Origin: Phycisphaerae bacterium | GTDB taxonomy: Bacteria; Planctomycetota; Phycisphaerae; SM23-33 | Direction: 5' to 3' | Assembly: GCA_011050235.1 (NCBI GenBank) | Contig: DRGC01000006.1 | Span: 1 to 64,000, forward strand | DNA: 64,000 nt | Shown here: positions 1 through 64,000 of the stretch, piece after piece | Position numbering within the stretch: the stretch's first letter is position 1 | Layout: every line of letters begins with the position of its first letter | Program-made: the position numbers and the translations under genes | The notes under the pieces: model-generated | Told to the model about the DNA's origin: nothing | Database searches by the model: none | What the model saw: the letters and a program-made list of their open reading frames with translations, nothing else

Positions 1-500
1 GCCGGGGCCGCTGATCGCCTCGTGTCCTGCCAGCTTATCACCTTACACCACCTATAGATTCCATCCTTATCGACGACTTAAAGGGGGGGCGTAATTAAGG
101 AGTGAAATTATGGCCAAGATCGACGTACCCCACTCTGGACAGCAAAGATATGGACATGGGCGGCGTACCCAAAGCCCCCCCCGCCGCCGATCGAGGCTCT
201 ATCTCGCCAAGGCCTGGCGGACCTGGTTGAGCAGGTCGTCGATTTTGAAGGGCTTCATGAGCACCGCAGAGAGGCCCTCTCGATTGGCCTTGACGATGCT
301 GTGGCTGGGGTCGTAGCCGAACGCCGTCACCAGGGCCACCGGTCTATTGGCATGCGTCGCCTTGGTGACGGCGACCTCGCACCCCCAAACGATCAGCACA
401 TCATGGAACGTCCGCCGGATCGTCTCGTCGTCCTCGGCGACCAGAATGCGATTGTTCGCCCGTAACGGACGACGCGCTGCCCGTCGCCGACGGCCAGCCT
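1..500. repeat. Left copy of a ~0.98 kb tandem duplication
   Basis: Bases 1 to about 500 match 981 to about 1590 at an offset of 980 with few mismatches, apart from a 108-base internal deletion in this copy. The first ~198 bases are the non-coding 3' flank of the PAS-GAF-receiver gene, and the rest is its 3' coding end. The match is already in progress at base 1, so the repeat may continue to the left of the window. Similarity fades into the 3' end of the pseudopilin gene near 500. Confidence 0.9.
199..500 (-). pseudogene. Decayed 3' fragment of the PAS-GAF-receiver gene
   Basis: This is a truncated second copy of the C-terminal receiver domain of the gene at 1179-2873. The reading frame is open from about 399 to 199 and ends in the same sequence (KPFKIDDLLNQVRQALAR). 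Compared with the intact copy, 36 codons are missing in frame. The loss removes the segment with the phospho-acceptor Asp (LVISDVEMPG), so the fragment could not be phosphorylated normally. There is no start signal of its own and the upstream part is degraded. It lies directly downstream of the pseudopilin gene on the same strand, so it may still be transcribed as that gene's 3' untranslated region. Confidence 0.85.
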
Positions 501-507
501 GCGGCTG

Positions 508-912
508 CTACCAAGCCGAGTGGGCGTCGTCGTCCGGTGTAAACTCACCCGTCGTGCTGTTGTAGTACCAGGCGTGGGACGAACCGCCCTTGGTACCATC
601 GACGTCGACGGTCACAGTGTCCGTGAACGGATTGCTCGGGAACTTGGTCAGATACGGGCCATAGTCCGCACCGGCGTTGCCGTCGATGTCGGTTACTATC
701 ATCAGGTTTGACGTATTCGAGGGATAGTCGCCCTTATGCTGGATTCGATAAAGCTCCAGTTGACTACGGACCGTTTTCAAATCGCTTGCCAGAGCCGATT
801 CCTTGGTGTCGTTGGACGTCTCAGTGAATTGCGAGACGACGATGGCTGCCAAAACGCCCAGAATAATCACCACGATAAGAATTTCGATAAGTGTAAAACC
901 TTTGTGCGTCAT
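508..912 (-). CDS. GspG-like type II secretion pseudopilin
   Basis: A 134-residue prepilin-like protein. It begins with a short positive leader and GFTLIEILIVV, the type IV prepilin peptidase site (cleavage after G, Glu at +5), followed by one hydrophobic helix. The rest resembles the GspG major pseudopilin: an LELYRIQHKGDYP stretch, a GPYLTKFPSNPF loop and a WYYN strand near the end. The role is inferred as a subunit or accessory protein of a type II secretion or pseudopilus system in the inner membrane and periplasm; no gsp genes for the machinery are in view. The ATG at 912 was chosen because it sits just before the prepilin leader with an AGAGGG ribosome site upstream. The gene is flanked on both sides by copies of the same receiver-gene 3' end. 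Confidence 0.88.
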   Translation of the reverse strand: MTHKGFTLIEILIVVIILGVLAAIVVSQFTETSNDTKESALASDLKTVRSQLELYRIQHKGDYPSNTSNLMIVTDIDGNAGADYGPYLTKFPSNPFTDTVTVDVDGTKGGSSHAWYYNSTTGEFTPDDDAHSAW

Positions 913-980
913 GGAAACGCCCTCTGGTTGCATCTGCCTCTTGTTCTGCACTGGCCCCCCCCACCGCGTTGACAGCATGG

Positions 981-1590
981 GCCGGGGCCGCTGATCGCCT
1001 CGTGTCCTGCCAGCTTATCACCTTACACCACCTATAGATTCCATCCTTATCGACGACTTAAAGGGGGGGCGTAATTAAGGAGTGAAATTATGGCCAAGAT
1101 CGACGTAACCCACTCTGGACAGCAAAGATATGGACATGGGCGGCGTACCCAAAGCCCCCCCCGCCGCCGATCGAGGCTCTATCTCGCCAAGGCCTGGCGA
1201 ACCTGGTTGAGCAGGTCGTCGATTTTGAAGGGCTTCATGAGCACCGCCGAGAGGCCCTCTCGATTGGCCTTGACGATGCTGTGGCTGGGGTCGTAGCCGA
1301 ACGCCGTCACCAGGATCACCGGCGTGCTCGGATGGGCAGCCTTGGTGGCGGCGAACACGTCGTAGCCCGTCGCGCCAGGCATTTCGACGTCGGAAATGAC
1401 CAGGTCGAACCGGTCGCGACTTACCCGCTGTTTCGCCTCGGCCCCGTCAGAGGCGACGGCGACCTCGCACCCGCAAACGATCAGCACATCATGGAGCGTC
1501 CGCCGGATCGTCTCGTCGTCCTCGGCGACCAGAATGCGTTTGTTCGCCAGCAACGGATCGACGCGCTGCCCGTCGCTGTCGGACGGCAGG
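981..1590. repeat. Right (intact) copy of the ~0.98 kb tandem duplication
   Basis: Partner of bases 1-500. It contains the intact 3' end of the PAS-GAF-receiver gene and about 198 bases of its downstream flank. The stretch 913-1178 between the two minus-strand genes holds no other gene that I can support; it has a C-rich run at 1156-1163 but no clear terminator. Confidence 0.9.
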
Positions 1591-2873
1591 ATGCCGCCTC
1601 CCGCCCCGTCGGCCCACTGGCGCAGCGACGTCTGGACCCGCGTCGCCTGTTCGACAATTCCCCCCAACCGCTCGTGCAACTCGTCGTTGCCGAGATAGTC
1701 TTCCATCAACTCGCCCATCTCGCTGATCACGTCGTTGATCGGGCCGGACAACTGGGCCGACATCGTCTCGCTCACTTGCCGGTGGACGGTATAGCGCTCG
1801 CTCACCAGCAGGTTCAGCAGATTCAGCGCCATCGCAACGTAATTGGCGAACATCTCGGCGAACTGCCGGTCGTCGTCGTTGAAGGCGTTTGTCTCGTCGG
1901 ACTCGACGTGCAGCACGCCGATGACGCGGTCGTGCATGCGCAGCGGCACGGTCAGGCTGCTGCCCGAGCCCGTCAGTGACAACAGATAACGCGGGTCCGC
2001 GCTCGTGTCCGGGCAGATATAGCTTCGCCCCGTTGCCGCCACGTAGCCCGTGATGCCGTTGCCTTCCGTGGAGGCGAAAATCCGATAGGCGCTGGCCGTC
2101 TCGTCCAGCCCCTCGGCGATGATGATTCCCAGTTGGTTGGTCTTGGGGCTCAGCACGAACAGCGCCCAGTGATGATAGTTCAGCACCCCGCGGCTGAAGC
2201 GGATGATGCGATCCTCAAGCAGGTCCAGTCGCTGCTGAGCGTTCTTCTGGCTGATGGCCTCGTCGTCCAGGCGCACCAGCTCGCGCCCGGCCTGATCGAT
2301 GGCGTTGATCTTGAGCTGTTGCTGACGCTGCTGGGTGGTGTTGATCACCACGGCGGAAATATATCGCAGGGCCCCCCGCTCATCGCGCACGGGCGAGCAG
2401 ACCACATCGTTGCACAACCCGTCGGCCGAGGTCAGTGAATAGTGCTTGCCGCGCTCGGCGCCCCCCTGTGACGCAGCGGAAAACTCACGCGATGCCTGCG
2501 CACACAGCCCGGCCAACTCATCCAGCATGTGGCCCGATAGATCGCGCAGCCGGCGATTGGCCCAGACCATCTGCCCGTCCGGCGCCGTCAGACACACCCC
2601 GTCGCCGATCTGATCGAGCACCACCGCCGCCTGCTGCGTGACAATGCCCCGCTCCAACGCTAAAAAGTCCGCCGTCTCGGCCAGCACCGCATCCGCCCCG
2701 GCGTCGCGCATCGCCGCCAGCGCCTCGTCCAAGCCGTCGACCATCTGAATGTCGAACTCCGACTGCAGCAGCGAGACGAGGCCTTCCGTCTCAAGACGCG
2801 GGCCCTTGAGGATCAACAGTTTGCGCATTGCCAACTCCGCCGCGGGATCCGCCGGCTGTGCGAGCCAACTCAT
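1179..2873 (-). CDS. PAS-GAF-receiver signalling protein (no kinase domain)
   Basis: 564 residues. Domains in order: an N-terminal receiver-like region (about 15-80) without an obvious acceptor Asp, a PAS domain (about 80-190, with VLDQIGDGVCLTAPDG), a GAF domain (about 230-375), a helical linker (about 375-440) resembling a dimerisation helix but with no H-box, and a C-terminal receiver (about 445-564) with the acidic pocket EDD, acceptor LVISDVEMPG and the conserved VTAFG and KP motifs. No HATPase domain is present, so it probably senses a small ligand or redox state and is phosphorylated by another kinase. The ATG at 2873 follows a good AAGGAG site; longer in-frame starts lack one. Its 3' end is duplicated at 199-500. 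Confidence 0.85.
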   Translation of the reverse strand: MSWLAQPADPAAELAMRKLLILKGPRLETEGLVSLLQSEFDIQMVDGLDEALAAMRDAGADAVLAETADFLALERGIVTQQAAVVLDQIGDGVCLTAPDGQMVWANRRLRDLSGHMLDELAGLCAQASREFSAASQGGAERGKHYSLTSADGLCNDVVCSPVRDERGALRYISAVVINTTQQRQQQLKINAIDQAGRELVRLDDEAISQKNAQQRLDLLEDRIIRFSRGVLNYHHWALFVLSPKTNQLGIIIAEGLDETASAYRIFASTEGNGITGYVAATGRSYICPDTSADPRYLLSLTGSGSSLTVPLRMHDRVIGVLHVESDETNAFNDDDRQFAEMFANYVAMALNLLNLLVSERYTVHRQVSETMSAQLSGPINDVISEMGELMEDYLGNDELHERLGGIVEQATRVQTSLRQWADGAGGGILPSDSDGQRVDPLLANKRILVAEDDETIRRTLHDVLIVCGCEVAVASDGAEAKQRVSRDRFDLVISDVEMPGATGYDVFAATKAAHPSTPVILVTAFGYDPSHSIVKANREGLSAVLMKPFKIDDLLNQVRQALAR

Positions 2874-2991
2874 GCTATCTCCTTGGACGAGCGAACGCCG
2901 ATACCTGACGATGTTTCCATCGACCATTGCTCCACCGTTGCGCCAGTCTGCTTGCCTCCTGCACGCCTCCGCCGCCCGTCATCAACATCGC

Positions 2992-3504
2992 CTATGAAAA
3001 CTGCTCTCGGCAGACGACCTCATCGAGACTCTTGCGCGTCTTGGCGTGCGGCTCGATGGCCGGGTAGCCGATCGGCAGCAACTCGATGATCTTCGCCGGC
3101 GCCTCAACGCCGAGGATCCGGCGACACGTATCCTGATCGAATGCGCCGATCCAGCACGTGCCCAACCCCTCAGCCGTCGCCGCCAGCGTCATGTGATCGA
3201 TTGCAATCGCACAGTTGACGGGATCGCCGGGCACGGTGCACGACATCACGGTGTTCTCGTCGAGCCCGACAACGGCAATGACGGCCGGCGCCTGGCCGAC
3301 GAAGGCCTGGTTGTTTGCGCCCACGGCCAGAGCCTTTCGCCGGTCCGGGTCGGTGACGACGACGAACTTCCACGGCTGGCTGTTGTTGCCGCTTGGGGCC
3401 AGCCGCCCGGCGTTGAGGACACGATCGAGCTTGTCCGGCTCGATAGGCGCATCCGCGAACGCCCGACAGCTAAACCGTCCGGCTATCGCTTCGTATACAT
3501 CCAT
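2992..3504 (-). CDS. Nitroreductase family protein
   Basis: 170 residues, the usual size of short FMN-dependent nitroreductases. The N-terminal SCRAF motif and the APSGNNSQPWKFVVV segment are the FMN-binding hallmarks, and the AATAEGLGTCWIGAF segment is the typical second flavin-contact region. Members reduce nitro groups, quinones or flavins with NAD(P)H in the cytoplasm; the substrate cannot be told from sequence. The gene stands alone between the signalling gene and a small membrane protein, in the same direction as both. The ATG at 3504 has only a weak ribosome site. Confidence 0.88.
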   Translation of the reverse strand: MDVYEAIAGRFSCRAFADAPIEPDKLDRVLNAGRLAPSGNNSQPWKFVVVTDPDRRKALAVGANNQAFVGQAPAVIAVVGLDENTVMSCTVPGDPVNCAIAIDHMTLAATAEGLGTCWIGAFDQDTCRRILGVEAPAKIIELLPIGYPAIEPHAKTRKSLDEVVCREQFS

Positions 3505-3545
3505 GATATTCGTCTGCGTTTCGAGCAGATCACGGCCAACTGAGT

Positions 3546-3860
3546 TTACTCGCCGGAGCTCGCATCACTCGGCGGAACGGCGCTCTTGGCCGCATCCAGC
3601 ATGCCCTGCACCGATACGGTGGTTCCCGCGCAGCTCAGCACCGCCATGGCGAATGCCACCGACAGGCCGATGATGTCGAATACCCTGGCCACTTTCATGG
3701 TGCTGCCGCCCAATGTGAAGAACAAGCCCATAAATGCGAACAGCAGGCCAAGCGCGCCCAGGAAGAACAATGGTGGGCGCCTCACGATGTGCCACCGTGC
3801 CAATGCATACAAGTAAAACACGAACAGGATCATCAACAGGACGCTTTCGAGACCGGGCAT
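3546..3860 (-). CDS. Small three-helix membrane protein, unknown function
   Basis: 104 residues with three predicted membrane helices (about 5-24, 30-52 and 62-88) and a short polar, Ser-rich C-terminal tail (PPSDASSGE). I do not recognise a family. The start at 3860 is supported by GGAAGGAG about nine bases upstream. It lies upstream of and co-oriented with the nitroreductase, with 41 bases between them, so they may share a transcript. It is probably a real gene because of the strong ribosome site and the coherent hydrophobic pattern. Confidence 0.65.
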   Translation of the reverse strand: MPGLESVLLMILFVFYLYALARWHIVRRPPLFFLGALGLLFAFMGLFFTLGGSTMKVARVFDIIGLSVAFAMAVLSCAGTTVSVQGMLDAAKSAVPPSDASSGE

Positions 3861-3989
3861 AGAGGTGCTCCTTCCGTGGTAAGTGCAGAAGTCCGATTTG
3901 TTTTATCGCTGCCGACGGTCAATAGAATCACCGGGCCGCAACGGCGAAGCAAGGAATAATTTCCAATTTGTATATCTTCCCCCCCCCCG

Positions 3990-5261
3990 CTACTGCCAGA
4001 GCGGCCTTTCGGCGTAGTGGCCGACCATGGTCCGTTGCGGCCGGGAGGCGCACTCGATCTTCACGATGCCGTAGCCGATGTTCTTGTCCGGACACGTCCG
4101 CGGCAAGGGCCACATCTCCAGCTTCTGCTTGTCGTGGCGGAACTTCAACGCCTTGGGGCCGGCCGGCGTGATCAGGCTGACGCGCTTGACCTTGCCCTTG
4201 AAGTAGCCCACGCTCATCCGCTCGCCGGGCCAGTGTCGCAGCCACGCGTAGGCCGTATTGCCCTTGCGGGTCCATTCCACGTAGTTGTTGAGCGGCTCGA
4301 GGCCGCCGCCGCGGTCGACCCGGCCGTAGACGGCCTCGCCGTAAATCTTCAGCCACTTGCCGATCCGCGTGAGTCGCCTCACAGCCGGCGGCGGCACGGA
4401 CCCATCCGGCGCGGGGCCGATGTTCAGCAGGAAGTTGCCGCCGCCGTAAGCGATCTGCTGCAGCATGAACAGGATGTGGCGGGCGTCGCGGTAGTCCTCG
4501 TCGGGCGTGTCCATGTAGCCCCACGAGCCGTTGAACGTCATCGCCGTCTCCCACGCCCTGCCCTCCGGGGCGGCGCGGATGGTCTCTTCCGGCGTGGTGT
4601 AGTCCTCGGCCAGCATGCCGCGGTCGTTGATGATGATGCCCGGCTGGAGCTTGCGGACCATATTGTTGGTCTTCCGCATCTCCCAGGCCGCCGCGTCCGG
4701 CAGCGGGTACGGCACGTCGTACCAGAGGATGTCGATCCGGCCGTAATTGCTCATCAGCTCGCGGAGCTGGCCCTGCACATAGTCCAGGAATCGCCGCCGG
4801 GCGGCCGGGTCGTGCAGACACCGCAGACCGTCGCGGTGATGCCAATCGATCAGCGAATAATACAGCCCCACCCGCATCCCCTGCTCGCGGGCGGCTGCGA
4901 CGTACTCCGCCACGAAGTCTCGCCCCGGCCCCATCTTGGCTGACGTGCACTCGCTGACCTGCGAATCCCACATCGAAAAACCGTCGTGGTGACGCGTGGT
5001 GAAGACCATGTACTTCTGCCCGGCCGCCTTGGCGAGCTTGGCCCACTCCCGCGCGCAGCCGGCCTTGGGGCGGAACGTGTCGGCGAGGGCGAAGTACTCC
5101 TCCCACGGGATCCGCTCCTGATTGACCGCCCACTCATGCCGGCCGATGAGGCTGTACAACCCCCAATGGATAAACATCCCAAACCGCGCCTCATGCCACC
5201 ACGTCATGCGGCGCTTGCGGTCCAGTTCGGTCTTGGTGAGTTTCTTCGTCTTACGCGCCAC
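3990..5261 (-). CDS. GH29 alpha-L-fucosidase, paralogue 1
   Basis: 423 residues. The N-terminal segment WWHEARFGMFIHWGLYS is the GH29 signature at the start of the barrel, and KYMVFTTRHHDGFSMWDS is the second conserved block. IDILWYDVPYP carries the Asp expected to be the catalytic nucleophile, although the usual following Gly is Val. A C-terminal beta domain follows. Family members remove terminal alpha-L-fucose from glycans. No signal peptide is visible, so it should act in the cytoplasm on imported oligosaccharides. The GTG at 5261 was chosen because it aligns with the ATG starts of the two paralogues (VARK/MARK/MAGK) and follows GGGAG. It is the last of three paralogues on this strand. 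Confidence 0.92.
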   Translation of the reverse strand: MARKTKKLTKTELDRKRRMTWWHEARFGMFIHWGLYSLIGRHEWAVNQERIPWEEYFALADTFRPKAGCAREWAKLAKAAGQKYMVFTTRHHDGFSMWDSQVSECTSAKMGPGRDFVAEYVAAAREQGMRVGLYYSLIDWHHRDGLRCLHDPAARRRFLDYVQGQLRELMSNYGRIDILWYDVPYPLPDAAAWEMRKTNNMVRKLQPGIIINDRGMLAEDYTTPEETIRAAPEGRAWETAMTFNGSWGYMDTPDEDYRDARHILFMLQQIAYGGGNFLLNIGPAPDGSVPPPAVRRLTRIGKWLKIYGEAVYGRVDRGGGLEPLNNYVEWTRKGNTAYAWLRHWPGERMSVGYFKGKVKRVSLITPAGPKALKFRHDKQKLEMWPLPRTCPDKNIGYGIVKIECASRPQRTMVGHYAERPLWQ

Positions 5262-5282
5262 GGCAAACTCCCGGCGTTGGGG

Positions 5283-5312
5283 AAAGCCCACGGACAGCCG
5301 TCCGTGGGCTTT
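5283..5312 (-). terminator. 13-bp perfect hairpin between fucosidase genes
   Basis: Bases 5283-5295 and 5300-5312 pair perfectly over 13 bp with a four-base loop. On the minus strand the stem ends in TTT but no long U tract follows, so it is either a weak terminator or an RNA-processing/stabilising stem between fucosidase 2 (stop at 5341) and fucosidase 1 (start at 5261). Confidence 0.6.
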
Positions 5313-5340
5313 CGATGTACGTGTGTTCCTTGCTCGTCTG

Positions 5341-6621
5341 CTACTTCCAATGTCCGGCCGCTTCGGTGTGGGTGGCCATGCCGCGGGAGGGCTTGGAGGC
5401 GCAGTTGATCTGCAGGATCGCTATGCCGAGGGCCTTGTCCGGGCAGGTCCTGGGCAGGCCCGAGATCACCAGGCGGCGCGGCTCTTGCTTGAACTTCAGC
5501 CGGGTCGCGCCCTTGGGGCCCAGCAGCTTGACGGACTTGACCTTGCCCTTCCAGCGGCCGATGCCGAACTCCGTGCCCGGCCAGTTCCGCACCCACGCGT
5601 AGGCGGTCTTGCCCTTGGCGGTCCAGTCAGCCACGGCCAGCGAACCGAGAATGCCGCCCGGCGTCCGCGGGCGAAGGCCGTAGACCATCTTCTTGCCGTA
5701 GACGTCCAACCATCTGCCCACGCGCTTGAGCCGCTCGTGGGCGATCGCCGGCAGCGTGCCGTCGGCGTGGGGGCCGACGTTCAGCAGCAGGTTGCCCCCC
5801 TGCTGGGTGACCTGATGCAGCATGCGGACCACCTCGCGCGCCGAGTGCCAATCCTCAGCCGGCGTATCCATAAAGCCCCACGAACCGTTGAACGTCATGC
5901 ACGCCTCCCAGGCCCGGCCTTCGCCTTCGGCCACGATGGACTCTTCGGGCGTGCCGAAATCCTCGGGGATCAGCGAGCGGTCGTTGAGGACTATGTCCGG
6001 CTGAAGCTTGCGGACCATGCGGTTCATCTTGGCCGACTCCCACGCCTTGGCGTCGGGCAGCGGGTGGGCGACGTCGTACCAGAGGATGTCGATCTTGCCG
6101 AACTTGGTCATCAGTTCCTTGACCAGCGCGTGGGTGTAATCGACGAACCGCCGCCGGGCCGGTTCGCTGGTGGCGCAGCGGTAGCCATCCGGGTGGTGCC
6201 AGTCCATCAGCGAGTAGTAAAAGCCCACCTTGAGGCCTTCCGCCCGCGCCGCGGCCACGTACTCGGCCACCAGGTCGCGGCCGGGGCCGGTTCTGCCCGC
6301 GCAGTAGTCGGTCACGTCCGAATCCCACAGGCAGTAGCCCTCGTGGTGCTTGGTGGTCATGACCATGTACTTCATGCCCGCCTTTTTGGCGAGCTTGGCC
6401 CATTCGCGCATGCAGTTGGGCTTGGGCTTGAACTTGGCGGCCAGTTGCTCGTATTCGCCAATGGGGATCTGCTCGATGTTCTGCACCCATTCGTGGCGGC
6501 CGAGGATGCTGTACAGGCCCCAGTGAACGAACATGCCGAATCGGGCCTTGTGCCACCACTGCATGCGACGCTTGCGATCGGCCAGAACACCCTTTGCACG
6601 CTTACTCAGTTTGCGGGCCAT
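5341..6621 (-). CDS. GH29 alpha-L-fucosidase, paralogue 2
   Basis: 426 residues with the same architecture as its two neighbours: the WWHKARFGMFVHWGLYS block near residue 22, the MTTKHHEGYCLWDS block, and IDILWYDVAHP with the presumed nucleophilic Asp. No signal peptide is seen. Relative to paralogue 1 it differs throughout, so the duplication is old. The ATG at 6621 follows an AGGAGAG site. A 13-bp hairpin separates it from paralogue 1, and the motif-less GspG-like gene lies 55 bases upstream. Likely role: hydrolysis of fucosyl linkages, probably with a substrate preference different from its paralogues. Confidence 0.92.
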   Translation of the reverse strand: MARKLSKRAKGVLADRKRRMQWWHKARFGMFVHWGLYSILGRHEWVQNIEQIPIGEYEQLAAKFKPKPNCMREWAKLAKKAGMKYMVMTTKHHEGYCLWDSDVTDYCAGRTGPGRDLVAEYVAAARAEGLKVGFYYSLMDWHHPDGYRCATSEPARRRFVDYTHALVKELMTKFGKIDILWYDVAHPLPDAKAWESAKMNRMVRKLQPDIVLNDRSLIPEDFGTPEESIVAEGEGRAWEACMTFNGSWGFMDTPAEDWHSAREVVRMLHQVTQQGGNLLLNVGPHADGTLPAIAHERLKRVGRWLDVYGKKMVYGLRPRTPGGILGSLAVADWTAKGKTAYAWVRNWPGTEFGIGRWKGKVKSVKLLGPKGATRLKFKQEPRRLVISGLPRTCPDKALGIAILQINCASKPSRGMATHTEAAGHWK

Positions 6622-6676
6622 TATGCTCTCCTATTCTGTTGGATCTGTGGGGCGAACACGCCCTGCGGACTTACGA

Positions 6677-7132
6677 TCACCGGTCCATGTGTTCCGGATT
6701 GTTCGGGTGAATCTTACCGGTCCGGGCGTTGTAGTACCACGCCTGCGGCCCTTTGCCCTTGGTCTTTGTCTGCACGTCGTTGGTCTCCGTGAAGGGGTTG
6801 ACGGGCAGGCCCCCCGTCACGTACGGGCCGTAAATGCCTCCCGGCTTGCCGTTGGCGTCGGTGGCTTGGGTCAACAGGTCCAGCGTTCGAGGATACGTGC
6901 CGTGGTGCTGAAGCTTGTACAGCTCCAGATGGGCCCGAAGCGTTCGCAGATCGTTCCAGAGAACCACTTCCTTGGCCTTTCTTATCGGGCCGAGCACCAT
7001 TGTCTCGGCGAGACCTTTGAGCCGCTCGTTGGTGTCGGCGGTGTCGGCGTCATCGTTGGTCGTGACCACGACAATCGCGATGACGGCCGGGATGATGATC
7101 AGTATGCCAAGGAGTCCAAGTTTGCGGTTCAT
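6677..7132 (-). CDS. GspG-like protein lacking the prepilin cleavage motif
   Basis: 151 residues. The C-terminal two thirds match the pseudopilin at 508-912 feature by feature: DLRTLRAHLELYKLQHHGTYP, a GPYVTGGLPVNPFTET loop, and AWYYNARTGKIHP. The N-terminus, however, is MNRKLGLLGILIIIPAVIAI: a hydrophobic helix without GFTLIE and without Glu at +5, so it should not be a normal prepilin peptidase substrate. It is probably a membrane-anchored, non-cleaved GspG-domain protein. An upstream in-frame start at 7195 would add 21 residues rich in Arg and Ala and would not restore the motif. It sits between fucosidase paralogues 3 and 2 on the same strand. Confidence 0.8.
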   Translation of the reverse strand: MNRKLGLLGILIIIPAVIAIVVVTTNDDADTADTNERLKGLAETMVLGPIRKAKEVVLWNDLRTLRAHLELYKLQHHGTYPRTLDLLTQATDANGKPGGIYGPYVTGGLPVNPFTETNDVQTKTKGKGPQAWYYNARTGKIHPNNPEHMDR

Positions 7133-7195
7133 GAAGGCGGCCCTTTCGCTCTGCGCGGCCCGCCGCGCTGCCCTGTGCTTGCAGCTATGTTGCAT

Positions 7196-8491
7196 TTAAT
7201 AGTCGTAGTCGCCCCACCAGACGACGGCGTTTTCCGTGTGGATGCCCATCTTACGCGTGGGCCTGGAGGCGCAATCGATCTGCAGAATCGCGATGCCCAC
7301 GGCCTTGTCCGGACAGGCCTTGGGCAGACCGGTAATGACCAGCCGCCGCGGGGTCTGGGTGAACTTGACGGGCTTGGCCCCTTGGGGCGTCAGCAGCTTG
7401 ACGCGCTTGACCTTGCCTTTGAACCAGCCCATGCCCACCTCGCCGTTGGGCCAGGTGTTGCACCACGCGAACACCCTCTTGGGATTGCGGCCGCGGGTCC
7501 AGACGATCATGTTCCCCACGTCGCACAGCCCATCCGACCGAGGCCGGGGGCCGTAGACGCATTTCTTGCCGTACACGTCCATCCACTTGCCGACCTTGGT
7601 CAGCCGCTCGACGGCCTGGACCGGCACGGAACCGTCCGGCTTGGGGCCGATGTTCAGCAGCAGGTTGCCGCCGCCGGCGACGCACTGTCGCAGCATCAGC
7701 ACCACGTCCCGCGCGCCGTGCCAGGCGTCGTCGGTGGTGTCGACCCATCCCCACGAGCCGTTGAACGTCATGCACGCTTCCCACGCCCTGCCCGCGCCGG
7801 CGGCGACGATGGACTCTTCCGGCGTGCCAAAATCCTCGGGCATCTGGGAGCGGTCGTTGACGACGATGTCCGGCTGGAGCTTGCGGACCATGCGGTTGAG
7901 CTTGGCCGATTCCCACGTCTTGGCGTTCAACGGATACGACACGTCGTACCACAGGACGTCGATGGCGCCGAACTTGGTCATCAACTCGCGGACCTGGGCG
8001 TGGATGTATTTGACGAACCGCTTGCGGGCGGGCTCGGACTTGCAGCACTTGAAGCCGTCGCGGTGGTGCCAATCCATCATCGAGAAGTAGAAGCCCACCT
8101 TGAGGCCCTCCCCCCGGCAGGCGGCGACGTACTCAGCCACCAGATCGCGCCCCGGGCCGGTCTTCGCGGCGTTGTAGTCGGTGGTGGCGGTGTCCCAGAG
8201 GCAATAGCCTTCGTGGTGCTTGGTCGTCAGCACCATGTACTTCATGCCCGCCTTCTTCGCGAGCTTGGCCCACTGGCGGGCGCAGTTGCGCTTGGGCTTG
8301 AACTTCCTGGCCAGCGCCTCGTACTGGTCGCGCGGGATCTGTTCGTTGTTCTGCACCCATTCGTGCCGGCCGACGACCGAATACAGCCCCCAATGAACAA
8401 ACATCCCGAACCGCGCCTCATGCCACCACGCCATCCGACGCTTGCGGTCGGCCAGTTCGGCCCTTGCCTTCTTGCTGAGCTTGCCAGCCAT
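7196..8491 (-). CDS. GH29 alpha-L-fucosidase, paralogue 3
   Basis: 431 residues; the first gene of the three-paralogue cluster. It carries WWHEARFGMFVHWGLYS, LTTKHHEGYCLWDT and IDVLWYDVSYP, the last with the presumed nucleophile Asp. No signal peptide is visible. The ATG at 8491 was chosen for its AGGAG site and for alignment with the paralogues; a longer in-frame start at 8548 adds a non-conserved segment. Paralogues 2 and 3 look closer to each other than to paralogue 1 in the conserved blocks (both have EGYCLWD). Family knowledge: retaining fucosidases releasing L-fucose. Confidence 0.92.
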   Translation of the reverse strand: MAGKLSKKARAELADRKRRMAWWHEARFGMFVHWGLYSVVGRHEWVQNNEQIPRDQYEALARKFKPKRNCARQWAKLAKKAGMKYMVLTTKHHEGYCLWDTATTDYNAAKTGPGRDLVAEYVAACRGEGLKVGFYFSMMDWHHRDGFKCCKSEPARKRFVKYIHAQVRELMTKFGAIDVLWYDVSYPLNAKTWESAKLNRMVRKLQPDIVVNDRSQMPEDFGTPEESIVAAGAGRAWEACMTFNGSWGWVDTTDDAWHGARDVVLMLRQCVAGGGNLLLNIGPKPDGSVPVQAVERLTKVGKWMDVYGKKCVYGPRPRSDGLCDVGNMIVWTRGRNPKRVFAWCNTWPNGEVGMGWFKGKVKRVKLLTPQGAKPVKFTQTPRRLVITGLPKACPDKAVGIAILQIDCASRPTRKMGIHTENAVVWWGDYDY

Positions 8492-8653
8492 GATCTGCTC
8501 CTGTCTGCGTGTTGGTACCATCAGCCGCCCCGACGCCGGGGGGATCACCCGACATTACGTACCCGCCACGGTCGCGTCAAGGCGACGGCCGCCGCAAAGT
8601 GGCGGCCGCGGCTTTGCAGCGGGCGCGGCTTTGCGGCGGGCGCGGAAAGAGTC

Positions 8654-8683
8654 TTGTCCACGCCGCCCCCAAGACGCTAAAGT
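8654..8683 (+). promoter_or_regulatory. Possible sigma-70 promoter for the radical SAM gene
   Basis: TTGTCC and TAAAGT are separated by 18 bases. The intergenic stretch 8492-8731 is otherwise GC-rich, with short direct repeats of GCGCGGCTTTGC near 8606-8640, and holds no gene that I can support. Confidence 0.35.
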
Positions 8684-8731
8684 AGGCTGTCTCGTCCGCG
8701 ATTTGACGGGCGCAATGAACAAGGACGTTCG

Positions 8732-9808
8732 ATGAACGGTCCCATCGGTACGGTTGACAAGAAGTGGCGCCTGTTTCGGGCGTGGACATCGAGGCACCCG
8801 ATCTGGTGCGCGTGGCAGGTGACCTACCGCTGCAACTTCCGCTGCCGCTTCTGTGGATACTGGCACGACCCGATGGGCTCCCAGGACGAGCCGCCCGTCG
8901 AGCAATACGTCATCGGCGCGAAAAAACTCGCACAGACGGGAACGCTGATGGTGTCGCTCGCCGGCGGCGAGCCGCTGCTGCGAGACGACCTGCCCGACAT
9001 CATCCGCGCCGTCGGCCGGTATCATTTTCCGTTCATGACGACCAACGGCTGGCTGATCACCGAGCAGTCGGCCCGTGAGATCATGGCCGCCGGCATCTGG
9101 GGGGTGTCGGTCAGCATTGATTACGCCTCGCCCCAAACCCACGACGAGCGGCGCGGCATGACGGGCGCGTGGCGTCAGGCCTGGCGCGCGGTGGAGTTGC
9201 TCTCGGCCGCCCGGATTCATAAGTGGCAGCGGGTCAACGTCATCGCCGTGCTGCTGGACGACAACATCGACGAGATGGCGCCCCTCGCGCAGATGGCGGC
9301 CGAGCGGCAGTCGTACTTCATGGTTCAGCCGTACGGTTTTCGCAAGACGGGCTCCCACGCTTACGAACACAACGACGGCCCGGTCTCGCCGCGGCTGATG
9401 GCGCTGATGCGGCAATGGCCGAACTTCACCTCCAGCCCGGTCTACATCAGCCAGTTCGACCAGTTCCTCCGGGGCGGCATCCCCAACTGCAAGGCCGGGC
9501 GGGTGTTCTTCAATATCGATTCCACCGGCGACATCGCCATCTGCGTCGATCGCCGCAGCGAGCCCGTGGCCAACCTGTACACCGACAGCATGTGGACGAT
9601 CCGCGGCCGCCTCCGCACCGCCTCGCGCGACAACGGCTGCATGGACTGCTGGTACAACTGTCGCGGCGAGATCGAAGGCCTCTACAGCCCTCACGGCTTT
9701 CTCATGTGCCTGAGGCAGTACATCATCGACGCCGGCCGACCCCCACGACGCCGCTGGCTCACCACGCGCCGGCCGATCCCCACAGGCCCCGGCGGGGCCG
9801 AAGGTTGA
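8732..9808 (+). CDS. Radical SAM protein with SPASM-like C-terminus
   Basis: 358 residues. CNFRCRFC near residue 33 is the CxxxCxxC site that binds the 4Fe-4S cluster and S-adenosylmethionine, and SLAGGEPLL is the SAM-contacting GGE motif. The C-terminal part has further Cys residues (IPNCKAG, ICVD, CMDCWYNCRG and a last MC), a pattern typical of SPASM/twitch auxiliary-cluster domains that act in peptide or protein modification. The substrate is unknown: no precursor peptide gene was recognised next to it. The start at 8732 has AAGGAC upstream. It diverges from the fucosidase cluster and is followed by a prepilin-like gene on the same strand. Confidence 0.85.
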   Translation: MNGPIGTVDKKWRLFRAWTSRHPIWCAWQVTYRCNFRCRFCGYWHDPMGSQDEPPVEQYVIGAKKLAQTGTLMVSLAGGEPLLRDDLPDIIRAVGRYHFPFMTTNGWLITEQSAREIMAAGIWGVSVSIDYASPQTHDERRGMTGAWRQAWRAVELLSAARIHKWQRVNVIAVLLDDNIDEMAPLAQMAAERQSYFMVQPYGFRKTGSHAYEHNDGPVSPRLMALMRQWPNFTSSPVYISQFDQFLRGGIPNCKAGRVFFNIDSTGDIAICVDRRSEPVANLYTDSMWTIRGRLRTASRDNGCMDCWYNCRGEIEGLYSPHGFLMCLRQYIIDAGRPPRRRWLTTRRPIPTGPGGAEG

Positions 9809-9938
9809 GTTCACAGAGACCTAGTTGTTGTCTAAACGACCGCTTCCGAATATAATAATGGTGCAGGGACCGAGTTGCTCACGCAAGCAAGCAGCCCCTG
9901 TGGGTCTGAGGCCGCAGCGCAATAGACCGTTGGAGAAT

Positions 9939-10958
9939 ATGCCAGTGCTCAGGCGAAGAGACTCTCGGGCGAACACGGGCTTCAGTCTGACAGAACTGCT
10001 GATTGTTCTGGCGGTCCTGTCGCTGCTGCTGTCCCTGGTGGTCCCGGCGGCCAGCCGCCTGGCGGCGCTGTCGCGGCGAGCCCAGTGTGCGGCGAACCTC
10101 AGCCACATCGCCAAGGCCTACTTCACCCGCAAGGGCCACGACCAGATCAGCACCGACCCGCCCTTCAGTGTTCTGAGCGAATGGTACTTGCAGCTCATTC
10201 CGTTCCTGGCCGCCAACGATCTCGCCCTGGCCTGCCCCGAAGACGACGACCCCGCCGCCGCCCTGCCCGATATCAAGATGCTCGTCCGCGGCATGTCGTT
10301 GAACCCGTTCTCGACCAATCCGATCTGGAACGAAGTCTCCGGCGCCGAGATGCCGGGGGCATATCGCATATGGAAAGTCAGCCAGGAGCAGTACTCGGCC
10401 CTGCAGGGAACCATCGGCGAGGGACGTAACATTCAGGCCAAGTTGCCCCAATACGACCCCGGCGACAACCCGGAGAAGTACTACTTCCTCTTCGAGGACG
10501 CCGGCGACTGGGACTACGAGGACGTCGTCATGGAGGTCGAGGAGAACCATGGCACGAACAAGCTTAAGATAAAGCTGCATTTCGGCTACACGGTCTTCTC
10601 CTACACCATGACCGGGCCCAACGATTTTGAGATCGATCTGGGCACCAACGGCAGCGGCCAGCCCGGATCGTTCGTGTTCAACATGGTCGGCAAACTGAGC
10701 TATGGCATGAACTGGCGCGCCGACGATATCTACTCCGGCACGCATCGGATTCTGGCGCTGGACTACGAAGACTACCTCGCCTTCACCGGCGCTAGCCAGA
10801 CCGAGCACTGGGAGACCTTCAAGGCCCCCCGCCATCTGGGGGAGTGCAACGTCGCCTTCGCCGACGGCGCGGTCGAATCGATGCGGCTTGACGAGATCGA
10901 CCCCACCGTCATCGAAAACCGCCTCAAGTACTGGAGCCCCCCCCACGCCACCGAGTAG
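9939..10958 (+). CDS. Prepilin-type N-terminal cleavage/methylation domain protein
   Basis: 339 residues. After a positive leader comes TGFSLTELLIVLAVLSLLL, a prepilin peptidase site with Glu at +5 and one membrane helix. The exposed domain is long and ends in HLGECNVAFADGAVESM, the FADGxV block seen in the large planctomycete family of pilin-like secreted proteins. The start at 9939 was chosen because GGAGA precedes it and it leaves a short leader; a longer upstream reading frame is not needed. The function of this family is unknown; it probably sits in or spans the envelope as a pseudopilin-like fibre component. A strong terminator follows at 10982. Confidence 0.85.
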   Translation: MPVLRRRDSRANTGFSLTELLIVLAVLSLLLSLVVPAASRLAALSRRAQCAANLSHIAKAYFTRKGHDQISTDPPFSVLSEWYLQLIPFLAANDLALACPEDDDPAAALPDIKMLVRGMSLNPFSTNPIWNEVSGAEMPGAYRIWKVSQEQYSALQGTIGEGRNIQAKLPQYDPGDNPEKYYFLFEDAGDWDYEDVVMEVEENHGTNKLKIKLHFGYTVFSYTMTGPNDFEIDLGTNGSGQPGSFVFNMVGKLSYGMNWRADDIYSGTHRILALDYEDYLAFTGASQTEHWETFKAPRHLGECNVAFADGAVESMRLDEIDPTVIENRLKYWSPPHATE

Positions 10959-10981
10959 GCCGACTGACCATCGATTCCAAT

Positions 10982-11004
10982 GGGCCCCGGACGGGGCCCG
11001 TTTT
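10982..11004 (+). terminator. Intrinsic terminator after the prepilin-like gene
   Basis: GGGCCCC (10982-10988) pairs with GGGGCCC (10993-10999) over a short loop and is followed by TTTT. It lies 24 bases after the stop at 10958 and just upstream of the pyr operon promoter. Confidence 0.75.
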
Positions 11005-11023
11005 GTGCGCTCCCGGCGGGCGC

Positions 11024-11052
11024 TTGCGTTTGGGGGGCCGGGCCGATACCAT
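11024..11052 (+). promoter_or_regulatory. Candidate sigma-70 promoter of the pyr operon
   Basis: TTGCGT and TACCAT are 17 bases apart, which predicts a start near 11059 and a leader of only ~30 bases before pyrR. That is too short for a classical PyrR attenuator with antiterminator and terminator. Confidence 0.45.
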
Positions 11053-11089
11053 ATGGCGGATTCGACGTGACCGGCGCAACGGAATCTCC

Positions 11090-11623
11090 ATGAAACAACT
11101 TCTCAACGCCGACCAGGTCCAGACGGCTCTGGAGACGCTCTACCAGGCCATTCTCGCTGATATTCCCGCCGATCTGCCCTTTGCCGTCGTGGGGATTCGT
11201 ACGCGCGGCGAGACGCTGGCCCAGCGCATCGCCACCCGCCTGGCCGACGACCACCCCGACCACTTCGTGGGCGTGGGCGTGCTGGATATCGGCTTCTATC
11301 GCGACGACCTGTCCCGCCGGCGCGGCGCGCCGCTGGTGCGGGCGACGGAGATCGATTTCGATCTCGACGGCGCCTGGGTCCTCCTGATCGACGACGTCCT
11401 GCAAACCGGCCGAAGCATCCGCGCCGCCCTGCAGGCCCTGCTGGACTTTGGCCGACCGAAAACCATTCGCCTGGGAGTGCTCATCGACCGCGGCGGGCGC
11501 GAGCTGCCGATCGCGGCCGATTTCGTCGGCGCATCCGTCGACGTGCCGGACGGCAAGCGCATCCAGGTTCACCTGGCGGAGACCGATGGCGAAGAAAGCG
11601 TCTGCACCGTCAAGAAAGACTAG
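11090..11623 (+). CDS. pyrR: PyrR: pyr operon regulator / uracil phosphoribosyltransferase
   Basis: 177 residues, the normal PyrR length. [17 protein letters not shown] is the 13-residue PRPP-binding motif, and [11 protein letters not shown] and DIGFYRDDL are further PyrR-type blocks. Family knowledge: PyrR binds pyr mRNA in response to UMP and can convert uracil and PRPP to UMP. The ATG at 11090 gives the expected N-terminus MKQLLNADQ. It is the first gene of pyrR-pyrB-pyrC, and its 3' end overlaps pyrB by 38 bases, so the two are translationally coupled. The leader is short, so if it regulates this operon the mechanism may be translational or directed elsewhere; that is inference. Confidence 0.93.
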
Positions 11624-12644
11624 CAAGGCCGCCAAGGCCAAGAAGAAGACCGCCCGGCGAAAGCCCCGGCGGCCTTCGGCGACCAAGGCGACCCCGCCGC
11701 CGGCGCCGAGCGCCGAGTTCGTCTGGCGGCGCAAGGACCTGCTGGGCCTGGACGAGCTGACGGCCCAGGAGATCGTCCACATCCTCGACACGGCCGAGAG
11801 CTTTCGCGAGGTCTCCACCCGCTCGATCAAGAAAGTCCCCGCCTTGCGCGGCAAGGTGGTGGCGCTGATGTTCTTCGAGGACTCGACCCGCACGCGGATG
11901 AGTTTCGAGCTGGCGGCCAGCCGACTGTCGGCCGACACCGTGCTCTTCACGGCCAAGGGCTCGTCGGTCACCAAGGGCGAGACCACCGTCGATACCGCCC
12001 GCAACATCGCGGCGATGGGTGTGGACATCATGGTCGTCCGCCACAGCCAAAGCGGGGCCCCGCACCTGCTGGCCCGCAGCCTGCCGTCGATCTCCGTGAT
12101 CAACGCCGGCGACGGCAGCCACGCGCACCCCACCCAGGCCCTGCTGGATATCTTCACCATCCGCCAGCGCCTCGGCCGCATCGAAGGCCTCAAGGTGGCC
12201 ATCGTCGGCGATATCGCCCATTCGCGCGTCGCCCGCAGCAATATCCTGGGCCTCCGGAAGCTCGGCGCCGAGGTCATCGTCGTCGGCCCGCCAACGCTCG
12301 TGCCCCGGGCGATCACCGCCATGGGCTGCCAGATCAGCCACGATCTCGACGACGTCCTGCCGGAGGTCGACGTGATCAACATGCTGCGGATCCAGTTCGA
12401 GCGGTTCGAGGCCAGCCAGTTCCCCTCGCTGCGTGAGTATCACATCCAGTACGGCCTGACGGGGGAGCGACTGAAAAGCTGCAACCCCAACGTGCTCGTG
12501 ATGCACCCGGGCCCCATCAACCGCGGCGTCGAGATCACCTCCGAAGTCGCCGACGGACCCAACAGCTGCATCCTCCAGCAAGTCACCAACGGCCTAGCCG
12601 TCCGCATGGCCCTGCTCTATCTGGTCAGCCAGGGAAGCGAATGA
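11586..12644 (+). CDS. pyrB: Aspartate carbamoyltransferase catalytic subunit
   Basis: 352 residues. It catalyses carbamoyl phosphate + aspartate to carbamoyl aspartate, the second step of pyrimidine synthesis, in the cytoplasm. [13 protein letters not shown] is the carbamoyl phosphate loop, and [12 protein letters not shown] is the conserved C-terminal block. The first ~45 residues are an Ala/Lys/Pro-rich basic extension absent from typical ~310-residue enzymes; it arises because the ATG at 11586 lies inside the end of pyrR. A start nearer the FVWRRKDLL segment cannot be excluded but has no better ribosome site. The pyrC start overlaps its stop (ATGA). Confidence 0.93.
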
Positions 12645-13912
12645 CCGACATTCTTATCAAATCGGGTCGGGTGATTGATCCGGCTAATGGAATCGACAAG
12701 GTCGCCGACGTCGCCATCAAGAACGGCAAGATCGAAGCTATCGGCGGGCGTAAGAGCAAGGCCAAGCGGACGATCGACGCTGAGGGCAAGATCGTCTGCC
12801 CGGGGCTGATCGACTTGCACGTGCATTGTCGCGAGCCCGGCCACGAGGAAGAGGAAACCATCGCCACCGCCGCGGCGGCCGCTGTGGCCGGTGGGTTTAC
12901 GACGATCTGCGCGATGCCGAACACGCATCCGCCGGCCGACGATGACACGGCTATCCACTACGTCATTCAGCGAAGCGTCGAGGCCGGTCTCGCCCACGTG
13001 CTGCCGATCGGCTGCATCACCAAGGGCAGCGAGGGCAAGGAGATGGCGGAGATGGGCCTGATGCTGCAGGCCGGGGCGGCCGCCTTTAGCGATGACGGCG
13101 ACGGGATCCCCTCCAGCGCGATGATGTACCGCGCCCTGCAGTATGCCGGCATGCTGGACGTGCCGCTGATGCAGCACTGCCAGGACCCCGACCTGATGAC
13201 GGGCCACATGAACAGCGGCGCGGTGGCCGTGCAGCTGGGGTTGGGCGGCATCGCGGCATCGGGCGAGCAGACGATGCTTCGCCGCGATCTGGAACTGGTC
13301 GCCCGGACGGGTTGCCGCTATCACATGTTGCACGTCTCGACGGCCGGCAGCGTCGAGCAAATCCGCCGCGCCAAGGCCGAGGGCCTGCCCGTCACCGCCG
13401 AGGCCACCCCCCACCACCTGCTGCTAACCGAAGCGGCCTGCATGACGTACGACCCCAACTACAAGATGAACCCCCCGCTGCGATCGGCCACCGACGTGGA
13501 GGCCGTCCGCGCCGGCGTCGCCGACGGGACCATCGACTGCCTGGCCAGCGACCACGCCCCCCACGCCGCCGAGGAGAAGGAACTCGAGTTCGCCCTCGCA
13601 CCCTTTGGGATCATTTCGCTGGAATGCGCCCTGCCGCTCTACGCCAAGGCGCTCGTCGAGACGGGCCTGATGGACTGGCCGGGCCTGATCGCCCGGATGA
13701 CGGTCGGCCCCGCCGGCGTGCTCGATCGGCCGCTGGCGACCCTCGCCGTCGGCGCCGACGCCGATGTCACGATTATCGACCTGAACAAGACCTGGACGGT
13801 CGATGTCCACCATTTTGCCAGCAAGAGCCGTAACTGCCCATATGACGGATGGTTACTTACCGGCCAGGCGGTGGCCACACTCGTCGCCGGGCGTGTGGTT
13901 TTCGAGCTCTAA
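12641..13912 (+). CDS. pyrC: Dihydroorotase
   Basis: 423 residues, the class I (long) dihydroorotase size. [10 protein letters not shown] carries the HxH zinc ligands, and CLASDHAPH holds the late catalytic Asp and its neighbours. It cyclises carbamoyl aspartate to dihydroorotate. The ATG overlaps the pyrB stop by four bases, showing tight coupling in the pyrR-pyrB-pyrC operon. No other pyr genes follow; the next gene, a PilZ protein, has its own candidate promoter. Confidence 0.95.
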
Positions 13913-13947
13913 CTTGCAGGAACAGGGGTTTTGAGCGCAGTTAGCGC

Positions 13948-13976
13948 TTGGCGCGGGGCGCTGATCTCCTTACAAT
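13948..13976 (+). promoter_or_regulatory. Candidate sigma-70 promoter for the PilZ gene
   Basis: TTGGCG and TACAAT are separated by 17 bases, 45 bases upstream of the ATG at 14021. This suggests that the PilZ gene is expressed separately from pyrC. Confidence 0.5.
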
Positions 13977-14020
13977 CTCTGGCTTGGGGTTGTGCGACCC
14001 ATGGATGGGAGTCCGTCACA

Positions 14021-14356
14021 ATGACACGTCACGAGGAGAAGCGGCAACATCACCGTTTCGACATGGCCTACCCGATTCGGCTGTTCACGCGCGGCGGGGA
14101 GGAACTCGCCGCCAGCCAAACCGTGAACATCTCACAGGGAGGCACGCTGTTTGTCCTGCCCGCCGACCAACTGGCGGACCTGGATCAGACCGTCAACGTC
14201 ACGATTTCAATGCCCGAGACGTCCTACAAGAGCGACAAGGTCGTCGATTTCGCCTGCCAGGCCGACGTGGTCCGCCGCAACGATGACCAGGATGACACCC
14301 GAGTTGCCGTCGCGCTGGCGTTCTCGCGCCCGCTGGAGTTCACTGCCCGCGTCTAA
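14021..14356 (+). CDS. PilZ domain protein
   Basis: 111 residues, essentially a stand-alone PilZ domain. KRQHHRFDMAYPIRL matches the RxxxR-type N-terminal c-di-GMP motif (basic residues then F and a beta strand), and NISQGG matches the D/NxSxxG motif, with Asn in the place of the usual Asp. Family knowledge: such domains bind cyclic di-GMP and control motility, exopolysaccharide or secretion. A GGGAG site lies upstream of the ATG. Whether the Asn variant still binds ligand cannot be told from sequence. Confidence 0.8.
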   Translation: MTRHEEKRQHHRFDMAYPIRLFTRGGEELAASQTVNISQGGTLFVLPADQLADLDQTVNVTISMPETSYKSDKVVDFACQADVVRRNDDQDDTRVAVALAFSRPLEFTARV

Positions 14357-14389
14357 TCCGCCTGTGGCGGGCCGGCCGCTGGCGCGACA

Positions 14390-15658
14390 TCACGTGATCG
14401 CTTTGCCGGCGATATCTCGCCGGCAGAAGCAATCGTCCCAGGTAATCTTGTCGACCGCCTCGTATGCGCGCTGCTGGGCGGCGGCGATGGTCTCGCCCGA
14501 GGCCGTCACCCCCAACACCCGCCCGCCATTGTTGACCAGTTTGCCGTCGACCATCGCCGTGCCGGCGTGGAAGACCTTCACGTCGTCCAGCGCGTCGGCG
14601 TCGGCGATGCCGGTGATCTCGCGGCCCTTCTCATAGCTGCCCGGGTACCCGCCCGAGGCCATCACCACGCACACGGCCGGCCGGGGGTCCCACTCGAGCG
14701 TCACCTCGTCCAGCCGATGCTCCGCGACGGCCACCATCGCCTCCAGCAGATCACTCTTCAGCCGCATCATCAGCGGCTGACACTCCGGGTCGCCGAAGCG
14801 GCAGTTGAACTCGATCACCTTCGGCCCGGCCGACGTGAGCATCAGCCCGGCGTATAGCAGGCCTTCGTATCGCCCGAAATCCCGCCGCATCGCATCCACG
14901 ATCGGCACGAGGATCTCGCGTTCGACCCGTCCCATCATCTCCACATCGATAATAGGCACGGGGCTGTAGGCCCCCATCCCGCCGGTATTGGGGCCCATGT
15001 CGCCCTCGCCGACGGGCTTGTGGTCCTGCAGCGCCTCCATCGCATAGATGCTCTTGCCGTCGCACAGCGCCAGAATGCTGGCCTCCTGCCCGACCAGCAT
15101 CTCCTCGACGATGACCGTGTCGCCGGCGTCGCCGAAGATCTTCTTGGCCATCATCTCCTCCAGCGGCTTGATGGCCTGGTAGGGCTCGGGGCAGACCACC
15201 ACGCCCTTGCCCTTGGCCAGCCCGGAGGCCTTGACCGCCACGCCGTAATCGCGTGACAGGACATAGTCCTTGGCCTGCCGCAGATCGGTGAAGATCCGCC
15301 CTTCAGCCGTCGGCACGGCCGCGGCCCGCATCAAGTTCTTCGCATAGGCCTTGTCCGCCTCGATCCGCGCCCCCGCCATCGAGGGGCCGAAGCACAGAAT
15401 GCCCGCCGCCCGCACCGCATCGCCGAGACCCAGGGCGAGCGGCTCTTCCGGGCCGATGACGACCAGATCGACCGCCTTGTCGCCAGCCAGCGAGACGACG
15501 GCCTCGGTATCATTGCCCGAAACGTCCACGCACTCGGCGCACTCGGCGATGCCGGGATTCCCCGGCGCAGCCCACAGACTGTCGCACAGCGGCGACTGAG
15601 AGATCTTCCAGGCCAATGCATGCTCACGCCCGCCGCCGCCAATCAACAGAACCTTCAT
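14390..15658 (-). CDS. purD: Phosphoribosylamine-glycine ligase
   Basis: 422 residues, the normal GARS length. The N-terminus KVLLIGGGGREHALAWK and the ATP-grasp segments (KASGLAKGKGVVV, EFNCRFGDPECQ) are diagnostic. It catalyses the ATP-dependent joining of phosphoribosylamine and glycine, the second step of purine synthesis. The ATG at 15658 follows AAAGGG. It converges with the PilZ gene and lies 24 bases downstream of a membrane protein gene on the same strand, so the two may be co-transcribed. Confidence 0.96.
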   Translation of the reverse strand: MKVLLIGGGGREHALAWKISQSPLCDSLWAAPGNPGIAECAECVDVSGNDTEAVVSLAGDKAVDLVVIGPEEPLALGLGDAVRAAGILCFGPSMAGARIEADKAYAKNLMRAAAVPTAEGRIFTDLRQAKDYVLSRDYGVAVKASGLAKGKGVVVCPEPYQAIKPLEEMMAKKIFGDAGDTVIVEEMLVGQEASILALCDGKSIYAMEALQDHKPVGEGDMGPNTGGMGAYSPVPIIDVEMMGRVEREILVPIVDAMRRDFGRYEGLLYAGLMLTSAGPKVIEFNCRFGDPECQPLMMRLKSDLLEAMVAVAEHRLDEVTLEWDPRPAVCVVMASGGYPGSYEKGREITGIADADALDDVKVFHAGTAMVDGKLVNNGGRVLGVTASGETIAAAQQRAYEAVDKITWDDCFCRRDIAGKAIT

Positions 15659-15682
15659 TGTTCAAAGCCCTTTCGTGGTGCG

Positions 15683-16246
15683 TCACGCCTCGGGCGGCCC
15701 CTGGGCCGTCCCGACGCCAAAGGTGCGCAGTCGCCGCAAGAGACGCACGACCTGTTTCGTGCCGACCGTCAGCCACAATCCAAGCACTATCTGAGTCAAC
15801 GACATGACCAAGGCACGCCGCCAATTATAGAAGACGGTGCTCTCGTCGGAAGAATAGTTGATAGCCCAGACGATTATGCCCATCGACTGTGGGATCGCCA
15901 GGACCAGAAGAAGCACGCCAATCGTCGCCATGGCCGCCGACAGAAGGCCCTCATACTCCAACGGCGGCATCTCCGATGGTCCCGCCTCGGGTCCCATCAT
16001 CCTGACGGCCAGACGATCCGCCTTCGTCCACAACACCCATGCGAACAGCAGAGCCACCACCGCCGGCGCCGCCATTGGGATCGACATCAGAAACCCAAAC
16101 CTATTCGAAGATGTCCAACTGAACAATCCCTCGGAAATCCCCACCACAAGACCCACCACTCCCATCGCGCCCCACGCGACCCCTCTGGATAGCATCCACA
16201 AGGCCAATACCTTGCACGCCAGCACAGCCCAGTCATGTTTTGTCAT
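15683..16246 (-). CDS. Four-helix membrane protein, unknown function
   Basis: 187 residues with about four hydrophobic helices (near 10-38, 52-75, 100-128 and 140-165) and a basic C-terminal tail (RLLRRLRTF). I recognise no family. A central polar loop contains EAGPSEMPPLEYEG. It lies between the TPR-like gene and purD on the same strand, 24 bases upstream of purD. The ATG at 16246 gives a plausible short cytoplasmic N-terminus. Confidence 0.6.
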   Translation of the reverse strand: MTKHDWAVLACKVLALWMLSRGVAWGAMGVVGLVVGISEGLFSWTSSNRFGFLMSIPMAAPAVVALLFAWVLWTKADRLAVRMMGPEAGPSEMPPLEYEGLLSAAMATIGVLLLVLAIPQSMGIIVWAINYSSDESTVFYNWRRALVMSLTQIVLGLWLTVGTKQVVRLLRRLRTFGVGTAQGPPEA

Positions 16247-16304
16247 GCCCTTACTCCCTGTGCGTCGTCTCGCCGTCGTGCGGCGGCCGGTGATGTTGGC
16301 CGCT

Positions 16305-17204
16305 TCATCGGATGCCCCGGGCGGCGAGGCGGTTCAGTTGGTCGATCTGGCCGCGCAGATCGGCGGCGGCCTGCGTGTCGGCAAAGCGGGCCACGATATC
16401 CTCGGCGACCGTCGCCGCGTCGTGGTATCGTCGCCGTTCGATCAGGTCCCGAATCCGATCGCGAAGCTCCCGGACCTCTTCGATGCGGGCGTTTTCCTGT
16501 AGCGTGGCCAGCCGACCGGTCACCTCGGCCGCTTCGGCCGTGGCCGGGTGGACGTTCACCAACTCCTGGGCCGCCGCCAGGGCCGCTCGCCACTGGCGCC
16601 GCTGACATGACCGGTCGACCTGCTCGTAAAGGCGCTGCCGCTGCTGTCGCGCGAACGCTTCGGCCTCGCGATCCACGCGCTGCAGCAGCGGCTCCAGCTC
16701 GCCGGCGGCGGGGAACTCGGCCATCAAGTCCCGGGCCAGTTGCCGCGCATGGTCAAACGCCCCCATCGACATCAGCTCTTCCACGCGACTGCTCTGCTCT
16801 GTCAGGCCCCTTCCCGGCTCGGGCCGTTCGTCCGCCATCGCGGGCCCCGCCGCCTGGCTCGCCGGCTGCTCGGTCGCGACCACCTGCGAATCGCCAAGCG
16901 TTGATCCCGACATCTTGGCCTCACTGGATGCGCCCGATGGCGCCGGGGCGGGCTCGGCGGTGACGCGCGTCACGATCCACGCCACCGTCCACAACAGCGC
17001 GCCACTGGTCAGGCCCCACAGCGACGAAAGAATCGCCCCGCAGATTCGCAGCACCGAGTCGCCCTGCCCCATGCGGACGTGCAGCAAGACCGTCGCGCCC
17101 ACCAGCCCCGCCACGGACGTCACGATCGCCAGGGCCTTCAGCCAGGCGACCAGCACACCCGGCGGGAATAGAGGCGGTTTCGATTGTCGCGGCGATGGGT
17201 CCAT
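16305..17204 (-). CDS. Membrane-anchored tetratricopeptide-like protein
   Basis: 299 residues. Two membrane helices near 20-45 and 55-80 are followed by a Pro/Ala/Ser-rich linker and a long helical C-terminal half with TPR-like periodicity (for example [52 protein letters not shown]). It is probably an envelope scaffold with the helical domain in the cytoplasm or periplasm; the partner is unknown. The ATG at 17204 (MDPSPRQSK) was chosen because the longer reading frame upstream is unusual in composition and would run through the divergent promoter at 17345. Confidence 0.65.
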
Positions 17205-17344
17205 GGACGTCTTCGCTTTCACAGCGCTGGGTCCATTATGCCCACCTGCCGCCGCAACGGCAAGCGGCCGACACACGACAGTCGGCGGCCGACACACAGC
17301 AATCGGCGGGCGACCCCCCAAAACGGCCTCTCGCGCCCAAAACG

Positions 17345-17374
17345 TTGACGTTCTGCTGCCTCCAGGGCTATAAT
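17345..17374 (+). promoter_or_regulatory. Near-consensus sigma-70 promoter, apparently leaderless
   Basis: TTGACG and a perfect TATAAT are 18 bases apart. The predicted start, about seven bases after the -10 box, coincides with the GTG at 17381. No ribosome site fits between the two. Confidence 0.72.
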
Positions 17375-17380
17375 ACAAGT

Positions 17381-18166
17381 GTGAATAACCATCATAGCAA
17401 GCCATCGACATCGTGCCCCGGGCATGGGCATCAAGGCTTTACGCTCATCGAGCTGCTGGTCGTAATCGGCATTATCACCACGCTGATGAGCATTCTGATA
17501 CCGGCGGTCAACCAGGCCCGCCTGGTCGCCATGCGCCAGACGTGCCGCGGGCATCTGCACACAATCATCCAAGCCTGCCACTACTATGCTCAAAACAAGC
17601 AGGTCCATCGCAGCGGCAGCGCTCTGGGCGCCCTTCCCAGCGCCGCTGTTACGTCCACCAACTGGGCGGATATCGAGACCGGCAATCCTGCGAGCCTTTG
17701 GCTGCTGATCCAACATGGCTTTGCCGCTCGCGAACTGTTCCTATGTCCCGAGGCCGAAGCGCGGGCGCGAGCCGACAGTCTCGACGACGACGCGACCAGC
17801 TTCACCTACAGCAACAACATCAGCACCTTGTCCTACAGCTACATCTCCATGGTCGGCGAGTTTGGCCAGAAGACATCCTATTTTGAGGAAATCACCACCT
17901 CCCTGGTGATCGTTGCTGACGACAACCCGCGGTTCGATTTCGACGGCGCCATGTTGTCCCCCTTTCCCACAGACGACGCCATCTCACCCAATTCCCTCAA
18001 CCACAATGAGCAAGGCCAAAACGCCGCCCGTCTCGACGGGTCCGCCACGTGGCTGGACGAGGCCAACGCCGCCGGCGAGGGGGATGACATCTATGCCGCC
18101 GACAGGGCCGCCGATGATTCAAAGAAAGAACGCAGCGACATCGATGATGCATTTTGTGTGCCGTAA
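17381..18166 (+). CDS. Prepilin-type N-terminal domain protein, GTG start
   Basis: 261 residues. A short His-containing leader is followed by [17 protein letters not shown], a textbook prepilin peptidase site with Glu at +5 and a membrane helix. The extracytoplasmic part has [12 protein letters not shown] and a late DGSATWLDE strand, as in the planctomycete pilin-like families. The GTG at 17381 is in frame and directly follows the strong promoter; the reading frame is also open upstream, but that part lies before the promoter and is low complexity. Its role is probably an envelope pseudopilin-like protein of unknown function. Confidence 0.78.
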
Positions 18167-18280
18167 ACCAAAGCACCCGCCTCAAGCGCATCCATAACCT
18201 ATTTTCCGATAATCCTTTCCGTACATACTTCTGTCTTATTGCCAAGAGGAAAAAAAATCAGGTGTTTACCCTATTAGCTC

Positions 18281-18309
18281 TTGATGCATTCGGTCTAAGG
18301 CAATATAAT
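18281..18309 (+). promoter_or_regulatory. Upstream promoter P1 of the candidate small RNA
   Basis: TTGATG and a perfect TATAAT with a 17-base spacer, in an AT-richer island (18180-18360). It predicts a start near 18316. Confidence 0.62.
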
Positions 18310-18330
18310 CATTTTGTCGAGCTTGATACC

Positions 18331-18359
18331 TTGACGTAACGGGACCAGATTGGTATACA
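18331..18359 (+). promoter_or_regulatory. Downstream promoter P2 of the candidate small RNA
   Basis: TTGACG and TATACA with a 17-base spacer. It predicts a start near 18366, which is the first base of the first hairpin of the RNA. Together with P1 it makes a tandem promoter arrangement with no protein gene behind it. Confidence 0.72.
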
Positions 18360-18365
18360 ACCACC

Positions 18366-18472
18366 CCGATTGGAAAAAGATGTCCCTTTTTCGAATCGGT
18401 TCTCCCCCGACCGGTTCGATTGCTTGGCGGTGCCTGTCGTCCCCCCCCGCGGCAGGCCCGCCGTTTTTTTTT
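18366..18472 (+). ncRNA. Candidate orphan small RNA (~107 nt) with alternative hairpins
   Basis: The unit lies between two convergent genes. Hairpin A: 18366-18379 pairs with 18386-18399 (14 positions, one mismatch, 6-base loop). Hairpin B: 18392-18401 pairs with 18409-18418 (10 positions including two G-U pairs, 7-base loop). The two share 18392-18399 and so cannot form together. A GC-rich terminator stem with nine U residues closes the unit at 18472. No co-directional gene follows and the reading frame through it does not look coding. It matches no RNA family that I recognise (not 6S, tmRNA, RNase P or SRP by layout). The function is unknown; a trans-acting or regulatory RNA is an inference. 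Confidence 0.68.
18425..18472 (+). terminator. Intrinsic terminator of the small RNA
   Basis: Bases 18426-18439 pair with 18450-18462 (13 pairs, one bulged T at 18431), followed by nine T residues at 18464-18472. The orientation is plus; on the minus strand no U tract would follow, so it does not serve the convergent gene at 18573. Confidence 0.85.
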
Positions 18473-18572
18473 GTCCCCCTTCGCCGGCGCACACAAGATA
18501 GCGCAAACATACTCCGGCTTGGGCGTTGGTGATCGAACGTCTCCCCTCCCCCTGCCCTTACACCTGCGACGG

Positions 18573-19319
18573 TCAACTGCTGGCGATGGCCGTCACGATC
18601 GGCTTGACAACCTGCGGAACAACAACTCGCGACGCGAGATCCTCACCGAAGTCGCACAGATCCACCAGCGTCCCGTCGAGGTCCATCAATTTTCCCGCCT
18701 GCGGGCAGCGGCGCATCGTGAAGTAGATGCTGATCGGATCGTCAGAGAACTGGCCGGTGCGGACCTGATAGTCGTTGGAATGCGTTTCGACCGCCAGGCG
18801 GGCCTGGAGCAAACAGTCATCATCGAGGGCGAATACGATCGACGGCTCGCACTGGATGCACTTGCCGAACCCCTCAGTCGCCACGGCGGCCAGGGGCGAT
18901 GCCCCCAGCAACGCATCGGTCACGATCGCGTCGCGATTGCCCAAGAAGTCCAGATGAAATCCGAAGGTGATGTCCAGGCATTCCACGTCCATCCTGCCGA
19001 CGCCCAGGTAGTAGATGCTCCGCTCGAGCAGCCAACGGTGAAAGCCGTACCCCTGGGCCAGGTCCGGCGGGTTGAACCACCCGGCCGTCAGACGGTTGGG
19101 GTGAAGCTCCAGCCACTGGTAGCTGCCGGCCTCGCGGTCGCCTTCGAGGACGTACTCTTGCCCGTCGCGCTGATAGAGGCTCGTCATGTCGGTGAAATGC
19201 TTTTGGACCGTCTCGCAGAACTGCAGGACGGTCTCCCGATTGCTCGGCAGCGACAGCGTCGTTTGCAGATTCAGGTTCAGGAAGAAATCGTCGGACACAT
19301 TGCTGAACGGATGGGACAT
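18573..19319 (-). CDS. Conserved-looking soluble protein, unknown function
   Basis: 248 residues, soluble, acidic, with no signal peptide or membrane helix. The N-terminus reads MSHPFSNVSDDFFLNLNLQT; a segment GYGFHRWLLERSIYYLGVGRMDVECLDI and a Cys pair (GKCIQCEPS) stand out. Codon use and length argue for a real gene, but I recognise no family. It lies 58 bases downstream of cysE on the same strand and may be co-transcribed with it. It converges on the small-RNA unit. Confidence 0.72.
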   Translation of the reverse strand: MSHPFSNVSDDFFLNLNLQTTLSLPSNRETVLQFCETVQKHFTDMTSLYQRDGQEYVLEGDREAGSYQWLELHPNRLTAGWFNPPDLAQGYGFHRWLLERSIYYLGVGRMDVECLDITFGFHLDFLGNRDAIVTDALLGASPLAAVATEGFGKCIQCEPSIVFALDDDCLLQARLAVETHSNDYQVRTGQFSDDPISIYFTMRRCPQAGKLMDLDGTLVDLCDFGEDLASRVVVPQVVKPIVTAIASS

Positions 19320-19377
19320 GGCCTCGGTCCTTGAATCCTCGCCGCGCGGGCGCCTTATCGGCCGCCGCGCCGGCGGA

Positions 19378-20343
19378 TTACGTCTCGTTCTCGGGGTCTA
19401 TCTGCAACGACTGCGTGTTGGGCATCACGGTCGAGCCCGGGGCGACGCTGTTGTTGACGAACGTGTTGCTGCCGACGGTGGCGCCTTCGCCGATCTCGAT
19501 CTTCTTGCCGAAGATCGTCGCGTTGCCGCCGATGACGGCCCCTTTGCGGACCACGGTCCGACCGCCCAGGATCGTGGCATTGGCGTAGATCGTCACGCCA
19601 TCTTCGATCGTCGGATGCCGCTGCAGGCCCTTCTTGACGCGGCCCAGCTCGTCCTTGGGGAAACTGCGGGCGCCGAGCGTCACGCCCTGATAGAGCTTCA
19701 CATTGTCGCCGATCACGGTCGTCTCGCCGATCACCACGCCCGTGCCGTGATCGATGAAGAAGCTCTTGCCAATCCGCGCGCCCGGGTGGATGTCGGTCCC
19801 CGTGACGCTGTGGGCATGCTCAGTCATGATGCGGGGCATCAACGGCACCTCCAGCAACAGCAGCCGGTGGGCGATTCGATAGACCGTGACCGCGTAGTAG
19901 CCGGGGTAAGAGTAAACGATTTCGGCGATGCTCTTGGCCGCCGGATCGCCGTCATAGGCCGCCTGCGCATCCAGCGCCAGCAGGTCCCGCAGGTCTGGGA
20001 TCAACACCAGGAACTCCCGGGCCAGCTTTTCCGCCCGCTGGCGGCAGGGGCCGGCGGCATCCGGCTCGCCGTAGCAGAGGCAATGATAGATCTGCTCGCC
20101 CAGTTCCTGCACCAGCAGAGCGACCATGTTGCCCACGTGGAACTTGATATTCTCCTGGCTCAGGAGCTTGTGGCCGAAGAACCCGGGGAACAGCAGGCGG
20201 CGAATCTCCGCGACGAGCTCCACGATCCGCTGGCGCGACGGCAGAAAATCCTCGCCGATGCGCTGCATGCGATCGTGTTGGGCATAGCTGGTCAGGATTT
20301 CGTGAGTGATCGAATCCAGTTCTGTCTTGTAGTCGTCGCTCAT
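19378..20343 (-). CDS. cysE: Serine O-acetyltransferase (EpsC/CysE type)
   Basis: 321 residues. An N-terminal helical domain (about 1-180) precedes a left-handed beta helix of hexapeptide repeats. GTDIHPGARIG and FFIDHGTGVVIGETTVIGDNV carry the catalytic His/Asp region, and LYQGVTLGARSF is diagnostic for the family. It acetylates L-serine with acetyl-CoA, the first step of cysteine synthesis. The ATG at 20343 (MSDDYKTEL) fits the family N-terminus; the reading frame upstream is not conserved-looking. The protein is longer than the E. coli enzyme, as in the EpsC-like branch. Confidence 0.93.
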   Translation of the reverse strand: MSDDYKTELDSITHEILTSYAQHDRMQRIGEDFLPSRQRIVELVAEIRRLLFPGFFGHKLLSQENIKFHVGNMVALLVQELGEQIYHCLCYGEPDAAGPCRQRAEKLAREFLVLIPDLRDLLALDAQAAYDGDPAAKSIAEIVYSYPGYYAVTVYRIAHRLLLLEVPLMPRIMTEHAHSVTGTDIHPGARIGKSFFIDHGTGVVIGETTVIGDNVKLYQGVTLGARSFPKDELGRVKKGLQRHPTIEDGVTIYANATILGGRTVVRKGAVIGGNATIFGKKIEIGEGATVGSNTFVNNSVAPGSTVMPNTQSLQIDPENET

Positions 20344-20457
20344 TACGCTGTCCTTGTTGGACGCAGCCGCGCGTATTGTAGCACCCCTGCCGCCGTTGTC
20401 ACCCCGCAACGTTGACGCCGCCGAGGCGGCGACTCCGGCATTCGAGGCGATCGGCCT

Positions 20458-20679
20458 CTAGGCCATCGGGCAGCTTCCACCGGCACATTCGCCCCGCATC
20501 GCAGCCGGACACCCGGGCTGCGCTGATGAGGCCCCCCCCACCCGGGCCGCGAACGTCGACAGCAACCGACGGAGCTTCCGCGAGCCGCAATGCTCACAGG
20601 AAGCGCGCTCACGCGAGCTTCGAACGAGCAGTTCAAATTGCTTCCCACACGATTCGCAGTGGAACTCATATACTGGCAT
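20458..20679 (-). CDS. FmdB-type zinc ribbon protein
   Basis: 73 residues. It begins MPVYEFHCESCGKQFE and has a second knuckle CEHCGSRKLRRLLS, the four-Cys zinc ribbon of FmdB-family regulatory proteins. The C-terminal tail adds more Cys (QPGCPAAMRGECAGGSCPMA), as in many family members. Family role: poorly defined, proposed regulator or RNA/ribosome associated. The ATG at 20679 is fixed by the conserved MPxYEF start; a promoter lies 48 bases upstream. Confidence 0.88.
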   Translation of the reverse strand: MPVYEFHCESCGKQFELLVRSSRERASCEHCGSRKLRRLLSTFAARVGGASSAQPGCPAAMRGECAGGSCPMA

Positions 20680-20726
20680 AATCAAGCCTATCCTTCGAAC
20701 ACCAACGTCGCCATCAACCGCATTCA

Positions 20727-20756
20727 AGTATAGCCTCCCCGCCGGCAGCACCGCAA
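20727..20756 (-). promoter_or_regulatory. Sigma-70 promoter for the FmdB-like gene
   Basis: On the minus strand TTGCGG and TATACT are 18 bases apart, predicting a start near 20720 and a ~40-base leader. Confidence 0.55.
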
Positions 20757-20909
20757 GACCATCGCCCCGCCGCTCGCCACGGCCACCAGAGACGCCTACG
20801 CCCCATCCTCAACGGGCTCAAGACAGCAGGCCAGCGTTGGCGTAACATGAGGATCGGCGCCAACATAACCCATTAGTGTACATACAGCTACCATTTTGAC
20901 AAAAATCCC

Positions 20910-20938
20910 TTGTGCCCGCACTGGCTCCTGACTATAAT
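20910..20938 (+). promoter_or_regulatory. Candidate sigma-70 promoter upstream of hicB
   Basis: TTGTGC and a perfect TATAAT with a 17-base spacer; a TTGACA box also lies further upstream at 20896. The predicted transcript would have a ~220-base leader (20945-21165). The intergenic stretch 20680-21165 holds no protein gene that I can support. Confidence 0.5.
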
Positions 20939-21165
20939 CATGCGGCTTTGTAGCGGCCGAACGCCGCGACGGCGGTTGCCCGGCCAGGGCCGGCGCATCA
21001 GATCCAAGTGACAGTATCGCCAAGACGGGGATGGATTTCAGGCGAGTGCTTCTTCGCCGGTGCGCCGGATTCGCCGGGGCCGTTGCACCCAGCCGCTGCG
21101 GGAAAAAAGGACGTTCGAACTGTGAGATGATCGCGGAGTCATGCTCTGCCATAGGAGCCACATGG

Positions 21166-21366
21166 ATGAAGGTTTGCATCAGGATAGTTAAGAACGAGCA
21201 GGGAGGCTACACGGCAATCTGTGCGTCGTTGCCCGGCTGCGTCTCGACCGGCCAGACACCCGAAGACGCCCGGGAGAAACTCAACGTAGCCATCCGAGGT
21301 TATCTCGCCGCCGTCAGCAACTGCTGTCCCGACGAAATACTTCAAGAGGTCGCTGAAGTAAGCTGA
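21166..21366 (+). CDS. hicB: HicB-family antitoxin-like protein
   Basis: 66 residues. IVKNEQGGYTAICASLPGCVSTGQTPEDAREKLNVAIRGYL matches the HicB partial RNase-H-like fold (GGYxAxxPxLPGCxSxGxTxEEA pattern). There is no C-terminal DNA-binding helix domain, so it belongs to the short form. AGGAG stands eight to ten bases before the ATG at 21166. No hicA toxin gene is visible on either side: xerD converges downstream and the upstream 480 bases lack a HicA-like frame. It is therefore solitary, as many HicB-like proteins are. Confidence 0.78.
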   Translation: MKVCIRIVKNEQGGYTAICASLPGCVSTGQTPEDAREKLNVAIRGYLAAVSNCCPDEILQEVAEVS

Positions 21367-21552
21367 ACGCCCCCCCGCTCATGTTGCACCCACTCGGCCA
21401 ACGCGCCGCAATCGACGCGCCAGGCCGGCACCTTCCTTGTATTGCCCCCGCCCCCCGCCGTCGCTTGCTGCGCGCCCTCGGCGAAGCCGAGGATCGGGCC
21501 TCAACGAAACAGTTGGACCTCCCCGCCTTGATGTTTGCGCGCCTTTGGCCGG

Positions 21553-22494
21553 TCAGGGGCGGGGGTGGTACTTTTTGTGGACTGCTTTGAGTCGGGCCGC
21601 GTCCACGTGGGTGTAGACTTGGGTCGAGGCCACGTCGGCGTGGCCGAGCATTTCCTGGACGCTGCGAAGATCGGCCCCGTTGGCAAGGACCTCCGTGGCG
21701 AACGAATGCCGCAACGTATGGGGGCCGATGCGGCCCCGCAGCCCGGCGCGGCGGACATACTTGCGGACGATGCGATAAACATCCTCACGCGCCAACGGCC
21801 GACCGCTGCGCGAAACGAACAGCGCCTGACTCGCCGGTTGCAGCGCCGGACGGCATTGCTTCATGTAGTTCTGCAGCGCCTCCAGCGCCGCGTCGGCGAC
21901 CGGGACGATCCGCTCCTTGGCCCCCTTGCCCAGGACGCGCGCCACGCCGAGCGTGAAGTTGACGTCGTTGATGCAGAGCGTCGCCGCTTCGGTCGCGCGG
22001 ATGCCGGTGGCATACAGCAGCATCAGCAGCGCCCGGTCGCGCAAAGCATGCGCGTCGTCGGCCGCTTGCGGGGCCGCCAGCAAGGCCTGAACCGCCTGTT
22101 CGCCCAGGACCGTCGGCAGGCGATGCCATGTCTTGGGCCGCAGGATGCTCGCCGACACATCCTCGGCCAGCACGCGCTGCAGCACCAGGTATCGACAGAA
22201 CATCCGCACCGCGGCCACCGCGCGGGCCGAAGAGGAATCGCCCAATCCCACCTGACGCAACGAGCGGACGTACCGGTCGAGGTGCCCGGGCGTCAGGTCC
22301 GATAAGCTCCCCAGTCCCTGCTGGGACATCTCGGCGAGGAACCGTTTCAGATCTCGACCGTAGGCTTTGCGCGTGTTGAGCGCCAGGCCGCATTCCGCCT
22401 GCAGATAGTCGAGGAAACCTGCCAGATGGGTTCGTCCGTCAGGAAACGGCAAGGAGGGGACCTTCAGATTTGGGCTTCCCGTCGCGATGACCAT
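21553..22494 (-). CDS. xerD: Tyrosine recombinase XerD-like
   Basis: 313 residues. The N-terminal SAM-like core-binding domain is followed by the catalytic domain, with Arg in YATGIRATEAATL, Lys in LGKGAKERIVP, HxxR in PHTLRHSFAT, His in EMLGHAD and the Tyr nucleophile in TQVYTHVD. The C-terminus LKAVHKKYHPRP is XerD-like. It resolves chromosome dimers at dif with a XerC partner. The start is uncertain: the ATG at 22494 overlaps the small gene at 22439-22621 by 56 bases, and a longer frame runs to 22530. The overlap suggests translational coupling. Confidence 0.9.
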   Translation of the reverse strand: MVIATGSPNLKVPSLPFPDGRTHLAGFLDYLQAECGLALNTRKAYGRDLKRFLAEMSQQGLGSLSDLTPGHLDRYVRSLRQVGLGDSSSARAVAAVRMFCRYLVLQRVLAEDVSASILRPKTWHRLPTVLGEQAVQALLAAPQAADDAHALRDRALLMLLYATGIRATEAATLCINDVNFTLGVARVLGKGAKERIVPVADAALEALQNYMKQCRPALQPASQALFVSRSGRPLAREDVYRIVRKYVRRAGLRGRIGPHTLRHSFATEVLANGADLRSVQEMLGHADVASTQVYTHVDAARLKAVHKKYHPRP

Positions 22495-22621
22495 CCGCCA
22501 GCAGCTTGCGGTAGATCGGACAGGAGTCATAGTGATCGGCGCAGCGGACGTAGGCCTGAAACAGATTCCCCAGGGTCAGCCGACCCCGACACCATGGCGC
22601 CTTATCCACGAACGGACACAC
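22439..22621 (-). CDS. Small cysteine-rich protein overlapping xerD
   Basis: 60 residues with Cys at 2, 12, 27 and 34 (VCPFVDK, PWCRGRLTLGNLFQAYVRC, DSCPIYRKL). The spacing suggests a small metal-binding or zinc-ribbon-like fold. The GTG start at 22621 has a perfect AAGGAG six bases upstream, stronger than any xerD start. I recall similar tiny CPF/LxxL/SCPxY proteins in planctomycetes, without a named function. It is co-transcribed with and overlaps xerD. Confidence 0.65.
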   Translation of the reverse strand: MCPFVDKAPWCRGRLTLGNLFQAYVRCADHYDSCPIYRKLLADGHRDGKPKSEGPLLAVS

Positions 22622-22730
22622 GTCGTTCTCCTTAACGGGTCTCGTCGCCGAATCCGTCCGGCAACACCCCCTTATCGACCGTTCTGCGGCGACCGCATGA
22701 AGGTTTCCCCCCCCTCTCCCGACCGAGACA

Positions 22731-24407
22731 TTATCGCACGCGGAACAGCCGGTAATACGTCCCCCACCCCTCGGACTCGATCGGCGTCAATCCCCCGGCG
22801 CTATCGAGGTGAGATTCGTGCTCCAGAAGCACGTACCACTCGCTGACGGTCTCGAAATCGCCCTGGTCCGACAGGGCCTCTATGGTCTTGGCGATCATGT
22901 CCGGATCGGCCCGCCCCGCCGGCCAGTTGAGCAGCGCCGCCTGGCCCTGCACGCGCTGATTCCACCGCGGGAGTTGCGTCGGCGCCAGATAGTAGTAATA
23001 CCACATGTCCTTATCGCTGACGAGAATGCTGCGTCGCGACGCCATGCGGAAGACAATGTCGTCGGTCAGGAAAACCGCGTCGCCCTTGCTGCGGGTGCGC
23101 GCCCAGGCGGCGACGGCCTCGCGCTCCTTGTGGCGCGCCGCCCGGCGGCGGTGACGCAGAACGCTGGTGGGCTTGCGGGCCTCTTCCAGGAAGCTCGTCC
23201 CCGTCTCCCAGATCGAGTAGCGCGCCACGCGCAGATTCTCCGACGGCGCCAACCAGGCCACGATGGCCACCAGTCCTACAGATTGCAGCAGCGCGCGCTG
23301 CCGCGGGGCCAGCCGAAAAACATTCGTCAGCGCCTGGGCCGCCAACACGAACAGCGGCACCATCACCAGCTTCAACGCGCTGAAGAACTCCAGAATCGGC
23401 GGCGGGCGGTCCAGCACCTTGCCCACCGCCTGGCTCAGGCCGTGAAAGCCAAACCCCACCACGATCGCCAAGATCATCAACCACACCCAAACGCTTTGGT
23501 GCCGCACGCGGAAGCGCTCCACCCGCACCAGCACCAGGATCGACGGAATGCCCAGCACCGTCAACATCACCAGCACATGCCAATTCAGAAGCTTCGTCAG
23601 CACGCGCGGGTACAGCAGGTCCGGGTCGAACGTCGCCAGCGCCGCCTGGGCCAGGTCGTAGTCGGCCCCGCCCGCCCCTGACATGGTCGCCCGCAGCCAC
23701 ACCACGTAGCTCAGCGTCGGCAGCGCCGCCAGCAGCGCCGCCATCGCCCCCAACGCCGCCGTGCCCACCGCGCGCCACGTGAAATGGTGACGGACCAGAT
23801 ACACGCCCGACAGCACCAGCGTCAGGTTCATCGCCACCGACAGGTCCAGGTTGCCCAGCATCCCGATCGCGGCAAACACCCAGATCACTCGCACCTGATG
23901 TTCGTACCGCAAATACGCAAGCAGGATCATCGGCAGCACAGCCAGGCAGAGCGTCTCCGGCTCGGTCGTCGCCAGCGACCCAAAGCCCCACTTCAACCCC
24001 GGAATCGCCTCGAACACCGCCGCGCTGCCCACCGCAACAAACGCCGAGACCGACCAACTTCGACACTGCTGAAACAGCAGCGCGTACATCCCGCACAGGT
24101 ACACCAGCGCCACAATGCCCGTCATCAGGCGAAACGGCAGGACCACGTCCCGATAGCCGCTGGGGACCAGCGACAGCTTCAGCAGGCTCTGAAAGATCGG
24201 CAGATCCACCTGCCACAGGCCGCTGCGGCCGTAGACAGGGTCGTGGGTGAATAGGGCGCCGTCGTGCTCTTTCAGCGCCGCGGTCGCCAGATGCGCCTGG
24301 CGGTCGCTGATGCGCGTTTCGTGCATGGCCAGATAGCCGAACAGCACCGATACCGCCAGGAAGATAGCAGCAGCCGTCAAATGTCGTGCGGTTGGAGTGG
24401 GCCTCAT
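22731..24407 (-). CDS. Large polytopic membrane protein, GT-C-like
   Basis: 558 residues with ten or more hydrophobic helices over the first ~400, then a soluble C-terminal domain with DAVFLTDDIVFRMASRR and DKDMWYYYYLAPTQLPRWNQR. The first loop between helices 1 and 2 (HDPVYGRSGLW) resembles the first periplasmic loop of GT-C glycosyltransferases or DUF6798-like proteins, but no clear DxD or DE pair at the expected place can be asserted. It may transfer sugar from a lipid carrier; this is a weak inference. The ATG at 24407 precedes a standard signal-anchor helix. It diverges from tilS. Confidence 0.75.
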   Translation of the reverse strand: MRPTPTARHLTAAAIFLAVSVLFGYLAMHETRISDRQAHLATAALKEHDGALFTHDPVYGRSGLWQVDLPIFQSLLKLSLVPSGYRDVVLPFRLMTGIVALVYLCGMYALLFQQCRSWSVSAFVAVGSAAVFEAIPGLKWGFGSLATTEPETLCLAVLPMILLAYLRYEHQVRVIWVFAAIGMLGNLDLSVAMNLTLVLSGVYLVRHHFTWRAVGTAALGAMAALLAALPTLSYVVWLRATMSGAGGADYDLAQAALATFDPDLLYPRVLTKLLNWHVLVMLTVLGIPSILVLVRVERFRVRHQSVWVWLMILAIVVGFGFHGLSQAVGKVLDRPPPILEFFSALKLVMVPLFVLAAQALTNVFRLAPRQRALLQSVGLVAIVAWLAPSENLRVARYSIWETGTSFLEEARKPTSVLRHRRRAARHKEREAVAAWARTRSKGDAVFLTDDIVFRMASRRSILVSDKDMWYYYYLAPTQLPRWNQRVQGQAALLNWPAGRADPDMIAKTIEALSDQGDFETVSEWYVLLEHESHLDSAGGLTPIESEGWGTYYRLFRVR

Positions 24408-24483
24408 GGGATGCGTTTTCCCTGGGTTCGGAACATGCTAGTATAGTTTCCCTGGCAGCCCTGACAAGCGATCTGGTCAAGAT

Positions 24484-25959
24484 ATGAGCGACACGATGAG
24501 CCAAGGTGATCCCTTCATCCTGAACGTCGGCGAGACGATCGACCGCGAGGAATTGATCGCGCCGTCGGCCCGCGTGGTGGTGGGCGTCTCCGGCGGCCTG
24601 GACAGCGTGGTCCTGCTGGACGTGCTGGCGGCGCTGGCCGGCGCGGACGGGCGGGGCTACGACCTGATGGTCGCCCATCTCGACCACGCCCTGCGCGACG
24701 CCGCCGCAGCCGATGCCGCTTTCGTAGCCGAGCTCGCCGACAGCTACCACCTGCCCTGCACCGTCCAGCGCCGCGACGTCGCCGCCGTCGCCGCCGAGAC
24801 CGGCCAGAGCATCGAGACCGCCGCAAGGATGGTGCGCTACGAGTTCCTCGGCGGTCTGGCCCGGACGTTCGGCGCCGCCTGCGTGGCGGTCGCCCACCAT
24901 GCCGATGACAATGTCGAAACCGTCCTGCATCGGCTGCTGCGGGGGACACACCTGCGCGGCCTGGCGGGAATGCCCATTCGCCGTCCGATGGGCGGCGGGC
25001 CCATCGACCTCGTCCGCCCCTTGCTGCCATATCGCCGCGATGAGATCCGTGCCTATGCCCAGCGCCGACACCTGCGATGGCGGGAAGATGAAACCAACCG
25101 CGACACCCAATACCGCCGAAACTTCATCCGCCACGAATTGCTCCCGTTGCTTCGCAGCCGCTTCAATCCCCGTGTTGACGAGGCCCTGATGCGGCTGGCC
25201 GGGTCGGCCGGCGATGTCGAAGACCACCTGGCTCGCCTGGGGGCCGAAACGTTCAGCCACGCTCGCCTTCCCGATGCCCCGCCCGGCGGGGTGGCCATGG
25301 ACGCCCGCTCACTGGGCCAACACCCGCAGATCGTCATTACCTATGCGATGCGGGTCGCCCTCGAGACCCTCGGCGCTCCGCTGGCGGCGGTGACGGGCGA
25401 ACACTTGCGCCAGATGGCGGCGCTGGCGATCGATTCCGAAAGTCCCGCCGTCGCCCTGCCCGGCGGGCTGGCCGCTCGTCGCTGCGGCGACCGAATCGTC
25501 ATCGCCCCCGCCGACACAGCCGACGCCGAGCCGGTCGCTGATGCGGTCGCTGATGCGGTCGAACTGGCCTGTCCGGGCACGACCCGCCTGCCCGATGGAT
25601 CGACCGTGACAGCCGTCATCGAGCCGCTGGACCGGCGGGAGTTCGCCGCCCATTGTCGCCAACCCGTCGCGGGCGCGGAGTATCTCGACGCCGACGCCGT
25701 CACAGGCCCGTTGCTCTGCCGGCCCCGGTGCGACGGCGATGTGTTTCATCCGCTGGGAGCCCCCGGCCGCCAGAGCGTGGGGGATTTTCTGACCAACGCG
25801 AAGGTCCCGCGCGAGAATCGCCGTCGCGTTCGGTGCATCTGCGATGCCGCCGGCGTCGTGTACGTGGCCCCCTTGCGGATCGATGACCGCGTGAAGATCA
25901 CCGACGCCAGCCAGCGTGCGATTCGGCTAACCTGCCGGAAGGGCGATGACGGCCCTTGA
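24484..25959 (+). CDS. tilS: tRNA(Ile)-lysidine synthase
   Basis: 491 residues. VVGVSGGLDSVVLLDVL is the PP-loop ATP motif (SGGxDS), MVAHLDHALR and VAHHADDNVETVLHRLLRG are the substrate-channel motifs, and a C-terminal TilS domain ends in FLTNAKVPRENRRRV. It converts cytidine 34 of tRNA-Ile(CAU) to lysidine so that AUA is read as Ile, an essential function. A 12-base micro-repeat (VADAVADAV, near 25537) is a local slippage product. mlaE follows 35 bases after the stop. Confidence 0.95.
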   Translation: MSDTMSQGDPFILNVGETIDREELIAPSARVVVGVSGGLDSVVLLDVLAALAGADGRGYDLMVAHLDHALRDAAAADAAFVAELADSYHLPCTVQRRDVAAVAAETGQSIETAARMVRYEFLGGLARTFGAACVAVAHHADDNVETVLHRLLRGTHLRGLAGMPIRRPMGGGPIDLVRPLLPYRRDEIRAYAQRRHLRWREDETNRDTQYRRNFIRHELLPLLRSRFNPRVDEALMRLAGSAGDVEDHLARLGAETFSHARLPDAPPGGVAMDARSLGQHPQIVITYAMRVALETLGAPLAAVTGEHLRQMAALAIDSESPAVALPGGLAARRCGDRIVIAPADTADAEPVADAVADAVELACPGTTRLPDGSTVTAVIEPLDRREFAAHCRQPVAGAEYLDADAVTGPLLCRPRCDGDVFHPLGAPGRQSVGDFLTNAKVPRENRRRVRCICDAAGVVYVAPLRIDDRVKITDASQRAIRLTCRKGDDGP

Positions 25960-25994
25960 TTCGATGGGGCGAGCGGATAGAATCCACTGACCTC

Positions 25995-26813
25995 ATGATC
26001 CAAGCCATCGGTCAAGTCGGCGCTCGGACGATTCAAGCCGTGGAAGGTTTCGGCGACTTCTGTCGCTTCTGCGGCGAGACGTTCAGTTGGATGGCGGCCG
26101 GCGCGCGCCGTGGGCGGAACTTCCGCCTGGTGCTGCCGCAACTGATGGAGATCGGTACGCGGTCGCTGCCGGTGGTGATGGTCACGGGCCTGTTCGTCGG
26201 CATGGTTCTGGCCGTTCAGATGGTCCCGCAATTCAAGGCCATGGGCATGGTCCCCCGAATGGGGATGATCGTGAACCTCTCGGTGCTTCGCGAGCTCGGC
26301 CCGGTGCTCAGCGGCGTGATGCTGGCCGGGCGCGTCGGCGGAGGCCTGACGGCCGAGCTGGGCACGATGCGGGTCACCGAGCAGATCGACGCCCTGCGCG
26401 CGATGGGCACGAGTCCAATCCGCGTGCTGGTGGTCCCCCGGTTTCTGGCGTGTGTGCTGCTGACGCCCCTGTTGGTGATCTACGCGGACGTTATGGGCAT
26501 CCTGGGCGGCTACGTGATCAGCGTCGCCATCTATGGCGTCAACAGCGCCGAGTTCTGGCGCCACGCCGCCGAGGGCCTGCGCCAATTCGATATCTTCTAC
26601 GGCCTGATCAAGGCGACGTTCTTCGGCACGGCGTTGGGGATGATTTGCTGCTACAAGGGGTTTCGCTGTTCGGCCGGCGCCGCCGGTGTCGGGCGGGCGT
26701 GCACCCAGGCTTTCGTCACCAGTTGCATGACCATCCTCGGGCTGAACCTGTTCCTCGGTATCCTGCTCAACGCGATCGAAGAGCAGATCTTCGGTCTGCG
26801 ACTCGTGATCTGA
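25995..26813 (+). CDS. mlaE: MlaE/YrbE-type ABC transporter permease
   Basis: 272 residues with about five to six membrane helices. The hallmark segment GPVLSGVMLAGRVGGGLTAELGTMRVTEQIDALRAMGTSP is present, split here around residues 105-145. It is the permease of the Mla lipid transport system, which moves phospholipids between outer and inner membrane. The ATPase (mlaF) and the MCE protein (mlaD) are not in the window. The ATG at 25995 fits the family; the frame upstream opens with TTG only. Confidence 0.92.
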   Translation: MIQAIGQVGARTIQAVEGFGDFCRFCGETFSWMAAGARRGRNFRLVLPQLMEIGTRSLPVVMVTGLFVGMVLAVQMVPQFKAMGMVPRMGMIVNLSVLRELGPVLSGVMLAGRVGGGLTAELGTMRVTEQIDALRAMGTSPIRVLVVPRFLACVLLTPLLVIYADVMGILGGYVISVAIYGVNSAEFWRHAAEGLRQFDIFYGLIKATFFGTALGMICCYKGFRCSAGAAGVGRACTQAFVTSCMTILGLNLFLGILLNAIEEQIFGLRLVI

Positions 26814-26826
26814 TTCGGAGTTCCCC

Positions 26827-27072
26827 GTGCTTTTCGACAAGGCCATCCACAACTGGCGACCGCGCCATCAGAATCGCACCTGCTTCTGGCTGCACATGGT
26901 CGGCATGCCCGCCTGCTTCATCGCTGCACCGGCCATGGCCATCGTCGGCCAGGGGTGGATGGCGGGGGCGCTGTTTGTCGGAGGCTACGCGCTGCAGCTC
27001 CTGGGCCATACCATCGAAGGCAATCGCAGCGGTGAGGAAATGTTCCTGCGAAAGCTGCTGTCGCGACCGTAA
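26827..27072 (+). CDS. Mpo1/DUF962-like small membrane protein
   Basis: 81 residues, GTG start. The pattern YHxxHxNRxCxxxHxxGxP is represented by IHNWRPRHQNRTCFWLHMVGMP, and the second half has LQLLGHTIEGNRSGEEMFL, both typical of the Mpo1/YGL010w-like (DUF962) family, with two membrane helices between. The yeast member is an Fe-dependent dioxygenase in fatty acid alpha-oxidation; the bacterial role is unknown. It lies 13 bases after mlaE, probably in the same operon. Confidence 0.75.
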   Translation: MLFDKAIHNWRPRHQNRTCFWLHMVGMPACFIAAPAMAIVGQGWMAGALFVGGYALQLLGHTIEGNRSGEEMFLRKLLSRP

Positions 27073-27082
27073 CCCCCGCCCG

Positions 27083-27856
27083 TCAACGCTGCGTTGCTAG
27101 GACCCCCTGTCGCGGGGGCCGGCGGGCGTCTGCCAGGTCTGGCGCCATCACCCGCTTCATCGGCCCGTGAACGTACTGGTGGAACCGCCCGCCGGGGCAA
27201 TTGGTTTTGGCGTTGGGGGCGTCGCGATGGGTAATGATGTTGGCCAGGGGAATGTCATAGGCTCTCGCCAGATAGGCCACCAGTTTCTGCAGGGACGCCC
27301 GCTGGGTTGAGCTGGGCAGCGCCGTGGAGAAATCACCCACCAGGCAGATGCCGATCCCGTGTTCGTTGTATTCGTTATTGAGCGTGCCGCCGCAGTGCGC
27401 GCCCCACTTCTGTTTGCGCCACCGGCTGCCGACCTCAACCGCCCCATCCGAGCCGCCATGGCCGTTGGTGATGACGAAGTGGTAGCCCATCTCGTCCCAG
27501 CCTCGCTTGCGATGGGCGAGGTCGAACTGGCGGGCGTTGCCCTTCTCGGCGGCGCTGTGGTGGATCACGATATACGTCCACGTCCGTTTGCCCGTCGCCT
27601 GCCATGGATGGCGCTTCGCCGTCTTGACGGCGGCGGCGCGGGCCTGCCGTCTGCGGGCCAGCCGGGCCTTGAGCGATGCGGCGCGATCGGACGTCTTCGA
27701 CGCCACCGGCTGGTCCAGATCGATCACCGGAAACGGCTGGCGGTAAGCGGCCTCCATCAGCCCGTACGGATCGGCGGCCTGCCACTGCTGCTGGGAACAC
27801 CCCACCACCATCAGCAACACACCTGTCAGACATGTTCGCAGATGAGACCTAGTCAT
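27083..27856 (-). CDS. N-acetylmuramoyl-L-alanine amidase lipoprotein (amidase_2/PGRP)
   Basis: 257 residues. The lipobox LMVVGCS near residue 18 predicts an N-acylated envelope protein. The amidase_2 domain runs from about 100 with YIVIHHSAAEKG (zinc His), GYHFVI, HCGG, NEHGIGICLVGDF, and ITHRDAPNAKTNCPG (late zinc ligands). It should cleave the amide bond between MurNAc and the stem peptide, for cell wall recycling or remodelling. The start at 27856 leaves a normal lipoprotein signal. It converges with the mlaE operon. Confidence 0.9.
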   Translation of the reverse strand: MTRSHLRTCLTGVLLMVVGCSQQQWQAADPYGLMEAAYRQPFPVIDLDQPVASKTSDRAASLKARLARRRQARAAAVKTAKRHPWQATGKRTWTYIVIHHSAAEKGNARQFDLAHRKRGWDEMGYHFVITNGHGGSDGAVEVGSRWRKQKWGAHCGGTLNNEYNEHGIGICLVGDFSTALPSSTQRASLQKLVAYLARAYDIPLANIITHRDAPNAKTNCPGGRFHQYVHGPMKRVMAPDLADARRPPRQGVLATQR

Positions 27857-27896
27857 CGGTGACCTTCGCCTGGAGTTATTCGTCGATGCCAATGGA

Positions 27897-28769
27897 CTAC
27901 TGACCTATCGGTCGGGTGTGGACGTAATCTTTGAACTTTGCCAGCGACGAATGTCGCGTGATAGACGGCGCCGCCGCCTGGGCTGGCGCAATCAGATGGG
28001 TGGTCAGCCGAAGGGCGGCCCCGTTCGCCGCCAGCAGTTCGTCGGCCGTCACCAGCGCCACCGGCGCGGAAAGCGCGTTGCTCTGGCGAAGGAATACCCG
28101 TAACCGTCCGCGGCCGATCTGCGAGGCGGTATCCACCAGCACCAGCGGCGCCTCCGGCGCGACGCGGCGCAACTCGCGCCGTAGACGGACAAACTCCCCC
28201 TGCGGCCCGGAGGCGATCCAAACCATCTCGCCCCCGCCGGCCAGCGCGTCGATCAGCCCCCTTGCGCCTTCGGGGCTGTTCTGCGCCAGCGGCAGGAGGG
28301 TCTTGGCGTCCAGCAGCAGCACAGGTCGATCGCTCGGCAGGACCAGCACGTTGAGACGGACGCTCTGGAACGCGCGGTGCCCGTATGGCACGCCCACCAG
28401 CCGGACGACATTGACACCCATAGCAGGCCGGTCGAGATGGACCTGAGCCCCCCCAGCCTCCAGCGGCGTCGCCCTTCCGGCCAGCGCCCTCATCCAGACC
28501 AGCGACACCTGCCCGTCGGGCCCCTGGCACAGCAGAACCGGTTCGTTGTCATTCCGCAGGGGTGGGAGGGCATAGCCTAAAGACATCATGTTCACGGGGG
28601 GGTCGTGCATCCACAGAACGTCGCCAAAGACCATCTCCCCGTCCCATCGCCTCGGCGCTTCGGTGGCGGCCATGACGCTGAACCACGCCACAGCCACGAC
28701 CGTAATCCCCGCCACGGCCAGCAGGCACCAGCGACACAGAAAACCCACAATCTCAAGGGTCCGGCTCAT
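27897..28769 (-). CDS. Membrane-anchored protein, unknown function
   Basis: 290 residues. One N-terminal helix (about 9-33) acts as signal anchor; the rest is a mixed alpha/beta extracytoplasmic domain with VLLLDAKTLLPLAQ and PEAPLVLVDTA, which look like repeated beta-alpha units. No family was recognised. It lies 40 bases upstream of the amidase gene and 24 bases downstream of htpX on the same strand, so lemA-htpX-this gene-amidase could be one transcript. Confidence 0.65.
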   Translation of the reverse strand: MSRTLEIVGFLCRWCLLAVAGITVVAVAWFSVMAATEAPRRWDGEMVFGDVLWMHDPPVNMMSLGYALPPLRNDNEPVLLCQGPDGQVSLVWMRALAGRATPLEAGGAQVHLDRPAMGVNVVRLVGVPYGHRAFQSVRLNVLVLPSDRPVLLLDAKTLLPLAQNSPEGARGLIDALAGGGEMVWIASGPQGEFVRLRRELRRVAPEAPLVLVDTASQIGRGRLRVFLRQSNALSAPVALVTADELLAANGAALRLTTHLIAPAQAAAPSITRHSSLAKFKDYVHTRPIGQ

Positions 28770-28793
28770 ATTGCGCTATCTTATCGGCTGCGA

Positions 28794-29720
28794 TCAGATC
28801 CCAAGTTGACGAAGTCTCGCGATGCGGTCCTGAATCGGCGGGTGCGTGGAGAACACACTCTTGGCGCGGGCTTCGAATTTCTTGATCGGGTACACGATGT
28901 ACAGCGGCGCGGTGGCTCGGTTGGCGACTTCGAGCACCTCGGTGTCGCTTTCGAGCTTGGCCAGCGCCGACGCCAGCCCGGCTGGGTTACGCGTCAGTTC
29001 GACACTGCCGACATCGGCGAGGTACTCCCGCTGGCGCGACAGCGCCATCTGGATGATTCTGGCCAAAATCGGCGCCACGATCGACAACACCAGCGCGATC
29101 ACCACCAGCAGGCCCCCACCGCCCCGACTGTTGCTGCGCCGGCGCCGCGACCGCCCGCCGCCCCAGATCATGCTCCGCATGAACACGTCGCACAGCATCA
29201 CGAGCACCCCTACCATCACGGCCATCAGCATGGCGTACCGAATATCGAAGTGTCGGACATGGCTGAGTTCGTGGGCGATCACCCCCTGCAGTTCGTCGCG
29301 CGAGAGCTTCTGTCGCAGGCCGGCCGTAATCGCAATCGATGCGTGCTTCGGATCGCGCCCGGTGGCGAAGGCATTCAGGGCCGTATCGTCGATCACGTAA
29401 ATCTTCGGCAGCGGCAACCCGCCGGCGATACAGAGCTCTTCGACAACGTTATGGAGTTGGGGATCGTCCGGGCGGGCGATTCGGCGAGCGCGGCTGATGC
29501 CGAGAATGGCCGACGAGCCGCCGTAGTAACTCAGCAGCGCCAACAGGAAAGCGACTGACGCCGCGCCCACGGCCACGACGACACCGAATTCCCAGTCGCC
29601 CCCCCAGACGTTGCCGATCAGCAGGCCGACGACGGCGAAAAAGACCATGAACACCGCAATCAGCAGCAGGCTATTGCGCTTGTTCCTGGCGATCAGGGTT
29701 CGAAACGTCTGAGCAGCCAT
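28794..29720 (-). CDS. htpX: HtpX-like M48 membrane metalloprotease
   Basis: 308 residues. Two N-terminal membrane helices, then VIAHELSHVRHFD with the HExxH zinc site, another membrane pair, and a C-terminal HPPIQDRIARLR block, all typical of HtpX. A glycine/arginine-rich loop (GGGRSRRRRSNSRGGGG) lies between the last helices. It degrades misfolded membrane proteins with FtsH. It follows a LemA gene by 75 bases, the common LemA-M48 pairing. Confidence 0.93.
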   Translation of the reverse strand: MAAQTFRTLIARNKRNSLLLIAVFMVFFAVVGLLIGNVWGGDWEFGVVVAVGAASVAFLLALLSYYGGSSAILGISRARRIARPDDPQLHNVVEELCIAGGLPLPKIYVIDDTALNAFATGRDPKHASIAITAGLRQKLSRDELQGVIAHELSHVRHFDIRYAMLMAVMVGVLVMLCDVFMRSMIWGGGRSRRRRSNSRGGGGLLVVIALVLSIVAPILARIIQMALSRQREYLADVGSVELTRNPAGLASALAKLESDTEVLEVANRATAPLYIVYPIKKFEARAKSVFSTHPPIQDRIARLRQLGI

Positions 29721-29795
29721 AAGGGTTCCGGTCGGCCCGCCCGCTGCGGCGACAGCGGGCGGCGGGCGTTTGGCGGGCGTTTGGCGGGCGGTCGA

Positions 29796-30350
29796 CTAGA
29801 AGCTGACCTTCGGCGCCTCGCGCTGGGCGGCGTCTTCGAGCTCGAAGTACACCTCGGGGCCGAAGTGGAACATGCCGGCAGCCACGTTCGCCGGGAACTT
29901 CAGCCGTGTTTCGTTGTAGACGGCCACCGAATCGTTGTAATGCTGGCGAGCGAAGGCGATCTTGTTCTCGGTGCCGGTGAGTTCTTCCTGCAACTGCGCG
30001 AAGTTCTCATTGGCCTTGAGATTCGGATACGCCTCCGACAGCGCGAACAACTGTCGCAGTGCGCCGGTCAGCATGTTCTCCGCCTGGGCCTGGTTGGCCA
30101 CGCCGTCGGCGCTGATGGCGGCATTGCGAGCCTCGATGACGCGTTGGAGGGTTTCCTGCTCGTGCGACGCGTAGCCCTTGACCGTTTCGACCAGGTTGGG
30201 GATCAGGTCGTACCGCCGCTTGAGCTGCACGTCGATCTGGCTCCACGCTTCGCGGCAGCGGACGCGTTTGGCAACCAGACTATTATAAATGACGATCAGA
30301 ACGACAACCAGCAGACCGACGATGCCCAAGACAATCCACACGGCTTCCAT
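29796..30350 (-). CDS. LemA family protein
   Basis: 184 residues. One N-terminal helix (VWIVLGIVGLLVVVLIVIYNSL) and then the LemA core with VKGYASHEQETLQ, NLKANENFAQLQEELTGTENKIAFARQHYND and FPANVAAGMFHF. Family members are envelope proteins with an extracytoplasmic helical bundle of unknown biochemical function. The ATG at 30350 follows AAAGGG. It is the first gene of a lemA-htpX pair. Confidence 0.93.
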   Translation of the reverse strand: MEAVWIVLGIVGLLVVVLIVIYNSLVAKRVRCREAWSQIDVQLKRRYDLIPNLVETVKGYASHEQETLQRVIEARNAAISADGVANQAQAENMLTGALRQLFALSEAYPNLKANENFAQLQEELTGTENKIAFARQHYNDSVAVYNETRLKFPANVAAGMFHFGPEVYFELEDAAQREAPKVSF

Positions 30351-30515
30351 TGGCAGCCCTTTCTCTGTGAGAATCGAATCCACCCATCTCGATTGGCACA
30401 TACTGTAGCGGCCACGGCAGCGCCGATCAAGCCTTTGGGCGACCCCCGAATGACTCGGATTTGCTGTATGCTCGCCTTGGCTGGCGCGGCATAATTGACC
30501 CTCCAGGAGAATGCC

Positions 30516-33137
30516 GTGGATCCTGTTACCTTGGACAAGATCGAGTACGATGCAGTGCGCGAGATTCTGGCGCGATTCTGTCGCTGCAGCCTCGGCGCCT
30601 GCGTCGCCCGCCACATCCGGCCATCTCGCAATGCCGATATGATCCGCCACTGGCTGGACCAGACCACCCAGATGGTCCAGGCGATCCGCGAGGTCGGCCT
30701 GCCGCCGCTGGGCGGTGTGGCCGATGTGACCGACGCGCTGGCCCGCGCACGCCCCGGCGGCGGGGGTGGGCCCGAGGATTTCGCTGCACTGGCCGCAACC
30801 CTCAAGGCCGCCCGTGCGGTCAAGGCCTACCTGATCGCCCTGCCCGAGCCGCTGGATCTGCTCCAGCAGATGGGCAGCGGCATGGGCGACTTCGACGCCG
30901 AGATCGACGCAATCGAGAAGGTGGTCGCCCCGGACGCGACGATCCACGACGACGCCTCGGCGCGTCTGAAACGCCTTCGCAGCCAGATCGAGGCCCTCGA
31001 CCGCCAGATCCATGATGTAATCCACGGCTACCTGCACCAGCCGGACGTTCGCCGCCTGCTCCAGGAGCCAACCGTCACGCTGCACAACGATCGATACGTT
31101 CTACCGGTCCGGACGGAGAACCGCGGCCGGCTTCCGGGCGTGGTGCATCGCACATCCGGTTCCGGGGCGACAGTGTTCGTCGAACCCAACGCATGCGTCG
31201 AACTGAACAACCACATGGTGGACCTGCGCGACGATGAACGCGCCGAAGTCCTGCGCCTGCTCAACGAATTGGCCATGACGATCGCCCCGCGCGCCGACGC
31301 GATCACCGCGACGCTTCGCGCCATCGCAATGACGGACCTGATCGCCGCCAAGGCCCAGTACGCCTACCAGTTCGACATGACCTGCCCCGAGCTGACCGAG
31401 GACGGTCCGTTGGAGTTCGCCCAGGCCCGTCACCCGCTGCTGATCGACCAGGTCTGGCAGCAGGAGCAGGCCGGCCTGTCGCCCGAGCAGCGCCACCAGG
31501 TCGTGCCGATTGACGTGCGGCTTGGCTCGGATTTCGACATCCTCGTGATCACCGGATCCAACACCGGCGGCAAGACCGTGTGCCTCAAGACGGTCGCGCT
31601 TCTGGCGATGATGGCCCAGAGCGGCATGCACATCCCCGCGCGGCGCGGCGCCACGATGCGAATCTTCCAGGATGTCCTGATCGATGTCGGCGACGAGCAA
31701 TCGCTGCAGCAGTCGCTCTCGACGTTCGGCGGGCACATGCAGCGCCTTCGCCACATTCTCGCCAAGGCCGACGCCCGATGCCTCGTCCTGCTGGACGAAC
31801 TGGGCGCCGGCACGGACCCCGACGAAGGCGGCGCCATCGGCCAGGCGACGCTCGACGAACTTCGCCACCGACATTGTCTCGCCATGATCACCACGCACCT
31901 GAGCGTGCTGAAGGCCTATGCCTTCAATCACGACCGCGTCGACAACGCCTCGGTCGAGTTCGACACCGAGACGCTCTCGCCGACCTTCCACCTGCGGATC
32001 GGTACGCCCGGCGAAAGCCACGCCATCACCGTCGCCGAGCACATCGGCCTGGGCCAGCGACTCGTCAAGGCCGCCCGGGGCCATCTCAGCCACCAGGGCC
32101 AACAGTTCAGCAAGGCGATCCGGGCCACCGGCGCCGCCCGGCGCGAGGCCGAGACCGCCCGCTCCGAGGCCCAAACCGCTCACCTGGCCGCCCGGGAACG
32201 GGTCGAAAGCTACGAACAGAAGCTCGACGAACTGGACACGACCCGCGGCGATTTCGAGACCTGGCTGGCCTCGCTGCAGCATCTCAAGACCGGCGACGAG
32301 ATCCACGTCCCCTCGCTCGGCAAGACCGCCCGCCTGGTGCGGCTGGAGCTGCACAAACAGCAGGCTGTGGTCGATTCGGGCTCGCTGCAGATCGAAGTGC
32401 CGCTCCGCGAGCTGATGCCCGATCTGGGCCAATCGGGCGTCCGCGAGCAATTGGAGGCGATGAAGACGGAAATCCGTCAGCAGTTGCACGATGCGCGGGC
32501 GGCGGGCGACCAGGTGCGGCAGGTGCGGCAACATTACGAGAAGCAGCTACGCGCCCTGCGCCGGCGGGACAAGCAGTTCACCCAATGGATGGCCGACGTC
32601 CGGGCGCTGGCGGTCGGGCGGGTTGTCCGCATCAACCACAGGCCGGGCAAGGCGACGGTGGTGGCGATCGATCTGGAACACCTGCAGGTGACCGTCCAGG
32701 CCGGCAAGGAGCAGATGGTCCTGGGCCTGTCCGATCTGTTTCCTCAGGAGGGCCCGTTCTCGGCCAAGGCCGATCGCCGCCCCACCCGAAAGAGCGACCA
32801 CGCCAAGCCGTCTCAGCCCATGCAGCATCGCAAGCGATCTCAGAAGGACACGCAGGCCAATCGCAGGAAGCTCCTGGAGGCCGAGGTGGGCGCGGAGGTG
32901 TTCGTCGTGTCGTTCAATCGGCGCGCCAAGCTGGTGCGAATCGACGAGGCCAAGGACGTGGCGGTGGTTCTCAGCGGCAACTTCGAGCTGCAGGTCCCTC
33001 TGGCCGACATCGAGCCGGCCCGGCCTCCGCAGCCTCACGCCGACAGGGACAAGGGCGCGCCGTCCGGGCCGCCCGCGCCGTCCGGGCCGCCCGCACCACA
33101 GTCCGGCGGCGACGAGTCATCGGCCGACAGGTCGTAG
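30516..33137 (+). CDS. mutS2: MutS2-type ATPase lacking the Smr nuclease domain
   Basis: 873 residues. The N-terminal part carries core and clamp helices; the ATPase has Walker A VITGSNTGGKT (~residue 345), Walker B LVLLDELGAGTDP (~422) and a signature between. A long coiled coil follows (about 530-610). Three beta-rich KOW-like segments come next (GDEIHVPSLGKTARLV, GRVVRINHRPGKATVV, GAEVFVVSFNRRAKLV) and then a disordered Pro/Ser-rich tail. The C-terminal Smr nuclease of classical MutS2 is absent. Family knowledge: MutS2 binds branched DNA or collided ribosomes. The GTG at 30516 follows AGGAG; an out-of-frame ATG lies at 30511. Confidence 0.93.
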   Translation: MDPVTLDKIEYDAVREILARFCRCSLGACVARHIRPSRNADMIRHWLDQTTQMVQAIREVGLPPLGGVADVTDALARARPGGGGGPEDFAALAATLKAARAVKAYLIALPEPLDLLQQMGSGMGDFDAEIDAIEKVVAPDATIHDDASARLKRLRSQIEALDRQIHDVIHGYLHQPDVRRLLQEPTVTLHNDRYVLPVRTENRGRLPGVVHRTSGSGATVFVEPNACVELNNHMVDLRDDERAEVLRLLNELAMTIAPRADAITATLRAIAMTDLIAAKAQYAYQFDMTCPELTEDGPLEFAQARHPLLIDQVWQQEQAGLSPEQRHQVVPIDVRLGSDFDILVITGSNTGGKTVCLKTVALLAMMAQSGMHIPARRGATMRIFQDVLIDVGDEQSLQQSLSTFGGHMQRLRHILAKADARCLVLLDELGAGTDPDEGGAIGQATLDELRHRHCLAMITTHLSVLKAYAFNHDRVDNASVEFDTETLSPTFHLRIGTPGESHAITVAEHIGLGQRLVKAARGHLSHQGQQFSKAIRATGAARREAETARSEAQTAHLAARERVESYEQKLDELDTTRGDFETWLASLQHLKTGDEIHVPSLGKTARLVRLELHKQQAVVDSGSLQIEVPLRELMPDLGQSGVREQLEAMKTEIRQQLHDARAAGDQVRQVRQHYEKQLRALRRRDKQFTQWMADVRALAVGRVVRINHRPGKATVVAIDLEHLQVTVQAGKEQMVLGLSDLFPQEGPFSAKADRRPTRKSDHAKPSQPMQHRKRSQKDTQANRRKLLEAEVGAEVFVVSFNRRAKLVRIDEAKDVAVVLSGNFELQVPLADIEPARPPQPHADRDKGAPSGPPAPSGPPAPQSGGDESSADRS

Positions 33138-33161
33138 CCGACGCCGGCCAGTGCGAGCCGA

Positions 33162-34586
33162 TCAGGTCTTGACGCCATCGAGCATCACCAGCGACACCGG
33201 CCCAAACAGCAGGATGGGCAGGAAGGCGCCCCAGAAGGGCGGCATCGCCGTGAAGCGGCAGATATACACGAACGCGAAGAACGTTCCGACGACCAGCACG
33301 CACAAGCCGAAGGAGACTTTGACATTTCGTTCGCGCGACAGAATGAACGGCAGGCCCAGCAGGAGCATCACCACGTTGTTGATGGGCTCGGCGACGCGAA
33401 TGTGCATCGTCAGTTCGATGGCGGCCTTGTCGGCCACCCATCCGCCGTCGAGCATTCGGCGGAGCTGGCTGCTGGAAAGGTACTCGGACCAGCTATCGGA
33501 TTGCTGCATGATCAGATCTTCGGGTTCGAGCTTGGACGGGCAGAACAGTCGCCCGCCGATCAGTTTCCAGTGTGCGTTGACATTATCAACTTCATCATCA
33601 ACTTCATCGACCCAGACAGCGGTGTCGGCTTCGATGACGCCCAACACCTCTTCTCGGCCGTCCATGTCGATGTGGTAGGTGAAGGTCGGGTTGGTCAGCG
33701 TGCATAGGCCGGGCTTGTCGGCGGTGGACTCGTAAATATCCAGGCGCTGGGCCTCGATGACCATGTTGTAGGTCTCGTCGTCGATGGCGGAAAATCCCTT
33801 GGCCTTTCGAACGACCTCCGGAACGGCCAGGCCCGCGTCGGCGGCATCCTGTTTGATCACCTCGATGAACGCCTCCCGACCGTAGGCGGTGAAGATCTTC
33901 TGCGTGCTGGGCAGACTCGGCCAGGTCCTTGTCTGGCGCGCCAGGCGGGCGTTGTCCAGCACCCAGCCGGCCGGGGCGTCTTCGGTCTGCGGCCTGTGGT
34001 GTCCCCATCCGCGTGAATGCGCCGCCGCCACAAGGACGTAGTCCTTGTTCCGCATGAGGACCAAGGGGTTCTCCATGCGGTTGGTCTGAGGATCGAACCA
34101 CGCGGAATACCATATCCGCGACTCGTCCTTGACCAGGGGGACCCCGAAAATGGTGCTGCGCCCTTCATCACTGCCGTCGCGTTGGAGCACGAGCTTCTCG
34201 GCGACGGCGGGGACGAAGACCTCCTGGTCGAGCACGACCAGCCCGCCGAGCAGCATCGCGCTGACGACAATGGGCCAGACCACGCGGTGGAGGCTCATCC
34301 CCGAGGCGAGCATGGCCGTCAATTCGTTGGTGTGGTTCATGCGCGCGACGGCAAAGACCGCCGACAGCACGATGGCCACGCCGCCCATCTGGGCGAAGTA
34401 CTCCAGGGAGTGATAGCCGTAGTATTCGCCAATCCCACCGAGAATGGCCCACAGGTCGCCGCGCTCGGCGAACTCGTCCATGTTGGCGAACAGGTCGCCC
34501 AGCACCCGCAGCGCCACCAGCGACACCAGCCACATCACCACCGATGACAGGAACGACCGCAGGATGTACCGGTCAAGCGTTCGCAT
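33162..34586 (-). CDS. LptF/LptG family permease (second copy)
   Basis: 474 residues. The N-terminus MRTLDRYILRSFL is the family start (LxRYxxRxFL), with membrane helices near 10-35, 60-85 and 100-120, an extracytoplasmic beta-jellyroll region, and three helices at the C-terminus (INNVVMLLLGLPFILSRERNVKVSF). It is expected to form, with its neighbour, the LptFG permease that extracts lipopolysaccharide or a related lipid from the inner membrane with LptB. Only six bases separate it from the upstream permease. Confidence 0.85.
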   Translation of the reverse strand: MRTLDRYILRSFLSSVVMWLVSLVALRVLGDLFANMDEFAERGDLWAILGGIGEYYGYHSLEYFAQMGGVAIVLSAVFAVARMNHTNELTAMLASGMSLHRVVWPIVVSAMLLGGLVVLDQEVFVPAVAEKLVLQRDGSDEGRSTIFGVPLVKDESRIWYSAWFDPQTNRMENPLVLMRNKDYVLVAAAHSRGWGHHRPQTEDAPAGWVLDNARLARQTRTWPSLPSTQKIFTAYGREAFIEVIKQDAADAGLAVPEVVRKAKGFSAIDDETYNMVIEAQRLDIYESTADKPGLCTLTNPTFTYHIDMDGREEVLGVIEADTAVWVDEVDDEVDNVNAHWKLIGGRLFCPSKLEPEDLIMQQSDSWSEYLSSSQLRRMLDGGWVADKAAIELTMHIRVAEPINNVVMLLLGLPFILSRERNVKVSFGLCVLVVGTFFAFVYICRFTAMPPFWGAFLPILLFGPVSLVMLDGVKT

Positions 34587-34592
34587 GGATTC

Positions 34593-36371
34593 TCACTGTC
34601 GCGACAGCCGCCAATAAATCAGCCCGTTGGCGATCGAGATCAGGCCGATCCCGCCCCACAGGGCCGCCAGGCCGATGAGCATCGGAGTCTCGGGGTTGCG
34701 CACAAGCTCCTTGCCCATGAACACCATGAGGATCACCAGCGCCGCCGGCACGACCGTCAGCGCAAACGCCGTCACCACCTGTCCGCCCCGAAAGATCAGC
34801 CCCAGCGCCGCACCCATCGCCACCATCATAAAGCAACTGGCCCCGTAGGCCACCCGCTCGTGCATCTCGGCGATCAACTCCAACACAAGCTTGGGCATGC
34901 GATGATCCCGAAGGGTCATCACTCGGTCGATAATGCTCTGATTGCCCGTCAACTCCGCGGGACGTTCACACAGGTCGGCCAAGGAGATGGTCTCCTGGGC
35001 GGCGCGGATGTTGGCCGGCAGAGGCAGCCCGGCCTGGGTCCACTCGTGTTTTCGCACGGGCGCCAAATTCGGCTCGTCGGCGTAGCGGACCTGCACGAAG
35101 CCGGTCAGTTCGATCGTCACGAGCGTTCGGCCCTGAACCGGCGAATGCTTGGCGATCACTCGTCCGTGGCGGGCCGTCACGGTCTGTTCGAGCTCGCCGT
35201 CGCGAAAGACGTCCACCACAACGTCTTTCTCCTGGCCCACCACGTCGTAGCTGCCCGTCAGCCTGACCTCCGAAGGTGTCAGCGATTCGGCCTTGGGGGC
35301 GCGAATGTGAAACGACCTGTCGTCGGACTCGAGACCGTCGTAAGAGTCGCCCGCATCGATGGCGGCCTTGAACTCGCGGCTGAACACCTCCAGGCTGATT
35401 TCCTGGCGAAGGCCGCGAAGCTCACGCCGGACTTCGACGTGCTGGGTGAGATCCCGAACGGTTCTCAACAGGCGCGCCCACGTGTACCAGCGGACCTTCT
35501 CCTGGGTCGGGTTGGACATCGGAGGCAACTCGAACCCGCCCGCCCGCAGATGGGTCAGGCTGAACGTTTCCGTGTCGGTGTGAATGGCGCGATTGGTATA
35601 GATGCCGACATAGATGTCGCCTTCCGGCGTGGTCTTGATGCCCGTCAGATGCCCGGTGGCCGCGGCGCCGAACTCAATGCGGTGACGCATCTCCCGGGCC
35701 TGCTGCTGCTGCATCCGAGCTTCGCGGATCTTGGCGTCGGCGGCGTTTCGCTCGTCCTCCGTGACGGCCGCCGACCGCATCGCCTCCGCGGTCGCCAGGG
35801 CCGCGGCGGCCTGTCTGGCCTTGTCGTCGGCCTCGTTCTTGTCGGGCTTGATCACGCCCACCACGCCGACCAGCCGCTCATTCTGAAGGTCGGGCTGGTC
35901 CGAGCGGATGATGAACCGGTCCAGCTCGAACGTGCCCTTGCGCTTGAGTGTGTTGAAGAAGTATCGCTTCGCCCCGCTGAGAAACATAGCCCCCGCGCGC
36001 CCGGCCAGCACCGGGGCCACAAAGTTGCCCAGCGCCAGCGCCAGCACGGTGACAATCGCCCCGGTCGCCAGGGCGGGCTTAAGCACGTTGATCGTCGAGA
36101 CCCCGCTCGCCCGGCAGGCCGTCAGTTCATTGTCCTGGCTGAACCGCCCGTAGACCAGGGCCGCCGCGAACACCGCCGCGATCGGCAGCGTGAACGACAT
36201 CATCACAGGCAGCGTGAACACGAACAGCGCCATCGCCTGCCGCGGGCCAAGCCCCTGCTTGCGCATGGGCTCGAACAGGCCAAGAATCGTCATCAGCAGC
36301 GTAAACGCGGCCGCCGATATACACGTGGCCTTCAGCAGGTCACGGGCCAGGTATTTGTGGAGCGTGTTCAT
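34593..36371 (-). CDS. LptF/LptG family permease with coiled-coil insertion
   Basis: 592 residues, about 200 longer than typical LptF. It begins MNTLHKYLARDLLKAT, with the QDNELTACRASGVS block that is diagnostic for LptF/G, and ends in three helices with YGASCFMMVAMGAALGLIF. The extra length lies in the extracytoplasmic domain: an Ala/Arg/Gln-rich predicted coiled coil around residues 183-232 (KARQAAAALATAEAM, EARMQQQQAREMRHR) and more beta structure. It is the first gene of the permease pair and lies 91 bases downstream of the GT2 gene. Confidence 0.85.
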   Translation of the reverse strand: MNTLHKYLARDLLKATCISAAAFTLLMTILGLFEPMRKQGLGPRQAMALFVFTLPVMMSFTLPIAAVFAAALVYGRFSQDNELTACRASGVSTINVLKPALATGAIVTVLALALGNFVAPVLAGRAGAMFLSGAKRYFFNTLKRKGTFELDRFIIRSDQPDLQNERLVGVVGVIKPDKNEADDKARQAAAALATAEAMRSAAVTEDERNAADAKIREARMQQQQAREMRHRIEFGAAATGHLTGIKTTPEGDIYVGIYTNRAIHTDTETFSLTHLRAGGFELPPMSNPTQEKVRWYTWARLLRTVRDLTQHVEVRRELRGLRQEISLEVFSREFKAAIDAGDSYDGLESDDRSFHIRAPKAESLTPSEVRLTGSYDVVGQEKDVVVDVFRDGELEQTVTARHGRVIAKHSPVQGRTLVTIELTGFVQVRYADEPNLAPVRKHEWTQAGLPLPANIRAAQETISLADLCERPAELTGNQSIIDRVMTLRDHRMPKLVLELIAEMHERVAYGASCFMMVAMGAALGLIFRGGQVVTAFALTVVPAALVILMVFMGKELVRNPETPMLIGLAALWGGIGLISIANGLIYWRLSRQ

Positions 36372-36462
36372 CCGTTGATTCGACTACGCGGCGTCCTGCG
36401 TGTCACCAAGCCGATCTCGCCGGCCGTATCGTCACCGCGAGCGGTCCGCCTTGACCGCAGCT

Positions 36463-37410
36463 CTATGTGTAGACCATGTATCCGCCTGCCCCGAGGTCAT
36501 CGGAATCGGCAAAAACCTTCGCAACGGCCCGCTTGCCGCCCAGGGTCTCCCGAATCACGTACACCGGCCGGCCGTCGGACCGGCGGACAACCGCCACCGC
36601 CCACACGCCAACCAGCGCCATCAGGGCGAACTGGCAGCTTACTAACCCAATGATGACCGTCGTCATTCGGACTTCGCCGCCCATGTCCACCCCGGCCAGC
36701 AGCAGAATCAGCGACACCAGATACACCAGCACCGACGCGCCAAACAGCACCCCCGCGACAGCCGCCGCCTTAGCGAATACCCGCACCAAGTCGCCATCCG
36801 CCCCAACGTCGCCACGGGTCCGTAGCGGGCCCTTCGCTCCACGGCTGCCGGAAATCCGGCTGACGCGGAAACCGACTCGCCCGATCTGTTGATCCACACT
36901 CGCCGAAGCGCCCGGCGCGATCGAGATCGCGTCGATGACTTTTCGGTCGATCAAACGCATGTCGGCCCGGCCGCCGCAACACTGGGGGGTGACACGCTTT
37001 CGTCCCTTCCCCTTCGCCGGGCCGTCACCCCCGACGTGGATGATTTCGAAGCCCTCGCGCCAGCGCGCGATCAGCTCGCCCACCAGCTCGGGCCAGTTCT
37101 CACACCGGCGATCGAACGTCACGACCGCCCTGCCGCCGGCCACATGGCAGCCGGCCGTCACCGCCGCCGCCGAGCCGAACGCCCGCGAAAGCTCCACCAC
37201 GCGGATGTTGGCGTCATCGCCCTGCAGCCGCCGCAAGACGACGTCCGTCTCGTCGGTGCTGCCGTCGTTGACGAAGATCAATTCGTAGCCCTGCCCGAGC
37301 TTCTCGCCCTCAGCCGCCAGCTGCGCGCAGAGCGCCTCGAGCCCGTCGTGCTCGTTCTGCACGGGCACAACGAAGCTAAACGTCACCTGGCCTGTAGTCT
37401 CCCGGTCCAT
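36463..37410 (-). CDS. GT2-family glycosyltransferase, possibly degenerate
   Basis: 315 residues. The N-terminal Rossmann half is normal: FSFVVPVQNEHDGLEAL and FVNDGSTDETD. The usual DADLQxPPE motif, however, reads TFDRRCENWPELV, so the second Asp of the DxD-like site is missing. The acceptor loop after GFEIIHV is shortened and replaced by a Gly/Lys/Arg-rich stretch (GDGPAKGKGRKRV). Two C-terminal membrane helices (FGASVLVYLVSLILLLAG, IGLVSCQFALMALVGVW) place it with DPM1-like polyprenyl-phosphate glycosyltransferases. It may be inactive or use a different donor; the membrane part is intact. Confidence 0.8.
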   Translation of the reverse strand: MDRETTGQVTFSFVVPVQNEHDGLEALCAQLAAEGEKLGQGYELIFVNDGSTDETDVVLRRLQGDDANIRVVELSRAFGSAAAVTAGCHVAGGRAVVTFDRRCENWPELVGELIARWREGFEIIHVGGDGPAKGKGRKRVTPQCCGGRADMRLIDRKVIDAISIAPGASASVDQQIGRVGFRVSRISGSRGAKGPLRTRGDVGADGDLVRVFAKAAAVAGVLFGASVLVYLVSLILLLAGVDMGGEVRMTTVIIGLVSCQFALMALVGVWAVAVVRRSDGRPVYVIRETLGGKRAVAKVFADSDDLGAGGYMVYT

Positions 37411-37670
37411 AAGCGGCGGATTGTATCACACACCCCCTCCAAAACAACCGTTTTCGCCCCCAAGCCCGCGTTCATGTTTAGCCCTGCGGGCACTTTCATG
37501 CAGCGTCGGTCAGCGTCCCGATGTAGATCGGGACTGTCCCGCCAGCTCTTGCCTAAGCAGTCTTACAAGAGTCTTGTTAGGTGGCCGCGCCGATGGGGAA
37601 CATGGTTGGTTTCCCGGCCCTGACATGCAACGCATCACACAGCTTGCGTGAGGCCGATCGGTCCGGGCCG

Positions 37671-37905
37671 AGCCCAAGAGCCCAAAGGGCTCACATGTAT
37701 CAGCCCCGGGCAACGCCCGGGGAAAGCCGGCGATCGTCATTCTCCGAGCCCTGTAGGGGCGAAATGACCAAGGGCTCAGCCCGTGACGCCTCTTCAATGA
37801 TCTGCGCCTCCTCTTCATGTCGCCCCTACAGGGCTCGGTCCGCGCGATGGCCCCGCCTCCTGGGGCTTCGCCCCAGGCTGGTACATGTCAGGCCGTTGGC
37901 CTGAG
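37671..37905 (+). mobile_element. Palindromic REP/MITE element without transposase
   Basis: Two inverted arms contain the repeat set seen at the RAYT elements: a GGCCxxxxGGCC-type stem, a long GC stem around CCCCGGG or CTGGGGC, and GCCCTGTAGGGGC. The left arm covers about 37671-37770, the right arm about 37818-37905. It lies in the 546-base gap between the GT2 gene and the gamma-carbonic-anhydrase gene (37411-37956), which otherwise holds nothing that I can support. Confidence 0.75.
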
Positions 37906-37956
37906 ACATCCGCTGCCCGCACGACAAGAGATCTACGTAAGGCCGCTCAGCACCCC

Positions 37957-38532
37957 CTACGGCTGGGCGGAGGCGAGATAGCCTTCGGCTAGCTGGAGGT
38001 TTGTTTGTATGACGCCTTGCATGAAGTCGCGCTGGCGTGGGTTTGTTTTGCGGAGCTGGCCTAGCTGATCTTGGGAGATGAGTGTCAGCGGGGGGACGAA
38101 CGTTTCCGGCGGAATGTCCACATCTTCGACAACCGCTCGCGCGGCGATGAAGGCGCCGGCGCTTACGTTGGCCCTGAAGACCACGGCCCCGAATCCTACG
38201 AAGCACCGCTCGCCCAGGCTGCACGGCCCGTGAACGATCGCGCCATGCGCCAAGGATGTTCGTTGCCCGATCGTGACCCCGCTGCCCGCTAAGGCGTGAA
38301 CGATCACGCCGTCCTGGACATTGCATTCGGCCTCCACAACGATGGGCTTCACGTCGCCGCCGGCGGGGACTTCGTCGGCTCTGATTACGGCGTTGGGGCC
38401 GACGAAGACGCGGGGGCCGATCCGGACGCGTCCGATCACCTGGGCCGTCGGATCGATGTAGGCTGTGGGATCGATCTCGGGCCAATCGCCACTCGGATTC
38501 GGCCGTATGCGTGTTTGCAGGTTGCGTTCCAT
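37957..38532 (-). CDS. Gamma-carbonic-anhydrase-like hexapeptide protein
   Basis: 191 residues. The left-handed beta helix is shown by repeated V/I-x-G-x-x-x units (VIGRVRIGPRVFVGPNAVIRA). NVQDGVIVHAL, SLAHGAIVHGP and surrounding His match the zinc site of gamma carbonic anhydrases. A C-terminal helix (RDFMQGVIQTNLQLAEGYL) is usual. Activity could be carbonic anhydrase or acyl transfer; the family is mixed. The ATG at 38532 has no strong ribosome site. It lies 71 bases downstream of rsmE on the same strand. Confidence 0.85.
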   Translation of the reverse strand: MERNLQTRIRPNPSGDWPEIDPTAYIDPTAQVIGRVRIGPRVFVGPNAVIRADEVPAGGDVKPIVVEAECNVQDGVIVHALAGSGVTIGQRTSLAHGAIVHGPCSLGERCFVGFGAVVFRANVSAGAFIAARAVVEDVDIPPETFVPPLTLISQDQLGQLRKTNPRQRDFMQGVIQTNLQLAEGYLASAQP

Positions 38533-38603
38533 CCAACTACCTTACCTTGGCCGCCCCGAATATGCGAATTGCGGCCCCCTGTCCTCGCCTCTGCAGGCTG
38601 CGA

Positions 38604-39359
38604 TCAGGTGTTGAGGTGGTCGCAGGTTGCTACTGTTGCGGCTGTCAGGGCGAGCGCTGCGGTTTCTACGCGGAGGGTGGTGTGGCCTAGGTGGACTGGG
38701 CGGAAGTTCGCGTGCGATGCGGCGGTGCGTTCGTCGTCGGTCAGGTCGCCTTCGGGTCCGACCAGAATGGCGATCGTCTGCCCCGTCGACCAGTCCGTCA
38801 GGGCGGATGGGAGGGGCTGGGCTGCTTCGGCGATCTCGCCCACGAGCCGAATCGCACAGTCGCAGCCGGCCAGGTAGTCGGCGACGGCCAGCGGCTGGCG
38901 GAGGTCGGGCAGGAAGTTGAGCCCGCACTGGCGGGCGGCGGAGATGCAGTGGCTCATCCACCGCTGACGCTTGCCGGCCGGCAGATCCATCCCCCCGGCG
39001 ACGCTGCGGGCGAAGACAACCGGCTGGAGCCGCCCGACCCCCAGTTCCGACGCCTTCTCCAGCAGCCAATCGACCCGCTTGCCCTTGGGGATGGCGAAGG
39101 CCAGTTCGATCACCGGCTCGGGCCGGGCCAGCAGCGGCCCGACGTGCTCGACGGAAACCGTCAACTTGCTTCGCTCGGCCGAGGCGATCGTGCCCTCGGC
39201 CACCCGCCCGGCCCCATCGAACAGCGTCACTCCAGCCCCCACCGCCAGGCGGAGCACGTGGATTGCGTGGTGGGCCTGATCGCCCGAGACCTCCACCGCA
39301 CCGGCCGATAGATGGTCGACATGGAAGCGTCGGCCCGTAGCTGTATGGCTGGATCCCAT
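38604..39359 (-). CDS. rsmE: 16S rRNA (uracil-1498-N3)-methyltransferase
   Basis: 251 residues, the normal RsmE size. A PUA-like N-terminal domain with RRFHVDHL and HVLRLAVGAGV is followed by the SPOUT knot: LAFAIPKGKRVDWLLEKASELGV, AARQCGLNFLP and LVGPEGDLTDDE near the C-terminus, then LGHTTLRVETAALAL. It methylates U1498 of 16S rRNA with S-adenosylmethionine. A diverged dead copy lies at 39820-40584, in the same orientation. Confidence 0.94.
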   Translation of the reverse strand: MGSSHTATGRRFHVDHLSAGAVEVSGDQAHHAIHVLRLAVGAGVTLFDGAGRVAEGTIASAERSKLTVSVEHVGPLLARPEPVIELAFAIPKGKRVDWLLEKASELGVGRLQPVVFARSVAGGMDLPAGKRQRWMSHCISAARQCGLNFLPDLRQPLAVADYLAGCDCAIRLVGEIAEAAQPLPSALTDWSTGQTIAILVGPEGDLTDDERTAASHANFRPVHLGHTTLRVETAALALTAATVATCDHLNT

Positions 39360-39590
39360 TTCTTACTCGATCCTTGTCGAACGGCAAGGGCGAATTGGCC
39401 GATAAAGATTATGCACATTCTCATAGTTCAGATCATACAAATAGGTGAGGAAGCGGAGACAGGACGGCCACAGAACCTTCTAAGCACATTCATATCAGAC
39501 GCTTAGCAGGACATTCATTGTTGGGAGGCCGTCGTCGGAATCCTACGTTTCATGTGGCAAGACGGTCATCGGCCGGAGGCAGTGAACACC

Positions 39591-39790
39591 ATGAACCCCA
39601 ATCCAAGCAGACGCATCCGTGCAGCGCACAGCGTGGTCGTTGGCCTGGTTCTGGCAGTCGCAGCCACAGCCGCCGCCGATACGATCAACATCACTTCGCC
39701 GATGCTTTACGGCAACGCCAACAAGATCGTGCTCCCACAAAAGTCGATCCTGATATCCCGTGGGCAATCCGCCTCGGGCGGAGTCACCCT
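39591..39790 (+). pseudogene. Truncated PEP-CTERM gene (N-terminal fragment)
   Basis: The start MNPNPSRRIRAAHSVVVG and the signal segment LVLAVAATAAADT match the N-terminus of the intact gene at 40817. Similarity ends about 60 codons in, at the junction with unit B. The reading frame then runs on by chance through the antisense of the dead rsmE copy. The fragment keeps a start region and signal peptide but no mature domain. Confidence 0.8.
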
Positions 39791-39796
39791 ACGGCT

Positions 39797-41010
39797 ATCC
39801 TCGCTTCTGCAGCCTGGGATCAGCTATCGAGGCGGTCGCAGGCTGCCACTGTCGCCGCTGCCCGGGCGACCGCTGCGGTCTCCAGGCGGAGTGCGGCATG
39901 CCCCGGATGCACCGCGCGAGATCTCGCCTGCGATACGGCAACTCCTTCTTCGTCTGTCAGAGCGCCTTCGGGCCCGACCCGAATACCGACCGCCTGCCCC
40001 GCCGACCAGTCGGTCCGGGCCGCTGGGAGGGGCTGAGCGGCCTGGGCAACCTCGCCCACCAGCCGAATCGCACACTCTCAACCAGCCAGATAAGGGGCCA
40101 CTGCCAGCGCCTAGCGTAAATCACGCAGGAACTTCAGCCCCCACTGGCCCGCGGCGGAGATGGAGATACAGTAGCTTATCCGGCGGCCGCGCTCTTCTGG
40201 CGGCAGATTCATCCTCCCGGGGACGCAACGGGCAACGACAACCGGCTCGAACCGCCCGACCCTCAGCTCCGATGCCTTCCCTAGTAGCCAATCGACCCAC
40301 TCACCCTTCGGGACTGCAAAGGCGAACTCGATCACGAGTCCTCAGCGGGCCAGCATCGGTCCGACCTCCTGCACGACAGAGACAGTCAGTTCGCTACGCC
40401 CGGACGAGACAAGCGTACGCTCGGCCATTCATCCGGCCCTATCGAACATCGACACGGTAGACCCGACCGACAGGCGTAGGACGTGCATTGCGTGGTGAGC
40501 GTGCTCGCCCAAGACGTCCACCGCGCCGGCCGATAGGTCGTCGACATGGAAGCGTCGGCCGGTAGCTGTATGGCTCGATCCCATTTAGTGCCCAATCATT
40601 CTCCGACAACAAGGGCGCTCTGGCCGATAAGGATTATGCTTATTCTCATAGATCAGATTATATGACAGATGAGCAGGCCGAGACAGGGCCACAAAAGAAA
40701 TTTGCTAAGTACCCATGTTTCAAAAGTTTATCAGCACATTTGTTGTTGGGAAGAAGCCCAGCGGAATCCTATGTTTCATGTGGCAAGACAGTTATCGGCC
40801 AGAGGTAGCAGACAGCATGCACCACAATTCAAACAGACGCGTCCCTACGGCGCGCAGCATGGTCGTTGGCCTGATTCTGGCGGTCGCAGCCACAGCCGCC
40901 GCCGATACGGTCGACATCAATTCGCTGCTGCTGTACAGCGAGCAGGAGACGATTGTGCTCCAAAGGGACTCCTTCTACTTCGGCGCCATCGCCGCCAAGC
41001 AGGATGTCGA
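39797..41010. repeat. Unit B of the ~1.22 kb tandem duplication
   Basis: Partner of 38585-39790. It carries the dead rsmE copy, the duplicated intergenic region and the N-terminal part of the intact PEP-CTERM gene. Short shared tracts near 39410/40630 and 39550/40780 confirm the alignment. Confidence 0.88.
39820..40584 (-). pseudogene. Decayed second copy of rsmE
   Basis: Pieces of the RsmE sequence remain in at least two frames: 40335-40111 (FAVPKGEWVDWLLGKASEL) and 40059-39820 (GPEGALTDEEGVAV, HAALRLETAAVARAA). The N-terminal part is out of frame. Frameshifts and a stop prevent a full product. The codon positions still conserved suggest that it was once a working paralogue. Confidence 0.88.
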
Positions 41011-41983
41011 TATCAAGGAGCGTGTCCGCACGGACGCGGTGTATTCCGAGGCCAATGTCAGCTTCGGCGATGACGCCGTTGTCCGCGGGCGCGTGCTGGC
41101 CAATGCCGTGGCCACGGCCGGCATGAGGCTGGATTTTGTCGGCAGCGATTTTACCGGCAACACGGTCAACATCAACACCGACGCGACGATCCAGGGGGAC
41201 GTGCAGGCCCGCTCGGACACGATGGCCCTCCAATCCGGAGCGACCGTCACCGGCAGCCTGTTGGGCAACCGTGATGTCGCGGTTGGGGACAACTCGACGA
41301 TTTACGGCGACGCCAGCGCGGGCATCGGCTACAACCTGATCTTCGGCGCCAACGTCACCGTGACCGGCTCGACCGATCCGCTGGACAAGGCCATCGCCGC
41401 GTTCACGCTGCCCTTGATGCCGGCCGAACCCACCAGGCCCAGGATCGGCAGGACCAACGTCCGTGGCTCGGCCGAGAGCACGGTGACTCTTGCCCCCGGG
41501 TCCTACAAGGATCTGTCCATCGAGCAGGACAGCGTGTTGAACCTCAGCAGCGGCACGTATGTCTTTAAGAGCTTCTGGATGGCCAAGCGCGGCATCGTCA
41601 ACGTCGACACATCCGGCGGGGACGTGGTGATCAATGTGACGTCCGGCTTCGACACGGGTCAATACGTTCAGTTCAACCCGTCCGGCGAGGGAAAGGTCAT
41701 CATTAACGTGCACGGCAACGGCGGCGTCTGGCTGGGCCTGGGCAACATGATGAAGGCCAACATGTTCGTCTGGAACGGCATCTTCGGCGCCGACAAGAAC
41801 CTGCAGTTCATGGGCACGATTCTGGCTAAGAAGAACATCTCCATCGACGAAGGCGCCGCCCTTTACTACTCCCAGGGGGGCGGCAACTATCAGGGCGTGC
41901 CCGAACCGATCTCGCTGGCCGTGCTGGCCGCTGGGGCGGTGATGATGCTGCTGAGGCGCCGTCGCCGACACGTCGTCACCTGA
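40817..41983 (+). CDS. PEP-CTERM protein with bactofilin-like repeat region
   Basis: 388 residues. A signal peptide (VVGLILAVAATAAADT) precedes a beta-repeat region with many short, evenly spaced units (NVSFGDDAVVRGRVLAN, GATVTGSLLGNRDVAVGDNSTIYGD) that resembles a bactofilin-like or polymer-forming fold. A second domain includes TLAPGSYKDLSIEQ and ends with VPEPISLAVLAAGAVMMLLRRRRR, the PEP-CTERM exosortase signal. Expected fate: export, cleavage by exosortase and surface or matrix attachment. The ATG at 40817 was chosen because its N-terminus aligns with the duplicated fragment at 39591. Confidence 0.85.
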   Translation: MHHNSNRRVPTARSMVVGLILAVAATAAADTVDINSLLLYSEQETIVLQRDSFYFGAIAAKQDVDIKERVRTDAVYSEANVSFGDDAVVRGRVLANAVATAGMRLDFVGSDFTGNTVNINTDATIQGDVQARSDTMALQSGATVTGSLLGNRDVAVGDNSTIYGDASAGIGYNLIFGANVTVTGSTDPLDKAIAAFTLPLMPAEPTRPRIGRTNVRGSAESTVTLAPGSYKDLSIEQDSVLNLSSGTYVFKSFWMAKRGIVNVDTSGGDVVINVTSGFDTGQYVQFNPSGEGKVIINVHGNGGVWLGLGNMMKANMFVWNGIFGADKNLQFMGTILAKKNISIDEGAALYYSQGGGNYQGVPEPISLAVLAAGAVMMLLRRRRRHVVT

Positions 41984-41998
41984 CGTCGACGCCGGGCG

Positions 41999-42292
41999 CT
42001 ACGGCCCCACCACGTCAACGATGAAGATCTCGAAGCCGTTGGCCGTCACGGCCTCATCGGTTCCCGGCGGGGTGAACCGCTCACCGACCTGAATGATCCT
42101 GACCTCGGCATCGGCCCCCTGAAAGCTCGTGCCTTCGAACGCGCGGGCAAAACTCTCGACCAGCATCGTGGCCGAGACCTCGTATAGAGCCCCCACCATC
42201 ACGTGGACGCGCATCACCTGCGACAGCGCCCGAATCTCGGCGGTCTGCTGCAACTGGGACATCAACGCATTGGCCAGGGTCGATAAATCCAT
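41999..42292 (-). CDS. Small protein, possibly HypA-like fold, function unknown
   Basis: 97 residues, soluble. A segment MRVHVMVGALYEVSATMLVESFARAFEGTSFQGADAEV, in two pieces, is reminiscent of the alpha/beta core of HypA nickel chaperones, but the N-terminal MHE and the zinc Cys pairs are missing, so no nickel role can be claimed. It lies 21 bases downstream of the HAD gene on the same strand and converges with the PEP-CTERM gene. Confidence 0.55.
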   Translation of the reverse strand: MDLSTLANALMSQLQQTAEIRALSQVMRVHVMVGALYEVSATMLVESFARAFEGTSFQGADAEVRIIQVGERFTPPGTDEAVTANGFEIFIVDVVGP

Positions 42293-42313
42293 CTATTCTC
42301 TCGCATGGGGCCG

Positions 42314-43135
42314 TCAGACCGCCCCGCCCCGGCCGCCCATGATCAGCACCTCGATGGCCTTGGCGACCCCTTCGGCGTCGTTGTGGTCGGTCACGTAATC
42401 GGCTGCGGCCAACACCTCCTGCGGGGCGTTGGCCATCGCCACGCCGACCCCGGCCCAGCGGAGCATCTCCAGGTCGTTGGCGTTGTCGCCGATCGCCATC
42501 ACCTGTTCGCGCGCGACGCTCAGCTCGCCGGCGACCGTCCGCAGGGCCTGAGCCTTGGAGACGGTCGAGTGGGTGATCTGCAGCAGCTCGCCCTCGGTTT
42601 GCGTTACCGTCACGTCGAAGCGAAACTCCGTGGCGATCCGCCGACCCAGGTCCGTCATCCGCCCGGCCGGGCCCAGCAGGAGCAGCTTCGTGACGGGCTG
42701 ATTCAGCCACTCGCTCATCGGCGCGACCATGTCCGGGCGGAACAGCCTGCCCGTCTGCGTCACATAGCTGGCGTCGTAACGGTCGGTGTACCAGCGATCG
42801 AGCACCTCGGCCGAGACGAGCACGTCGGCTTGTTCGCGGCGGGCCAGCTCGGCGATGCGGCGGGCGATTTCACCGGCCAGGGGCGTGTGCAGCAGGATCC
42901 GCCCGGACGGCGGATCGAACACCAGCGCCCCGTTGTAGTTGATCATGGGTGCGTCGAGGTCCAGGGCCTCGTAGAAGGGCAGAACGCTTCGCGGAGGCCG
43001 AGCGGACGCCAGCACAACGTGCACGCCCTCGCGACGTCGAATGGTCCGAAGGATCGCGGCGGTGTCGCTGCTGATCTCGTTGGCCGACGTCAACAACGTC
43101 CCGTCCAGGTCAATGGCGACAAGATGAATTTTCAT
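42314..43135 (-). CDS. Cof-type HAD-IIB hydrolase
   Basis: 273 residues, the usual size of Cof/YbiV-like phosphatases. HLVAIDLDGTLL holds the nucleophile Asp, VLASARPPRSV is motif II, the Lys of PVTKLLLLG is motif III, and MAIGDNANDLEML is the metal-binding motif IV. A type IIB cap lies in between. It dephosphorylates sugar phosphates or other small phosphates; the substrate is unknown. The ATG at 43135 gives the standard start (MKIHLVAID). The 43136-43303 gap to the divergent secreted protein holds no clear promoter. Confidence 0.93.
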   Translation of the reverse strand: MKIHLVAIDLDGTLLTSANEISSDTAAILRTIRRREGVHVVLASARPPRSVLPFYEALDLDAPMINYNGALVFDPPSGRILLHTPLAGEIARRIAELARREQADVLVSAEVLDRWYTDRYDASYVTQTGRLFRPDMVAPMSEWLNQPVTKLLLLGPAGRMTDLGRRIATEFRFDVTVTQTEGELLQITHSTVSKAQALRTVAGELSVAREQVMAIGDNANDLEMLRWAGVGVAMANAPQEVLAAADYVTDHNDAEGVAKAIEVLIMGGRGGAV

Positions 43136-43303
43136 GGCAACCCAACACGCAACAAGCCATAATAGCCTGCGCAACATGCGCCGGCGCTGCGTCCAACCAT
43201 TATAAGCGGTCGCGGCGGCGGGTCACCGAACGATCTTGTCCGCCGGATAAGGCAAAGGCGGACACTGGCGGGACACCACCAGTTCGCAGCGGGAGCAGAC
43301 TCC

Positions 43304-45262
43304 ATGATGCGTGCTCTGAACGTACTCTTGCGACACCGACTATCGGCCGTTGCGTGCATGGTGTGGGTGATTGCGGCCGCCGGGGGCGCGGCCCAGGGGG
43401 GCCCGGGAACCGACAGGCTGCACATCCCCAAAGGCCGCTCGGTCAGCCTGACCCACACGATGACCGACGGCGCCGGCTACCAGTGGGACATCCGCAACTA
43501 CGGCGGCCCGCAGTACGGTACGAACTACGTCTACGACGACGGCATGATGCTGCAACTGCCCAGTGTGGGGACCTTCAATACCTCCAGCGCCCGGCAGAAC
43601 GAGCGCGGTGACGAAATCGAACTGGGGCCCGTGCAGGACGGCCCGGTGCAGGTCTGGCGGCGGATTCGCGTCTACGGCGACCGGCCCCTGGCCCGATGGC
43701 TGGATATCTTCACCAATACGTCCACTCAGGAGGTCTCGCTACCCATCGTGATTCGGACCGACCTGAACTACGGCATCGCCGCCACGACCACCAGCAGCGG
43801 CGACGGTCAGTGGGGCCCGGACGATTGGCACATGACCACCCGCACCAATAACCCCCAATCGCCCGCACTGCTCCATATCCTGTGTGACCCCAAGAAGGCC
43901 CGCATCCGCCCCACCGTCCAGCAGCAGCACTCGCGGATAATGAGCACCTACCAACTGAAGATCCCCGCCGGCAAGACCGTCATTCTCTGCGTGTTCCAGT
44001 CGCAAAGCACCCGGCCCGCCGAGCACGAAGACCTGCTCGCCAAGTTTCACCTCGCCAAGCTCCTGGCCGATCTGCCGCCGGCGGTCCGCGCGATGATCGT
44101 CAATTTCGACGGCCTGGCCGGCGTGGGCATGGTACAGCTGCAACGGTCCGATCAGGCCGACTTGATCCTGCTGACCAACGGGGATGAGATCTTCGGGACA
44201 ATCGCCGATCGGCCGGTCGCCATGACCGCTTTCTTCGGGCCCATCGAGGTCCCGGCAAAGAAGATCATCGGCATGGCCATGGACCCCAAACGCCCCGGGC
44301 GTGCGACGGTCGTCCTGACCGACGGCCAGTTGATCACCGGCCAATGCGCCTGGGATGCTCTGGAGGTGATGCTGTCGGTCGGCGGGACGCTGCAGGTGCC
44401 CATCCGCCGCATCCGCCAGTGGTCCTACCGCATCTCCGACGACCGGCCCGATGGCGTCACCTTCGACGGGCCCATCGCCATTTTGCGAACGGGCGACCGC
44501 CTGGCCTTTGATCCGGAGGCGACGCCGTTGAAGCTGCTGAGCCCCTACGGCCTGGTCGATCTTCAGGCCTCCAACCTGCTGGCGATTCAGTTGGACAATC
44601 CCTCGCACGCCGTCCACCGGGTGACGTTCCTCAATGAGACCGTCCTGGCCGGGCTGCTGCAGCCGGCCAAAATTCCGCTGACCCTGCGTCTGGGGCCTGA
44701 CGTCGTTATCCCGCGCGAGATGGTTCGGAGCATTCGTTTCGCCACCGACAGCCAGAACGACGACCTGCTGACCACGGTCGTATTGGCCAACGGGGACGTG
44801 CTCAAGGGGCGTCTGACCGACGAGCAGATCGAGTTGGCGGGCGATTTCGGCCGCCACACGCTCAGCCCGAGCAACCTCCGCCTGATTCAGATGACGCCCA
44901 CCCACCCCGGCCGGGCGGCGCTGACCTTGTGGGACGGGACGGTCCTTCGCGGGCAACTGACGGCCTCGGCGCTGGGCATGCAGATCTCGCCGGGCCCGAC
45001 GATATCCGTCCCTCTCGCCCAGATCGTCTCCGTCCAGCGGGCCGTGCCCCTGCCCCCCGAAGAAATCGTCGCTCAGGTCGAGGCCCTGATTGTTCGACTG
45101 GGGGCTGAAAGCTACCAGGACCGCCAGAACGCCACCGACGAGTTGATCGACATCGGTCGCAGTATCGCCCCGCTGCTGAAGCGGCATCTCCAGCACGAAG
45201 ACCCCGAAATCCGCCAGCGCGTCGAGCAGATTCTCGACCGCCTGGGTGGAGGATCGCACTGA
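43304..45262 (+). CDS. Secreted six-repeat beta protein, first of a pair
   Basis: 652 residues. A signal peptide (ending near AAGGAAQG) is followed by an N-terminal domain (about 35-290) with PVQVWRRIRVYGD and WLDIFTNTS. Then come roughly six repeats of ~45 residues with a pattern like L-x-N/D-G-D/Q-x-x-x-G-x-(I/L) then a second half ending in x-V-P-x-x-x-I (LLTNGDEIFGTI; VLTDGQLITGQ; VLANGDVLKGRL; LWDGTVLRGQL). A C-terminal HEAT-like stretch closes it (NATDELIDIGRSIAPLLKRHL). I recognise no named family. It overlaps the next gene by one base and is paralogous to it. Confidence 0.8.
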   Translation: MMRALNVLLRHRLSAVACMVWVIAAAGGAAQGGPGTDRLHIPKGRSVSLTHTMTDGAGYQWDIRNYGGPQYGTNYVYDDGMMLQLPSVGTFNTSSARQNERGDEIELGPVQDGPVQVWRRIRVYGDRPLARWLDIFTNTSTQEVSLPIVIRTDLNYGIAATTTSSGDGQWGPDDWHMTTRTNNPQSPALLHILCDPKKARIRPTVQQQHSRIMSTYQLKIPAGKTVILCVFQSQSTRPAEHEDLLAKFHLAKLLADLPPAVRAMIVNFDGLAGVGMVQLQRSDQADLILLTNGDEIFGTIADRPVAMTAFFGPIEVPAKKIIGMAMDPKRPGRATVVLTDGQLITGQCAWDALEVMLSVGGTLQVPIRRIRQWSYRISDDRPDGVTFDGPIAILRTGDRLAFDPEATPLKLLSPYGLVDLQASNLLAIQLDNPSHAVHRVTFLNETVLAGLLQPAKIPLTLRLGPDVVIPREMVRSIRFATDSQNDDLLTTVVLANGDVLKGRLTDEQIELAGDFGRHTLSPSNLRLIQMTPTHPGRAALTLWDGTVLRGQLTASALGMQISPGPTISVPLAQIVSVQRAVPLPPEEIVAQVEALIVRLGAESYQDRQNATDELIDIGRSIAPLLKRHLQHEDPEIRQRVEQILDRLGGGSH

Positions 45263-47145
45263 TGACATCGTTGCCCCCCCGGCCGGCGTTTGCCGCAGCC
45301 TTGATCCTGATCGTCACAGCCGGCGCCTTCGCCGGCAGCGGCCCCCCCTGGCTTATCACCGGCGGCCCCGCCGCCGCCAGCCCCGCCGGTGGCGGCGGGC
45401 TGCACATCGCCGGCAACAAGCAGACGGGGTTCAACTGGACGCGCAAGGACGGCGGGGGCTTCCGATGGGACATCACCAACGTCGGCATGGTGTTGGACGG
45501 CACGAGCGACCTCTACGACGGGGCCATGCGCCTGTCGATCGGACCCAAGAGCTTCACCAACAGCCGCCCGGCCCGACTCAACGCCGCCGGCAACGAGATC
45601 GAGATCGGCCCCTGGACCAACGGGCCCCTGCGGGTCTGGCGGCGGATTTACGTCGACCCCGACACCGGCTATTGTCGGTGGATCGATATCTTCGAGAACC
45701 AAAGCGACACACCCCTCGAACTGCCCGTCCGCTACAATGTCGACTTCGGCGGCACGCTCAAGCACGTGATCTCCTCCTCCGACAAGCCGCTCAACAGCGG
45801 CGACGCCTGGGCCCTGGTCACCCAGTGCGAGCCCACCGACCGCCGCATGGCCGTCGCACACATTCTGGCCTCGCCGGAATCGACGATCAAACCAACGCTG
45901 ACCTCCGGCGGGCGAAAGAAGGACCTCATCACATACACCTTCGCCCTGAAGCTCCAGCCGCGGCAGACGTCGGCCTTGTGCATCGTCCACGTCCAGCGCC
46001 GCGCCCTCGCCGACGCCCGCGCCATTATCGACGGGTATGACCTCCGCCAGGAACTGGACAAGATCCCGCCCAAACTCGCCGCCATCATCGTTAACCTAAG
46101 CTCCAGCGGCGCGACGCTGGCAGGGATCGGCCTGCCCCGCAACCGGCAACACGACCTGGTCGTCCTGCCGGACAAGACCAGGTTGAAAGGGACGATCCGC
46201 AACGAACTCTTCCAGATCGAAACGACCTACGGCACGTTCGACCTGCCGGCCGACCGCGTGATCGGCTTCGGCATCCCCGACCCCAACGACCCGCACGTCC
46301 ACCTCGTCCTGACCGACGGGCAAATCCTGGGCGGACGCCTGCTCAGCGGGCCGGTGAATCTGGAACAGGAAAACGGCGCGACACGGTCGATCGCGCTCGA
46401 CCGTTTGGCGTCCGCCGCGTTCGCGATCTCACCGGAAAAGCCCGTTCGGACCCCACACACCGACCCCATCGTCGAACTGCGCGGCGGGCAGCGGCTCACC
46501 TACGGATCGCAGGCCCCCTCGCTTCGGTTCCACAGCGAATACGGCCCGGTCGACTTGCCTGTGGCGGCGCTGACATCGCTGGAGTTTCACACCCCCGACG
46601 GCGGGCTCCATCGGGCCATCCTGGCCAATGGGACCATCCTGTCGGGGCTGCTTGCCGACGATGAGTTGACGCTGCAATTGAAGCTGGGGCGCCAGTTGGT
46701 CCTGCCTGTGGCCATGGCGAAGCGACTTCTGTTTCCGGTCAAGCCCGCCGCCGACCCGGCGCTGTGGCAGATCCATCTGCACAACGAGAACGTCCTGTTC
46801 GGCCGGGTCATGGACGAGCAGTGGACGGTGCAGACCCCCTCCGGGTCGGTTTCGGTGGCTCTCGCCGAGGTGGCCCGCCTGACCCGCCCGCAGGATCGAC
46901 CCACGGCCGCCCCGACGGTCACGCTGCAAAGCGGCAACGCCCTGACCGGCGAACTGACGGAGACGGTCCTTCACATCGAATTGGCCGACGGGCTCGTCGT
47001 GCCCGTCTTCCTCGGCCACGTTCGTCAGATTCTCGCCCCACGTACTCCCGCCCCTGCGCCCGCCCCCACAACGGCGCCGACGTCGGCGCCAGCCACTCGC
47101 CCAGCGACCCTCCCCCGACCAACAACATTGGATGTGTACCGCTAA
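45262..47145 (+). CDS. Secreted six-repeat beta protein, second of a pair
   Basis: 627 residues. It has a signal peptide (LIVTAGAFAGS) and the same N-terminal domain as its neighbour (PLRVWRRIYVDPDTGYCRWIDIFEN), then about six of the NGxxxxG repeats (VLPDKTRLKGTI; VLTDGQILGGRL; ILANGTILSGLL; LHNENVLFGRV; LQSGNALTGEL) and a short Pro/Thr-rich end instead of the HEAT-like tail. The start ATG overlaps the previous stop (TGATG), so the two are co-translated. The pair probably works together at the surface or in the periplasm; the function is unknown. Confidence 0.8.
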   Translation: MTSLPPRPAFAAALILIVTAGAFAGSGPPWLITGGPAAASPAGGGGLHIAGNKQTGFNWTRKDGGGFRWDITNVGMVLDGTSDLYDGAMRLSIGPKSFTNSRPARLNAAGNEIEIGPWTNGPLRVWRRIYVDPDTGYCRWIDIFENQSDTPLELPVRYNVDFGGTLKHVISSSDKPLNSGDAWALVTQCEPTDRRMAVAHILASPESTIKPTLTSGGRKKDLITYTFALKLQPRQTSALCIVHVQRRALADARAIIDGYDLRQELDKIPPKLAAIIVNLSSSGATLAGIGLPRNRQHDLVVLPDKTRLKGTIRNELFQIETTYGTFDLPADRVIGFGIPDPNDPHVHLVLTDGQILGGRLLSGPVNLEQENGATRSIALDRLASAAFAISPEKPVRTPHTDPIVELRGGQRLTYGSQAPSLRFHSEYGPVDLPVAALTSLEFHTPDGGLHRAILANGTILSGLLADDELTLQLKLGRQLVLPVAMAKRLLFPVKPAADPALWQIHLHNENVLFGRVMDEQWTVQTPSGSVSVALAEVARLTRPQDRPTAAPTVTLQSGNALTGELTETVLHIELADGLVVPVFLGHVRQILAPRTPAPAPAPTTAPTSAPATRPATLPRPTTLDVYR

Positions 47146-47173
47146 TCGGTCGCTCCGGTCCGGCCGAGCACAA

Positions 47174-47225
47174 GAAAAAACAGGACGAGGCCGAGCAGAG
47201 CCTCAAAGCTCAGTCAGCCTCGTCC
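47174..47225 (-). terminator. Intrinsic terminator of the sigma factor gene
   Basis: On the minus strand GGACGAGGC (47225-47217) pairs perfectly with GCCTCGTCC (47191-47183), followed by TG and TTTTTT (47180-47175). It also closes the convergent repeat-protein pair region. Confidence 0.78.
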
Positions 47226-47250
47226 CTGACCAACCATTCACTGGGACTGC

Positions 47251-48183
47251 TCAGACGGTAAGGTATTCCTTATCCAGCACCGCTCGCAGCTTGCTCAGGG
47301 CGCTGTTCTGCAGTTGCCGCACGCGCTCGTTCGTCAGACCGACCATTTGGCCGACTTCGGCGAGTGTTCGCTTCTGCCCGGCGGCGTTCAGCGCGAACCG
47401 CTCACGGACAATGGTTTGTTCCAGCTCACTGAGGTCGGCGCGATTGTCGAAGAGAATCTCACGAAGTGAATCCACTGCGTCTTCATGCTGGCGGTCATGC
47501 TTGACGTCATCATGATCGCTGCGCTCCAGGTCCGGGTCGTACTCGGTCGGGAACCGGCTGCGATACCGGCCCGTCTTGGTCGCCAGACGGTTGAAGCTCT
47601 TGAGAATCGCCCGGCAGCCGTACGTCGAGAACTTGAACCCGCGCGAGATGTCGAACTTCTCGACGCTGCGAAGCAGGGCCAAATTCCCTTCGCTGATCAG
47701 CTCATTGAACTCCACATTCGGGATCCGCATCCGCTTGGCCATCGCCAGCACCAATGCCATGTTGGCGTTCACCAAGTCGCTGCGGGCCTCGAGCACGCGC
47801 TTGAACCAGTGCAGCATCTCGTGGGCGCGCCCCAGCGCCTGTCGCCGGGCCTGGGCCTTCGAAAGCGCCGACAAACGGTAGCGGGCGTAATTGTACCGAA
47901 GGAACAGGCGTGCCTCTTCCTCCCGGGTCAGAGCCTTGCGGCTCCTGGCCGCTGTGTGGTGATCGTCCGGCACTCCCGGAAAATGAGTCCACATGGGTAT
48001 GCTTAGCCGCTCGGTTTCCCCGAAGAGCGTCTGCTCGGTCTCGGCCCGGTCGAACGACTCATGAGGCACAAAATCCACATGCACCGGTACACGCTCGTAG
48101 ACCTGCCGTTCTTGCTCAGACAACTTCGATACGAGGCACTCGCCAACTTTGTGCTTCTTCGCCTTTTCTACAGTTTGATACAT
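47251..48183 (-). CDS. Sigma-70 family factor without a clear region 3
   Basis: 310 residues. Region 2 is clear: LVLAMAKRMRIPNVEFNELISEGNLALLRSVEKFD and GFKFSTYGCRAILKSFNRL. After a short acidic linker (DLERSDHDDVKHDRQHED) comes region 4 with LSELEQTIVRERFAL, TLAEVGQMVGLTNERVRQLQNSALSKL. Region 3 is not evident, and the WWIRQ motif of housekeeping factors is replaced by CRAILKSF. It is probably an alternative (group 3-like) factor. The ATG at 48183 follows GGAAAGGAAGGGA. The long N-terminal extension (~100 residues) is unusual. Confidence 0.88.
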   Translation of the reverse strand: MYQTVEKAKKHKVGECLVSKLSEQERQVYERVPVHVDFVPHESFDRAETEQTLFGETERLSIPMWTHFPGVPDDHHTAARSRKALTREEEARLFLRYNYARYRLSALSKAQARRQALGRAHEMLHWFKRVLEARSDLVNANMALVLAMAKRMRIPNVEFNELISEGNLALLRSVEKFDISRGFKFSTYGCRAILKSFNRLATKTGRYRSRFPTEYDPDLERSDHDDVKHDRQHEDAVDSLREILFDNRADLSELEQTIVRERFALNAAGQKRTLAEVGQMVGLTNERVRQLQNSALSKLRAVLDKEYLTV

Positions 48184-48311
48184 GGTTGGTCCCTTCCTTT
48201 CCGATAGGCCGCTAACAACGAAAAGAGGGCACGAAAAACACACCTCACGGCGTGTCCCCTTTTCGCTATTAACTTGTCAATGCGGCCTTCAACGAATCTG
48301 CGGTCATACTA

Positions 48312-48340
48312 ATTGTTCCCCGCTAGGTGCCGCTTTTCAA
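48312..48340 (-). promoter_or_regulatory. Candidate promoter of the sigma factor gene
   Basis: On the minus strand TTGAAA (48340-48335) and AACAAT (48317-48312) are 17 bases apart, giving a ~120-base leader before the ATG at 48183. The 48184-48543 gap is AT-rich, unlike the rest of the window. Confidence 0.45.
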
Positions 48341-48393
48341 ATCTGAGTCCAAAAAAAAGTTATCAACTCAAGATGAGAAGGACCTTCGGGTAG

Positions 48394-48455
48394 ACAATAA
48401 AAATTGTGCAAATATAACCTCCTTCATACACAAATGATACAAATGCTCTATTTGT
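48394..48455. promoter_or_regulatory. Two related inverted repeats upstream of the sigma gene
   Basis: ACAAT-N4-ATTGT at 48394-48407 and ACAAAT-N5-ATTTGT at 48439-48455, about 47 bases apart, in the AT-rich gap. They look like operator half-site pairs for one regulator. No regulator gene is adjacent. Confidence 0.4.
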
Positions 48456-48512
48456 AGGATGTTTTATGGGTGTTTCACGGCAGGATTAATTATTTTTCAT
48501 ATCTTCCGTTGG

Positions 48513-48538
48513 CATGTAGGCCAAACGTGGCCTACATG
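48513..48538 (-). terminator. Perfect 10-bp hairpin after the enolase-family gene
   Basis: CATGTAGGCC at 48513-48522 pairs with GGCCTACATG at 48529-48538 across a six-base loop. It sits six bases beyond the stop at 48544. No U tract follows on the minus strand, so it may be a processing or weak termination signal. Confidence 0.5.
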
Positions 48539-48543
48539 ACTAT

Positions 48544-49707
48544 TTAGGCCCTGCAGGTCTTGACGCGCTGGCCGAAGGTGGCCAGTTTCCGCCGGTCGAC
48601 CTGGACGCCCAGACCTTCGCCCGGGCGGGTCCTCAGCAGGCCTCCGTATCCGAATCTCAAGGACGGTTGCGTCAGATCCCCCCGCAGCAACCATCGTCCG
48701 TAGTTGCCTTCCACAAACCGTGGGCCGGGGCCCAGTTGCAGCATCCTCCGCTGGGCGGCCGACAGGATGCCGCTCTCGCCCACCATACAGCCGATAATAA
48801 ATGTCACGCCGCGCGAGGCCGCCAGACGAGCCAGCTTCAGGGCGCCCACCAAACCTCCATTCTTGGACAAACGTATATTCCACCAAATTCGGGGCTCTGT
48901 CAACAGAACATTCGCGTCGGCCTCGGTCAACAGCGATTCATCCGCGATCAACGGAAGCGGGCACTTTCGGGCCAGATCGACCAGATCCTGCGCCGACCCG
49001 TACACGGGCTGCTCGACCGCGCAGACGTTCCACGCTTTCAGCGCCGTGATCCGCTCGGGCGCCGAGGCGGCGTCCCACGCGCCGTTGACATCCACCCGCA
49101 GCGTCGCCCGCCCCGACCGCAGCGCCTTGCCAAGCCGCCCGCTGACCACCTGCAACGCTTCGGCCCCCTGGCGTTCGTCGGCGGTGAGCTTGAGTTTGAT
49201 CTGGTCCATCCCCCACCACTGCATCGCCCGCAGGCGTCGGCGGACGTTTCGGCGGCGACCGGCCCCCAGCACGCCCGAGACCGGCACGTCCAGCTCGCGC
49301 CGCACCTGGGCGCGCCCGCCCAGCTCGGCCAGCACCTCCGGCGATATCTCCTGGATGCGGTCGAACAGCCGCCGCATGCAAGCGATGTCGAACGCGCAGA
49401 TCGCGGCGTTGATGCATCGGAGTTCGTGGACGGCCGGGGCGATCTCGGTGACCGTCTCGCCGTTGCCCATCGCCACCCCCGCCCATCGCGGCCAGATCAC
49501 GCAGGCCAGGTCGTCGACGACCGATTCGATCGTCTCGCCGGTAACGTACTCGCGCGGCAGCGTCTCGCCCCAGCCCAATTGGCCGTCGTCGAACTCCACG
49601 CACACGACGACCGCCTCGGCCACGTTCCGCTCGGCGGCCGCGTGCATAAAGCCGCGCGTCGGTATCGCCGTGCGGTAGATGTCCATTCGGATGGGACGGA
49701 CTGCCAT
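48544..49707 (-). CDS. Enolase-superfamily enzyme (mandelate racemase/MLE-like)
   Basis: 387 residues. After a capping domain (with CVEFDDGQLGWGETLP), the barrel shows KLKLT (Lys pair), RVDVNGAWD (Asp), AVEQPV (Glu), LIADESLL (Asp) and a late IIGCMVGESG, which are the metal and base residues of the muconate-lactonising subgroup (dipeptide epimerase or o-succinylbenzoate synthase types). The substrate cannot be fixed from sequence; an epimerase or acid-sugar role is possible. The ATG at 49707 follows AGAGGA. Confidence 0.88.
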   Translation of the reverse strand: MAVRPIRMDIYRTAIPTRGFMHAAAERNVAEAVVVCVEFDDGQLGWGETLPREYVTGETIESVVDDLACVIWPRWAGVAMGNGETVTEIAPAVHELRCINAAICAFDIACMRRLFDRIQEISPEVLAELGGRAQVRRELDVPVSGVLGAGRRRNVRRRLRAMQWWGMDQIKLKLTADERQGAEALQVVSGRLGKALRSGRATLRVDVNGAWDAASAPERITALKAWNVCAVEQPVYGSAQDLVDLARKCPLPLIADESLLTEADANVLLTEPRIWWNIRLSKNGGLVGALKLARLAASRGVTFIIGCMVGESGILSAAQRRMLQLGPGPRFVEGNYGRWLLRGDLTQPSLRFGYGGLLRTRPGEGLGVQVDRRKLATFGQRVKTCRA

Positions 49708-49833
49708 GGGGTTCCTCTTGCAGCGAATCAGCCGACACGCGCCACGCCGACCGACCGGGCCGCACACAGTGTATGACCCGCCGCCGGCGGCGTCAAAACC
49801 TATGCGCCGTCGCGCGCCGCTGGATGAATGAAC

Positions 49834-49862
49834 TTGACCGATTGTCGCCGGCTGGCTACGAT
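49834..49862 (+). promoter_or_regulatory. Promoter for tRNA-Glu
   Basis: TTGACC and TACGAT with a 17-base spacer, about 75 bases upstream of the tRNA. Confidence 0.6.
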
Positions 49863-49936
49863 CTTCGCCCTACCAGGACCCCGCGATCGCTGCGGGCTAG
49901 GTCAACGTTAGCTGCACAACGTGCCGTGCCAACGAC

Positions 49937-50009
49937 GCCCCTATCGTCTAGTGGCCTAGGATATCAGGTTCTCATCCTGGAGACCGGGGTTCGACTCCCC
50001 GTAGGGGTA
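49937..50009 (+). tRNA. tRNA-Glu (anticodon CTC)
   Basis: 73 bases. The acceptor arm GCCCCTA (49937-49943) pairs with TAGGGGT (50002-50008), ending in a G-U pair, with A as discriminator. The D arm has CGTCTAGTGGCCTAGGA, typical of tRNA-Glu. The anticodon stem is TCAGG/CCTGG around the loop TTCTCAT, giving anticodon CTC for GAG codons. The T arm CGGGGTTCGACTCCCCG is intact. CCA is not encoded. Confidence 0.96.
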
Positions 50010-50224
50010 TCGGAGACGGCTCTGTGCACCCGCACAGGGCCGTTTCATTGCGCACGGCTAACAATACCGCACTCACAAGACCAATTTCTTCCGTTGGGGA
50101 ACTCTCTGTGGGGCGAAAGCAACCGTGAGGATGACGCAGCAGGCGATTCACACAGTGTCCCATCCCCCCCCCCCAGATTTACATAGCAAACTGGCCATTT
50201 TGTAGCAACTTTTCAGTATTAATC

Positions 50225-50253
50225 TTGACAGACGGCCCCCGGGGTGTTAATTT
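50225..50253 (+). promoter_or_regulatory. Sigma-70 promoter for the PEP-CTERM gene at 50391
   Basis: TTGACA and TAATTT with a 17-base spacer, about 140 bases before the start codon. The 50010-50390 gap also has a run of C at 50165-50173 and no gene that I can support. Confidence 0.6.
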
Positions 50254-50390
50254 GCCCGTGTTGCTGTTGGAATCAAGTCTTGGAGAGGATGTCGGAGCAA
50301 GGAGCGTGAAGTGAGCGGAGCGTTCCTTGGCACTTGTTGTGGCGGCCCTCGGCCAAGGCGATGACCATAGGCGAGGAAGGAGACACGATC

Positions 50391-51260
50391 ATGTCTAGGA
50401 GTATTTGGAAGTACGGAGCCACGGTAGTCGTGCTGGCAGTCCTGACGAGCGTAGCGGGGGCGAGCCCCTTCGTTTCGTTCGAGACCGAGGCGGATTTCAG
50501 CCAGATGTCGCCGATACCCGACTGGATGTTCAGCGACATTGAGGCCAACAACCCCACGTGGACCCCGCCGTCTGGAACCTACACCGATCCGTTCCTCGAC
50601 CCGCTCGGGCCGGGCGCTCCGGGCCTGCCGTACGTGCTGGAAAACGGCGAGGAGATTCCCGATGACGCGGGCCTGATCATGGGCTGGGGAGACGACACCG
50701 GCGAGGACTTCACAGGCGGCTGGGAGTACACCTACGACCTGGACCCGGACATCAGGGGCCAGACGCTGTCGGCTTCGGTCATTGCCCCGCAGTTCACCGC
50801 CAGCGGCACGCAGATGAACTCGATCAGTCTGGGCTTTTTGGACGTCAACGGCGCGATGAGGCTGTGGACGTGGGTGTGTGGCCCTACTGCTGGGCCCGGT
50901 TTCCCCAACACGATCACATGGAACACGCAGTGGGATATCACGATCGGCCCGATCGCCGATTTCATTCCGCCGTTCCCTCCAGGGCCTGCCTCGGCTATCG
51001 AATCCATCGTGCCTGTCAACACCGTCGTGCCGATATTCTTCACCAACCCGGCGTTCGACGCATCACAGGTAATCACGATCATCGGCCTGGAGAACGGCCT
51101 AACAGCCGCCATGTCCCCCCTGCCCCCGGGCGGGCTGCCGCAGATGCCCATGTGGAACTGGTGGGGCAACATCGTCGTGACGCCCGAGCCGGCCACGCTT
51201 CTCGTCATGGCCGCAGGCCTTCCTTTATTGCTGAAGCGTAAGCGGAAGTCCCGAGCGTGA
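50391..51260 (+). CDS. PEP-CTERM sorting domain protein
   Basis: 289 residues. The signal peptide (SIWKYGATVVVLAVLTSVAGA) precedes a single extracellular beta domain with little similarity to named families, including WGDDTGEDFTGGWEYTYDLD and SISLGFLDVNGAMRLWTWV. The C-terminus TPEPATLLVMAAGLPLLLKRKRKSRA is a PEP-CTERM exosortase signal. The ATG at 50391 follows GGAAGGAG. The stop is followed immediately by a relic of a second PEP-CTERM tail. Confidence 0.83.
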   Translation: MSRSIWKYGATVVVLAVLTSVAGASPFVSFETEADFSQMSPIPDWMFSDIEANNPTWTPPSGTYTDPFLDPLGPGAPGLPYVLENGEEIPDDAGLIMGWGDDTGEDFTGGWEYTYDLDPDIRGQTLSASVIAPQFTASGTQMNSISLGFLDVNGAMRLWTWVCGPTAGPGFPNTITWNTQWDITIGPIADFIPPFPPGPASAIESIVPVNTVVPIFFTNPAFDASQVITIIGLENGLTAAMSPLPPGGLPQMPMWNWWGNIVVTPEPATLLVMAAGLPLLLKRKRKSRA

Positions 51261-51321
51261 CTCGGGGCTGGCGCTGGGCGGCTTGGCCCTCCTCCGCCGC
51301 AAGCGCGGCTATGGAGGATGA
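51259..51321 (+). pseudogene. Relic of a second PEP-CTERM C-terminal anchor
   Basis: In the +1 frame relative to the gene before it, bases 51259-51321 encode DSGLALGGLALLRRKRGYGG and a stop, the typical Gly/Leu helix and Arg cluster of a PEP-CTERM tail but without a PEP motif. It is probably the last remnant of an older adjacent gene or of a gene fusion that lost its frame. Confidence 0.6.
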
Positions 51322-51388
51322 ACGCTGTTGAGGCGACGAAAGTCGAAGATCCACCGCGGCGGGTAGGTTCTGAGACCCAATCACTCAG

Positions 51389-51430
51389 CGGGCGGCAGTC
51401 TTTTGCAGAGAAGGCTGCTGCCCGTCTTCT
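51389..51430 (+). terminator. Terminator shared with the gene at 56937
   Basis: A 10-bp stem (51389-51398 with 51415-51424) is followed by TCTTCTTG. Nearly the same stem, loop and tail occur at 58472-58511, so the terminator seems duplicated together with the PEP-CTERM 3' ends. Confidence 0.65.
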
Positions 51431-51436
51431 TGCGCT

Positions 51437-51501
51437 GACGCTTCAGGAGACGTACCGGTACCGACGCATCGTTGCATTGATGCACTCGTTCCATTGGGGC
51501 C
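51437..51501 (+). repeat. Direct repeat, left copy, before the small membrane gene
   Basis: About 65 bases similar to 51881-51947 (shared CTTC-GGAGACGT, CCGGTACCGACGC, and a closing CCATT-GG block). The two copies bracket the gene at 51601-51882. Confidence 0.65.
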
Positions 51502-51585
51502 AGTCGTACGGACGTCGTCATCGCAGGTCCTCGCCGTCCGCGTCCTTCCCGGCCAGGATGGGGGCTTTCGGGAGGGACAAGGCTG

Positions 51586-51594
51586 TGCTACAGT
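51586..51594 (+). promoter_or_regulatory. Possible extended -10 element for the gene at 51601
   Basis: TGC precedes TACAGT at 51589-51594, and the ATG lies seven bases after, without a ribosome site. The -35 region is poor. Confidence 0.35.
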
Positions 51595-51600
51595 TTCCAC

Positions 51601-51882
51601 ATGCTCACGGCCGATGCTCAACTCAAGGCCGAATGGAACTACAAGGTCGTCCTCTTCGCGCTGGCTGTTGGTTGGCTCGTTCAAAACCTTCTGCTCGATT
51701 GCCTCTGTGACATCGGACAAGGCAAGATGAAGATCGCGACGGCTGTGGACGTTCTGATCCTCATCCGCATTCTGATCGCCCGACTGATCCACGAACGCAA
51801 CAAGGGGTGGGTCTTCTACGCGGCGCTACCGTTCATTGTCATACCCGTCATTGCGTGGGTCATCGAACGCCACTCGCGCTGA
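51601..51882 (+). CDS. Small three-helix membrane protein
   Basis: 93 residues: helices near 14-34, 46-62 and 70-88 with basic residues between them (ARLIHERNKG). No family was recognised. It appears to lack a ribosome site and may be leaderless. It sits between two 65-base direct repeats, which makes it look like an inserted or duplicated cassette. Upstream and downstream neighbours are a PEP-CTERM gene and a URO-D-like gene. Confidence 0.6.
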   Translation: MLTADAQLKAEWNYKVVLFALAVGWLVQNLLLDCLCDIGQGKMKIATAVDVLILIRILIARLIHERNKGWVFYAALPFIVIPVIAWVIERHSR

Positions 51883-51947
51883 TGCTTCGGGAGACGTGCC
51901 CGGTACCGACGCGCCGCTCCATTGACACAGTGTTCCATTTGGAGGCC
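51881..51947 (+). repeat. Direct repeat, right copy, after the small membrane gene
   Basis: Partner of 51437-51501. It overlaps the last bases of the small gene and ends 77 bases before the URO-D-like gene. Confidence 0.65.
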
Positions 51948-52024
51948 CGGCTTCTTGCGCACACCGCGCCCTTGACAATCGGCGGCTTGGAGCGTTTCCT
52001 GTTGGCTCTTAAAGGAGCTGATTC

Positions 52025-53176
52025 ATGACCCTCGATAGCAACGTCCAGCCGCCGCGGAAGGAAGTGTCCTGCCGCTACTACCGCACGTTCACTTACCAGG
52101 ACACCGACCGGGTAGCCGACATCGAGTTCGGCTACTGGCCGCAGACCGTTCGCCGCTGGCTGGCTGAGGGCATGGACTACGACGTGCCCGACGACCAGAT
52201 CAACGGCATGTTCGGCGAGTGGATGGACGATCACTTCGGCTTCGACCAGCTCCACTCGCACTGCATCTACGCACGGACGCACATGAACCCGGCGTTCGAG
52301 CATGAGGTCATCGAGCAGAAGGAGCACTCCGTCATCATCCGCAACGCCAACGGCGTGCTGGCCGAGCAGTTCAACGCGTCACAGGACGAAAGCTCGATCC
52401 CGCACTTCATGGACTTCCCGGTCAAAACGCCCGACGACTGGGCCGAGATGAAGGCGCGCCACCGCGTCGACGACCCCGCCCGCACCCGGCCGGGCGAGGA
52501 GATCGACGCCATCCGCACCGCCGTCGCCGAAAACCGGATGATCTACATGCCCCTGATGGGCCCCTACGCCAAGCTGCGCGACATGATGGGGTTCATGAAC
52601 CTGTCCTGCGCCTTCTACGAATACCCCGACATGATCCGCGACATGATCGACACGTGGACGCAGTTGCAGCTCAACGAGTTCGACCAGTTGCCCGACGACA
52701 TCCCCATCGATCAGATCATGTGGTGGGAGGACATGGCCGGTCGCAACGGGCCGTTCGTCGGGCCGGATATGTTCCGCGAGTTTCTCCAGCCGTGCTATCA
52801 CGCGGTGATGACGGAGGCCAAGAAACGCGGCTGCGCCATCGGACTGGTCGACTGCGACGGCGACCCGCACGACATCGTGGCCAACTGGATGCAAGAGGGC
52901 GTGAACATCATGTTCCCGCTGGAGGTCGCCGCCGGCGTGGACATGGGCGATTGGCGCAAGGAGTTCGGCATGGAGCTCCGCATCCGCGGCGGCGTGGACA
53001 AGCGTGCGCTGACCCTAGGCCGCGACGCCATCGACGCCGAACTCGAACGCCTCAAGCCCTTCATGGACCAGGGCGGATTCATCCCCCACCTAGACCACCT
53101 CGTCCCCCCCGACATCTCCTACGACAACTACTGCTACTACCGACAGCAGAAGTGCAAGCTGATCGGGAAGACGTGA
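52025..53176 (+). CDS. URO-D family (MtaA/CmuA-like) protein
   Basis: 383 residues of the uroporphyrinogen decarboxylase fold. Conserved-looking blocks are YQDTDRVADIEFGYWPQTV near the N-terminus, MWWEDMAGRNGPFVGPDMF in the middle, and IRGGVDKRALTLG with FIPHLDHLVPPDISYDN at the C-terminal end. In this group the members are usually corrinoid-dependent methyltransferases or demethylases rather than haem enzymes; the typical haem-pathway residues are not obvious. SD: AAAGGAG before the ATG. A second member (363 aa) lies at 58641. Confidence 0.82.
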   Translation: MTLDSNVQPPRKEVSCRYYRTFTYQDTDRVADIEFGYWPQTVRRWLAEGMDYDVPDDQINGMFGEWMDDHFGFDQLHSHCIYARTHMNPAFEHEVIEQKEHSVIIRNANGVLAEQFNASQDESSIPHFMDFPVKTPDDWAEMKARHRVDDPARTRPGEEIDAIRTAVAENRMIYMPLMGPYAKLRDMMGFMNLSCAFYEYPDMIRDMIDTWTQLQLNEFDQLPDDIPIDQIMWWEDMAGRNGPFVGPDMFREFLQPCYHAVMTEAKKRGCAIGLVDCDGDPHDIVANWMQEGVNIMFPLEVAAGVDMGDWRKEFGMELRIRGGVDKRALTLGRDAIDAELERLKPFMDQGGFIPHLDHLVPPDISYDNYCYYRQQKCKLIGKT

Positions 53177-53274
53177 GGCCTAATGCAGATTGCGGATTTC
53201 GGATTGCGGAATGACCCCCGCCCCTCACATGCATCAGCCCAGCCCAAAGAGTTGGCTGCTCTCAGGCGGCTTTC

Positions 53275-53915
53275 AGAGGCCAACGGCCTCAAATGTATCA
53301 GCCTGGGGCGCAGCCCCAGGATAAGACGGCCCCTTGTAGCAGCCCTGAAGGGGCGCAATGACTAATCCCACACGTATCTCTCATCGAAGTCGATCTCATG
53401 CCGCACCAGGAACGCCCGAAAGTCATCCTGAAAACTCACCTCTCGATGATGCTCTTCCTGCGACGCAATATAGGCCTTGGTGTCCTCTATCTTGGACTGA
53501 CTGACCGAAAACGCCCCGTACCCGCGCTGCCAGTAGAACTCACCTAAGGCCTCCCCCCTGCCCTTGATCCATTTGGATGATGTCTTCTTGATCTCTTCGA
53601 CCACCTCGGCCAGCGAATGCTTGCGCGACAGCACGAACAGGATGTGCACATGGTCAGCCACCGCGCCGATGACCAGCGACGGGCAATCCATGTCCCGCAG
53701 CGTTCCGCCAAGGTACGCTCTCAGTTCTTCACGTATCTCCGACGTGATCAACGGCCGCCGGTCTTTCGTCGAGAACGTCAGATGGACGACCATTTTCGAT
53801 AGCGATTGAGGCATCGCCGATCCCTTCATTTCGCCCCTACAGGGCTCACCGATTTGGAACGACCCGATTCCTGGGGCTTCGCCCCAGGCTGATACATCCC
53901 AGGCCTTTGGCCTGG
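53275..53915 (-). mobile_element. IS200/RAYT-like element 1 with palindromic ends
   Basis: 641 bases. The left end (53275-53360) has a GGCCAACGGCC stem, a CTGGGGCGCAGCCCCAG stem and CCCTGAAGGGG; the right end (53826-53915) has the matching GCCCCTACAGGGC, CTGGGGCTTCGCCCCAG and CCAGGCCTTTGGCCTGG. The arms are imperfect inverted repeats, as in REP-associated transposases. Homology with element 2 continues ~65 bases beyond the right end. A tract ATTGCGGATTTCGGATTGCG lies upstream at about 53190. Confidence 0.85.
53362..53814 (-). CDS. REP-associated tyrosine transposase (IS200 TnpA-like)
   Basis: 150 residues. DHVHILF holds the HUH metal motif, and AYIASQEEHH carries the presumed catalytic Tyr. 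The start MPQSLSKM is the usual family N-terminus, and AAGGGA lies upstream. It should nick and join single-stranded DNA at the palindromic ends. It is about ten substitutions away from the copy at 59940. It appears intact. Confidence 0.9.
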   Translation of the reverse strand: MPQSLSKMVVHLTFSTKDRRPLITSEIREELRAYLGGTLRDMDCPSLVIGAVADHVHILFVLSRKHSLAEVVEEIKKTSSKWIKGRGEALGEFYWQRGYGAFSVSQSKIEDTKAYIASQEEHHREVSFQDDFRAFLVRHEIDFDERYVWD

Positions 53916-54044
53916 CGACACCAATCTTGCGTTACACATACCATCTTCGTGCCGTTACCCCGAAGGATCAACCATCAGTCCCAACGTACACCTCTCCGCC
54001 AGCGGCCGGACATCAGAACCGCAGCCTGCCGAGGCCAATCGGAA

Positions 54045-54275
54045 TTCAGAGGCCAACGGCCTCACATGCATCAGCCTGGGGCGCAGCCCCAGGAAAGAAC
54101 GGCGCGTTGTTGCAGCCCTGAATGGGCGCAATGAGCATCGCCGGCCCCTTCATTTCGCCCCTGCAGGGCTCACCGATTTGGATTGACCCGATTCCCCAGG
54201 GGGGCTGATGCCTTTCAGGCCTTTGGCCTGGCAACGTCAATCTTGCATTGCGCTTATCGTCTTCGTACCGTTGCG
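54045..54275 (-). mobile_element. MITE derived from the RAYT element
   Basis: The same left and right palindromic arms as elements 1 and 2, without transposase; the arms cover about 54045-54130 and 54145-54231, and the extra right-end homology continues to ~54275. The right end stops a few bases before the sulfatase start codon. Confidence 0.78.
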
Positions 54276-54278
54276 CAG

Positions 54279-55676
54279 ATGGACAAGATGAACATCCTTG
54301 TGATCGTTACCGATACGTTTCGGTCCGCCAATATCGGCTGTTATGGCTCGACCGACACGCGCACGCCCAACATCGACCGGTTCGCCGCCGGGGGGGCGCG
54401 GTTCACCGAGGCCTACCCCGAATCGCTGCCCACCATCCCCGTCCGCCGCGCGTTGCACACCGGGCGGCGGGCCTATCCGTTCCACAACTACCGCCCGGTG
54501 CCGTGGGACATCGTGTACCTGCCCGGGTGGCAGCCGATGGCCGACGGTGAGTCCACGCTGGCTGAGGACCTCGCCGCCGCCGGCTACCACACGGGTTTCG
54601 TCACCGACACCATGCCCTACTTCGCGCCGGGCATGAACTTCACGCGCGGCTTCAAGCAGTGGGAGTTCATCCGCGGGCAGCAACAGGACTACTGGAAGAG
54701 CCCATTCGCCGCCGACCGCCGCCGCGCCGACAACATGCGGACCGACTGGGACGACGGCCACCCGGACGGGCTGGTCAACTATCACGTGGCCAACACCGAC
54801 ATGCACCACACCTCGCAGGACTCCTCGACCGGGCGGACATTCCAGTGGGCCCAGCGGTTCCTCGACGACAACGCCCACCAAACGCCGTTCTACCTGATGG
54901 TCGACTGCTTCGACCCGCACGAGCCCTGGGACCCGCCGGACAAGTACTACCGCATGTATTCCGACGGGCGATACACCGACCCCCGCTACATCGCCATGCC
55001 CTACGCCGAAAACCGCGGCGGCCTGAGCCCCGAGCAGGTGGCCGACACCTATTGCAGCTATCGCGGCCATTGCACACTGGTGGATGAGTGGGTGGGCAAG
55101 CTGCTCGACCGCCTGGACGCAGTCGACCTGCGCGATAACACGCTGGTAATCTTCACCACCGATCACGGCACGAACTTCGCCGACAATCTCTGGCACGTCA
55201 CCGGCAAGCCCGGCTGGGCCCTGCTGCCCGGCGTCATGCACCTGCCCCTGATCGTCCGCCACCCCAGCCTCGGCCAGCCCAACCAATCCATCGACGGCCT
55301 GCGGTACAACCTCGACATCACCGCCACCGTCTACGAGGCCGCCGGCGTCACACCCCGCCAGCCGATCCACGGGCATTCGCTCCTCCCGGCCCTGACGGGC
55401 GACCAAAGCGGCGACCGCGAATACCTCACCAGCCGCTACGAAAACACCGTCTGGCATTTCGACGGGCGATGGTGGCTGTTCGGTGACATCGGGAAAGGGA
55501 CCGTTCACTGTTTCGACCTGGAGTCCGACCCGCAAATGCAGAACGACCTCGGCCGCGGGCCCGAAGACGTATTCAATGCCGCCTGGACCCACCTCAAAGC
55601 CGACGCCGGCGGCGATCTGCCCCAGTTCGACATGGCCCGTCTAACCGACGCCATCGGCCGCGCCCCGATCGAATAG
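54279..55676 (+). CDS. Sulfatase-like hydrolase with Thr at the nucleophile position
   Basis: 465 residues of the alkaline phosphatase/sulfatase superfamily. VIVTDTFRSANIGCYG is the N-terminal metal block. The formylglycine motif (C/S-x-P-x-R) reads T-I-P-V-R in SLPTIPVRRALHTGR, so Cys or Ser is replaced by Thr. FTTDHGTNFADNLWH has the late Asp/His metal ligands. It may act as a phosphodiesterase or phosphonate hydrolase with Thr, or be a pseudo-enzyme; both are inference. No signal peptide is seen. The start is ATG 54279, or 54288 three codons later; no ribosome site is visible. Confidence 0.85.
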   Translation: MDKMNILVIVTDTFRSANIGCYGSTDTRTPNIDRFAAGGARFTEAYPESLPTIPVRRALHTGRRAYPFHNYRPVPWDIVYLPGWQPMADGESTLAEDLAAAGYHTGFVTDTMPYFAPGMNFTRGFKQWEFIRGQQQDYWKSPFAADRRRADNMRTDWDDGHPDGLVNYHVANTDMHHTSQDSSTGRTFQWAQRFLDDNAHQTPFYLMVDCFDPHEPWDPPDKYYRMYSDGRYTDPRYIAMPYAENRGGLSPEQVADTYCSYRGHCTLVDEWVGKLLDRLDAVDLRDNTLVIFTTDHGTNFADNLWHVTGKPGWALLPGVMHLPLIVRHPSLGQPNQSIDGLRYNLDITATVYEAAGVTPRQPIHGHSLLPALTGDQSGDREYLTSRYENTVWHFDGRWWLFGDIGKGTVHCFDLESDPQMQNDLGRGPEDVFNAAWTHLKADAGGDLPQFDMARLTDAIGRAPIE

Positions 55677-55694
55677 ACCGTCCGCCCCACAACA

Positions 55695-55813
55695 ACCCGG
55701 AGCTCCGTAGGGGCGACAGAGGGATTTGACGCCACCTGTCGCCCCGCCGGGGCTCTGCCCTCATTCCGGGGGCTGACGCCCCCGGCCAACATCTATCGGC
55801 CCTGCGGGCCTCC
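55695..55813. repeat. Half-unit of the palindromic repeat family
   Basis: Contains a GTAGGGGCGAC...GTCGCCCC arm and a CCGGGGGCTGACGCCCCCGG hairpin. It follows the sulfatase gene. The 55677-56066 gap holds no gene that I can support. Confidence 0.65.
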
Positions 55814-56066
55814 CTCAAAAACGTCAGGACGCGCAACGTCGTTGGCATCTGCGTCGCTTTGCGGAGGAGAACTCCCTATGGCAGTTCAGCAAACGTTGCC
55901 CGCTTTATGCTTGCTAAGTTCGCGGTTGGCCAATATCATAACTCGATCGTTGTCTTCCTGCCGGAGGTCAGTGATTCGCACATCGTAAGCTGCGTCGCCC
56001 CGAGCTGTGGCGCTGTTCGATTCGCCGCAGCCGGACAAATCGGAGTCAGTAGTGAGGAGATTAGCA

Positions 56067-56741
56067 ATGGCCAAGAGGCACGTCCTGACAGTCTGTCTGA
56101 TTAGTGTTGCCGCGTTACTGGCCTCGGCGGCCCAAGCGGACGATTTCGCGCCGCCGCCGTGGGTGCGGGGGGACCCGCTGACCACCTCCGTCGAATGGGA
56201 GTTCCTCACGTCGGCTTCCAGCCACATTCCGCCCGATGGGACCACCGTGCCGACGATCGGCGGCGACTTCACCGGCCCGCCGGCGGCGACGATCTTCAGC
56301 ACCCCCACTCCCTTTTGGTCGCTGGGCGATGGCGATGGCGAGTGGTCTGCCGGCATAGCCGCGATATCCATGGAGTTCGAGATAGGCAACTGGGTCACCG
56401 CCAACCCGCTGAAGTATGTGCGGATCCAGGTCACATTCGACGGGCCGGCCCCATATGTTTCCAGCTTCAATGCCATCGACGGCGCCGCATTTGTCCCGGG
56501 CGTGCTCACTGGGTCAACGCTCTTTTCCACCACTCACATTCTGATCGAATATGAGCTGTCGCCAAGCCCGGACTTCGAACTGATTACACTGACAATCCCG
56601 GCCGGTGGTAGCGTCGACCAGGTAGTCATCGACACGCTCTCCGTGCCCGAGCCGGCGACGATGGGTCTGCTAGCCGTGGGCGGGCTAGCCCTGCTCCGCC
56701 GCAAGTCGAAGACCCGCCGGGGCGGGTCGAAGACCCCCTAG
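56067..56741 (+). CDS. PEP-CTERM sorting domain protein
   Basis: 224 residues. A signal peptide (HVLTVCLISVAALLASAAQA) precedes a small beta domain and then VPEPATMGLLAVGGLALLRRK, the PEP-CTERM signal. Instead of ending shortly after the Arg cluster, it runs into a low-complexity tail (SKTRRGGSKTP) made by a GTCGAAGA repeat (56703-56770). AGGAG lies before the ATG at 56067. Exosortase should cleave and attach it at the surface. Confidence 0.8.
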   Translation: MAKRHVLTVCLISVAALLASAAQADDFAPPPWVRGDPLTTSVEWEFLTSASSHIPPDGTTVPTIGGDFTGPPAATIFSTPTPFWSLGDGDGEWSAGIAAISMEFEIGNWVTANPLKYVRIQVTFDGPAPYVSSFNAIDGAAFVPGVLTGSTLFSTTHILIEYELSPSPDFELITLTIPAGGSVDQVVIDTLSVPEPATMGLLAVGGLALLRRKSKTRRGGSKTP

Positions 56742-56845
56742 GGGTCGAAGATCCGCCGTGGCGGGACGAAGCTCTGAAGCAGCGCAACAAGCCGCTCTCC
56801 GCCCAGTACGCCACGCAAGCCTCCTCCCCTGCCGCCATGTGGACT

Positions 56846-56873
56846 CCTTGCAGCCGGCAATTAGTGTGGTACA
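56846..56873 (+). promoter_or_regulatory. Promoter with extended -10 for the gene at 56937
   Basis: TTGCAG and TACAAT with a 16-base spacer, with TG before the -10 box. Predicted start near 56880. Confidence 0.5.
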
Positions 56874-56936
56874 ATTCAAGCTGCAGAGCGGAGAAGCAGC
56901 ACGGATTAACAGTTCGGCGAACGAAGGAGATCAGGA

Positions 56937-58439
56937 ATGACCAAGCGGACCATTTCTGTGGCGATGGCGGTCGGTCTATGCGCGGTATTGGCCCACGCCG
57001 GCACTCGGGCGGACCTGTCCGGCGATACCATTGTGGACTTCGCCACGACCATGGACATGCCCTTCATGGCGGTGGGTAATCTCGGCAACACCGACGGCCC
57101 CTACGACGGCGGTTTCGGCGCCGTGGACTACGCCTACGACATGGGCAAGTTCGAGGTCACGACCGGCCAGTACACCGAGTTCCTCAATGCCGTGGCGGCC
57201 GACGACACCTACGGGCTGTTCAACGAGCGGATGGCCGACCCCACATTCATCGATGGCGACGCTTTGCCCTTCGGCGGCAGTAACATCCAGCGCGCCGGCT
57301 CGGCCGGCAGCTACACCTACTCGATCGCGGCCGGTTGGGAAGATCGCCCCGTCAACTACGTGAGTTGGGGCGATGTGGGCCGGTTCGCCAACTGGCTGAG
57401 CAATGGCATGCCCACCGGCGCCCAAGACATGACCACGACCGAAAACGGCGCGTATTTCATGAACGGCGCGACGGACAGCACGGGCCTGAAGGCGGCCATC
57501 GGCACGCGCCAGGCTCCGGCTGGCGGCGAGCGGTTTTATTACATGCCCTCCGAGGATGAGTGGGTCAAGGCCGCCTACCATAAGGACGATGGCGATACGG
57601 GCAACTACTTCACCTACCCCACCAGCAGCGACACGCTGCCGTCTTACATCGCCGACGGCGGATCGGTCATCGATCCGGACGCGGGCAATGTCGCCACCTA
57701 CGACGGTGACGCGGGCATCGACGGCATCGGCGCTCCGTACTACCGCACCGAAGCCGGTGAGCACGAGAACTCCGACAGCCCCTACGGAACGTTCGATATG
57801 GCCGGCAACATCGGCGAGTGGACCGAGGGCCGCAGCTTCGGGTCCTTCGCCATCGTGCGGGGCGGGGAGTTCGCCTACGGCACGGACGGCCTGGTGGGCA
57901 CCTACCGCCGCATCAGGAGCATGACGCGCGAGAGCGGCGACATCGGATTCCGCCTGACCAGCATAGCCGCCGACGCCGGCGGTGTCCCGGGCGATCTCGA
58001 TGGCGACGGCGACGTGGACGCCGACGACATCGACCTCTTCTGTCGCGGCATTTGGCCCGAGCCGGACCCGTTCGGGGATCCGCGCGACTTCGACGGCGAC
58101 GGTGACGTCGATGAAGACGACATGATCTACCTGGTCGAGACCTTCGTCGAGTTGCAGGATGGTTCGGGACGTCTCGGCAGCAAGCGAGGCGACTTCAACC
58201 TCGACGGGCTGGTCAACGGCACGGACCTGGCGCTGATGAAGACCGCCTTCGGCCAGCCGGGCATGGGCTATGCCGACGGCAACGCCAACTGCGACGCCTT
58301 GGTCGACGGCACGGACCTGGCGATCTTGAAGACGAACTTCGGCTTCATCGCCCCCCCAGGTGGCGCTGTACCCGAGCCTGTAACCATCGGCTTGCTGTCC
58401 CTGGGCGGTCTGACGCTGTTGCGTCGACGGCGCAGGTAG
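56937..58439 (+). CDS. SUMF1-domain, dockerin-repeat PEP-CTERM protein
   Basis: 500 residues. After a signal peptide comes a formylglycine-generating-enzyme-like (SUMF1) domain (about 40-345: KFEVTTGQYTEFLNAV, SWGDVGRFANWLSNG, YMPSEDEWVKAAYH, MAGNIGEWTEG, GFRLTS). Then come four short calcium-binding, dockerin-like units (DLDGDGDVDADDIDLF, DFDGDGDVDEDDMIYL, DFNLDGLVNGTDLALM, CDALVDGTDLAIL), and VPEPVTIGLLSLGGLTLLRRRRR as PEP-CTERM end. The SUMF1 fold here is probably structural or sugar-binding rather than an active FGE, since it is secreted. Confidence 0.86.
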   Translation: MTKRTISVAMAVGLCAVLAHAGTRADLSGDTIVDFATTMDMPFMAVGNLGNTDGPYDGGFGAVDYAYDMGKFEVTTGQYTEFLNAVAADDTYGLFNERMADPTFIDGDALPFGGSNIQRAGSAGSYTYSIAAGWEDRPVNYVSWGDVGRFANWLSNGMPTGAQDMTTTENGAYFMNGATDSTGLKAAIGTRQAPAGGERFYYMPSEDEWVKAAYHKDDGDTGNYFTYPTSSDTLPSYIADGGSVIDPDAGNVATYDGDAGIDGIGAPYYRTEAGEHENSDSPYGTFDMAGNIGEWTEGRSFGSFAIVRGGEFAYGTDGLVGTYRRIRSMTRESGDIGFRLTSIAADAGGVPGDLDGDGDVDADDIDLFCRGIWPEPDPFGDPRDFDGDGDVDEDDMIYLVETFVELQDGSGRLGSKRGDFNLDGLVNGTDLALMKTAFGQPGMGYADGNANCDALVDGTDLAILKTNFGFIAPPGGAVPEPVTIGLLSLGGLTLLRRRRR

Positions 58440-58471
58440 AAGTAGCCGCACAATCCCTGCTGCCAATGAAG

Positions 58472-58511
58472 CGGGCGGCGGCCCTTTGCACAAAAGGCTG
58501 CCGCCCGTTTT
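58472..58511 (+). terminator. Intrinsic terminator after the SUMF1 gene
   Basis: A 12-bp GC-rich stem (58472-58483 with 58496-58507), then TTTTCTTGCG. A near copy lies at 51389. Confidence 0.82.
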
Positions 58512-58640
58512 CTTGCGCTGGTCTGATTGGCACTGCCCGTAGGGGCTCTGTTCTACGAACTGATTGCTTGCCGCGCCGAATTGCGATAGAAGCAACGCCA
58601 TTGATCGCCGGATTGGCGTCGACAGCTACGAGGAACTCTC

Positions 58641-59732
58641 ATGCGTGAATTGACTGGTCGGGAGCGGATTCTGCGGATTCTTCAGCGGGAGCCTGTTGAT
58701 CGGATTGGGGTGTGTGAGAGTTTTTGGGGCGAGACATTGGCCAAGTGGCGGAGTGAAGGGCACATGCCTGAGGATGTGAGTCCTGAGGCGCATTTCGATT
58801 TCGACTTCCTGGGCGCCGGGTGGTTCAACATGACGGCTGACATCGATACGCCCGATGAGGTGATCGAGGAGACCGACGAGACGCAGCTTATCCGCAACGG
58901 CAACGGGGCGGTGATGCGGTGGTGGAAGAACAAGGCCGGCACGCCCGAGCACGTCGATTTCGCCGTCACCAACCGCGCGGCCTGGGATGAGCAGATCCGG
59001 CCGCGGCTGATCAACGAGGCCGACTATCGCCGGCGGATCGGCATCGACCACTTCCGCGAGGTGCGCGATGACGCCGCCGAGCGCGAGAAGTTCTTCTACT
59101 GGGAGGGCGTGAACGTGTTCGAGTGCATGCATCCGGTGTGCGGCCACGAGCACATGCTGATGGGCATGGCCCTGGACCCCGACTGGATCCGCGACATGTG
59201 CAGCGTCTACGCCGACCTGCTGATCCACCTGTGGGAGATCGTCTTCGACGAGGTCGGGCAGCCGGACGGGATGTACTTCTACGAGGACATGGGCTTCAAG
59301 AACAAGCCCTTCATGTCGCCGCAGATGTACAAGGAGATCGTCTGGCCCGCCCACAAGAAGACGTTCGATTTCTGCCACGCCCGCGGGCTGCCGGTGATCG
59401 TGCACTCATGCGGCTACGTCGAGGCGCTCGTGCCGGCACTGATCGAGGCGGGCATGGACTGCCTGCAGGCGCTGGAGGTCAAGGCCGGCATGGACCTGGT
59501 TCACCTAAAGCAACGCTTCGGCGACCAAATCGCCCTGTTCGGCGGCCTCGACGTGCGGACCATGGTCGCCAACGACCGCGACGCGATCCAGGCCGAACTC
59601 GACCTCAAGCTGCCCGCCGCGATGGCTGGCAGCGGCTACCTCCTCCACAGCGACCACAGCATCCCCAGCGAAGTCGAATACGAGACATACAAGTTCTTCC
59701 TGAACCGCGGGCTGGAGATGGGAACGTATTAG
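58641..59732 (+). CDS. URO-D family (MtaA/CmuA-like) protein 2
   Basis: 363 residues. It opens MRELTGRERILRILQREPVDRIGV, the common URO-D-like start, and has YFYEDMGFKNKPFMSPQMYKEIV, VIVHSCGYVEALVPALIEAGMDCLQALEVKAGMDL (in two parts) and a late GSGYLLHSDHSIPSEV. HSCG with Asp/Glu around it suggests a zinc/thiolate site like that of corrinoid methyltransferases. It is related to but distinct from the copy at 52025. The role is possibly methyl transfer from O-methylated compounds; inference only. Confidence 0.85.
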   Translation: MRELTGRERILRILQREPVDRIGVCESFWGETLAKWRSEGHMPEDVSPEAHFDFDFLGAGWFNMTADIDTPDEVIEETDETQLIRNGNGAVMRWWKNKAGTPEHVDFAVTNRAAWDEQIRPRLINEADYRRRIGIDHFREVRDDAAEREKFFYWEGVNVFECMHPVCGHEHMLMGMALDPDWIRDMCSVYADLLIHLWEIVFDEVGQPDGMYFYEDMGFKNKPFMSPQMYKEIVWPAHKKTFDFCHARGLPVIVHSCGYVEALVPALIEAGMDCLQALEVKAGMDLVHLKQRFGDQIALFGGLDVRTMVANDRDAIQAELDLKLPAAMAGSGYLLHSDHSIPSEVEYETYKFFLNRGLEMGTY

Positions 59733-59733
59733 G

Positions 59734-59795
59734 GGATTGTCGATTGTCGATTTTCGACCTGCCTGTCCGGCAGGCAGGTTGTCGATTGTCGATTG
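59734..59795. repeat. Short iterated tract with hairpin
   Basis: GATTGTCGATTGTCGATT occurs on both sides of a CCTGCCTG/CAGGCAGG hairpin. A related CCTGCCGGCAGG tract occurs near 60630. Confidence 0.6.
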
Positions 59796-59852
59796 GGAGG
59801 CGAGCGGCGGCGTGAAAATGTTCGCGGGCGGGGCCGTTCGTGAGTGGCTTTC

Positions 59853-60493
59853 AGAGGCCAACGGCCTCGAATGCATCAGCCTGGGGCGCAGCCCCAGGAT
59901 AAGGCCGCCCCTTGTAGCAGCCCTGAAGGGGCGCAATGACTAATCCCACACGTACCTCTCATCGAAGTCGACCTCATGCCGCACCAGGAACGCCCGAAAC
60001 TCATCCTGAAAGCTCATCCCTCGATGATGCTCTTCCTGCGACGCGATGTAGGCCTTCGTGTCGTCCATCTTGGACTGACTGACCGAAAACGCCCCGTACC
60101 CGCGCTGCCAGTAGAACTTACCCAAGGCCTCCCCCTTGCCCTTGATCCATTTGGACGATGTCTTCTTGATCTCTTCGACCACCTCGGCCAGCGAACGCTT
60201 GCGCGACAGCACGAACAGGATGTGCACATGGTCAGCCACCGCGCCGATGACCAGCGACGGGCAATCCATGTCCCGCAGCGTTCCGCCAAGGTAGGCTCTC
60301 AGTTCTTCACGTATTTCCGGCGTGATCAACGGCCGTCGATCCTTCGTGGAGAACGTCAGATGCACAACCATTTTCGATAGCGATTGAGGCATCGCCGATC
60401 CCTTCATTTCGCCCCTACAGGGCTCACCGATTTGGAACGACCCTATCCCTGGGGCTTCGCCCCAGGCTGATACATCCCAGGCCTTTGGCCTGG
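59853..60493 (-). mobile_element. IS200/RAYT-like element 2 with palindromic ends
   Basis: 641 bases, the same layout and orientation as element 1 at 53275-53915, with the same palindromic arms. Homology with element 1 continues past 60493 for ~65 bases. Beyond it, 60598-60625 holds an inverted copy of the tract found left of element 1. The 60494-60651 gap holds no gene. Confidence 0.85.
59940..60392 (-). CDS. REP-associated tyrosine transposase, copy 2
   Basis: 150 residues with HUH motif DHVHILF and presumed catalytic Tyr in AYIASQEEHH. It differs from copy 1 by about ten residues (for example LITPEIR versus LITSEIR, and SRKRSLAEV versus SRKHSLAEV). It is intact, so both copies could be active. 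Confidence 0.9.
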   Translation of the reverse strand: MPQSLSKMVVHLTFSTKDRRPLITPEIREELRAYLGGTLRDMDCPSLVIGAVADHVHILFVLSRKRSLAEVVEEIKKTSSKWIKGKGEALGKFYWQRGYGAFSVSQSKMDDTKAYIASQEEHHRGMSFQDEFRAFLVRHEVDFDERYVWD

Positions 60494-60651
60494 CAACACC
60501 AATCTTGCGTTGCGCATACCATCTTCGTGCCGTTACCCCGAGGGATCAACCATCAGTCCCCAGATACACCTCCCCCCCCCCGACAGGCAGGCGGCTGCGG
60601 TCATTCCGAAATCCGCAATCCGCAACCTGCCGGCAGGCAGGTCCGAAATCA

Positions 60652-62451
60652 CTACTCCTCCCCCGCTTCCAGGACGGCCATGAAGGCTTTTTGGGGGATT
60701 TCTACGTTGCCGACCATTTTCATGCGGCGTTTGCCGGCTTTTTGTTTGTCGAGGAGCTTGCGCTTTCGCGTGATGTCGCCGCCGTAGCATTTGGCGGTGA
60801 CGTGTTTGCGGACGGGCTTGATGGTCTCGCGGGCGATCACGCGTGCGCCGATGGCGGCTTGGAGGGCGATCTCGAATTGGTGGCGGGCGATTTCCTGGCG
60901 CAGGCGGATGATCAGCCGCCGGCCGCGCCGCTCGGCCTTGGAGCGGTGGCAGATCACCGACAACGCATCGACGGGCTGGCCGTTGACCAGGATGTCGAGC
61001 TTGACCAGGTCGTTCGCCCGGTAGCCGATGACCTCGTAGTCCATCGTGCCGTACCCGCGGGTGGCCGATTTGAGCTTGTCGTGGAAGTCGTAGATGATCT
61101 CAGCCAGCGGGAACTCATAGGTCAGGATCACACGATCGGCCGAGAGGTACTCGGTTTCCCGATAGATCGCCCGTCGCTCTTCGGCCAGGGCCATGATGCC
61201 ACCGATGGCGTCGGCCGGGACGATCAGGTCCACGCGAACGATGGGCTCCTGGATTTCCTCGATGGTGTCGGGCTCGGGTAGCTCGCCGGCCGAATCGACT
61301 TCGACAAGGCTGCCGTCGGTCCGCAGCACCTGGTACGGAACGGTCGGAGCGGTCTGGACGACCTCGATCTTATGCTCGCGCTCCAGCCGTTCCTGAACGA
61401 TCTCCATGTGCAGCATGCCCAGGAACCCGCAGCGAAAGCCGAACCCCATCGCCTCGGAGCTGATCGCCTGAAACGTCAGCGCCGCGTCGTTGAGCAGCAG
61501 CTTCTCCAGCGCATCGCGCATGGTCGGGAACTGCGTGGTAGGCCCGGGATAGAAGTCACAGAACACCATATGCTGCGGCGGCTGGTAGCCGGGCAGCGCC
61601 TCGGCGGCCGGGTCGCCGGCGAGCGTCAGTGTGTCGCCGACGTGAATCGCCGAGACGGTTCGGATGTTGGCCGCCGCGTAGCCCACCTCGCCGGCGGCCA
61701 GCGAGTTGACCGACCTTGGCTGGGGGCAGAACTTGCCGAGATCGCTGATCTGGTAGACGTCGCCGGCGCCCATCATCCGGACCTTGTCGCCGACGCGGAT
61801 GGCGCCCTCGAACACGCGAACGTAGACGATCACGCCGCGGTAGTCGTCGAAGGTGCTGTCGAAGATCAGCGCCTGGAGCTTGGCGCCGGCGTCGCCGGTG
61901 GGGGGAGGGACGTCGCGAACGATGGCCTCGAGCATGTCCTCGATGCCCTCGCCCGTCTTGGCCGAGGTGAACACGCAGTTCTCGGCGGGGTGGGCAATCA
62001 GGTGCTCGATCTCCATTGCGGCGTCTTCGGGCCGCGCGGTGGGCAGGTCGATCTTGTTGATCACCGGCACGATCGTCAGGTCGTGGCGGTCGGCGAGGTG
62101 GGCGTTGGCGACGGTCTGGGCCTCGACGCCCTGGGCGGCATCGACCACCAGCAGCGCCCCGTCGCAGGCCGTCAGGGCCCGGCTGACTTCGTAATGAAAG
62201 TCCACGTGCCCGGGCGTGTCGATCAGGTTGAGCATGTACGTCTTGCCGTCGTGTTCGTAGTCGATGGTAACGGCCGACGCCTTGATCGTGATCCCCCGCT
62301 CACGCTCAAGCTCCATATCGTCGAGCATCTGCTCGTGGAACTCGCGATCGGTAATCGCCCCGCTGCGCAGCAGCATCCGGTCGGCCAACGTGCTCTTGCC
62401 GTGGTCAATGTGCGCAATGATACAGAAGTTGCGAATCAGCGATGGATCCAT
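60652..62451 (-). CDS. lepA: Elongation factor 4
   Basis: 599 residues, the full family length. GTPase motifs are AHIDHGKSTL (P-loop), DTPGHVDFHYEV (G3) and NKIDLP (G4); the C-terminal LepA-specific domain with GYGTMDYEVIGY and CYGGDITRKRKLLDKQKAGKRRMK is present. It back-translocates ribosomes. A TAGAAT box lies 9 bases before the ATG, with no ribosome site in between, so it may be nearly leaderless. It is 55 bases downstream of the DsbD-like gene on the same strand. Confidence 0.97.
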   Translation of the reverse strand: MDPSLIRNFCIIAHIDHGKSTLADRMLLRSGAITDREFHEQMLDDMELERERGITIKASAVTIDYEHDGKTYMLNLIDTPGHVDFHYEVSRALTACDGALLVVDAAQGVEAQTVANAHLADRHDLTIVPVINKIDLPTARPEDAAMEIEHLIAHPAENCVFTSAKTGEGIEDMLEAIVRDVPPPTGDAGAKLQALIFDSTFDDYRGVIVYVRVFEGAIRVGDKVRMMGAGDVYQISDLGKFCPQPRSVNSLAAGEVGYAAANIRTVSAIHVGDTLTLAGDPAAEALPGYQPPQHMVFCDFYPGPTTQFPTMRDALEKLLLNDAALTFQAISSEAMGFGFRCGFLGMLHMEIVQERLEREHKIEVVQTAPTVPYQVLRTDGSLVEVDSAGELPEPDTIEEIQEPIVRVDLIVPADAIGGIMALAEERRAIYRETEYLSADRVILTYEFPLAEIIYDFHDKLKSATRGYGTMDYEVIGYRANDLVKLDILVNGQPVDALSVICHRSKAERRGRRLIIRLRQEIARHQFEIALQAAIGARVIARETIKPVRKHVTAKCYGGDITRKRKLLDKQKAGKRRMKMVGNVEIPQKAFMAVLEAGEE

Positions 62452-62506
62452 AGACGGGAGATTCTAACCTCAAACCGCGCTACCGCACACCTTAATGCAG
62501 TGCGCC

Positions 62507-64000
62507 CTAATCCGCCCCGCTCGATCGCTGGAGCGCTTCGATCAGATCGTCTGTGGAGAACTCGCCGATCAGGCGGATCGGGTCGCCGGAGGGGGGATAG
62601 ACGACGGTCAGGGGCACGTTGCCAGCCAGCGTGTTGTGGAGGTAGGCGTAGGCGAGGCTGTTTCGATTGGTCACGTCGCCTTTCATCACCAGCACGTCGT
62701 TGTCGGCCAGCGCGTCGGCGGTGGAGGTCTTGCTGAAGACGGTGTAGTCGACGACCTTGCAACTGAGGCACCAACTGGCGGTGAACTTAACCAGCACGGT
62801 TCGCCCGTCGGCCCGGGCGGCGGAGATGCGGGCGGAATCGAAGTGCTCGAACGTGATCGTCGGCTCGCCGGCCGGTCGCAGCATCGCCCACCCCGCTGCT
62901 GCGGCCAGCGCGACCGCCAGGCCGCGGACGATGAGCTTCTGGCGAAGCGGCGCATCGTATCGCAGCCACGTGCCCCATATCCACAGGGCCGTCGCCAGCA
63001 CGACCGCATAGCCCAGCACCCAGACGGCATCGCTGCTGTCTTCGGCGATCAGCGTGCCGAACAGCCACACCGCCACGCCCAGAATCGCAAACCCCATGCC
63101 CTGCTTGAACAGCTCCATCCATCGGCCGGGCTTGGGCAGGCGGTCGACGAGCTTGGGAAACGCCGTCAGCAGCGCGTGCGGGGCGGCCATGCCCATGCCG
63201 ATCACCACGATCGCCACCGTGCCGACCGCCAGCGACTGCGCCTGAGCCCAACTGAGCACGCCCACCAACAGGGCAAAGCTGCACGGCGTTGCCAGCACCG
63301 CCAGCATCACGCCCATCCCCATCGCGCCGCCGTGGCTGCCGGAGCGCGCGGTCATGCCGCTATCGAGCCCGACGATCTGCTTGGGCACGACAATGTGGAA
63401 CGCGCCGAACAGGTTCGCCGCCAGCGCCACCATCACCAGCCCCATGGTGATGCGGAACGGCGCCCAGCCGAAGTGCGCGCCCCAGGCGAATACTTCGTTG
63501 AACACCACGCGCAGGACCACGTTCACACCGGCCAATCCGACGAAAAACAGCAGCACGCCCGCCGCGAACGCCAGCCCCAGCGTCACAAACCGCCGCCGCG
63601 AATCGCCAGCCGATTGCACGATCGTCAGGATACGGATCGGGATCACGGGCAGGACACACGGCATGATATTGAGGATCAGCCCCACCAGCAGCGCCAACAG
63701 CAGGCCGATCCACACCGGATAGTCCGGCGCGTCGGCCCCGACGCTCGTCGCAGCCGCCCCGCCGCCGTGACGCTCGCGTAACTGCTCGACCGTCACTGCC
63801 GCCGTCTCGCCGGCGGCTAACTCCTCCGTCCACGCGCCGTTGGGCACGCGCCAATCGCCCATGGTGACTGTGGTCGACGCCGATTGCTTGAACGGGATGC
63901 ACAACTGTTCGCAAATCTGCGCATCCAGCGTCAGGGAGATGGTCGCCGACGTCCCTTTGGTCTCGCTCGCCGCCGATGTATCCGCCCGCATGCGAACGTA
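62507..64000 (-). CDS. dsbD: DsbD-like thiol:disulfide interchange protein (5' end outside window)
   Basis: At least 494 residues; the frame is open to base 64000, so the true start lies beyond the window. A periplasmic DsbC-like N-terminal part (LDAQICEQLCIPFKQ) is followed by an eight-helix membrane domain with the Cys-containing LNIMPCVLPVIPIR and LATPCSFALLVG, and a C-terminal thioredoxin-like domain with WCLSCK (CxxC). It moves electrons from cytoplasmic thioredoxin across the membrane. The Cys pairs needed for transfer are visible. Confidence 0.9.
   Translation of the reverse strand, partial: YVRMRADTSAASETKGTSATISLTLDAQICEQLCIPFKQSASTTVTMGDWRVPNGAWTEELAAGETAAVTVEQLRERHGGGAAATSVGADAPDYPVWIGLLLALLVGLILNIMPCVLPVIPIRILTIVQSAGDSRRRFVTLGLAFAAGVLLFFVGLAGVNVVLRVVFNEVFAWGAHFGWAPFRITMGLVMVALAANLFGAFHIVVPKQIVGLDSGMTARSGSHGGAMGMGVMLAVLATPCSFALLVGVLSWAQAQSLAVGTVAIVVIGMGMAAPHALLTAFPKLVDRLPKPGRWMELFKQGMGFAILGVAVWLFGTLIAEDSSDAVWVLGYAVVLATALWIWGTWLRYDAPLRQKLIVRGLAVALAAAAGWAMLRPAGEPTITFEHFDSARISAARADGRTVLVKFTASWCLSCKVVDYTVFSKTSTADALADNDVLVMKGDVTNRNSLAYAYLHNTLAGNVPLTVVYPPSGDPIRLIGEFSTDDLIEALQRSSGAD

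Follow-up and report, generated by a model that had tools for sequence, protein, structure and literature searches.

The mycobacterial small RNA (sRNA) B11/6C acts without known chaperones: the C-rich loop of its terminator pairs with guanine tracts at ribosome-binding sites (RBSs), and its targets are repressed (PMC12395582; PMC10470900). In ar14, identical anti-Shine-Dalgarno loops are carried on differing stems (PMC10746234). The open papers searched gave no account of regulatory RNAs from Phycisphaerae. The locus treated here lies in a 64,000-nt stretch (hereafter, the window) of contig DRGC01000006.1 from a Phycisphaerae bacterium (GenBank assembly GCA_011050235.1). The best same-strand matches in a permissive Rfam search were all RNAs with C-rich loops, i.e. 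6C (RF01066; 29.2 bits), ar14 (RF02344; 22.8 bits), and CcsR1 (RF02791; 16.6 bits). The respective gathering scores (47, 58.8, and 65.3) were not reached, nor did the best homologue (36.2 bits against 6C) attain that of 6C. The scan was thus empty at gathering score, in keeping with an earlier note, made from the letters of the sequence alone, whose author recognized no known RNA family.

With 6C, the window RNA shares a layout of two hairpins, both having C-runs in their loops and the second serving as the terminator; the Rfam match fell on the same place and strand. In 6C, each loop has some six or more C residues; the loops in the window have 5 and 8. The two differ in distribution (6C occurs in Actinobacteria, homologues of the window RNA in Phycisphaerae/Planctomycetota), in their stem sequences, and in the longer, variable leader of the window RNA. 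The alphaproteobacterial ar14 and CcsR1 likewise present C-rich anti-Shine-Dalgarno motifs in hairpin loops, but the window RNA lacks their CCUCCUCCC motif; its cousins carry UCUCCCUCC and CCUCCUUUCC loops.

The elements listed in the earlier note (two sigma-70 promoters, overlapping stems, and a terminator with nine U residues) were all found in place when the sequence was checked, and the observed feature is confirmed as real. All lie on the + strand. Promoter P1 (TTGATG-N17-TATAAT; 18281..18309) has its -35 element at 18281-18286 and its -10 element at 18304-18309, with a predicted start at about 18316. An imperfect AGGT-N4-ACCT dyad (AGGTGTTTACCC; 18260..18271), a possible operator, is located directly 5' of P1. 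Promoter P2 (TTGACG-N17-TATACA; 18331..18359; -35 at 18331-18336, -10 at 18354-18359) is weak and unconserved. The 5' leader (18316..18381) varies in sequence among homologues, is not alignable, and falls outside the part conserved in BLASTN. Hairpin A (18366..18399; arms 18366-18379 and 18386-18399, 13 of 14 positions paired) is strong in the window's genome only. As had been claimed, it shares bases with hairpin B, termed hairpin 1 below: the arms 18386-18399 and 18391-18400 overlap. Conserved hairpin 1 (18391..18419; arms 18391-18400 and 18410-18419) holds a C5 tract (18404-18408) in its loop. Conserved hairpin 2 (18426..18463), with the 5+8 bp stem of the intrinsic terminator (18426-18462), holds a C8 tract (18441-18448) and is followed by a U9 tract (18464..18472). 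The two loops read UCUCCCCCG and UCCCCCCCC. The conserved core (18382..18470) scored 97.5 bits with the covariance model R1. Compared to shuffled sequences, a 109-nt form of the RNA folded with a z of -5.1 (0 of 200 shuffles were as good), and a 159-nt form with a z of -4.9.

The unit had been described as having flanking genes that converge on it and no protein gene behind it, and this was borne out. Upstream, a gene with an N-methylation (pseudopilin) motif (PF07963 at residues 79-101) spans 17195..18166 (+) as its longest open reading frame (ORF); its true start is probably nearer 17420. A near-perfect sigma-70 promoter (TTGACG-N18-TATAAT, 11 of 12 positions) is present just 5' of this gene at 17345-17374 (+). 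Downstream, an orphan gene for a 248-aa protein (18573..19319, -) has its stop at 18573, and a Pfam search of this protein returned no family. It is followed by a serine acetyltransferase-like (hexapeptide) gene (19378..20409, -; Hexapep 42.8 bits, SATase_N sub-threshold). Homologues of these neighbors accompany the RNA elsewhere: the orphan adjoins it in 14 loci, the acetyltransferase-like gene is near it in 12, and the pseudopilin-like gene lies 5' of it in 8. Such synteny with convergent neighbors excludes a leader, and the conservation of the neighbors indicates that the locus is inherited vertically as an independent unit. Elsewhere in the window, three matches above gathering score to the Acido-Lenti-1 RNA (RF01687) occur within 7 kb (53870-53914, 55766-55811, and 60448-60492, all +); two more are in locus L205, and the element is a repeated one.

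In a BLASTN search of 60 relatives, most members of the window's family proved to carry a homologue (E-values down to 5e-26). The conserved segment (ca. 18384-18471) covers hairpin 1 and the terminator and leaves out hairpin A and the promoters. Model R1, built from an alignment of 19 sequences, matched 24 of the 35 genomes of the family and two of the three genomes of a sister family in the same order; several of the 11 family genomes without a match are incomplete. Among 298 genomes of the class, two weak matches were found in other families (L073 and L075), and 294 genomes of the phylum contained no match besides the window. The second of the weak matches (L075:1501-1593, genome G068) has loops rich in C, and an additional hairpin separates its two conserved ones; it is possibly a distant relative. 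Named contigs bearing the motif are metagenome-assembled genomes of Phycisphaerae/Planctomycetota; 13 further pattern matches in other phyla may be due to chance.

Covariation was assessed in an alignment of 30 sequences that was fitted to the model; the initial MAFFT alignment, with fewer sequences, agreed (8 pairs vs. 3.2). In the former, 96.4% of cells pair, and 20 of 25 base pairs change on both sides, compared to 6.3 in shuffles; cells with double changes numbered 75 (12.7 when shuffled). The covariation score was 0.402, and sliding the partners abolished this signal (≤0.133). Double changes affected 10 of 11 pairs in hairpin 1 and 10 of 14 in hairpin 2, and RNAalifold recovered both conserved stems independently. 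The compensatory changes that the earlier note had called for were accordingly seen in hairpin B and the terminator; hairpin A failed this check. Whereas the stems vary, C positions in the loops are invariant or nearly so. These C-runs, which had gone unmentioned in the earlier note, are the most conserved part of the RNA (5 C residues in loop 1 of the window and 5-7 in homologues; 8 in loop 2).

P1 matches the sigma-70 consensus at 10 of 12 positions, a quality found at 9 sites in 20 kb vs. 3.4 expected. Of 23 homologues, 13 have an exact TATAAT 50-95 nt 5' of the core, where 0.5 would be expected. The consensus among homologues is CTTG-N~19-TATAAT, and their -35 core is usually CTTG; P1 was not recognized in a few (L051, L053, and L071). 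P2 is the weaker promoter (shuffle p = 0.04), and its -10 element does not end in T. A comparable site was present in only one homologue (L013), and P2 was therefore rejected as a conserved promoter. A dyad of the form AGGT-N4/5-ACC[C/T] occurs in the scanned interval 5' of the -35 element with a shuffle p of ≤0.02 in 8 of 20 homologous promoters, and near-matches are found in two more. Its presence at about half of the loci suggests a regulator. A search of the window's genome for an operator regulon gave only two further AGGTGWWTACCY sites and no clear regulon.

The window RNA has company in its own genome, where no fewer than four other RNAs with two C-loop hairpins were located (contigs C26, C51, C91, and C97). 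Genomes G004 and G019 contain short siblings in which the promoter immediately precedes hairpin 1. When these were aligned together with the main type (A4), the second hairpin was misplaced, and the siblings were therefore given a model of their own. This model, R2, was built from three short sibling copies. It found the window RNA and, in the same genome, further RNAs of this two-hairpin, C-loop layout at C51:131690, C26:6402, and C91:17626. It also found tandem pairs in G018 and, in G009, a tandem array of four. Many R2 matches are weak; they depend on short models, and simple terminators whose loops are rich in C may be among them. The loops of cousins found by R2 include UCUCCCUCC and CCUCCUUUCC, and the latter reads like the 3' end of 16S rRNA. 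In locus L167 (G009:C140:5717-6422), four two-hairpin RNAs stand in tandem, ca. 200 bp apart; three are near-identical, with UUUUCCUCCUUUCC and GGUCUCCCUCCRCC loops that resemble the 3' end of 16S rRNA. A pattern of such loops before a U-run matched in 31 of 35 family genomes, compared to a single control match in all. The pattern revealed a second sRNA type, which it matched across most of the family. In this type, one of two identical GGUCUCCCUCCRCC loops is in an inner hairpin and the other in the terminator hairpin, and the hairpin with the first is enclosed by an outer GTCCGCTGCACCC...GGGTTGCGGC helix. The copy in the window's genome is at L214:1002-1104 (-), equivalent to G000:C97:59501-59603, with homologues in L185-L213. 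Its stems covary (double changes in 11 of 29 pairs), and no Rfam family was matched at threshold.

The earlier note had called the unit an orphan small RNA and likened its layout to that of a regulatory RNA, and this reading is upheld: the unit has its own conserved promoter and terminator, no gene downstream, and no Rfam family at gathering score. At the sequence level, the conserved promoter, the intrinsic terminator, and the convergent neighbors make it a predicted independent transcription unit, as a base-pairing, trans-acting sRNA would be. The C-tracts are open in the hairpin loops, one of these hairpins is the terminator, several copies exist, and no Hfq was detected; on these grounds, the RNA resembles B11/6C and also ar14. 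The Hfq search found no gene in any of the 35 family genomes, with the positive control found in 5 of 14 reference genomes. By analogy, the window RNA likely acts in trans, as an sRNA that pairs with G-rich RBSs through its exposed C-loops. Transcription from P1, possibly controlled by a regulator on the AGGT-N4-ACCT dyad, would give an RNA of about 155 nt. By pairing with G-rich Shine-Dalgarno regions, its exposed loops, UCUCCCCCG and UCCCCCCCCG, would keep ribosomes from binding and leave the mRNA open to degradation, with no need for Hfq. Together with other sRNAs of this lineage that have C-loops or anti-Shine-Dalgarno loops, the RNA would form a set. As a signature of targets, G7-N-ATG was rejected: the summed excess of G7 before ATG over control was equal in genomes with the RNA (718/363) and without it (221/107), and a comparison of the window's genome with G011 gave no conserved target, the one pair of matches lying at differing positions inside a histidine kinase gene. 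The G7-ATG site at 45266 in the window was also dismissed, as its ORF looks like a shadow frame.

The earlier note raised a riboswitch-like layout. A riboswitch-like or start-site-dependent switch, in which transcripts from P1 and P2 would adopt A or B and thereby differ in activity, has some basis in the window. There, the stem of hairpin A is stronger than shuffles (z of -2.9 as a duplex and -4.4 as a fold), and the predicted fold is 96% A in the P1 transcript and close to even in the P2 transcript (B ca. 62%). A competition between A and B is thus energetically plausible in the model. However, hairpin A did not recur in 22 homologues (hairpin-1 5' arm with upstream sequence: mean z of +0.08, s.e. 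0.19, vs. shuffled upstream sequence), which ruled it out as a conserved alternative, and P2 was matched in a single one. Whichever conformer forms, it leaves the terminator and the two C-tracts exposed: each C position is at least 77% unpaired in both transcripts, and the second tract is unpaired with a probability of about 1 in either conformer. A riboswitch or cis-acting leader would have the controlled gene 3' on the same strand; here, the downstream gene is convergent and the alternative fold unconserved. The switch reading did not survive this comparison, and we regard it as very improbable. The observation is therefore true for the window's genome, yet is not the function kept by selection; hairpin A would be either a chance local feature or an adjustment of the 5' part peculiar to the species.

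The invariance of the C-tracts, and the repetition of identical C-loops at several loci as in titrating RNAs, would also suit an RNA that binds a C-specific RNA-binding protein or titrates G-rich sRNAs and does not pair with mRNA. No partner was identified, and the loop variants CCCCCCCC, UCUCCCUCC, and CCUCCUUUCC are all complementary to Shine-Dalgarno-like G-rich sequence and do not form one fixed protein motif; this alternative is unlikely. The location between convergent genes and the intrinsic terminator could be taken to mean that the locus is a mere terminator and conserved DNA element for those genes, with no separate RNA. Such an element would not account for a conserved promoter of its own, a U-run on the + strand only, independent covariation in hairpin 1, and copies in other gene contexts, and it is given only a slight chance. 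Short ORFs overlap the unit (e.g. 18350-18532) and could suggest a small, peptide-coding mRNA, but the overlap is mechanical; the leader is conserved in neither sequence nor length, and changes in the core track base pairing, not codons. We consider a peptide the least credible of these options, with a probability close to negligible.

The pairing of exposed C-loops with G-rich RBSs is the probable reading that we retain. The window RNA is a real, conserved sRNA family, not found catalogued in Rfam 15 or in the open papers searched; its functional kind is known, and it is new as a family. A wider reading is an even call in our estimation: the whole lineage would lack Hfq and have around five or more sRNAs of the same plan per genome (two covarying hairpins and C-tract or anti-Shine-Dalgarno loops, some in tandem), and these would serve a global translational control whose origin is independent of, or extremely far from, actinobacterial 6C and alphaproteobacterial ar14/CcsR. 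With the covariance models and the copies given here, the family can be tested directly. If the proposed mechanism is true, C-loop sRNAs that target RBSs would be a recurrent device, present in three phyla or more, and this lineage, with no detectable Hfq, would supply naturally occurring variants of a single loop plan.
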